Assembly (NCBI GenBank): GCA_020719775.1
Contig: DYPS01000022.1
Span: 1-33,993 of the forward strand
From: Desulfosporosinus sp.
Lineage (GTDB): Bacteria; Campylobacterota; Campylobacteria; Campylobacterales; Arcobacteraceae
Length of the DNA stretch: 33,993 nt
Direction: 5' to 3'
Shown: positions 1 through 33,993 of the stretch, in pieces
Layout of the letters: each line of letters starts with the position of its first letter
How positions within the stretch are numbered: position 1 is the stretch's first letter
Notes under the pieces: model-generated
What the model saw: only the letters and a program-made list of their open reading frames with translations
What the model was told of the DNA's origin: nothing
Databases searched by the model: none
Program-made: the position numbers and the translations under genes

Positions 1-1
1 T

Positions 2-459
2 TTACTCCATAATATATTTGACTTTATCTTTATACACCACATGGCAAGAAAGACAACTATTGCTTAGCTCATTTGAAGCTTCCAAAGCTTTTTGCCAATC
101 TTTTTTATTGACCGCTTCTTCAATTGCTTCTACATCTTCATCCATCTTTTTATCATAAAACACAAGCATAGATTTAAAACCAGTTTGGTCATCTTTTCCC
201 ATAATGACCCACGGACTTTTTCTTGGTGCTGGATGGGTTCGTATAAAATCTATCCCTCCATCAACTAGCAACCTATTCATAGATATTATGCCAGTTTGAA
301 TATTATTGCTTGCCATACCTATCCCAGCCATAAGTTGCCTGTAGGTTATATCCTCTTTTTTGATTTTACAAGTTTTTCTGCTGTTTTTTCTTGTGCAAAT
401 AAAGAAATAGAAAGAAATACTCCTATTAATACTGTTGAAGTTTTATATATATTTTTCAT
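2..459 (-). pseudogene. Cytochrome c'-like periplasmic protein, reading frame broken by one base
   Basis: The ATG at 459 has an AAGGGG ribosome binding site that overlaps the stop codon of the gene upstream. It opens a signal peptide (MKNIYKTSTVLIGVFLSISL, likely cut after LFA) and reads about 33 residues to an early stop. The rest of the protein continues in another frame to the stop at 2-4. The joint lies at a run of six A (minus strand) around 355-360; one extra A restores a 152-residue protein. The distal part has a helical look and ends with CLSCH, a CxxCH haem site near the C-terminus as in class II cytochromes c (cytochrome c'). Such proteins bind a five-coordinate haem and often NO or CO in the periplasm. 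It is 11 bp behind the Spy-like gene and probably co-transcribed. The break could be a sequencing error, slippage or a real mutation. Downstream of M331 the frame is intact (109 codons). Confidence 0.7.
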
Positions 460-470
460 TAATTTACCCC

Positions 471-908
471 TTAGATGGCGATTTTGGATGCTAATGTTTT
501 TCTTTGAGTTTCACTTAATATGCTCAAAATTTTTTCAACAGCTTTTGCTTGAGCTTCTATCATATCTTTTGATATAGAAGTTCTATCTTTGATAAATTTT
601 TCTTTATCAAAATTACCGTCTTTATCCATAAAAACAACATTCTCTTTATCTTTAAAAGTATCAAATCTTTGCTCTTTTAAGTCAAGCATCACTTTTCTTA
701 TCTCTCTCCATTGGCTTTTTGACAAATCCATATCAGAAATAGTCATCATAATCTCTTTTATACCATTGTTAGCAACATCACCTTTTTTCATAAATGGCAT
801 TATGTGTTCCCTGTCACATTCACCAAAACTTTTTGCTCCACCAAATGCATACACAGAACTTGTTGCTACCATTGCCACTAAACTTAATTTCAAGAACTTT
901 GTTCTCAT
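471..908 (-). CDS. Spy/CpxP-like periplasmic protein
   Basis: A 145-residue protein with an N-terminal signal peptide (cleavage likely after VYA, about residue 21) and a charged, all-helical mature part. The segments DLSKSQWREIRKVM and LSETQRKTLA resemble the two LTxxQ-type repeats of the Spy/CpxP family. Known members are periplasmic chaperones or sensors that respond to envelope or metal stress, often under a two-component system. The start is set by an AAAAAGGA ribosome binding site just upstream of 908. A good -10 (TATACT) and a direct-repeat operator lie upstream, and the cytochrome c'-like gene follows at 11 bp, so the two are probably one regulated operon. The family call rests on motif and shape only; metal ligands are not obvious beyond a few His, Cys and Asp residues near the mature N-terminus. 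Confidence 0.6.
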   Translation of the reverse strand: MRTKFLKLSLVAMVATSSVYAFGGAKSFGECDREHIMPFMKKGDVANNGIKEIMMTISDMDLSKSQWREIRKVMLDLKEQRFDTFKDKENVVFMDKDGNFDKEKFIKDRTSISKDMIEAQAKAVEKILSILSETQRKTLASKIAI

Positions 909-938
909 TTTTTATCCTTTTTGTTAATTTGTAATGAA

Positions 939-944
939 AGTATA
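939..944 (-). promoter_or_regulatory. Probable -10 element of the Spy-like/cytochrome operon
   Basis: The minus strand reads TATACT here, about 30 bp before the start codon at 908. No TTGACA-like -35 is present; the corresponding place holds GGTAAA, part of the repeat block upstream. That fits an activator-dependent promoter. Confidence 0.45.
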
Positions 945-960
945 GAATGTGAGGATAAGT

Positions 961-993
961 GTTTACCCAAGTAAAGGTAAATGAAGGTAAATA
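961..993. promoter_or_regulatory. Candidate response-regulator binding site (10-bp direct repeat)
   Basis: AAGGTAAAT occurs at 974-982 and again at 984-992, exactly one helical turn apart. An inverted GTTTACC lies at 961-967. The repeats lie 30-50 bp upstream of the probable -10 of the Spy-like operon, where OmpR/PhoB-family regulators usually bind. No regulator gene is in the window. Confidence 0.4.
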
Positions 994-1031
994 TTTTTAT
1001 AAAAAAATTATATTACAAAATAGTCAGTGCT

Positions 1032-1316
1032 TTAAACACCATAAAACCAATCTTTTGATGAATTTTGAGAAAAAGGATATTGTTCCTCGAACTCCTCTTT
1101 TGTAAAATTAAATCGATAATTTTCAATATACTCTAAGAGTAATTTATAAGCATCATTTATCTCTTGAAATTTTTCTGTATCTCCATTTTGTGTATCAGGA
1201 TGATGGAGTTTTGAAAGTTCAAGATATCTCTTTTTGATGCTATTTTTATCCGCTTTGTAAACAATATCAAAAAGCTCAACTGCTTTTTGGAATTTTTCGT
1301 ATTCTATAAAAGCCAT
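1032..1316 (-). CDS. Small J-domain (DnaJ-like) protein
   Basis: A protein of about 94 residues consisting of little more than a J domain. It has helix II with basic residues (KKRYLELSKLHHPD), the invariant HPD loop, and helix III ending in INDAYKLLLEY. J domains stimulate the ATPase of DnaK/Hsp70 partners; there is no zinc-finger or C-terminal substrate domain, so this is a class III type. I chose the ATG at 1316 because it overlaps the stop of the DsrE-family gene as TAATG, which implies translational coupling. A longer reading from 1352 would run back into that gene. Its client is unknown. Confidence 0.75.
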   Translation of the reverse strand: MAFIEYEKFQKAVELFDIVYKADKNSIKKRYLELSKLHHPDTQNGDTEKFQEINDAYKLLLEYIENYRFNFTKEEFEEQYPFSQNSSKDWFYGV

Positions 1317-1672
1317 TAGAAAGTCAAGATTTTTTGTGATTGCATAACCCAATGTGCCAAATCATCCATTGTTCCTTGGACATCATCATTAAAATATGGT
1401 TGATTTTTATTGAGCCCACATCTTGCCATACAAGTACCACAGACTTTTAATTCTATACCATCTAAATAGAGCTTTTTAAGCATCTCAACCAAATCAAATT
1501 CATAAAAATCTGGTTTTTTAGTTGTATCTCTTGCCAAATCAACAGCATCATTCATCAAAAATATTTTGATGGATTCCCCTTTTTTATGTAAAGTTTTGGC
1601 TAGTCGTAAAGCATTCCAAATAACATCTGTTCCATTATACGGTTGTTGATTTAAAATAAATAAAATTCCCAT
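1316..1672 (-). CDS. DsrE/DsrF-like family protein
   Basis: A 118-residue protein of the DsrE/YchN fold. The N-terminus has a beta strand (MGILFILNQQPYNGTD) followed by a helix with paired basic residues, then IKIFLMNDAVDLA, and a Cys-rich loop CGTCMARCG near residue 90. In this family such a Cys can carry a sulfane sulfur, as in DsrE and TusD; other members are of unknown role. AAAGGA lies before the ATG at 1672. The J-domain gene follows with a TAATG overlap. Involvement in sulfur transfer is plausible for a sulfur-metabolising campylobacterote but is not shown by the sequence. Confidence 0.8.
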   Translation of the reverse strand: MGILFILNQQPYNGTDVIWNALRLAKTLHKKGESIKIFLMNDAVDLARDTTKKPDFYEFDLVEMLKKLYLDGIELKVCGTCMARCGLNKNQPYFNDDVQGTMDDLAHWVMQSQKILTF

Positions 1673-1748
1673 TCGTTGATCCTTTGTTATATGTTCATAT
1701 GTATGAAGTTAAATAACTAAATAACGAGTAACTATACTCTGATATCCT

Positions 1749-1776
1749 AAAAAATTTCTTTTATAGAAAATGAAAT
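1749..1776 (-). terminator. Intrinsic terminator after the pseudopilin genes
   Basis: On the minus strand the arms ATTTC/GAAAT and TTTT/AAAA form a 9-bp stem with one bulged base and a CTAT loop, followed by a T tract. It begins about 18 bp after the stop at 1794. Confidence 0.55.
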
Positions 1777-1793
1777 ATTTTTGAAAGAGACTG

Positions 1794-2183
1794 TTAATAT
1801 TTAGGCTTTTTTACAATATAAATCTTAGTGCAAAATCCACCTTTCTTACAAATATCAATATTAATACCATTTGTTTCATTTGTTTTTGTAAAAGAGGTTA
1901 TATCTTTTATTAATGGATTTCCATTGTAAAATAAAATTGTCTCCTTTAGTGTAAGATTTGAAAGGGTAGAGTCATCTTGTATTTTCTGTTCTAAAAATAA
2001 TCTTGTTGTTTCAAAATCAATTTTTGTGATAGTTATGGTAAAAGTTTTTTCATTTTGTTGATTAAGAACTTTTAAAATATTAAGCGCTGAAAATAATATT
2101 ATAGAGCTTATTGTTATGGAAAAAATAATTTCTATAAGGGTAAACCCTTTTTTATTTGGTAAAAATAAATTCTTTTCCATCAT
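1794..2183 (-). CDS. Minor pseudopilin (prepilin-type N-terminal methylation domain)
   Basis: A 129-residue protein with the class III prepilin signal KKG/FTLIE followed by a 20-residue hydrophobic helix (IIFSITISSIILFSALNIL). A prepilin peptidase would cut after the Gly and methylate the Phe; the helix then anchors the subunit in a type II secretion or type IV pilus filament. The mature domain is short and ends with a pair of Cys (DICKKGGFC). I chose ATG 2183, preceded by GGGA; an in-frame ATG at 2195 is possible. It overlaps the preceding pseudopilin gene. The assembly system it serves is not in this window. Confidence 0.7.
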   Translation of the reverse strand: MMEKNLFLPNKKGFTLIEIIFSITISSIILFSALNILKVLNQQNEKTFTITITKIDFETTRLFLEQKIQDDSTLSNLTLKETILFYNGNPLIKDITSFTKTNETNGINIDICKKGGFCTKIYIVKKPKY

Positions 2184-2364
2184 TGATAATCCCATGTTTT
2201 TGATAGTTATTGTGAGTATTTTGGAGTTCGTTATAGGTTGAGAAGCTTGTTGGATTATTTATAAATTTTGTAAATCCACTTATTATTACCGAAATAATAA
2301 TAAGACAGAGGAGTGTTTCTATAAGAGTGAAACTATTTTTTTCCAAGCTCACATGCTTTGTCAT
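2152..2364 (-). CDS. Very short pseudopilin-like protein
   Basis: About 70 residues: a short leader, then NS/FTLIE and a hydrophobic helix (TLLCLIIISVIISGF), followed by only about 40 polar residues. The residue before the expected cleavage site is Ser, not the usual Gly, which is unusual but tolerated in some prepilins. The start is uncertain: ATG 2364 lies within the end of proC, while in-frame GTG 2352 and TTG 2346 would give the normal short leader. It overlaps both proC and the next pseudopilin, so all three are likely co-translated. It may be a minor initiating subunit or a decaying gene. Confidence 0.55.
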   Translation of the reverse strand: MTKHVSLEKNSFTLIETLLCLIIISVIISGFTKFINNPTSFSTYNELQNTHNNYQKHGIINDGKEFIFTK

Positions 2365-3100
2365 AGGCACTTTTGATAGCTTCTATCATCCCATTTCTTA
2401 CACCATTTTTTTCCATCGAAGCATATCCACTTGCAGTTGTTCCCCCTGGACTCATTACGGAGTCTTTGATTTCGCTTGGCTTTGTATCTACTAACATTGG
2501 AGCAAATCCAGCAAACAGTCCTTGGACCAAAGTGTTTGCATCATTTCTAGCAAGTCCAGCATTGACACCACCATCACTCAAAGCTTCGGCGATAAGTGCT
2601 AAAAATGCAGGACCACTTCCAGCTACAGCTGTTGCTATATCTATCTCTTTTTCTGTTTTAAGCCAAAGCGTTTCCCCAATATTTCCAAATATCTCCAAAG
2701 CACTCTCTTTTAAAGCCCCATCTCCCGTAAGTGTTGTCATAGATTTTTGGTAACTTGCAGCAACATTTGGCATCGTTCTTATATAGGCAGTTGCTTTGAT
2801 TTTTTCTTTGAGGGTTTCTAGTTTAGTCCCTGCTAAAACAGAATACAAACTATTTGCACATCCTGTTAATTTTGGTGCTAAATCATCCAAAGAGTTTGGT
2901 TTCACACAAAGGATGATATTTTTACCATTGATCTCATTTGTATCGTCAAGGAGATAAGTTTCTATTTCGGCGATCTCATTTTTTAAATTATTAAGTGTTG
3001 TTTGATTTCGTCCATACACTTCAATATTGTATTTCCCTAAAAGCCCTTTTATCATAGCTTTTGCCATATTTCCATTTCCGATAAATGTTAATTTTGTCAT
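2333..3100 (-). CDS. proC: Pyrroline-5-carboxylate reductase
   Basis: A 255-residue protein reducing 1-pyrroline-5-carboxylate to L-proline with NAD(P)H, the last step of proline synthesis. The N-terminal Rossmann motif is GNGNMAKAM (residues 8-16). The dimerisation domain carries the family signature VMSPGGTTASG and the preceding AGSGPAFLALIAEAL. Length is normal or slightly short for the family. The two pseudopilin frames overlap its 3' end. The start at 3100 is preceded by AAAGGT and a TATAAT -10, back-to-back with the uvrA promoter. Confidence 0.95.
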   Translation of the reverse strand: MTKLTFIGNGNMAKAMIKGLLGKYNIEVYGRNQTTLNNLKNEIAEIETYLLDDTNEINGKNIILCVKPNSLDDLAPKLTGCANSLYSVLAGTKLETLKEKIKATAYIRTMPNVAASYQKSMTTLTGDGALKESALEIFGNIGETLWLKTEKEIDIATAVAGSGPAFLALIAEALSDGGVNAGLARNDANTLVQGLFAGFAPMLVDTKPSEIKDSVMSPGGTTASGYASMEKNGVRNGMIEAIKSAYDKACELGKK

Positions 3101-3131
3101 CTTGGTACCTTTATGATATAAATTGTAAATT

Positions 3132-3137
3132 ATTATA
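3132..3137 (-). promoter_or_regulatory. Probable -10 of proC
   Basis: The minus strand reads TATAAT about 30 bp before the proC ATG. It faces away from the uvrA -10, giving a compact divergent promoter region of about 100 bp. Confidence 0.45.
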
Positions 3138-3169
3138 ACGATTTAAGTGTTAAAGTTTCTAAAAAGCAC

Positions 3170-3175
3170 TATAAT
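3170..3175 (+). promoter_or_regulatory. Probable -10 of uvrA
   Basis: TATAAT about 30 bp before the uvrA start at 3204. A -35 element is not clear, which is normal for Campylobacterota sigma-70 promoters. No LexA-type operator was recognised. Confidence 0.45.
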
Positions 3176-3203
3176 ATCCCCTTAAATTTTGGAGATACCA
3201 ATT

Positions 3204-6011
3204 ATGACAAATACAATAAAAATATTTAATGCAAACGAAAATAATCTTAAAAATGTTTCTTTAGAGATACCAAAAAATAAACTTATCGTTTTTACTGGGC
3301 TTAGTGGAAGTGGAAAATCAACTTTGGCTTTTGACACACTTTATGCAGAAGGGCAAAGACGATATATTGAATCTCTCTCAGCCTATGCAAGACAATTTCT
3401 TGGAAAAATTGGAAAACCTGATGTTGAGAGGATTGAGGGACTTACTCCTGCTATTGCGATTGATCAAAAAACAACCTCTAAAAATCCACGAAGTACAGTA
3501 GGGACAATTACTGAAATATATGATTATTTAAGACTTTTGTATGCAAGAGTAGGGGTGCAACACTGTTATAAATGTGGGAAAAAGATATCAAAAATGTCTA
3601 GTAGTGATGTCATTGAACAAGTTTTAAATCTTCCTGATGAGTCTAAAATAGTTATTTTAGCACCACTTGTCAATCGTAAAAAAGGGACTTTTGCTGATTT
3701 ATTTGATTCTATACGATCAAAAGGATATGTTAGAGCGATGGTTGATGGGGTGATGGTTCGACTTGACGAAGAGATAGAGCTTGGAAAATCACAAATGCAT
3801 ACGATTAAAGTTGTTATCGATAGGGTTGTAGTTAAAGATGAAAATAGACAAAGAATCGCCGAAGGTGTCGAAAAAGGGCTTAAGGAGAGTTTTGGAGAAC
3901 TTGAAATTGATGTGTTAAATCATGAAGAGGTTGGGGTGGAAGCTCATATTCACTATAGTGAACATATGGCTTGTTTTGATTGTAAAATCTCTTTTGAACC
4001 ACTTGAACCACTTAGTTTTTCATTTAATTCTCCAAAAGGTGCTTGCTCATCTTGTGATGGTTTGGGAATACGATATGCACTTGATATGAAAAAAGTGATA
4101 AATGAAGAACTTTCTATCGAAGATGGAGCAGTGAAGGTGATCTATGGATTTAATAAAGGGTATTATTTTAAAATGCTTCAAGCTTATTGTGAAGAGGCAA
4201 AAATAAATATGAAAATACCATTTAGAGAGTTGGAGGCACATGAAAGAGGGGCAATTTTACACGGAGGGGTTGAGGAATTTTCTTTTTTTTGGAAACGCCA
4301 TAAACTGACTCGTAAATGGGAAGGGATCGCGAAAATCGCATATGATATGATAAAATCTGAGGGTGATAGCGAAGAGTATATGAGCGAGAAAAAATGTGAT
4401 AGTTGTGGTGGATATAGACTTAAACCAGCTAGTTTGAGTGTTATGGTTGCTGATAAAAAAATAAGTGATATTTTGAATATGCCAATTGAAGATAGCTACA
4501 CTTTTTTCCATAATGAGGCTAATTTTTCTTATTTTAACAATCAAAATTCTACGATCTCTGCACCTATTTTAAAAGAGATAAAAGAGAGAATATTTTTCCT
4601 TTTTGATGTAGGGCTTGGGTATATTACTTTGGGACGAGATGCAAGGACTATTAGTGGTGGAGAAGCTCAAAGAATAAGGGTTGCTAGTCAAATAGGAAGT
4701 GGACTGACAGGTGTTTTGTATGTCTTAGACGAGCCTAGTATCGGACTTCATGAGAGAGATACAGCAAAACTTATCAAAACTCTTTTGGCTCTTAGAGATA
4801 AAGGAAATACAGTAATCGTTGTCGAACACGATAAAGAGACGATGGAAGCTGCCGATTTTATTGTTGATATTGGACCAAATGCTGGAAAATTTGGAGGGGA
4901 GGTTGTTTTTAGCGGTACGATGGAAGAGCTTCTCAAATCAAATACCTTAACAGCTGATTATCTAAGTGGTCGAAAAGAGATCAAGTACTACAAAAGAAGA
5001 CCACAAGAGGAGTGGATAGAGATACACAATGTGAACCTTAATAATATCAAAGGGTTAAGTGTAAAGATTCCACTCAAAAATCTTGTTGCAATCACAGGTG
5101 TGAGTGGAAGTGGAAAATCTTCACTTATTTTACAAACACTTCTTCCTGTAGCAAAAGAGCTTTTAAATCATGCGAGAAAAGTAAATAAAATAGATGGTGT
5201 GAGTATCGATGGATTGGAAAAAATGGATAAAGTTATCTATCTTGACCAATCGCCAATTGGACGAACTCCACGATCAAATCCTGCAACTTATACAGGACTT
5301 ATGGATGATTTACGAAAACTTTTCACAGAAACCAAAGAGGCGAAACTAAGAGGTTATCAGGTAGGGAGATTTTCATTTAATGTCAAAGGGGGAAGATGTG
5401 AAAAATGTCAAGGGGAGGGGGAACTCAAAATTGAGATGCACTTCTTGCCTGATATTATGGTTATTTGTGAAGATTGTAAAGGGAAAAGATATAATGCTCA
5501 AACTTTAGAGATAACCTATAGAGGTAAATCTATCGCTGATGTTTTGGAGATGAGTGTCACTGAAGCGTATGATTTTTTTGTGAAAGTACCAAAATTACAC
5601 CAAAAACTAAAAACTTTAATGGATGTAGGACTTGGATATATCACCCTTGGGCAAAATGCAGTTACAATGAGTGGTGGAGAAGCTCAAAGGATAAAACTCT
5701 CTAAGGAGCTCAGTAAAAAAGATACAGGAAATACCTTGTATATCCTCGATGAACCAACTACTGGACTTCATTTTGCTGATGTGGATAGACTGACTCAAGT
5801 GTTACATCATCTTGTAGATATGGGAAATAGTGTGATTGTAATCGAACACAATTTGGATGTTGTACGAAATGCAGATTATGTTATTGATATGGGTTATGAA
5901 GGTGGAGCAAAGGGGGGACAAATTATCGCCTTAGGGACCCCTGAAGAGGTTGCAGCGACTTCTAAAGAAACCGGGAGCTATACGGGATATTATTTAGCTA
6001 AAGAGCTATAA
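3204..6011 (+). CDS. uvrA: UvrABC excinuclease subunit A
   Basis: A 935-residue damage-recognition ATPase of nucleotide excision repair; its dimer loads UvrB at bulky lesions. Two ABC ATPase halves are visible. Walker A motifs are GLSGSGKST (about residue 32) and GVSGSGKSS (about 631). Signatures are ISGGEAQRIRVAS (about 482) and MSGGEAQRIKLS (about 821), each followed by a DEP Walker B. Zinc modules are CYKC, CFDC...CSSC and CEKCQGEG...CEDCKG. The start is ATG 3204, with GGAG 10 bp upstream; the in-frame TTG at 3189 lies before this site and is unlikely. It stands alone between divergent proC and convergent ppx. Confidence 0.97.
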   Translation: MTNTIKIFNANENNLKNVSLEIPKNKLIVFTGLSGSGKSTLAFDTLYAEGQRRYIESLSAYARQFLGKIGKPDVERIEGLTPAIAIDQKTTSKNPRSTVGTITEIYDYLRLLYARVGVQHCYKCGKKISKMSSSDVIEQVLNLPDESKIVILAPLVNRKKGTFADLFDSIRSKGYVRAMVDGVMVRLDEEIELGKSQMHTIKVVIDRVVVKDENRQRIAEGVEKGLKESFGELEIDVLNHEEVGVEAHIHYSEHMACFDCKISFEPLEPLSFSFNSPKGACSSCDGLGIRYALDMKKVINEELSIEDGAVKVIYGFNKGYYFKMLQAYCEEAKINMKIPFRELEAHERGAILHGGVEEFSFFWKRHKLTRKWEGIAKIAYDMIKSEGDSEEYMSEKKCDSCGGYRLKPASLSVMVADKKISDILNMPIEDSYTFFHNEANFSYFNNQNSTISAPILKEIKERIFFLFDVGLGYITLGRDARTISGGEAQRIRVASQIGSGLTGVLYVLDEPSIGLHERDTAKLIKTLLALRDKGNTVIVVEHDKETMEAADFIVDIGPNAGKFGGEVVFSGTMEELLKSNTLTADYLSGRKEIKYYKRRPQEEWIEIHNVNLNNIKGLSVKIPLKNLVAITGVSGSGKSSLILQTLLPVAKELLNHARKVNKIDGVSIDGLEKMDKVIYLDQSPIGRTPRSNPATYTGLMDDLRKLFTETKEAKLRGYQVGRFSFNVKGGRCEKCQGEGELKIEMHFLPDIMVICEDCKGKRYNAQTLEITYRGKSIADVLEMSVTEAYDFFVKVPKLHQKLKTLMDVGLGYITLGQNAVTMSGGEAQRIKLSKELSKKDTGNTLYILDEPTTGLHFADVDRLTQVLHHLVDMGNSVIVIEHNLDVVRNADYVIDMGYEGGAKGGQIIALGTPEEVAATSKETGSYTGYYLAKEL

Positions 6012-6017
6012 AATATC

Positions 6018-6041
6018 AAAAAAAGCTATATGGTTATAAGC
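6018..6041 (-). terminator. Weak intrinsic terminator after ppx
   Basis: On the minus strand a 6-bp stem with one bulge (GCTTATA / TATAGC, loop ACCA) is followed by seven T. It starts 5 bp after the ppx stop and lies in the short gap to the end of uvrA. A second small hairpin (CGAGAT/ATCTCG) covers the last ppx codons. Confidence 0.4.
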
Positions 6042-6045
6042 GAGA

Positions 6046-7524
6046 TCAATCTCGATTGAACAAAAATTTTACTTCAAAATTGTCTATTTTGTCTAATTTT
6101 TGAATTTCATCTTGAATGATATAATGTTTATGAGAAGAAGAGATTATTAAAGTTTTTCCATCAAGTTGATAATTGTATCTATATTTTAGATACTCAGTAT
6201 TTAAAATACTGTTAAGACTATGAATATAACTTAACCATCTGATAATTTTAAGCTCTGGTAACAAATTTCTAAAATCTTTGATATCACTTTCTTTTGGAAG
6301 TTTTTTTGTAGAATATTTAATAATCGTTGAGATTAAAATTCTTTCTTCATGAGAAAATCCATAATTGAGCCCATTAAGTATAAAATTTGCACTAAGTTCT
6401 GTATTTTTATAATAATTTAAACTAATTCCAATTTGTTGTAATTTTGCAGCTATCACAAGAAATGATTTGTATTTATTTTCAAGGTTATGAATAGGCGCTA
6501 ATACATCAAAAAGCTTACCAATATTATTTCCAAGATAAGCTGTTTGTTTTTCATCATCAACAAATCTATCTAGTAAACTTCGGACACTTATTTGGAAATT
6601 TGACGGAAGTTTATGATTTGATGTTCTTAAAATATCTGTTAAATAAACACCTTCCCGTACACCTACACCAGAAGTTACAACATTTTTAACATTTAAATAT
6701 TCCAAAATTGTTTTAAATATAAAAGTTCCTGTTTTGATTGTGTCATATCTATCAGCTCGTATACCAAGAGATAAAAGTTTATTTGTTGATTTTGCATCTA
6801 AGATGTTTTCAAATAAAGTAGCTGCATTTTCAGTTTTATAGGAAAACCCATGAAGAGAGTCAAAGGGATGTTTTGAATTGATGATAATAGCGCGACTAAG
6901 TGCTCTTGCTGTACCACCAAGTCCTACAACTTTCCCTATTTCTTTATATTCATTTGGAAGAGTGGAGAGTTGATTGATAATATATTGCTTTGCTCCATTT
7001 AAATCATCTTTATCAAAAAATAACTCTTTAAGTCTAACTGTCCCAATATTTAAAGAGATTGTTTTAACTATATTTTTTTTCACAACAAGAGCGAATTCTG
7101 TACTTCCACCACCAATATCAACAGTTGTAAAATTATTATCTTTAAGGAGATTACTAGCACCAACAGCACCATAATATGCTTCTTTTTCTCCATCAATAAC
7201 TTTAATATCAATTCCTAGTTCTTTTTTAACTTTTGATAAAAAAATATTTCTGTTTGGAGCATCTCTTAATGCTGAAGTAGCTACACAAAGGATTTTTCTT
7301 GATTTAAGATTTTTAGCAATATGGATAAAAGATTCCATCGCATGAAAAGCTCTTTCCATTGGAATCTCTTGAAGATAGCCGTTGTCTTGATAAGAATTTT
7401 CTGAGATTTTTACTTTTGATTTTGTTTCATTAATAAGATGAAAAGCGAAACGACTTGTTTTTTTGAAGACTACCATTCGCATTGAATTGGAGCCAATGTC
7501 AATGATAGTTGTTATTTTTGCCAT
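6046..7524 (-). CDS. ppx: Exopolyphosphatase / guanosine pentaphosphatase family protein
   Basis: A 492-residue protein of the ASKHA Ppx/GppA family, which removes phosphate from polyphosphate and/or converts pppGpp to ppGpp. The phosphate-1 motif IDIGSNSMRMVVF is at residues 8-20; ATSALRDAPNR and the phosphate-2 motif TVDIGGGSTEFAL follow, then VVGLGGTARALSR. The C-terminal half (from about 300) is the helical HD-like domain typical of the longer members. It is the last gene of a unit with the IMPase-family and ferredoxin genes, only 3 bp behind the ferredoxin stop. Sequence alone does not decide between Ppx and GppA activity. Confidence 0.88.
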   Translation of the reverse strand: MAKITTIIDIGSNSMRMVVFKKTSRFAFHLINETKSKVKISENSYQDNGYLQEIPMERAFHAMESFIHIAKNLKSRKILCVATSALRDAPNRNIFLSKVKKELGIDIKVIDGEKEAYYGAVGASNLLKDNNFTTVDIGGGSTEFALVVKKNIVKTISLNIGTVRLKELFFDKDDLNGAKQYIINQLSTLPNEYKEIGKVVGLGGTARALSRAIIINSKHPFDSLHGFSYKTENAATLFENILDAKSTNKLLSLGIRADRYDTIKTGTFIFKTILEYLNVKNVVTSGVGVREGVYLTDILRTSNHKLPSNFQISVRSLLDRFVDDEKQTAYLGNNIGKLFDVLAPIHNLENKYKSFLVIAAKLQQIGISLNYYKNTELSANFILNGLNYGFSHEERILISTIIKYSTKKLPKESDIKDFRNLLPELKIIRWLSYIHSLNSILNTEYLKYRYNYQLDGKTLIISSSHKHYIIQDEIQKLDKIDNFEVKFLFNRD

Positions 7525-7527
7525 TTA

Positions 7528-7782
7528 TTAATAATCTTCTTCTTGAAGTTGTTGGAATTTGAATTTAAGTTCTTGTATTGTTTCTTCATTATCTGGATCA
7601 ATAACAATACAATCAACAGGACAGACTTCAACACATGCTGGTTCTTCATAGTGTCCAACACATTCTGTACATCTATCACTATCTATGATATATATCGGAT
7701 CCCCTTCTTCGATAGCATCATTTGGGCATTCTTCTCTGCAGGCATCACATGCTATGCAATCATCTGTTATCATTAATGACAT
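7528..7782 (-). CDS. Alvin-type 2[4Fe-4S] ferredoxin (YfhL-like)
   Basis: An 84-residue ferredoxin. The first cluster motif is CIACDACREECP (CxxCxxCxxxCP). The second is CTEC, an insert, then CVEVCP, giving the CxxCx8CxxxCP spacing of Allochromatium-type ferredoxins. A C-terminal acidic helix follows the last cysteine. Members of this group have very low-potential clusters. Possible partners include the 2-oxoglutarate oxidoreductase encoded 1 kb upstream, although a terminator separates the two units. It sits between an IMPase-family gene and ppx. Confidence 0.9.
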   Translation of the reverse strand: MSLMITDDCIACDACREECPNDAIEEGDPIYIIDSDRCTECVGHYEEPACVEVCPVDCIVIDPDNEETIQELKFKFQQLQEEDY

Positions 7783-7822
7783 AATTATTTCCTAGGTTAA
7801 AATTAAAGTCTGGAGTTATATC

Positions 7823-8545
7823 CTAATAACCTTTAACAACCTCTTTAATATTTTGAAAAATAGTGATATTGCTAGAGACTAATAAAAAATCTTCATTTTG
7901 AAAAATAAATAATTCTTTACAAATAAATAAAGCAGCATCAATGTCATATTCTCTTATTTTTCCAGCTAGCAGAAAAAAAGTGACATTATTTGCCATTGCC
8001 AATGAAAGAGCAGTTGCTCCTGGACTTCTGAATTTTAAGTTGAGTTGATGAAGCTTGAGTGAGATATCTGGGCTTGTGTAAGCTCGTTCAAATATTCCAA
8101 AATTGCTTCTTAAAAAACTATTTTTGGTAAAATTTGTTTGATAGGGTGTTCTAAAAAGATAGCTATTGTTAATTAGATTATAAACAACACCTATTGTTTG
8201 AATATTATTGATTCGAAGTGATACTGATGTTCCATAATAAGGTAAATTAGACAAAAAGTTATCACTACCATCTAAAGGATCTAAGATAATTATTCCATTT
8301 GAAATAATATTCTTTGAAGATTTAATAAGGCCACTCTCTTCGCTTAAAATATTACAAAATTGATTTAGATAGGATATAAAAATATTTTCAGCAACAATAT
8401 CTATATTTTTTGAAATATCTCCTCCGGCACTTTTCTTATTATAATCTTGATAATCCTCTTCTTTTAAATTTTTTTCAAGATAGTGTTTTAGTTTTTTATT
8501 GGCTTTTAATGTTTTGGTGATAAATTGTTGATATATTTTTTCCAT
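7823..8545 (-). CDS. Inositol monophosphatase family protein (SuhB/CysQ-like)
   Basis: A 240-residue Mg-dependent phosphatase of the Li-sensitive IMPase/FBPase superfamily. The metal-binding motifs are SEESG (about residue 68) and ILDPLDGSDNF (about 86-96). A later segment with RSPGATALSLA and DIDAALFICK corresponds to the C-terminal substrate-site region, where WDxAA is usual. The substrate could be inositol phosphate, 3'-phosphoadenosine phosphate or fructose bisphosphate. It is shorter than typical 260-270-residue members. It starts downstream of the oorC terminator and heads the ferredoxin-ppx unit. Confidence 0.82.
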   Translation of the reverse strand: MEKIYQQFITKTLKANKKLKHYLEKNLKEEDYQDYNKKSAGGDISKNIDIVAENIFISYLNQFCNILSEESGLIKSSKNIISNGIIILDPLDGSDNFLSNLPYYGTSVSLRINNIQTIGVVYNLINNSYLFRTPYQTNFTKNSFLRSNFGIFERAYTSPDISLKLHQLNLKFRSPGATALSLAMANNVTFFLLAGKIREYDIDAALFICKELFIFQNEDFLLVSSNITIFQNIKEVVKGY

Positions 8546-8594
8546 ATTTTATTCTATCAAAAATAAAGCAGTAATATCTTAAAGTAGTTTTAAT

Positions 8595-8629
8595 AAAAAA
8601 AGGTCAGTAGACTATCTACTGACCTTTTT
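8595..8629. terminator. Intrinsic terminator after oorC
   Basis: A perfect 10-bp stem (GGTCAGTAGA / TCTACTGACC) with a CTA loop is flanked by seven A on one side and five T on the other. It lies about 40 bp past the oorC stop on the minus strand and ends the oor operon. Confidence 0.85.
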
Positions 8630-8665
8630 GAATAATTATTTAAAAATAAATAAAGCAAGATTGTT

Positions 8666-9223
8666 TTATTTATTTTTTGTTTCGTCTGAATACTTATATC
8701 CTAAATCAAAAGCTTTAAGATTCACTGGATGTACTTTTGCAGGAACTTTATCAAGCATAACTTCTTTTAAAAGCTCTTTATCAATAGCATTTGTATAATT
8801 ATTTGCAATCGCAAGTGCTACAACTGATTGAGTAATAACATTTCCAACTTCCTCTTTTGCTATTGTAATAATTGGAATTTCTACAATATTCCATTTTTTT
8901 CTATCTTCATCAGTTGGATGGACAAGGTTTGGTTCAATAACGATTGTTCCACCTGCTGTCACCCCACCTTTAAAAGAGTTATAACTTACTTGTGCAACAG
9001 AAAGCATAAAATCTATCTCTCCATCATTCGCATAAGGGTAGAAAATTTCATCATCATCCAGTGTAATATCAACAACTGTAGCACCACCTCTTACTTGAGA
9101 CGTATATGTTGCAGTTTTAAGACCATGTCCACCAGCTTTTATCTTAGCTTCAGCAAAAATTTCACCTGCAAGAAGTACACCTTGCCCACCAACACCTGTA
9201 AATCTCATTAATGTTCTAGCCAT
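8666..9223 (-). CDS. oorC: 2-oxoglutarate:acceptor oxidoreductase, gamma subunit
   Basis: A 185-residue gamma domain of the pyruvate/2-oxoglutarate ferredoxin oxidoreductase family. The typical start MARTLMRFTGVGGQGVLLAGEI and TSQVRGGATVVDI are clear. With OorA, OorB and OorD it forms the four-subunit complex that interconverts 2-oxoglutarate + CoA and succinyl-CoA + CO2, using a low-potential electron carrier. Last gene of oorDABC, 11 bp behind oorB, followed by a strong terminator. Confidence 0.95.
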   Translation of the reverse strand: MARTLMRFTGVGGQGVLLAGEIFAEAKIKAGGHGLKTATYTSQVRGGATVVDITLDDDEIFYPYANDGEIDFMLSVAQVSYNSFKGGVTAGGTIVIEPNLVHPTDEDRKKWNIVEIPIITIAKEEVGNVITQSVVALAIANNYTNAIDKELLKEVMLDKVPAKVHPVNLKAFDLGYKYSDETKNK

Positions 9224-9234
9224 AGGTTTCTCCT

Positions 9235-10092
9235 TTATATTTTTTTCTCAAAATCGTCTTGAGTGATAACTTTTCGTTTACCTTGATGTACATCTTTAAT
9301 CTCTTGATACATGTCACAATATTCTCTTGCTTCTTCATCTTGTTTTAAAACACCTGTAGGAAAAATATTCATTTGTTCTTCAGGAGATAATTTTTCCCAT
9401 TTTGAAAGTGGAGTAGTGATAGTATCGATCCAGTTAAGATTTTCCATAGCACTCGCCATTTTATTTTTTCTACCAAGATTAATGTGGCAGTTTGACATAA
9501 TATCAAAGAATGCAAAACCTCTATGTTGGAAACCTTTCACTAATGTTTTTTCAAGTTTCTTAGGATCTAGCATAGTTTCTCTAGCTACAAATGAAGAACC
9601 TGCAGCGATTGCTAACTTACAAGCATCAAAAGTTGGGTCAATATTTCCAGCTTTTTGAGAAACTGTCCACATACCTTGAGGGGTAGTTGGAGAAGTTTGA
9701 GAGTTTGTAAGACCATAAATGAAGTTATTAATCATAATAAAATTAATATCAATATTTCTTCTGCAAGCATGAATTGTATGATTTCCACCGATTGCAAGAG
9801 CATCACCATCTCCAGCAACACAAATAACATGTTTACTAGGGTTTGCTAATTTTACACCAGTTGCCCAAGCAACCGTTCTACCATGTGTTGTATGGATAGT
9901 ATTAAAATCTACATAAGAAGAAAATCTTCCAGAACAACCAATACCAGAGATCACACAAACATCATCTTGTTTCCATCCACAAGTATCAATAGCTCTAATA
10001 ACAGCTTTTAAAATAACACCATCGCCACATCCCCAACACCATAGTGTTGGCATTTTCTCTAATCTTAAATATTTATCGTAATTAAATGCCAT
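9235..10092 (-). CDS. oorB: 2-oxoglutarate:acceptor oxidoreductase, beta subunit (TPP-binding)
   Basis: A 285-residue subunit holding thiamine diphosphate and, in this family, a [4Fe-4S] cluster. Seen are TLWCWGCGDG (about residues 16-25), ISGIGCSGRF, and the TPP/Mg motif GDGDALAIGG...INNFIYGLTNSQTSPTTP. The Cys residues in CWGCG and the GIGC segment fit cluster ligation. It abuts oorA with one base between stop and start, so the two are co-translated in equal amounts. It provides the catalytic centre of the complex. Confidence 0.96.
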   Translation of the reverse strand: MAFNYDKYLRLEKMPTLWCWGCGDGVILKAVIRAIDTCGWKQDDVCVISGIGCSGRFSSYVDFNTIHTTHGRTVAWATGVKLANPSKHVICVAGDGDALAIGGNHTIHACRRNIDINFIMINNFIYGLTNSQTSPTTPQGMWTVSQKAGNIDPTFDACKLAIAAGSSFVARETMLDPKKLEKTLVKGFQHRGFAFFDIMSNCHINLGRKNKMASAMENLNWIDTITTPLSKWEKLSPEEQMNIFPTGVLKQDEEAREYCDMYQEIKDVHQGKRKVITQDDFEKKI

Positions 10093-10093
10093 T

Positions 10094-11245
10094 TTAGAAT
10101 ACCTCCTTCACTTTTTCTACAATTTCATAAGGTGAAATAGCTCTACCATTTACTTTGAAAAGACCTTGGATATCAAGTCTAGAAGCAACTCTTTCAACTT
10201 CTTCAGTGTATTGTCTAATATTTAATTCTACACATAAAACATTTTTTACCATATCTGTAAAATGTTTAATTCTATTTGCTGGACTTGGCCAAAGTGTAAT
10301 TGGTCTAAATAATCCTGCTTTAATTCCATCTTTTCTTAAATGTCTAATTGCCTCTTTAGCTGCAAGTGAAACTGAACCGTAAGCGATGATTAAAACTTCT
10401 CCATCACTTCCGTCAAAATCTTCAAGCATAAATTCTTCATTAAGCTCTAGCTCATCTGTATGCATCATAACTTTATCTTCAAGTCTTTGAATCAATTTTC
10501 TACAAGTATCAATCTCTTCAGTTGGAAAACCTTTTGCATCATGGTGAAGCCCTGTAAAGTGGTATCTATATCCTGTAAACATTGGATTTAGAACAGCAGC
10601 TTCATCACCTGCTACACCGTATGGTCTATAATCTTCAGCACTTCCTGTAAAAGTTTTTCTTGGTACAATACCATTTTTTACAGCTTCTACAGTTGGAATG
10701 ATAGCTTTACCATGCATATGACCAATTGTTTCGTCTGTTAAAACGATAACAGGTTGCATAAATCTATCAGCAAGATTAAATGCTCTTACCACCTCAGTAT
10801 AGCATTCAGCTAAATTACCAGCACAAAGTGTAATAGATCTATAATCACCATGTGATGGATTTCTTGCTTGTCTTACATCTCCTTGAGATACCCTTGTTGG
10901 TAAACCTGTTGATGGTCCACCTCTCATAACATTTACAAGAACCATTGGAACTTCTGCCATTTGAGCAAGTCCTAAGTTTTCAGCTTTTAATGATACTCCT
11001 GGTCCAGAAGTAGCTGTCATAGCTCTTACACCACTCATAGCTGCACCTATTGTTGCTGCAATTCCACCGATTTCATCTTCCATTTGGATAGCAGCGCCAC
11101 CAACCTCTGGAAGTAAATCTGAAATTTCATGCATTACTTCACTTGATGGTGTTATTGGATAACCTCCAAAAAACATACATCCAGCATCAACCGCAGCTAT
11201 TGCTGATAATTCATTACCGCTTGAAATTATTTCTCTAGTTGCCAT
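10094..11245 (-). CDS. oorA: 2-oxoglutarate:acceptor oxidoreductase, alpha subunit
   Basis: A 383-residue subunit with the PYR domain that shapes the TPP active site, plus the C-terminal transketolase-like domain. Diagnostic segments are FGGYPITPSSEVMHEI (residues 27-42), MEDEIGGIAATIGAAMSGV, and TATSGPGVSLKAENLG. Length and gene order match Campylobacterota OorA. The gene lies 11 bp after oorD. The enzyme replaces 2-oxoglutarate dehydrogenase and can run reductively in the reverse TCA cycle. Confidence 0.96.
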   Translation of the reverse strand: MATREIISSGNELSAIAAVDAGCMFFGGYPITPSSEVMHEISDLLPEVGGAAIQMEDEIGGIAATIGAAMSGVRAMTATSGPGVSLKAENLGLAQMAEVPMVLVNVMRGGPSTGLPTRVSQGDVRQARNPSHGDYRSITLCAGNLAECYTEVVRAFNLADRFMQPVIVLTDETIGHMHGKAIIPTVEAVKNGIVPRKTFTGSAEDYRPYGVAGDEAAVLNPMFTGYRYHFTGLHHDAKGFPTEEIDTCRKLIQRLEDKVMMHTDELELNEEFMLEDFDGSDGEVLIIAYGSVSLAAKEAIRHLRKDGIKAGLFRPITLWPSPANRIKHFTDMVKNVLCVELNIRQYTEEVERVASRLDIQGLFKVNGRAISPYEIVEKVKEVF

Positions 11246-11256
11246 TCATCTTCTCC

Positions 11257-11589
11257 TTATTTACCATAATTTACAGGTAATCTGTAATTATTATTTTTTA
11301 TAGCTTCAGCTCTTGCTTTTGAAACATCACTTAATTTAGCAAATTTGATATTATCTGCTTTTTTGTCAGCAACATAAATTGCAAAATCTGGACAGTTTAA
11401 TTCACAATCGTTGCATCCTATACAAGCTTCCAATGCAACGATTTCAATCATTGCTCCTAATGTAGATGTTGGTTCTGCTTTCATAGAAAGAACACCCGCA
11501 GGACATACACTTACACATATATCACAGGCTTTACATCTAGCCGTATCAACCCATACCGGAGTATTCTCTGGTGCTACCATTAATGACAT
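11257..11589 (-). CDS. oorD: 2-oxoglutarate:acceptor oxidoreductase, delta subunit (ferredoxin-like)
   Basis: A 110-residue 2[4Fe-4S] polypeptide with CKACDICVSVCP and CIGCNDCELNCP. It passes electrons between OorAB and external ferredoxin or flavodoxin. The start is the ATG at 11589 (MSLMVAPENTPVW), preceded by AAGGGG and six bases; a longer frame from 11640 lacks such a site. First gene of oorDABC; its promoter must lie between here and the lipoprotein gene. Confidence 0.93.
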   Translation of the reverse strand: MSLMVAPENTPVWVDTARCKACDICVSVCPAGVLSMKAEPTSTLGAMIEIVALEACIGCNDCELNCPDFAIYVADKKADNIKFAKLSDVSKARAEAIKNNNYRLPVNYGK

Positions 11590-11900
11590 TTTATCCCCTT
11601 CATTATTTAATAGATTTAATATAGAATATATGCTTTCCATACATTACTAAGTTAATATTATCTAAATATTATGTATATTAATTTTATCTAAATGAATCTT
11701 TTGTAGCTATTCTGTAGAGTGTTACATTTTGAAGCAATAATTTAAATGATTTAATTATGAGTAAAAAAGTGATTTTGTTAATAATACTCTAGAATGAGAA
11801 ACTTGTTATAATTGCTAATAACTTAATTTTGGATCTATAGATTGTATTTGTTGTTTTGATGAATTTTAAGGGTATTTTTGTTTATTTTTTGAAAGAAGAT
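11590..11900. other. Intergenic region upstream of oorD
   Basis: About 310 bp of AT-rich DNA without a convincing gene; the only plus-strand frame running through its end reads antisense to the lipoprotein gene. It should hold the oor promoter. Several TATAAT-like words exist on both strands (for example plus-strand TATAAT at 11807-11812), so no single promoter can be picked. Confidence 0.4.
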
Positions 11901-11925
11901 GAAGCCCAAGAAGATCTTGGACTTC
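11901..11925 (-). terminator. Terminator hairpin after the lipoprotein gene
   Basis: An 11-bp stem (GAAGTCCAAGA / TCTTGGGCTTC on the minus strand, with one T-G wobble) and a 3-base loop, 9 bp after the stop at 11934. The T-rich stretch follows about 15 bases later rather than immediately. Confidence 0.6.
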
Positions 11926-11933
11926 TAGTTAAA

Positions 11934-12149
11934 TTATTTAACTGGAGCAGCAGCTGGAGCAGCAGCATCAACTGGAGCAGCAGCATCAACTGGAGCAGCA
12001 GCATCAACTGGAGCAACTTCAACTGGAGCTTCAACTGGAGCAACTTCTGCAGCTGGAGTTTCAACTGGAGTTTCTTCTTTTTTTGAACATCCGCTAAAAG
12101 ATGCAACTAAACCTAATGCTACAAGAGCTGTAAACAGTACTTTTTTCAT
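11934..12149 (-). CDS. Small Ala/Pro-repeat lipoprotein
   Basis: A 71-residue protein with a lipoprotein signal (MKKVLFTALVALGL, then FSGC; acylation at Cys21). The mature part is SKKEETPVETP followed by repeats of APVE/APVD and three exact PVDAAA units, ending APAAAPVK. There is no globular domain. It resembles short acidic, proline-rich membrane-anchored tethers. AGGAATTACACATG gives a good ribosome binding site. It is transcribed on its own, between the sucD terminator and its own terminator, inside the TCA gene block. No function can be assigned. The third-codon pattern and signal peptide make this strand the coding one, although the opposite strand is also open. Confidence 0.75.
   Translation of the reverse strand: MKKVLFTALVALGLVASFSGCSKKEETPVETPAAEVAPVEAPVEVAPVDAAAPVDAAAPVDAAAPAAAPVK
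11959..12012. repeat. Three perfect tandem copies of an 18-bp unit
   Basis: The unit GCAGCAGCATCAACTGGA (plus strand) occurs at 11959, 11977 and 11995 without mismatch and encodes PVDAAA in the lipoprotein. Degenerate copies of its ACTGGA core extend to about 12070. The in-frame 18-bp unit could change in copy number by slippage without breaking the gene. Confidence 0.85.
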
Positions 12150-12246
12150 GTGTAATTCCTAATTTTGATTTTAGACTTTTAGGTTTGAGATACTCTCTCC
12201 AAAAAAGTTTCGCCGAATTATAATTGCTATAACTTAAAATAAAATT

Positions 12247-12304
12247 AAATATATAAATACATTACATAAAACATATTTTTATGTAATGTATTTGAAATAT
12301 ATTT
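12247..12304. repeat. Long near-perfect inverted repeat
   Basis: The perfect 17-bp arms (12255-12271 and 12277-12293, core TACATTACATAAAA) surround a 5-base spacer. After a 3-base bulge (12294-12296) the pairing continues for 8 bp (12247-12254 with 12297-12304), 25 bp in all. It lies about 100 bp upstream of the lipoprotein start, separate from the sucD terminator. There is no T tract directly after either arm. Confidence 0.85.
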
Positions 12305-12468
12305 GAATAAAATATATCAAAGAAGTACTATATAATAATACTTTGTTGAATATATTGGATAATCTTGATGATATTAAAATGTAACTGTTATATTTGATTC
12401 AGTATTTTCTGAAAACGAAACAAAGAATCATATTTTTAATAAAAAACGAGATATTAAGTTGAAAATAT

Positions 12469-12503
12469 AAAAAAAAGGAACTTAATTTTCAAGTCCCTTT
12501 TTT
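12469..12503 (-). terminator. Intrinsic terminator after sucD
   Basis: Minus-strand AAAAAAGGGACTT / AAGTTCCTTTTTT stem with a single mismatch and a 7-base loop, ending in a T run. It begins 17 bp after the sucD stop. Confidence 0.8.
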
Positions 12504-12519
12504 GATTAAGTTTAAAAAA

Positions 12520-13392
12520 TTATTTAGAAAGAACTTCCTTGATAGCTTTTCCAATATCAGCAGGAGAAACAACAACTTTAACTCCAGCAGCTTCTAAAGC
12601 AGCCATTTTTTCAGCAGCAGTTCCAGCTCCACCAGATACAATAGCTCCAGCATGCCCCATTCTTTTACCTTTAGGTGCTGTTTGACCAGCAATAAATGCA
12701 ACAACAGGTTTTGTAATGTGTTCTTTGATATATGCAGCAGCTTGTATCTCTAAATCTCCACCAATTTCACCAATCATTACAATCGCGTGTGTTTCAGGAT
12801 CTGCTTCAAACATTGGTAAAAGTTGTTTGTATGAAAGACCAATAATTGGATCTCCACCAATACCAACAGCAGTTGTGATACCAAAACCTTCTTTACAAAC
12901 TTGATTTGCACCTTCATACGTTAAAGTTCCAGATTTAGAGATAAGTCCTACATTTCCTTTTTTGAAAATGCTACCTGGCATAATTCCTATTTTACATTCT
13001 TCTGCTGTAATAATTCCTGGACAGTTTGGTCCAATTGTCATCATCCCGTGTTTAGTAGCATAAGCTTTTGCAGCTTGCATATCTCTTACAGGTGCGCCTT
13101 CTGTTATGATAACTGCAAGTGTAATTCCAGCAGCTGCAGCTTCCATTACAGCATCTGCAACAAAAACAGGTGGTACAAATATCATAGATACTGTAGCACC
13201 AGTTGCTATAACTGCATCTTTTACTGTATTAAATACTGGTTTTCCTAGGTGTTCTTGACCACCTTTATTTGGAGTAACTCCACCAACAATATTTGTTCCG
13301 TAAGCAATACATTGCTCAGCGTGGAATGTTCCCTCTTTACCTGTAAAACCTTGAACGATAACTTTTGTATCTTTATTTACTAAAATTGACAT
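12520..13392 (-). CDS. sucD: Succinyl-CoA synthetase (ADP-forming), alpha subunit
   Basis: A 290-residue subunit that binds CoA and carries the phosphohistidine. Seen are the N-terminal CoA-binding Rossmann domain ([18 protein letters not shown], residues about 9-26), [10 protein letters not shown], and the active-site loop [18 protein letters not shown] with the His at about residue 246. The ATG at 13392 overlaps the sucC stop (TAATG), giving coupled 1:1 synthesis. The enzyme makes succinyl-CoA from succinate and ATP in the reductive direction, feeding Oor. Confidence 0.97.
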
Positions 13393-14567
13393 TATTTTTC
13401 TCCTTTAGCAGCTTTTACAGCTTTAGCTGCACCATCAGCTAAGTCAGTTGCTGCTATAACATTTGCTATATTTGCATTTTTTAAAATTTCTGCTGCTTCA
13501 GGTGCATTTGTACCATCAAGTCTAACAATAACTGGAACTCTAACATCTACCATTTTTGTAGCTTCTAAGATACCATTTGCGATTCTATCACATCTTACAA
13601 TTCCACCAAAAATATTTACAAAGATTGCTTTTACTTTTGGATTTTTAAGGATGATTTCAAAACCTTTTGCAACTGTTTCAGCATTTGCTTTCCCACCAAC
13701 ATCTAAGAAGTTTGCAGGTGTTCCACCCATATAGTTAATAGTATCCATTGTACCCATAGCAAGTCCAGCACCATTTACCATACAACCAATTTCACCATCA
13801 AGTGAAATATAAGAAAGTCCATATTGACTAGCTTCTCTTTCGTCCGCATCTTCTTCGCTTATATCTCTCATATCTTCGATATCTGGATGTCTTCCTAGAG
13901 CAGAATCATCAAATCCCATCTTTCCATCAAGTGCTAAAAATTCACCTTTACCTGTTTTAATTAAAGGATTGATTTCAATCATTTCCGCATCATTTTCTAT
14001 ATAAAGTTTATAAAGTTTTGAAGCGAATGAGATAAGGTTTTTTTGTTCAGTTGGATCAGTAATCCCTAAACCAAATACAAGTTCTCTTCCATGAAAACCT
14101 TGGAAACCAATAGCAGGATCAACAGCAACTTTGATAATTTTTTCAGGAGTATTATGAGCTACATTTTCTATCTCCATACCACCTTCAGTAGAAGCCATGA
14201 TTATTGGCATCTCTTTAGCACGGTCAAGAACTACACCAAGATAAAGCTCATCTTGAATATCAGCTCCCTCTTCTATATAAACTTTTTGTACAAGTTTCCC
14301 TTCTGGTCCTGTTTGATGTGTAACTAAAGTCATACCTAAAATCTCTTTTGCAAGTGTTTCAACTTCTTCAGCAGAACGAGCTAATTTAACTCCCCCACCA
14401 AGTCCTCTTCCACCAGCATGTATTTGAGCTTTTACAACCCATATTTTTCCACCAAGTTCTTGTGCATTTGCAACAGCTTGTGCTGGTGTATTTGCAATTA
14501 TTCCTCTTGGTGTTGGCACACCGTATTTAGCAAAAATTTGTTTTGCCTGATATTCATGAATATTCAT
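13392..14567 (-). CDS. sucC: Succinyl-CoA synthetase (ADP-forming), beta subunit
   Basis: A 391-residue ATP-grasp subunit. The start [20 protein letters not shown] is typical; [20 protein letters not shown] binds nucleotide, EINPLIKT lies in the metal site, and [17 protein letters not shown] is the C-terminal signature. It binds succinate and nucleotide and partners with SucD. AGGAGTAAAT precedes the ATG. About 150 bp with an inverted repeat separate it from fumB. Confidence 0.97.
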
Positions 14568-14668
14568 ATTTACTCCTCTTTAGATTGAATTTTATGATTA
14601 TAACGAAGTATGAATCAAATTAAAAAATTTAAAATTGTATTTAATAAGATAATATTAGCTATGTTTAG

Positions 14669-14704
14669 TTTCTACACACTTAAATTTAAGATAGTGTGTA
14701 GAAA
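14669..14704. repeat. Inverted repeat between fumB and sucC
   Basis: Perfect 12-bp arms (TTTCTACACACT / AGTGTGTAGAAA) with a 12-base spacer. The spacer overlaps a second perfect palindrome, CTTAAATTTAAG (14679-14690). It follows the fumB stop (14715) by about 10 bp but has no T tract after it on the minus strand, so it is not a standard terminator. RNA processing, 3'-end protection or a protein-binding site are possible. Confidence 0.7.
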
Positions 14705-14714
14705 AATAATGTCT

Positions 14715-15272
14715 TTATTTTACTTCGTACTGTGCTCTACCAATTTGATATAAATCATTTCCAAAAGTATCATTGATAACTGTTACTGGAAAATCTACAA
14801 CAGTGATTTTTCTAATAGCTTCAGGACCAAGTTCTGGGTAAGCAATAATTTCAGCACTTGTAATTTGTTTACCTAAAAGTGCTCCAGCACCACCTGTAGC
14901 ACCAAAATAAATTCCACCATATTCTTTACAAGCATCTTTTACACCTTGATCACGTTTACCTTTTCCTATCATTCCTAAACTGCCATGTTTAAGTAGAGTT
15001 GGAGAATAAGTATCCATTCTATAACTTGTAGTTGGTCCAGCACTTCCTATTGGATCACCTGGCTTTGGAGGAGTTGGTCCTACAAAATAGATTATACTTC
15101 CCTTCAAATCAAATGGAAGTTCTTCCCCAGCTTCAATTAAATCAACAAGTTTTTTATGTGCTGCATCTCTTGCTGTATAAACTATTCCATTAATATATAC
15201 AATGTCTCCAGCTTTAAGTTCTCGTGTAACTTCTTCAGTTAGCGGTGTAGTTAAATAATATGTTTTGCTCAT
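14715..15272 (-). CDS. fumB: Class I fumarate hydratase, beta subunit (C-terminal type)
   Basis: A 185-residue protein matching the C-terminal (beta) domain of Fe-S fumarate/tartrate hydratases, with IVYTARDAAHKKL, YFVGPTPPKPGDPIGSAGPT and TSYRMDTYSPTLL. It forms the alpha-beta enzyme with the preceding gene product and interconverts malate and fumarate; the class needs an oxygen-sensitive [4Fe-4S] cluster. The alpha gene ends 10 bp upstream. The symbol denotes the beta subunit of the split enzyme, not the E. coli FumB isozyme. Confidence 0.9.
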   Translation of the reverse strand: MSKTYYLTTPLTEEVTRELKAGDIVYINGIVYTARDAAHKKLVDLIEAGEELPFDLKGSIIYFVGPTPPKPGDPIGSAGPTTSYRMDTYSPTLLKHGSLGMIGKGKRDQGVKDACKEYGGIYFGATGGAGALLGKQITSAEIIAYPELGPEAIRKITVVDFPVTVINDTFGNDLYQIGRAQYEVK

Positions 15273-15282
15273 TCTGTTTTCC

Positions 15283-16134
15283 TTAAATTACAATATGTGT
15301 ATGTCTTGAACTATGACATTGAACATTCACTGAAACTGGTAAACTTGCAATATGGCAAGGATTTGATTCAATATGGACAGCTAAAGCCGTTTTTGTTCCA
15401 CCCATTCCCATAGCTCCAATACCAAGTTTATTAAGCTCTTCTAAAATTTTATTTTCAAATTCAGCCATCTCAGGATCTTCATTTATACTTCCTAAAGTTC
15501 TAAAAAGTGCATGTTTACTAGAGATTGCAGCTCTTTCAAAAGTTCCACCGATTCCAACTCCAACAGTAATAGGAGGACATGGATTTGGTCCTGCATCAGA
15601 AATACATTCTTTTACAAAATTTAAAACACCATCTTTTCCAGCTGCTGGTGCTAAAACTTTAGCTCGAGATACATTTTCACTTCCACCACCTTTGGCTGCA
15701 TATTCGATATCGATTTTATCCCCAGCAACTATATCAAAATGAATAATGGCAGGTAAGTTATAACCAATTTTATCTTTTAAATTTGCTCTACTAAATGGTT
15801 CACAAGTACTGGCTCTTAAGTAAGCATCTATATATCCTTGCTCTGTTCCTTTATTAATAGCATCTTTTAATAATCCACCGTTTATTTTTACTTCATCTCC
15901 AACTTTTACAAAGAAAACTGCGAGACCAGTGTCTTGACAAAGTGGTCTTTTTTCAGTTTTAGCAATATCTGCATTTTCTAAAATTTGTCGTAATACTTCT
16001 TTTGAAACTGGAGATTTTTCTTCTTCCATGGCAGTTGCTAAAGCATCATATGCATCTTGTGGTAAATCCGTACCACAATGAACTATAATATCTCTTACAA
16101 CTTTTACAACATCATTAAATTCTATAACTCTCAT
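15283..16134 (-). CDS. fumA: Class I fumarate hydratase, alpha subunit (N-terminal type)
   Basis: A 283-residue cluster-binding subunit. The three cysteines expected to ligate the [4Fe-4S] cluster appear in LCQDTGLAVFF (about residue 66), GPNPCPPITVGVGIGGTFE, and NVQCHSSRHT near the C-terminus. KGGGSENVS is the substrate-binding loop. It lies 27 bp behind mdh and 10 bp before fumB, so mdh-fumA-fumB is a probable operon covering oxaloacetate to fumarate. The symbol is used for the alpha chain of the two-subunit enzyme. Confidence 0.92.
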   Translation of the reverse strand: MRVIEFNDVVKVVRDIIVHCGTDLPQDAYDALATAMEEEKSPVSKEVLRQILENADIAKTEKRPLCQDTGLAVFFVKVGDEVKINGGLLKDAINKGTEQGYIDAYLRASTCEPFSRANLKDKIGYNLPAIIHFDIVAGDKIDIEYAAKGGGSENVSRAKVLAPAAGKDGVLNFVKECISDAGPNPCPPITVGVGIGGTFERAAISSKHALFRTLGSINEDPEMAEFENKILEELNKLGIGAMGMGGTKTALAVHIESNPCHIASLPVSVNVQCHSSRHTHIVI

Positions 16135-16161
16135 TTTAATATTCCTTTGGTTTTTTATTAC

Positions 16162-17115
16162 TTATTTTGTGTAAAAATTATTTGCATATAGTGCATCAAT
16201 AAGCTCAACAACACTTCCAACAGATTTTGCAAATTTTCTATCTTGATCATCATTTAAATTTGCTTCGATTATTTTCTCAGCTCCTGTTGCTCCAATCATT
16301 ACCGGAACACCACTTACTGTATTTTGATATCCATATTCACCATCTAACATAACACTACAAGGATAGATTTGTTTTGTATCACTTAAAACAGCTTCTGCCA
16401 TAAGTGATGCCGCTTTCGCTGGTGCATAATATGCACTACCATCTTTTAATAATGAAACGATTTCAGCTCCACCTCTTTTTGTTTTTTCTACAATTTCATG
16501 AATCTCTTCCCATGAGAGGAGATCAGTAAGCGGAACACCAGCAACAGTAGAAAATCTAGGCAATGGAACCATATCATCACCATGACCACCCATAACAGAA
16601 CATCTAATTTGTCCAGCACCATATCCTAGTTTTTCATATACAAAGTGAGCCATTCTAGCACTATCTAAGATACCAGCCATCCCTAAAACTCTATTTCTTG
16701 ACCAACCACTCTCTTTCAAAGCCACATAAACCATCGCATCAAGAGGATTTGAAACAGGGATAATAATAGCATTTGGAGAATATTTTACTATATCAGCCAT
16801 AACTGTTCTCATAATTTCAGCATTTTTAATAAGTAAATCATCTCTATTCATACCTGGAAGCCTTGGACTTCCTGCAGCAATAACAACAACATCACAATCT
16901 GTTAAATCCTCGGCTTTCTCAGCATGTTTTACAACTGTATGTTTTCTTGCTGCTTGAACTGCTTGAGACATATCAAGAGCTAATCCTTTGGCTTTTGTAG
17001 GGTTACTACTTGATCGTAAAATTACTTCATGACAAGCACCATTCATAGCTAAAATATAAGCACAAGTTGCACCAACATTTCCAATTCCAACTATTCCTAC
17101 TTTTTTTCCTCTCAT
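16162..17115 (-). CDS. mdh: Malate dehydrogenase (LDH-like type), possibly NADP-preferring
   Basis: A 317-residue dehydrogenase with GIVGIGNVGATCAY (nucleotide-binding loop), SPRLPGMNRDDLL (substrate-loop arginine), PVSNPLDAMVYVA, and the catalytic MGGHGDDMVPL. It interconverts malate and oxaloacetate. At the end of the second beta strand, where NAD-dependent enzymes carry an Asp that holds the adenine ribose, this protein reads ILRSSSNPTKAKG, with Ser/Arg and no acid. That pattern is typical of NADP-binding folds, so NADP use is an inference worth testing. AAGGGGAATTCAATG sets the start. First gene of the mdh-fumAB unit. Confidence 0.93.
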   Translation of the reverse strand: MRGKKVGIVGIGNVGATCAYILAMNGACHEVILRSSSNPTKAKGLALDMSQAVQAARKHTVVKHAEKAEDLTDCDVVVIAAGSPRLPGMNRDDLLIKNAEIMRTVMADIVKYSPNAIIIPVSNPLDAMVYVALKESGWSRNRVLGMAGILDSARMAHFVYEKLGYGAGQIRCSVMGGHGDDMVPLPRFSTVAGVPLTDLLSWEEIHEIVEKTKRGGAEIVSLLKDGSAYYAPAKAASLMAEAVLSDTKQIYPCSVMLDGEYGYQNTVSGVPVMIGATGAEKIIEANLNDDQDRKFAKSVGSVVELIDALYANNFYTK

Positions 17116-17243
17116 TGAATTCCCCTTAATTTTATTTTATAAGCTCGTATATTTTGATATACATTAGATTATTTGAAAATATTATATATTAAAACAATTA
17201 AAGATTAATAGATTTAGCTTTAATTTTTAATTGGTTTAATCTA

Positions 17244-17281
17244 AAAAGTTACAAGAAGTAATTAAACTCCTCATAACTTTT
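17244..17281 (-). terminator. Intrinsic terminator after icd
   Basis: On the minus strand a 16-bp stem forms with three G-T wobbles (arms 17266-17281 and 17244-17259) and a TTAATT loop, ending in CTTTTT. The wobbles pair only in the minus-strand transcript, which confirms the direction. It starts 17 bp after the icd stop. Confidence 0.75.
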
Positions 17282-17297
17282 GCTAATAAGTTGATAA

Positions 17298-19475
17298 TTA
17301 TATGTTATCTATGATTGCATTTAATGTAGCAGATGGTCTCATTGCTTTTTCAGCCAATTCATCATTTGGATGGAAGTATCCACCAATGTTTTGAGCTTTT
17401 CCTTCAACTGCCATAAGTTCAGCCATAATTGTAGCTTCATTGTCAACTAATGCTTTCGCAATAGGTACAAATTTAGCAGCTAATTCAGTATTTGAACCTT
17501 CAGCTAATGCTTTTGCCCAATACTGAGCAACAAAGAAGTGAGAAGCTTTATTATCTGGTTCACCTGCTTTTCTTCCTGGCTCTTTTGAATTATCAAGGTA
17601 CCCATTGTTAGCAACGTCAAGTGCATCTGTAAGTGCTTTGATTTTTGCATCGTTATGTTTATGCCCTAAGAATCTTAAAGACTCAGCAAGTGCTAAAAAT
17701 TCCCCTAAAGAATCCCATCTTAAGTGACCTTCGTTTAAGAATTGCTCAACATGTTTAGGAGCAGACCCACCAGCACCTGTTTCATATAATCCTCCACCAG
17801 CAAGCAATGGAACGATTGAAAGCATTTTAGCAGATGTTCCAAGCTCTAAAATTGGGTACATATCAGTTAAATGATCTCTTAAAACATTTCCAGTTACAGC
17901 TATAGTATTTAAACCTTGTCTGATTCTTGTATTTGTAAATCTTGTAGCATCTGTAACATTCATAAATTGGATATCTAAACCTGTTGTATCAAGTTCAGCT
18001 AAATAAGTTTTAACTTTTTTCGTAACTTCAGCATCATGAGCTCTTTTCTCATCTAACCAAAATATTGCTGGAATTCCCTCTTGTCTAGTTCGTTCAACTG
18101 TAAGTCTTACCCAGTCTTTGATTGGGATATCTTTACATCTTGACATTCTCCAGATATCACCAGCTTCGCATTCAAATGACATTAAAACTGTACCATCTTC
18201 AGCAGTAACTGTAACTGTTCCAGCTTCAGCCAATTCAAATGTAGTTGGGTGTGAACCATATTCTTCAGCTTTTTGAGCCATAAGACCTATATTTTGCATT
18301 GTTCCCATAGTTGTTACATCATATTGTCCGTGTTTTACACAATCAGCTACCATTTCAGCATGGAACATACCATAAGTTGAATCAGGAATAACCGCTACAG
18401 TTTCACAAGCAGCTCCTGTTCTATCCCATTGTTTTCCACCTTCTCTAACAACAACTGGCATAGAAGCATCGATGATGATATCGTTTGAAGCATTGAAATT
18501 TGTAGTTCCTTTATCAGAATCAACCATTGCTAATTTTGGTGAATCGCTATCAAGTACAGCTTTAAACGCAGCTTTAATTTCAGCTTCTTTAGCATGACCT
18601 TTGATCTTTTTCTCTAAATCTGACATACCTTGATTTGGGTTAACATTTAACTCTTTAAATGTATCTGCATATTTAGCAAAAACATCTTCAAAAAATGCTA
18701 CAAATCCATAACCAAACATAATTGGATCTGAGATTTTCATCATAGTTGCTTTTAAATGTAATGACCATAATACATCTTTATCTTTTGCATCTTGGATTGT
18801 TTTTTTGTAGAAAGCTTTAAGTGCAGAAACTGACATAAAAGTACCATCTAAAATCTCACTAGCAACTCCATTGATAGTTTTTAACTCTTTACCATTGATT
18901 GCCATTGTTATTTTTTGATCTTTATCAATAGTTACAGATTTCTCATTTCCATAGAAATCCCCATTACCTTCCATATGTGATACATATGCTTTAGAGTTTT
19001 CAGAAAATGCTCTTAATTTATGTGGATTCTTTTTAGCAAAGTTTTTAACAGCAACTGCTGCCCTTCTATCAGAGTTCCCTTCTCTAAGAACTGGATTAAC
19101 AGCTGAACCCAGGCAAGTGCTATATTTAGCTTGGATAGCAATTTCAGTATCATTTGCTGGATTTTCAGGGTAACTAGGAATATCATATCCTTGTCCTTGA
19201 AGTTCAGCGATACAATCTTTAAGTTGACCAACAGATGCAGATACATTAGGAAGTTTGATGATATTTCCATCTTCTTGTAAAACTACTTCACCTAGTTTTG
19301 CTAATTCATCTTCTGCTAAATCCATTGCTGCTAAAACTCTTCCCGCAAGCGAGATATCACTTGTAATAACTTCCACATCCGCTGCTTTTGTAAAAGCATT
19401 TACGATAGGTAAAAGTGAATAAGTAGCTAGTGCTGGAGCTTCATCGATTTTTGACCAAATTATTTTTGCTGACAT
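17298..19475 (-). CDS. icd: Isocitrate dehydrogenase, NADP-dependent, monomeric type
   Basis: A 725-residue monomeric IDH (the IDH-II family of about 740 residues), unrelated in architecture to the dimeric E. coli enzyme. Landmarks are the start SAKIIWSKIDEAPALATYSL, NPVLREGNSDRRAA (substrate site), LWSLHLKATMMKISDPIMFG, and GGSAPKHVEQFL. It interconverts isocitrate and 2-oxoglutarate + CO2 with NADP(H); in a reductive cycle it carboxylates 2-oxoglutarate. AAAAGGAAATACAGA precedes the ATG. It has its own terminator, so it is transcribed separately from mdh. Confidence 0.97.
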   Translation of the reverse strand: MSAKIIWSKIDEAPALATYSLLPIVNAFTKAADVEVITSDISLAGRVLAAMDLAEDELAKLGEVVLQEDGNIIKLPNVSASVGQLKDCIAELQGQGYDIPSYPENPANDTEIAIQAKYSTCLGSAVNPVLREGNSDRRAAVAVKNFAKKNPHKLRAFSENSKAYVSHMEGNGDFYGNEKSVTIDKDQKITMAINGKELKTINGVASEILDGTFMSVSALKAFYKKTIQDAKDKDVLWSLHLKATMMKISDPIMFGYGFVAFFEDVFAKYADTFKELNVNPNQGMSDLEKKIKGHAKEAEIKAAFKAVLDSDSPKLAMVDSDKGTTNFNASNDIIIDASMPVVVREGGKQWDRTGAACETVAVIPDSTYGMFHAEMVADCVKHGQYDVTTMGTMQNIGLMAQKAEEYGSHPTTFELAEAGTVTVTAEDGTVLMSFECEAGDIWRMSRCKDIPIKDWVRLTVERTRQEGIPAIFWLDEKRAHDAEVTKKVKTYLAELDTTGLDIQFMNVTDATRFTNTRIRQGLNTIAVTGNVLRDHLTDMYPILELGTSAKMLSIVPLLAGGGLYETGAGGSAPKHVEQFLNEGHLRWDSLGEFLALAESLRFLGHKHNDAKIKALTDALDVANNGYLDNSKEPGRKAGEPDNKASHFFVAQYWAKALAEGSNTELAAKFVPIAKALVDNEATIMAELMAVEGKAQNIGGYFHPNDELAEKAMRPSATLNAIIDNI

Positions 19476-19637
19476 TCTGTATTTCCTTTTTTATTTTTAT
19501 GTAACTAAATTTTATCATAAAAAATATTTAGTGATTGAAATGTAATAAAAAGAAATTATTATTTCTAAAAAATTGTTTCATTTTGATACATTTTAAAAAG
19601 TGATAGAGTGAGCTTATCTCTCAAATATTTGTATTAT

Positions 19638-20879
19638 TTAAATATTCTTCCAGAGTTCTTTGGGCGTTTTTTGTTTTTGATCTGTTTGTTTTTTTTTCTC
19701 TTGATGTAACTTATCGTAAACTTTTAAATTAGTTACTTCTTTAGTATTTTTGATTGGTTTGTTTTTTGTTTTATCTAGTTGATTATTAGACTTAATCTCT
19801 TGTTTAGATATAGATTTAACTTTCTGTATCGTTTTAGATTCTAAATCAGAAGTTTTTTTTAATTCCTTTTCTTTAGCTACGGTAGTAGCAATATTAATTT
19901 TATGTGATTCGAAATTAGATGCAAATGAATGTCCACCACCTCCAACTTTTTTCATAAAAAACAGGTAACTATTTTTTGCCGGAAATATGGCAGCTTTGAT
20001 TGCTTCAAATTCAACAGCACAAACCGGATCTGTTGGTATACCGTAAAACTTATAGGTATTATATGTAGTTTCATCATTTGCTATCATAGTTGGAGTAACT
20101 CGTGTATGAGAAAATTCACCATAATTTAAGGTGCCATCCATTTGAAGTTTCATTTTCTGAGCAAGTCTATTATAGATTACCCCAGAAACTTGAGTCATCT
20201 CCATTTTTGAACCTGATTCTTTTTGAATGATAGAAGCTATAATTATATATTTGTACCAATCGTCTCTGTGATAATTATTAAAAATCTTGGTACTATATTT
20301 TTGATATTCTTCTTGAGTATATTGAAAAAGATACAAAAGTAAATCTCTTGGATTCATCCCTATTGGAAGATTGTAAGTTTGAGAGATGATATTTCCATCT
20401 TTTTTGTATGCTAATTCATGATAAGCTTTAAATAATTCGTCTCTTGGAAGTTTAAGTTTAGTTGCTAATTCATTTAGAAAAAAATAATATGTTTCACCAG
20501 GGAGAAGTGTAACAGTGGCTAGAGCCGCTTTCGATGTTGAAATTTTATATAAAAAATCTAGCTTCGTAAGTTTCGTAGTATCAGATTTTAAGCCCATATC
20601 CATCCAACCGCTTTGAGGATAACCAATAAATAATAATGAAATTCTATCAATAAAATTAAGGCTATATCCATTTTGATTTAGATAAGATAACGCATTAGAA
20701 GTTGATCCTTTTGGTATGAAAACAACTCTTTTTGATTCCATTGATAAGGTTAAATAATATAAAATAGTGATGAAAAATACAAGACCAAGCTCAATAGCAC
20801 TTAAAAGCGTAACTTTTTTACTAGTATTTTTTATTTTTTCAATTGTAGTTTTTATATATTCTTTAATGTATGGCTTCAA
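19638..20879 (-). CDS. mltG: Endolytic murein transglycosylase MltG (YceG-like)
   Basis: A 413-residue inner-membrane protein with one N-terminal helix (about residues 24-46) and a periplasmic YceG domain. The catalytic region reads IIASIIQKESGSKME (catalytic Glu), then VSGVIYNRLAQKMKLQMDG and YGIPTDPVCAVEFEAIKAA. It cleaves nascent glycan strands and limits their length. From about residue 330 a Lys/Gln/Thr-rich, low-complexity tail of about 85 residues extends past the domain, which is unusual. The only in-frame start that keeps the membrane helix is TTG 20879, with a poor ribosome binding site. Its first 110 bp overlap the divergent AsmA-like gene. Confidence 0.88.
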   Translation of the reverse strand: MKPYIKEYIKTTIEKIKNTSKKVTLLSAIELGLVFFITILYYLTLSMESKRVVFIPKGSTSNALSYLNQNGYSLNFIDRISLLFIGYPQSGWMDMGLKSDTTKLTKLDFLYKISTSKAALATVTLLPGETYYFFLNELATKLKLPRDELFKAYHELAYKKDGNIISQTYNLPIGMNPRDLLLYLFQYTQEEYQKYSTKIFNNYHRDDWYKYIIIASIIQKESGSKMEMTQVSGVIYNRLAQKMKLQMDGTLNYGEFSHTRVTPTMIANDETTYNTYKFYGIPTDPVCAVEFEAIKAAIFPAKNSYLFFMKKVGGGGHSFASNFESHKINIATTVAKEKELKKTSDLESKTIQKVKSISKQEIKSNNQLDKTKNKPIKNTKEVTNLKVYDKLHQEKKKQTDQKQKTPKELWKNI

Positions 20880-23800
20880 ATTTAATCATCTTTCTTTCGG
20901 TGGAATAAATATAGGGGCATTGTATTTAAAATATGATAAAAAACTCTTTTTACAGCTTAATGATTTTGATTATAATGGTGATAAATTTGATCTTAATGCG
21001 GTAATTAGTAGTACTAATGGAAAGATTATAATTGATATTGAAAACTTATACTATCAAAATGTTCAAATAAATCTTAAAGGGAAATTACCTCTTTCTTTTG
21101 ATGAAATCAAAAAACTCAAAGATGGTTTTAAAAAAGATTTAACTTTTTCAAATGCTACAGTTACCTTCAATAAAGCACTTTCTCCCGTTTTAGCTGAAAA
21201 ACTTTTTGTACAATTTTCAGATGATATCCATTTTAGATTTTTACACCCAACATTAGATGGAATAAAGCTTGATAATTCAACTATTGATATTGTTGATTTG
21301 AAAAATGATGGAATTTTAAAAATATATTTAAATATGCATAATATTTTGGATAGAAAAATTTTAAAAATTCTTGGAACTTATGAAGTTGATTTACCATTAA
21401 AACAAATAGAGGGGGAAACACATACTAATATTAATATCGATATTCCTTTTGCAGAAGATTTAGGAACAGTTGTCACAGCTTTTGTAAAAGTAAAAAATGG
21501 AGTGATAGCATTTGGAGATAATCATCTTAATATAAAGCAAACACCTTCAAGTCCAAAAACGAAAGTAAATGTTTTTGTTGAATTGAAAAATAATAAAGTC
21601 CTTTTTGATGAATATATTGTTTATTCTGATTTGATTAAGGCTCGATATGAAGATAAAATATTAAAAGTTGTTTCAAAACAAAATATCCTTAAGAACCAAG
21701 AATCTATTGCTTTAGCTACTTTAGAAAATTTAAATTTTAGAATCAAAGACAAAATGCTTAAATATGGTGTTGATCTTAAAGATCAAAAGATGAATTCTAT
21801 TACTTTAATAGGTGATGCAAATTTTTATAAACAAACTACCCAAGGGAAAATGAATTTACAGCGCTTGAATTATGAAGATAAAGCTCAATTAGAAAATCAA
21901 ACTTTATCTTATTCTGTTTCAAACAACCCTTTGAATATTTTGATAAATGGTGATTTGGAACTTAACGCAAAACTTGAAAATAATGAAACAAAAATAGTAA
22001 ATTTTAAAAATTTTAACCTTAATTATAAAGATAAAATAGCAATAATAAATACAGGTATAGATGACGGAAAGAACCTATTCTTTCTAGAAAATATTACAAA
22101 TTTTGATAAAAATGAAACAATTGGAAAATTTTATATCAATAATTTTATTTTTGACAATAGAATTAAAATAAGTAATCAAGTTTTAAACTACAATCTTGGA
22201 CATGAGCCATTAGTGCTGACAATGAATGGCAATATGGGGATGCTTTTCAAAAGCAAAGAAGATGGAGAAGATAAAGCGATATTATTTTCAAATTTAATTG
22301 CAAGATATGAAAACAATACGGCAACAATTGATGGAGATTTGATTGAAAATCAAAATAAAATTACATTTCATGATACAACATATTTGGATGAAAATATTTC
22401 AAAGGGAAAACTTTTTATTTCAAATATGGAGTATAAAGATATTGCAAAAATTAAAAATCAAACTGTTGATTTTGAGTTAACTCATCAGCCAATTGAAGCA
22501 CATTTTTTTGGTGATTTCAAAGTTGTTTTAAATGAAAAAGATTATACAAAAGAGCTGTCTCTAAATGGATTTGATGCTCTTTATAGTGATGATATGATCA
22601 AAATTAAAACAAATGTTGATGAAGGGGATAACTCTTTATATTTTACAAATATTACTAATTTGGATACAAAAGTTGCAAAAGGAAGTCTGAATATTAAAGA
22701 TTTTTCTTTTAAACCATATTTGAATCTTAAAAATGAATTTTTGCAATATAATGTTGATTTTAAAGATAAAATTAAAGCAACTATTCCTAAATATTCTCTT
22801 ACTTATGAAAAAAATCAAGAAAATCGAGAAGTTTTAAATATCGGAAGATTAAATAATTTATTAGATAAATTTGAATATATCAAAAATAAAAAATTACAAG
22901 ATGGAACATTGCATCTTTCAACTGCTGATAATTTTAAAGAAACCAATATTATAGTAAATGATTTAGCAGTAGATATAAACAGCAATTTATTTAGTCAAAA
23001 TCAAAGTGAAACAAATGTAGCTGATAAAAATCATACAATACAAGATTTACCGAAGATATCCTTAAAAATGTTTAATTCAAAAATCTCTATTGATAATAGC
23101 TACGATATAAATGCAGTTTCGCTATTAGCGAATACAAATAAACAAATAATTGATGTAAAATATTTGCCTCAAGATGAAAAGAATATAATTAAATTTCATA
23201 AAGATGGAGATATTTTCAGTTTGAAAGCAAATAATGTAAGTGATAAATTTATTGAAAATATTACAAAGAAAAATATTTTTGATGGAGGACAATTTACTAT
23301 TGATTTAAATGGGAATAAAACAAATCTTTATGGTGAAATTTATACAGAAAATACGACAGTTAAAAATGTAAAAATTTTAAATAATTTGATTACATTTATT
23401 AATACAACACCAGCTATTGTCTCACCAGTTTTGGCCTTGCCTACACTTTTTAGAATGAGTGAATCGGGATTTGATATAACAGGGTATCCTATAAAAGAGG
23501 GAGATGTAAAATTTAACTATCTTTATGATTCAAAATTATTAACCTTAGAATCATTTTATACCAAAAGCGACATGATGGACTTTAGAGGAAAAGGGAAGGT
23601 TGATATAGCAAATCAAAAACTTGAAGCTGGGCTTGATGCAATATTTTTGAAAGATTATTCAAAGCTACTTAAGCATATTCCACTTGTGGGGTATGTTATT
23701 ATGGGAGAAGATGGAAATTTTGCTGTTAATGTTAATATCAATGGAACATTTGAAGAACAAGAATTTACAACAGATATAATTCGAAATGCAACAGAAGGCA

Positions 23801-23898
23801 CAGTAAATATAATAAAACGAACTTTTATAACTCCTTTTAGGTTATTTGAATTAGTAGAAGAGATAGATAAAAACAATACTACAGAAGAAGGAAAATAA
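20770..23898 (+). CDS. AsmA-like / DUF3971 large envelope protein with internal repeats
   Basis: A 1042-residue protein with one N-terminal membrane helix (about residues 14-36) and a long, beta-rich, Asn/Lys-rich periplasmic region. A unit of about 93 residues recurs at about residues 360, 452, 545 and 639, each with GK-xxIxN, Y-NQ-x-L-x-Y, a GD or GN strand and F-x-NIT. The C-terminal part (FDITGYPIKEGDVKFNY ... ANQKLEAGLDAIFLKD) is the AsmA-family C-terminal domain. Relatives (YhdP, TamB, YdbH) form a repeating beta groove carrying phospholipid to the outer membrane. The start is GTG 20767 or ATG 20770; only a weak AAGG precedes them. The stop overlaps the dnaB start (TAATG). Confidence 0.75.
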   Translation: MKNTRPSSIALKSVTFLLVFFIFSIVVFIYSLMYGFKFNHLSFGGINIGALYLKYDKKLFLQLNDFDYNGDKFDLNAVISSTNGKIIIDIENLYYQNVQINLKGKLPLSFDEIKKLKDGFKKDLTFSNATVTFNKALSPVLAEKLFVQFSDDIHFRFLHPTLDGIKLDNSTIDIVDLKNDGILKIYLNMHNILDRKILKILGTYEVDLPLKQIEGETHTNINIDIPFAEDLGTVVTAFVKVKNGVIAFGDNHLNIKQTPSSPKTKVNVFVELKNNKVLFDEYIVYSDLIKARYEDKILKVVSKQNILKNQESIALATLENLNFRIKDKMLKYGVDLKDQKMNSITLIGDANFYKQTTQGKMNLQRLNYEDKAQLENQTLSYSVSNNPLNILINGDLELNAKLENNETKIVNFKNFNLNYKDKIAIINTGIDDGKNLFFLENITNFDKNETIGKFYINNFIFDNRIKISNQVLNYNLGHEPLVLTMNGNMGMLFKSKEDGEDKAILFSNLIARYENNTATIDGDLIENQNKITFHDTTYLDENISKGKLFISNMEYKDIAKIKNQTVDFELTHQPIEAHFFGDFKVVLNEKDYTKELSLNGFDALYSDDMIKIKTNVDEGDNSLYFTNITNLDTKVAKGSLNIKDFSFKPYLNLKNEFLQYNVDFKDKIKATIPKYSLTYEKNQENREVLNIGRLNNLLDKFEYIKNKKLQDGTLHLSTADNFKETNIIVNDLAVDINSNLFSQNQSETNVADKNHTIQDLPKISLKMFNSKISIDNSYDINAVSLLANTNKQIIDVKYLPQDEKNIIKFHKDGDIFSLKANNVSDKFIENITKKNIFDGGQFTIDLNGNKTNLYGEIYTENTTVKNVKILNNLITFINTTPAIVSPVLALPTLFRMSESGFDITGYPIKEGDVKFNYLYDSKLLTLESFYTKSDMMDFRGKGKVDIANQKLEAGLDAIFLKDYSKLLKHIPLVGYVIMGEDGNFAVNVNINGTFEEQEFTTDIIRNATEGTVNIIKRTFITPFRLFELVEEIDKNNTTEEGK

Positions 23899-25337
23899 TG
23901 GATAATATTTATGCAGTAAATATAGAAAGAGCAGTACTTAGCTCTATTTTTTTTAATCCAGAGGTTATAGAGGATATACTAGGGATATTAAAGGCAAAGG
24001 ATTTTTATCTTCCAGCTCATAAAAGAATATTTGAAGTAATGGAGCAGCTCAATAGTCATGATCTACCAATAGATGAAGAGTTTATTCGAAGAAGAATTGA
24101 TACTAAAGAGGTTGATGATAGTGTTTTGATAGAAATACTCTCAGCAAATGCTATTACAAATACGCTAGCTTATGCAAAAGAGATTAAAGATTCCTCAGTT
24201 AAAAGAGAGCTTATTGCTCTTGCTACGGAGATAAAGAAAGTAACTATTGAAGATGAATTACCAGCAATAGAAGCTGTTGATTATGTTCAAAATGCACTGT
24301 ATAAAATTACAACAGATAGTGCAAGTAGTGAATTAAAAAATATGTATCAGATAACAACAGATACTTTACTTCATATGGAGAAAATGAAACAAAGAGGAAA
24401 TACTTATCTTATTGGAGAAACTACAGGCTTTGATGCGCTTGATAGAAAAACAACAGGATTTAATAATGGCGATCTAGTTATTATTGCAGCTCGTCCTGCC
24501 ATGGGGAAAACTTCTTTTGTCCTCAATACTGCTTTAGAAAATGTGGAGAGAGGTTCTGGAGTGATATTTTTTTCTTTAGAGATGCCAGCTGAACAGCTTA
24601 TGATGAGACTTATTAGTACAAAAACAAAGATCCCTTTACAAAATGTAAGGAAAGGTGATCTTGATGATAAGCAGTGGAGTACGGTAACAAAAGCTTTTGA
24701 TGATTTAAATAAAAAGAAGCTTTTTGTAGATGATAGTGGAAGTGTTAATATTAATCAGCTTCGTGCAAGGGTACGAAAAATTGCTGGGAATAAAGAAAAT
24801 AATATTAAAATGGTTATCATAGATTATCTTCAACTTATGCAAGGAACAGGTGGGAAAGACAGGCACTTAGAAGTTTCTGAAATTAGTAGAGGACTTAAAA
24901 TGTTAGCAAGAGAGATGAGTATTCCTATACTTGCGCTTTCTCAGTTAAATCGTGGACTTGAAAGTAGACCAGATAAGAGACCTATGCTTAGTGATATCAG
25001 GGAGTCTGGTTCAATAGAACAAGATGCTGATATTATAATGTTTGTTTATCGTGATGATGTTTATAAAGAGAGAGACGAGGCAAGAAAAGAAAAAGAGGCT
25101 AAAGATAAAGGGGATAGTTATAAAAGTGCTTTTATTAATAAATCTGTAGAAGAAGCAGAGATTATTATAGGAAAGCAACGAAATGGACCAGTTGGAACTA
25201 TAAAGCTTGATTTTCATAAAGAACTTACAATGTTTGTTGATAAAGATGCACCAAATAAAAATGCTCCTATTATTACAACATATGAGAGTGTTGCTGATGC
25301 TGAAATCGATACAATTGTGGATATTCCAGATATATGA
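23898..25337 (+). CDS. dnaB: Replicative DNA helicase DnaB
   Basis: A 479-residue hexameric 5'-3' helicase of the replication fork. The N-terminal domain (NIERAVLSSIFFNPEVIEDI) is followed by the RecA-like core, with Walker A ARPAMGKTSF (about residue 197), the DnaB motif VIIDYLQLM, and SQLNRGLESRPDKRP...SDIRESGSIEQDAD. KQRNGPVG is the arginine-finger region. A charged insert of about 35 residues (REARKEKEAKDKGDS and on) lies before it; similar inserts are known in Campylobacterota. No intein is present. It starts within the stop codon of the AsmA-like gene. Confidence 0.97.
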   Translation: MDNIYAVNIERAVLSSIFFNPEVIEDILGILKAKDFYLPAHKRIFEVMEQLNSHDLPIDEEFIRRRIDTKEVDDSVLIEILSANAITNTLAYAKEIKDSSVKRELIALATEIKKVTIEDELPAIEAVDYVQNALYKITTDSASSELKNMYQITTDTLLHMEKMKQRGNTYLIGETTGFDALDRKTTGFNNGDLVIIAARPAMGKTSFVLNTALENVERGSGVIFFSLEMPAEQLMMRLISTKTKIPLQNVRKGDLDDKQWSTVTKAFDDLNKKKLFVDDSGSVNINQLRARVRKIAGNKENNIKMVIIDYLQLMQGTGGKDRHLEVSEISRGLKMLAREMSIPILALSQLNRGLESRPDKRPMLSDIRESGSIEQDADIIMFVYRDDVYKERDEARKEKEAKDKGDSYKSAFINKSVEEAEIIIGKQRNGPVGTIKLDFHKELTMFVDKDAPNKNAPIITTYESVADAEIDTIVDIPDI

Positions 25338-25370
25338 TTTGGTATTGGAAAATTATGAGCAGGAAACAAA

Positions 25371-26600
25371 ATGTCATTTAACTTATTAAACTTATCTCCA
25401 AAAATAAACTTAGCATTGGAAAACAATAATTATAGGTATCCCACACCTATTCAAGAAGAAGTTATCCCTCTTATTTTAAATGGGCGAGATATTGTGGCAA
25501 AATCAAAAACAGGGAGTGGAAAAACAGCTAGTTTTGTATTGCCGATATTACATCAATATTCCTTGAAAGAAGAGTCTAAAAAAAGAAAAATCAAAGTACT
25601 TGTTTTAACGCCTACCAGAGAGTTAACTATTCAAGTAGCAGATACGTTTCGAATTTTTAGTCAATATTTAGAACAGAAACCTAAAATTGTAACGGTTATT
25701 GGTGGACAAAATATAGGTGATCAGTTGATTGAGATTCAACAAGGTTGTGATATTGTTGTGGCTACTTCTGGACGGCTTTTGGATATTATAGAAAAAAAAC
25801 AAATTGATTTATCTTCTTTAGAATACTTTATTCTAGATGAAGCAGATAAGATGCTTGATTTAGGATTTGCTGATGAACTTGATGCAATTCTTTCAATACT
25901 TCCATTAAAGAGAAATAATTTCCTTTTCTCAGCTACATATCCACCTAAAATGTTATCTATAGTATCAAAAATAACTTCCAATGCTACAGAAATATCAATA
26001 GAAGATACAACAAAAACTAACGAAAACATTACCCAAAGAGCTATTCTTGTATCAAAAGAGAGAAGAAGTTCACTTCTACAAAAGCTTATTAAAGAGAATG
26101 ATTTTGATAAGGTATTGGTTTTTATGGCAAACAAAAGAGCAAGTGATAATATTGCAGCAAAGTTCAGAAAATACGGCTTTTTGGCCAATTCTTTTCATGG
26201 TGATTTGATACAAGAGGACAGGATCTATACTCTTGAAGCATTTAAAAATGAAAAGATAAAAATACTTTTTTCAACAGATATAGCAAGTCGTGGATTGCAT
26301 ATTGATGATATTGATTGTGTTATCAATTTTGATTTACCACGAAGTACGGATGATTATATTCATAGAATTGGTAGAACAGGCAGAGCTGGCAAAAATGGGG
26401 TAGCTATCTCATTTGTAGACAATGAAACTTACTCACATTTTAAATTTATAGAAAAAAAATGTAATATCCAAATTAAAATGGAAACGATAGCAGGATTTGA
26501 GCTTGAGGTTATGACCCCTTTAAAACAAAAAGGTCAAGCACCAACCAAAGGGAAAAGAAAAAGTAAAAAAGACAAGTTAAGAGAGGCAGAAGGGAAATAG
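25371..26600 (+). CDS. DEAD-box ATP-dependent RNA helicase (RhlE/DeaD-like)
   Basis: A 409-residue helicase with all main motifs in order: Q motif YPTPIQEEVIP, Walker A SKTGSGKTAS (about 44), PTRELT, DEAD (about 155), SAT (about 186), STDIASRG, and HRIGRTGRAG (about 330). It unwinds short RNA duplexes in ribosome assembly or mRNA turnover. The C-terminal extension is a short basic tail (TKGKRKSKKDKLREAEGK). AGGAAACAAA precedes the ATG, 33 bp after dnaB, so it probably ends the asmA-dnaB unit. The subfamily cannot be fixed from motifs alone. Confidence 0.93.
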   Translation: MSFNLLNLSPKINLALENNNYRYPTPIQEEVIPLILNGRDIVAKSKTGSGKTASFVLPILHQYSLKEESKKRKIKVLVLTPTRELTIQVADTFRIFSQYLEQKPKIVTVIGGQNIGDQLIEIQQGCDIVVATSGRLLDIIEKKQIDLSSLEYFILDEADKMLDLGFADELDAILSILPLKRNNFLFSATYPPKMLSIVSKITSNATEISIEDTTKTNENITQRAILVSKERRSSLLQKLIKENDFDKVLVFMANKRASDNIAAKFRKYGFLANSFHGDLIQEDRIYTLEAFKNEKIKILFSTDIASRGLHIDDIDCVINFDLPRSTDDYIHRIGRTGRAGKNGVAISFVDNETYSHFKFIEKKCNIQIKMETIAGFELEVMTPLKQKGQAPTKGKRKSKKDKLREAEGK

Positions 26601-26661
26601 TGGGCAAGGGAGTGGGAGTGTAGTAAATTCTGTGTCAGCATGGGCTGTAAGGGACTGTAAA

Positions 26662-27564
26662 TTATTTTCTCTCATCTAAAAAACTCCAAGCGACAAATCT
26701 TGTCATTTTTTGCCCCTGTTTCATCTCTATTGTTTCAATTTTGAGGGGATTTACTTTCTTAAGCGTTCTATAAATATCTTTGAGATTCTCTTTTTTGGAC
26801 ACAAGAGTTGTAAACCACAAAGAGTTATTTTTAAATCTTTCACTCTCGATAATCATTTTTTTTATAAAAGCTAACTCTCCACCCTCACACCAAAGTTCGT
26901 TTGATTGACCTGCAAAGTTAAGTGTTGCATTGGTAGTTTTTTGTTTTGTAAGATTTGATACTTTTCTATTACTTCCATTTTGAGACTCTTGGGCATTTTT
27001 ATGAAATGGGGGATTGCACATCGTAAAATCAAATCTATCGTTTGGCTGTATGATATCTATAAAGATATTGTTTTTATTTTTTTGTAGTTTTGGAGTGATA
27101 TTGTTTTTGAGTTTTTCATTTAAATCAATAATCTTTTGAATATTTTGGATAGAAATAGGGTCGATATCGGAAGCTACAAACTTCCAATTATACACACAAA
27201 CCCCAATAATAGGATAAATACAATTTGCCCCAACTCCTATATCAAGCCCTTTTAATTCTTTCCTGTCTTTAAACAAATCACCAATATAATGGAGATAATC
27301 AGCTCGCCCAGGGATTGGTGGGCAGAGATAATTTGTTGGAATTTCCCATTTTTTTATCCCGTAATGATGTTCTAAAAGGGTTTTATTTAGTGTAAGTACC
27401 GCTTTTGGATTAGCAAAATCTATGGAATGATTACCATATTGATTTAAAAAAACATATTGTTGTAAAGTTGGATTTGTTCTACAAAGTACTTGAAAATCAT
27501 ATTTGGTATTGTGTATATTTCTTGGATGAAGTGTTTTTGTTTGTTGTTTTTCTATCATAACCAT
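26662..27564 (-). CDS. rlmF: 23S rRNA (adenine-1618-N6)-methyltransferase
   Basis: A 300-residue class I SAM-dependent methyltransferase. The start KQQTKTLHPRNIHNTKYDF is the RlmF signature. LKGLDIGVGANCIYPIIG is the SAM-binding loop, and DFTMCNPPFH is the NPPF catalytic motif for adenine N6 methylation. WCEGGELAFIKKMI and the C-terminal strand block match the family. The start is the ATG at 27564 or the one two codons later. A hairpin covers the ribosome binding site (27565-27583). Convergent with the helicase gene, 61 bp apart. Confidence 0.93.
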   Translation of the reverse strand: MVMIEKQQTKTLHPRNIHNTKYDFQVLCRTNPTLQQYVFLNQYGNHSIDFANPKAVLTLNKTLLEHHYGIKKWEIPTNYLCPPIPGRADYLHYIGDLFKDRKELKGLDIGVGANCIYPIIGVCVYNWKFVASDIDPISIQNIQKIIDLNEKLKNNITPKLQKNKNNIFIDIIQPNDRFDFTMCNPPFHKNAQESQNGSNRKVSNLTKQKTTNATLNFAGQSNELWCEGGELAFIKKMIIESERFKNNSLWFTTLVSKKENLKDIYRTLKKVNPLKIETIEMKQGQKMTRFVAWSFLDERK

Positions 27565-27583
27565 AAAGGGGAAATCACCCTTT
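27565..27583 (-). promoter_or_regulatory. Hairpin covering the rlmF ribosome binding site
   Basis: In the minus-strand RNA the Shine-Dalgarno-like AAAGGG can pair with CCCTTT that directly touches the start codon (loop of 7). If real, the stem would hide the ribosome binding site and keep rlmF translation low. Confidence 0.35.
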
Positions 27584-27697
27584 TATCCTTCCTTTTTTTG
27601 TTGATGACTACCACAACCTTGTCAGTTATAAGAAAATGTGACTATCTAGAGACTCAAATTTTTCATTAAATCACATCCGTGTTGACTTCTTGAGAAT

Positions 27698-28768
27698 TTA
27701 GTGGATAAGCTCCCTGATTAGCTCTGTTGCATAACACCCCTTTGGTAAGGTAAACTCTAATTCAAAGTGATTTTTTTCATCATCATATTTACTTGTTATT
27801 TCAGTTGGAAAAATCCAAGCATATCTTCTAGTACCATCGACTATAGTTTTTCTATCAAATTCTTCTTCAAATCTTTTTGCAAGTCCAACAGCTAATTTTG
27901 CTTTTTTTCCAGCAAGAAGTCCTGTAGGAACTCTATCTTTGTTGAAAAATTTCTCTGCTTCACTTTCCACATCCTCAGCATAAAAAATTCGTCCATAAGG
28001 GTAGTGCTCCATAACATCACCCTCTAATACTTTAAATGGATGTTTTTGAGCTTTTATAGCTTTGAGTGTTGCTACATCTATTCCTACTTTTTCAGATATC
28101 TCTTTTGGTTCAAAAGCATCGATAAGCTTGCTAAGTTCGATTCGCTTACTTAACCATTCGTTAAATAAGATACTTTGGTAAGCATTGAGATACATTTGTG
28201 CTAATTTTCCATTGGCTACTTTAAGTGTCCCTTCACACAGTTGTTTCCCTTTTTCGTAGTTGTCTCCATCAATTCCAAATCTTTGAAATCCAAAATAGTT
28301 TGGCATACCATATTTCTCAATCGATTCTAAAACATTTTGAAGTTTGAGATTATCTCTATCAAGAACTCTTTTTAGCCTAATAAAAAATCTATTTCCTTTT
28401 AGATGACCTACTCGTATTTTATTATTGTGGTATTCAAATTTTAAAAATTTGATTTGTGGGTGTTCAAATTTTCGTAATTTCTCTTCAAAAGTTCGTGGCA
28501 TTGAGATAGTTTGTACAGTCATTGCATTTTTATCTTTTAGTCCTGCATAACCGATATCTCTACTTTTACACCCGATTCTATCACTGATTATTTGGACAGC
28601 ATCCCAAGTACTTAAATCTTTTTTTCGTAGAGTGAGGATAATATGCTCACCTTCACCACTAAATTCGTAAAGTGGTATCTCAGTAACCACAAAGTCATCT
28701 TTACTTTGTTTGAAATAAACATCTATCTTGCTATGATTTAAAAAGAATTGTTTCTCAGTATTGTGCAT
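27698..28768 (-). CDS. truD: tRNA pseudouridine(13) synthase
   Basis: A 356-residue TruD-family synthase modifying U13 in certain tRNAs. The catalytic Asp lies in GYAGLKDKNAMTVQ, and NYFGFQRFGIDGDNY is the second family signature. The start codon overlaps the dapA stop (TAATG), so the two are translated together. The last residues (CYATELIRELIH) match the family end. No clear terminator follows; about 130 bp of unassigned sequence lies between its stop and rlmF. Confidence 0.95.
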   Translation of the reverse strand: MHNTEKQFFLNHSKIDVYFKQSKDDFVVTEIPLYEFSGEGEHIILTLRKKDLSTWDAVQIISDRIGCKSRDIGYAGLKDKNAMTVQTISMPRTFEEKLRKFEHPQIKFLKFEYHNNKIRVGHLKGNRFFIRLKRVLDRDNLKLQNVLESIEKYGMPNYFGFQRFGIDGDNYEKGKQLCEGTLKVANGKLAQMYLNAYQSILFNEWLSKRIELSKLIDAFEPKEISEKVGIDVATLKAIKAQKHPFKVLEGDVMEHYPYGRIFYAEDVESEAEKFFNKDRVPTGLLAGKKAKLAVGLAKRFEEEFDRKTIVDGTRRYAWIFPTEITSKYDDEKNHFELEFTLPKGCYATELIRELIH

Positions 28769-29670
28769 TAAAATTTTACTACTTCATAATTTTCTAATAC
28801 TTTTTCAATTCTTTTCATATTTTCAATACTTGGAGCTACAAGTGGAAGTCTGTATTCTAAAGTATCTATAAGCCCAGCTAAATACATTGCTGCTTTGATT
28901 GGAATAGGATTACTTTCACAAAATAATATTTTATTGATAGGATATAGTTCTTCATTTATTTTTCTAGCTATTTCAAAATTTCCAGTAAGTGCTTCATTTA
29001 CAAGATGGCTTTTGAGATTTGGCAAAAGATTAGCGGTAACCGATGTGATTCCAGTTCCACCACAAGCTAAAATAGCATAATCAATAGCATCATCTCCACT
29101 TAAAATTTTAAGTTCTGGTCTTTGTGAAATAAGCTCAATTGTTCTCTCTAAACTTCCAGTAGCCTCTTTAATTCCATAGATATTTGGACAATCATCAAAA
29201 AGTCTGATAACAGTATCTGCTTGAATATCAACACCTGTTCTCCCAGGTACATTATAAAGCATTAGCCCCAAATCGGGAATAGCATTTGCTATTGTTTTGT
29301 AGTGTTGGTATAGACCCTCCTGTGATGGTTTGTTATAGTAAGGGGCAACAGAAAATAGGGCATCTACACCACATTTTTGAGCATGTTTTGCTATTTCAAC
29401 TGCTTCGTGAGTCGCATTTGATCCAGCACCAGCAAGAACTTTTACATTTGTTCCTTTACATACTTCAACTGCTATTTCGATGCATCTTTTGTGTTCTTCA
29501 TGAGTTAAAGTGGCACTTTCACCTGTTGTTCCAACTGGACAAATCGCGTTGATTCCATTGTTTATTTGTCTCTTAATAAGATTTGCATAAGTTTGCTCGT
29601 CTAATTTTCCATTTTTAAATGGTGTTATGATAGCTGTTGTAGAGCCAGTTACCATTGTGATTTCTGTCAT
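28768..29670 (-). CDS. dapA: 4-hydroxy-tetrahydrodipicolinate synthase
   Basis: A 300-residue class I aldolase that condenses pyruvate with aspartate semialdehyde, the entry to lysine and meso-diaminopimelate (peptidoglycan) synthesis. Seen are [10 protein letters not shown] (residues about 46-55), the proton-relay Tyr in [12 protein letters not shown], and the Schiff-base Lys in [12 protein letters not shown] 29670 (MTEITMV) and ATG 29655 are both possible; AGAGGA upstream favours the first. Operon with truD. Confidence 0.96.
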
Positions 29671-29725
29671 TTCTCAAATTCCTCTCTTTTCAAATGTTAG
29701 TATGTTTTTGAATACCTGTTTTTAT

Positions 29726-30169
29726 TTATCCTAAAAGTTTTTTCACCATATCGTTGATTCTTTTTCCGTCTGCACTTCCACCAATTCTTTCTTTTGCTGG
29801 ATTCATAATTTTCCCCATATCTTTCATGCTAATTGCACCAGTTTCAGTGATAATAATTTGAATGATAGATTCAAGTTCTTCATCTGTAAGTTGTTTTGGA
29901 AGATAAAGCGCAAATACATCGATTTGTTCTTGCTCTTTATCCACTAAATCACCTCTTCCAGCAGTGCTGTATTGAGCTATAGCTTCCTCTCTTTGTTTGA
30001 TCCCTTTTTGGATAAGTTTGATAATATCATCATCCCCAAGTTCAATTCTATTGTCCACTTCAATTTGTTTAATCATAGTATTAATAGCTCTTATAGCATC
30101 TCTTTTTACTACTTCTTTATCTCTCATTGCTGTTTTTAAATCTTCTTTAAGAGTTTCTTTTAAGTTCAT
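29726..30169 (-). CDS. GatB/YqeY domain protein
   Basis: A 147-residue free-standing YqeY domain, related to the C-terminal tRNA-binding tail of GatB/GatE. The start MNLKETLKEDLKTAMRDKE, the YLPKQLTDEELE segment and the C-terminal GSADGKRINDMVKKLLG are characteristic. Its role in bacteria is not established; binding of tRNA is the usual proposal. GAGGAAATTATC precedes the ATG. It follows uup by 44 bp and may have its own promoter there. Confidence 0.9.
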   Translation of the reverse strand: MNLKETLKEDLKTAMRDKEVVKRDAIRAINTMIKQIEVDNRIELGDDDIIKLIQKGIKQREEAIAQYSTAGRGDLVDKEQEQIDVFALYLPKQLTDEELESIIQIIITETGAISMKDMGKIMNPAKERIGGSADGKRINDMVKKLLG

Positions 30170-30200
30170 GATAATTTCCTCAATTTTTATTATATTCGCG

Positions 30201-30235
30201 GATTATAACTTCATTATCCTTGTAAAGTTATAATC
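30201..30235. repeat. Inverted repeat across the end of uup
   Basis: Perfect 11-bp arms (GATTATAACTT / AAGTTATAATC) with a 13-base spacer. The uup stop codon lies in the spacer. On the minus strand the downstream arm contains TATAAT, a possible -10 for the YqeY-family gene 35-40 bp on. No T tract follows. Confidence 0.5.
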
Positions 30236-32172
30236 ATCTCTTCAATCTCTAGGTATCTTTCCACTTTTTCATCATACATTTTTGTGATATTTTCTAACTC
30301 TTTTGAGATAGTAACTATCCCTTTTTCTTCATAACATTTTGGATTTGAAAGACATTCATTGATATTTTTGATTTCAAGTTCGAGTTTTTCTATCTCATCT
30401 GGAAGATTTTCATAATCTTTTTGTTGCTGATAAGTGAGTTTGATTTTCTTTTTTGGAGCTTCAACTGTTGTGTGTATAAATGCTGGCTTTTTTTGATTTA
30501 AAAGTTCCTCTTTCTCCATCTGTTCTACATATTTCACATCTTTTTCATCTTCAAGATATTCACTGTATTTTTGGAAACTCTCTTCCAAAAGACCATCACC
30601 TTTAAAAATAAATAATTTTTTGGCGATTTTATCTACAAAATATCTATCGTGACTTACAAAAATCAAAGCCCCTTGAAAACTTTGTAGATACTCTTCAAGG
30701 ATATTAATTGTTGGAATATCTAGGTCATTTGTAGGCTCATCCATGATAAGAACATCAAATCTTTTAGTGAAGAGGAGGGCAAGGGCAATTCTATTTTTCT
30801 CCCCACCACTTAAAACGCCCACTTTTTTATCAAGGTACTCTTTTGGAAATAAAAAGTTTTTCAAGTATCCAAAAACATGCATACTTCGTCCATCGTTTAG
30901 TTCAACTCTATCCCCACCATTTGGACAAAATTGGTGCATAATCGTTTGATTTTCATCGAGCATCTCTCTATGTTGGTCAAAGTAACCGATTTTAAAGTCA
31001 CCTTTTTTAAAGCTTCCTTTGTCGATTTTGAGTCTTTCGAGGAAAACTTTGAGCATTGTAGATTTTCCGCTTCCATTTGGTCCAACGATAGCAATGGTGT
31101 CTTTTTGTAAAATTCTTGTGGTGAAATCTTTAATAAGTGGTTTATCTCCAAGTGTGAGATAAGCATTGTCAAGTTCAAAAAGCATTTTCTTTTTGTTGAC
31201 AATTTCACTTCCATTAAATGCTTTTTTCTCCCTATCGAGTTCCAGTTTCATTTTATTTATTTTTCCTGGATTCTTTTTAACATCTTCTTTTAGTTGGAAA
31301 TAATTATTTTTTCGCAGTTCATTTCTTTTTCTTCTAGCTGTTACTCCGTGTTGCATCCACCAAGCTTCATCTCTTAGTTTCCGCACCAAGTTTTCGTGGT
31401 CTCTTTGCATATTTAAAATCATTTGCTCTTTTTGTAAAAGATAATCTTTATATCCACCTTTAAACTTTGTCATCGTTCCATTTTCTATTTCTACTATATT
31501 TGTAGCGATATTATCTAGAAAATATCTATCATGTGAGATAAAAATAAGGGTAAATTTCTCTTTTAAAAGGATCTCTTCTAAAAACTCAACCATATACACA
31601 TCAAGGTGATTTGTTGGCTCATCAAGGAGGAGTACATCTGGTTTTTTAAGGATTAATCCTGCTAGTCCAACTCTTCGTTGCTCCCCTCCACTTAAAAGGG
31701 AAACATCTTTGTATTCATACTCTTTCAGCATAAACTCTTGTAAAACTCTTTGGATTTTATTATCCAAATCCCAAGCGTTATGATGGTCTAAAAAGATACT
31801 TAAAGTAGATTGTCTTTGAAGTAACTCTTCATTCTCATAATCCTCAGCGATTTGTAAAGCAAGAGCATCGTATTCTCTTTGAGCAGCTTTGAGCTCTACT
31901 AGTTGTTCTTCGATAGCTTCTCGCACCGTAGTTCCAGCTTTAAATTTTGGTTGCTGTTCAAGCATCTCAATCTTGACAGATTTATCAACTGCTATCTCAC
32001 CACTATCTGCTTCTGTTTCCCCTGTGAGGATTTTCATAAAAGTTGATTTTCCTTGACCATTTTGTCCAATGACAGCAACTCTTTGCCCAACTTCAAGGGT
32101 AAAATCTACATCTTTTAAAATTACTTTGATGTCATATTGTTTGCTTATTTTTTGTATATCTATGATTGCCAT
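30214..32172 (-). CDS. uup: ABC-F family ATPase, Uup-like
   Basis: A 652-residue soluble protein with two ABC domains and no membrane segment. Domain 1 has GQNGQGKST (about 35), LSGGEQRRVGLAG and DEPTNHLD. A linker rich in charged residues follows. Domain 2 has GPNGSGKST (about 366), LSGGEKNRIALA and DEPTNDLD. The C-terminal 90 residues (LTYQQQKDYENLPDEIEKLE and on) form the coiled coil that in Uup binds DNA. ABC-F proteins act on the ribosome or, for Uup, in genome stability. Resistance-type ABC-F is less likely because of the Uup coiled coil. Confidence 0.9.
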   Translation of the reverse strand: MAIIDIQKISKQYDIKVILKDVDFTLEVGQRVAVIGQNGQGKSTFMKILTGETEADSGEIAVDKSVKIEMLEQQPKFKAGTTVREAIEEQLVELKAAQREYDALALQIAEDYENEELLQRQSTLSIFLDHHNAWDLDNKIQRVLQEFMLKEYEYKDVSLLSGGEQRRVGLAGLILKKPDVLLLDEPTNHLDVYMVEFLEEILLKEKFTLIFISHDRYFLDNIATNIVEIENGTMTKFKGGYKDYLLQKEQMILNMQRDHENLVRKLRDEAWWMQHGVTARRKRNELRKNNYFQLKEDVKKNPGKINKMKLELDREKKAFNGSEIVNKKKMLFELDNAYLTLGDKPLIKDFTTRILQKDTIAIVGPNGSGKSTMLKVFLERLKIDKGSFKKGDFKIGYFDQHREMLDENQTIMHQFCPNGGDRVELNDGRSMHVFGYLKNFLFPKEYLDKKVGVLSGGEKNRIALALLFTKRFDVLIMDEPTNDLDIPTINILEEYLQSFQGALIFVSHDRYFVDKIAKKLFIFKGDGLLEESFQKYSEYLEDEKDVKYVEQMEKEELLNQKKPAFIHTTVEAPKKKIKLTYQQQKDYENLPDEIEKLELEIKNINECLSNPKCYEEKGIVTISKELENITKMYDEKVERYLEIEEMIITLQG

Positions 32173-32262
32173 ATTTGTTTTGTTATCTCTTTGTATTTCT
32201 AATTATTTAATCATTTATGATACCAAAATTATAGTTAAGGGCTAATTGTATCGTTTTAAATA

Positions 32263-32505
32263 GTGAAAGATTTTTCTATTTTAGAAAATGGTCAAAAAAT
32301 GATACAAGTGAGTGATAATGGTGGTGGTGTTCCCGATGAACAAATAAAGGATATTTTTGAACCACATTTTACGATAAAAACTACAGGTAGTGGTGTGGGA
32401 CTTTATATGCCAAAACAAATTATGCACAAAATAAATGGTGATATCACTGTAGAAAATAGAGAAACTAGATATGGGAAAGGTGCTTCATTTGGTTTAATGT
32501 TGTAG
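32263..32505 (+). pseudogene. Histidine-kinase ATPase-domain remnant
   Basis: An 80-codon plus-strand frame that begins in mid-domain. VSDNGGGVP (D/G1 box), IFEPHFTIK (F box) and GSGVGLYMPKQI (G2 box) are from the HATPase_c domain of a sensor kinase, followed by the usual last strand ENRETRYGKGASFGLML. The N box, the His phosphotransfer helix and any sensor part are missing. Only about 90 bp separate it from the start of uup, so the rest is deleted. A GTG at 32263 could start translation but a product would lack catalysis. No response regulator is nearby. Confidence 0.8.
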
Positions 32506-32531
32506 TAGTGAAAGAAAAAGAAGCATTTTAT

Positions 32532-32558
32532 AAAAGGGGAGTTTGCCACCCCTTTTTT
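32532..32558. terminator. Bidirectional intrinsic terminator after the peroxiredoxin gene
   Basis: Stem AAAAGGGG / CCCCTTTT with a 9-base loop, A-rich on one side and T-rich on the other. It begins just past the peroxiredoxin stop on the minus strand and also ends any transcript of the kinase remnant on the plus strand. Confidence 0.8.
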
Positions 32559-32562
32559 GTGA

Positions 32563-33267
32563 TTATGCCATTATCTCTTCGATAGTGATATAGTCTCCAA
32601 CTCTCCCTGTCATTTTTTCAACATCTGTATTTACTGGAAGTGTTTTTTTACCTGGAACCCAACCAGCAGGACAAACTTCACCTGTAGCAGTTGCATGTTG
32701 CCAAGCTCTTACTTGTCTTAAAAACTCATGTACATTTCGTCCAACCATTGGTGCTTGAACCTCTTGAGCTACTACAGTTCCCTCTGGATTGATTAAAAAT
32801 CTTCCTCTTAAAGCGATTCCTTCCTCTTCAATCATTACACCAAATGCTCTACTTACAGCTCCAGTTGTATCTGCACCAATTGTAAGTTTTAAACCAGCCA
32901 ATAAAGGTTCAGTTTCGACAAATCTTTTGTGAGAAAATTTTGTATCAGTTGATACCGCTAAAATCTCAACACCTAACTCTTGGAACTCATCATATTTTGC
33001 ATTCATTGCAGCTATTTCAGTAGGGCAAACAAATGTAAAATCAGCTGGGTAAAAACAAACTACTGTCCATTTCCCTTTGTAATCATCACTGTTTACTGTT
33101 ACATAGTGACCTGTTGCAGCATTATATGCATCCATTTTAAACTCTGGTGATTTTCTTAATACTAAACTTGAACTCATATTTTTTTCCTTTTTTTCTATAA
33201 TTGTATTTTCTTCTTGTGAAGTAACTTTTGTCTCTTCTATTGGTTTTGCACCTGTATCGCAAGCCAT
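32563..33267 (-). CDS. ahpC: 2-Cys peroxiredoxin (AhpC-like)
   Basis: A thiol peroxidase of the AhpC/Prx1 type, reducing H2O2, organic peroxides and peroxynitrite. The peroxidatic Cys is in FYPADFTFVCPTEI and the resolving Cys in GEVCPAGWVPGKK. The long form (ATG 33267, 234 residues) has a 30-residue polar, Glu/Lys-rich N-terminal extension beginning MACDTG. A second ATG at 33177 (MSSSLVLRKSPEFKMDAY) gives the normal-length 204-residue enzyme. Each ATG has its own AAGGA-type ribosome binding site, so both forms may be made. The manganese-exporter gene lies upstream on the same strand. Confidence 0.92.
   Translation of the reverse strand: MACDTGAKPIEETKVTSQEENTIIEKKEKNMSSSLVLRKSPEFKMDAYNAATGHYVTVNSDDYKGKWTVVCFYPADFTFVCPTEIAAMNAKYDEFQELGVEILAVSTDTKFSHKRFVETEPLLAGLKLTIGADTTGAVSRAFGVMIEEEGIALRGRFLINPEGTVVAQEVQAPMVGRNVHEFLRQVRAWQHATATGEVCPAGWVPGKKTLPVNTDVEKMTGRVGDYITIEEIMA
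33181..33190 (-). promoter_or_regulatory. Internal ribosome binding site for a short peroxiredoxin form
   Basis: The minus strand reads AAAGGAAAAA directly before the in-frame ATG at 33177, inside the coding region of the longer peroxiredoxin form. Strength and spacing are as good as at the first start. Confidence 0.5.
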
Positions 33268-33302
33268 TTTATTTCCTTTGTTTTAAAGTTATGGAAGTAT
33301 AT

Positions 33303-33327
33303 CTAAAGGATAAAAATTATCCTTTAG
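33303..33327. promoter_or_regulatory. Inverted repeat upstream of the peroxiredoxin gene
   Basis: Perfect 10-bp arms (CTAAAGGATA / TATCCTTTAG) with a 5-base spacer, 36 bp before the peroxiredoxin ATG and 64 bp after the mntP stop. No T tract follows, so an operator or 5'-UTR hairpin is as likely as a terminator of mntP. Confidence 0.45.
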
Positions 33328-33390
33328 TAAAGTTTAGTATAAATAAAAAATAATATTCTTATAAGTTTATACAATAAATAAAAGTATATA

Positions 33391-33941
33391 CTAATATAAA
33401 GTGTGTTCTATTAAAATCTTACATCCTATAGCAATAAGGATTACCCCACCTATCTTTTCAGCTTTATCTTCGAGGAATGTTCCCCCTTTTGTACCCAAAA
33501 ATACCCCAAGGTAACTAAAGAGAAATGTAATGATTCCAATTAAAATCATTGAAATAAAAGGATTCAGTGCAAGAAGTCCAAGGGTAAATCCAGCAGCCAT
33601 AGCATCAATACTTGTAGCTATTGCTAAAATCAAAAGGACTTTATCTGTGATAATCGAGATTTCATCTTCAGTATTCTCTTGAAAACTTTCATACAACATC
33701 TTCCCACCGATGGCACTTAAGAGGAGAAAAGCTACCCAATGGTCGATGGACTCTATAACGCTTCCAATTCCCAAACTTGCCAAATAGCCAATAAGTGGCA
33801 TAAGTGCTTGAAAGATTCCAAAAAAGAGGGCAACTTTTAAAGCTAAGGCTTTGTAAAATCTTGCGATTTTACCCTTAGCCCAATAGAAATAGCAAAAGCA
33901 TCCATCGATAATGCAAATGCTAATAATAAAACTTCAATCAT
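33391..33941 (-). pseudogene. mntP: Manganese efflux pump MntP, reading frame broken by one base
   Basis: The ATG at 33941 (AGGA upstream) opens MIEVLLLAFALSMDAFAISI, the first MntP helix with its conserved Asp. After GLRVKS this frame soon stops. From about 33876 to the stop at 33391 the protein continues one frame over: KGKIARFYKALALKVALFFG, QALMPLIGYLA, and the second repeat ATSIDAMAAGFTLG. Inserting one base near 33871-33881 restores a 183-residue, six-helix protein of normal MntP length. The family exports Mn2+, often induced by manganese. Error, mutation or frameshifting cannot be told apart here. M33801 opens the intact distal part (136 codons). Confidence 0.8.
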
Positions 33942-33993
33942 ATCTCTTATTTCCTATTTTGTAATGTATTGTAAAGAGCGATTATAGTGAAAA

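Follow-up and report, generated by a model that had tools for sequence, protein, structure and literature searches.

The stretch of DNA analyzed here (33,993 nucleotides, referred to as the window) comes from a contig of an Arcobacteraceae genome and carries two head-to-head genes, mltG and a YhdP/AsmA-like gene, whose predicted coding regions run into one another at their 5' ends. Divergent overlaps are under-represented in prokaryotes according to published surveys (PMC2174442, PMC2478687). The locus raises the question of whether this overlap is genuine and, if so, how two sets of start signals and two membrane anchors are accommodated within it.

Two divergent membrane protein genes share their 5' ends

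The product of the minus strand gene is a predicted YceG-family protein. MltG passed the Pfam YceG domain model PF02618 (158.9 bits, cut-off 32.4) and fell slightly short of the NCBIfam MltG model (98.6, cut-off 103.4). A single N-terminal transmembrane anchor is predicted by hydropathy, with the best window (2.15) at residues 23-41. Past the YceG domain, MltG has a long Lys-rich low-complexity C-terminal extension (19638-19880) whose length varies within the window's genus, and repeated matches to it were seen in genome G007.

The plus strand product returned no Pfam match at E 0.1, nor any from NCBIfam. Eight of eight orthologues adjoining mltG were above the PF13116 (YhdP) cut-off (E 1.9e-19 to 2.7e-65), and the window protein aligned with them over its full length at 18-25% identity. 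The protein, previously labeled AsmA-like and presumed to act in lipid transfer, groups with YhdP through these matches and is best read as YhdP-like. Its AlphaFold model shows a helix at residues 5-34 followed mostly by strands, at a low mean pLDDT of 53. Fold matches of this model in the PDB (LptD, ApoB) were discarded, as the TM-scores were near 0.1 and the model was of low confidence. We take the Campylobacter jejuni orthologues of the pair to be Cj0529c and Cj0530, and a search for published work on these turned up Cj0530 only twice, each time named briefly as a periplasmic protein. In E. coli, YhdP and two other proteins act redundantly in phospholipid transport (PMC8593681).

Table 1 Features of the mltG/yhdP-like locus in the window
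Feature	Position	Strand	Remarks
mltG (endolytic murein transglycosylase, YceG family)	19638..20879	-	TTG start at 20879; PF02618 E 2.4e-46
YhdP/AsmA-like gene	20770..23898	+	start ATG 20770 or GTG 20767; 1042-1043 codons
Head-to-head antisense coding overlap	20767..20879		phase 123:213, third codon positions opposed
MltG transmembrane core	20757..20813	-	best 19-residue hydropathy window, VTLLSAIELGLVFFITILY
YhdP-like transmembrane core	20809..20865	+	best 19-residue hydropathy window, VTFLLVFFIFSIVVFIYSL; AlphaFold helix 5-34, low overall confidence
MltG Lys-rich cytoplasmic tail	20814..20879	-	from sequence; opposite the YhdP-like helix
AAGG, candidate Shine-Dalgarno sequence (weak) of the shifted yhdP start	20745..20748	+	18-21 nt before GTG/ATG; long spacing
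Probable mltG -10 box, TACAAT	20919..20924	-	putative; inside yhdP codons Leu-Tyr
TAATAT at the family's probable yhdP -10 site	20755..20760	+	putative; too near the start codon for certainty

A sequence-only reading of the window had proposed a divergent 5' overlap of about 110 bp in which neither gene has another in-frame start that keeps its helix. Both points were borne out. The overlap measures 113 bp from GTG 20767 and 110 bp from ATG 20770. On the mltG strand, TTG 20879 is the sole canonical start before the helix, and the next is an ATG past it; in the YhdP-like frame an in-frame stop (TAA) lies at 20755, and the two starts just named are the only ones. Any later ATG, GTG, or TTG in the window costs either protein its helix. 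This last observation bears on the simplest alternative, that a start codon has been miscalled and one or both genes begin further downstream without overlapping. Such a miscall would be in keeping with a 2008 survey that classed all 75 divergent overlaps longer than 60 bp as 5' misannotations (PMC2478687), and with the weak codon TTG at which mltG starts in the window, but it would deprive the proteins of their anchors.

The two helices are encoded end to end

The same DNA had also been thought to code for the transmembrane helix of both proteins. Instead, the two helix cores abut, with 5 bp in common in the window, and the end-to-end layout was found at 153 loci of the set described below, with a median core separation of -2 nt. 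Placement of both helices on the same DNA was ruled out by this layout. The puzzle of two opposed hydrophobic helices vanishes, since the helices adjoin on opposite strands. Each helix lies opposite the Lys/Asn-rich basic tail of the partner protein, and 80-86% of loci have tails with a net positive charge. Across the strands codon position 1 pairs with 2, 2 with 1, and 3 with 3, which sets TTN (Phe/Leu) opposite AAN (Lys/Asn). The argument made earlier, that T-rich hydrophobic codons on one strand give Lys/Asn on the other, matches this facing of helix and tail.

The reading phase was identical at 153/153 loci. Opposite the YhdP-like helix, the antisense frame contained a stop in 15% of loci in the observed phase, compared to 93% and 99% for the two remaining phases, and the observed-phase frame there was 27% Lys+Arg. 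A simple cause accounts for the phase: in no other antisense phase is the strand across from a T-rich helix nearly devoid of stops and rich in Lys. As the wobble-facing phase spells Lys/Asn, a hydrophobic anchor encoded by one strand provides the opposite strand with a serviceable positive-inside tail. Opposite the MltG helix the observed phase is less open, with a stop in 76% of loci over 23 codons, which fits a yhdP start lying part-way along the MltG helix.

The overlap is conserved across the Campylobacterales

Genomes were located from 104 Arcobacteraceae and 20 members of other families, followed by 40 more, and their DNA was fetched; a sequence search of genome contigs returned three loci. 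The resulting conservation sample of 162 loci represents 19 families and, in practice, one order, the Campylobacterales. One locus, L032 (CAMCYD010000008.1), is titled Helicobacter pylori PMSS1, and its contig is from the window's Arcobacteraceae genus; the title looks wrong.

At 155 of the 162 loci, mltG and a YhdP-like gene were arranged head to head. No YhdP-like neighbor of mltG was found at L048-L051, and in G046 yhdP sits on a separate contig from mltG. We looked for relatives with a normal spacer between the genes and found instead a positive coding overlap in 150 of the 152 loci in which both starts were callable, every one 2 mod 3 in length. Overlaps ranged from 50 to 116 bp across the order; 80 bp was typical of Arcobacteraceae, while other families mostly had 59 or 71 bp. 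With the most permissive choice of starts the overlap was still positive in 143/151 loci, and at eight loci a GTG or TTG bordering the helix would, if used as the start, abolish it. That the phase stays constant from family to family argues for a single ancestral overlap that was never interrupted, though this phase is also the only easy one.

Start signals of each gene are written in the codons of the other

We then compared codon choice within the overlap to that of the same genes outside it, using the 74 Arcobacteraceae loci in which the stretch between two protein anchors has no indel, and redrawing synonymous codons 300 times. The mltG start was present in 59/74 loci (redraw mean 10.3, maximum 21), the yhdP start in 67/74 (mean 8.3, maximum 18), and the yhdP Shine-Dalgarno sequence in 68/74 (mean 4.6, maximum 12). 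Start signals were present inside the partner's coding region far above synonymous-codon expectation.

Individual codons account for these signals. The YhdP-like Gly opposite the mltG start is GGC in 46/74 loci against 3 expected, yielding the mltG ATG, and this is the second strongest wobble anomaly of the YhdP-like gene. The MltG Asn opposite the yhdP start is AAC-type in 67/74 loci against 8 expected and yields the yhdP ATG, while MltG (Ile/Phe)-Leu written ATC/TTC-CTT gives AAGGA 11 nt upstream of that ATG. The three strongest wobble anomalies of MltG fall exactly on the yhdP start and Shine-Dalgarno sequence.

These species share ancestry, and locus counts overstate the evidence; a genus-level tally agrees. 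With one representative per genus (n=17), the yhdP start was present in 16/17, its Shine-Dalgarno sequence in 15/17, and the mltG start in 14/17, where wobble identity between genera is 0.62 elsewhere. A simple Shine-Dalgarno search in the other families was weak (yhdP 29/54, mltG 21/54), and the case for embedded signals is for this reason strongest in Arcobacteraceae.

An upstream yhdP start in most members of the window's genus

The ancestral yhdP ATG is lost in five of eight members of the window's genus, including the window itself, where it reads GCA. The AGG is usually gone from those five as well (AGA in the window), and an in-frame yhdP start some ten codons upstream extends their overlap from 80 to 110-116 bp. 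One of the eight members retains both yhdP starts, and two retain the old site. An AAGG or AGGG at a position that could serve the shifted start is seen in this genus only, 14-21 nt from the new yhdP start. Since the ancestral signals are lost and the replacement Shine-Dalgarno sequence is weak and distant, the exact yhdP start is less certain in the window than in its relatives.

By comparison, mltG starts with TTG or GTG at the same codon in all eight members, with the facing wobble always C, and most other genera have an mltG ATG one codon further. The alternation of TTG and GTG at one codon, preserving the wobble C that creates the start, further opposes a miscall, as does the alignment of the starts across genera at six- to eight-fold above synonymous expectation and with a matching Shine-Dalgarno sequence. 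We consider a miscall highly improbable overall; as the main explanation it is ruled out by the excess of start and Shine-Dalgarno signals over synonymous redraws. The conservation and codon evidence together make it very likely that mltG and yhdP are a genuine, ancient head-to-head overlapping pair whose start signals are written in the partner's unusual synonymous codons.

Putative promoters probably face each other, each in the partner gene

Promoters were assigned solely from conserved hexamers in AT-rich DNA. The form TA[CG/other]AAT was found at the putative mltG -10 site in 73-74 of 74 Arcobacteraceae loci, as TACAAT or TAGAAT in this family and usually TATAAT in others, about 36 nt before the mltG start. 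In the window the putative box implies an mltG 5' UTR of about 33 nt. On the yhdP strand, a TAAAAT produced by MltG Leu-Phe-Tyr was present at 32/74 loci, at a similar distance before the ancestral yhdP start. The earlier suggestion that each promoter lies in the partner's coding region agrees with the presence of these putative hexamers there, but a sigma-70 promoter scan gave it no support, with 4 sites against 3.8 expected from shuffles. It is probable that each promoter lies in the partner gene and points towards the other, in which case some 150 bp would separate them. The two mRNAs would then be complementary over about 140 nt at their 5' ends, a segment that includes both ribosome sites, and mltG and yhdP may mildly interfere with each other.

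Two further features were observed near the putative mltG -10 box. The YhdP-like Ser at codon 3 before the LYIKLDKK motif (window 20925-20936) is TCG in 72/96 Arcobacteraceae loci and reads TA[CG]AATTGCGA on the mltG strand. Among the wobble anomalies of the YhdP-like gene this TCG ranks first (63 in the 74-locus set, with 3.6 expected); neither the window, which has GGG, nor the other families carry it. It is possibly a regulator site or promoter discriminator. Secondly, the codons of LYIKLDKK contain the presumed mltG -10 box, and the nearly invariant Tyr of this motif is replaced by Ser in L186 (G046), in which yhdP is unlinked. The linked locus L042 also lacks this Tyr. The single unlinked case is a hint that part of the conservation of the YhdP protein may be promoter conservation.

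The arrangement may persist mainly by lock-in, as each start region doubles as the helix or tail of the partner. We give somewhat less than an even chance to a reading in which the overlap is real and has no regulatory role. It would be genome compaction made permanent by lock-in, and the promoters would be too weak, or active together too seldom, to interfere. In favor of this reading, the genome is compact, the few lineages noted above have lost or unlinked the pair, and the phase bias is explicable without regulation. Against this stand the retention of the pair in about 16 of 19 families, though a short duplication would free the genes, and the TCG codon lying on the -10 region of mltG, which suggests additional selection there.

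The converse reading, a selected regulatory device in which facing promoters and complementary 5' ends give mutually exclusive or ratio-controlled expression, appears rather unlikely. In its favor are the geometry that would follow from the conserved putative -10 boxes and the start sites, and precedents with overlapping 5' ends in scbA-scbR (PMC3134472) and the excludons (PMC4179725), but no need for opposing the two functions is known. A specific form of it, conserved throughout the Campylobacterales, would set the ratio of peptidoglycan strand release by MltG to phospholipid supply to the outer membrane by YhdP through facing promoters, complementary 5' mRNA ends, and ribosome sites inside the partner's anchor; we regard this proposal as distinctly unlikely.

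Discussion

A limited literature search yielded neither an earlier description of an mltG/yhdP overlap nor a paper linking mltG with AsmA in Campylobacter. MltG (YceG) and YhdP of E. coli belong to the same protein families as the two products, and in E. coli their genes are unlinked and non-overlapping.

Like the divergent pairs in published surveys, mltG and yhdP are two protein genes overlapping at their 5' ends, and their phase, 123:213, is the commonest among annotated divergent overlaps, at 50-59% (PMC2174442). The surveyed overlaps longer than 60 bp were judged misannotations, whereas that of mltG and yhdP, at 50-116 bp, is order-wide and has evidence for its start signals at the level of codons. 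The pair would count as a real divergent overlap of more than 60 bp, against zero in 75 in the 2008 survey.

In Streptomyces coelicolor, the divergent scbA and scbR genes have a 53 bp 5' transcript overlap and facing promoters, with polymerase collision and antisense pairing having been modeled (PMC3134472). A 5' transcript overlap of mltG and yhdP would resemble this, as judged from the DNA. The scbA-scbR overlap is counted from transcription start sites, whereas that of mltG and yhdP contains both coding regions and ribosome sites, and unlike in scbA-scbR neither partner is a regulator. In the excludon of Listeria and others, the mRNA of one gene is antisense to its divergent neighbor (PMC4179725). 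Read from the genes alone, mltG and yhdP would share this property; the excludon leader is long and spans one or more genes, whereas mltG and yhdP would overlap only over their first 100-150 nt.

Long coding overlaps between divergent genes have been taken for annotation errors, and the mltG/yhdP pair is a counter-example readable in the codon usage of both genes. It provides a test case for how start signals are fitted inside the protein code of another gene, and a simple rule: in the wobble-facing phase, the frame across from a T-rich membrane helix is open and rich in lysine, which suits a positive-inside tail. Promoter interference, if true, would link cell-wall release to the supply of lipid to the outer membrane.
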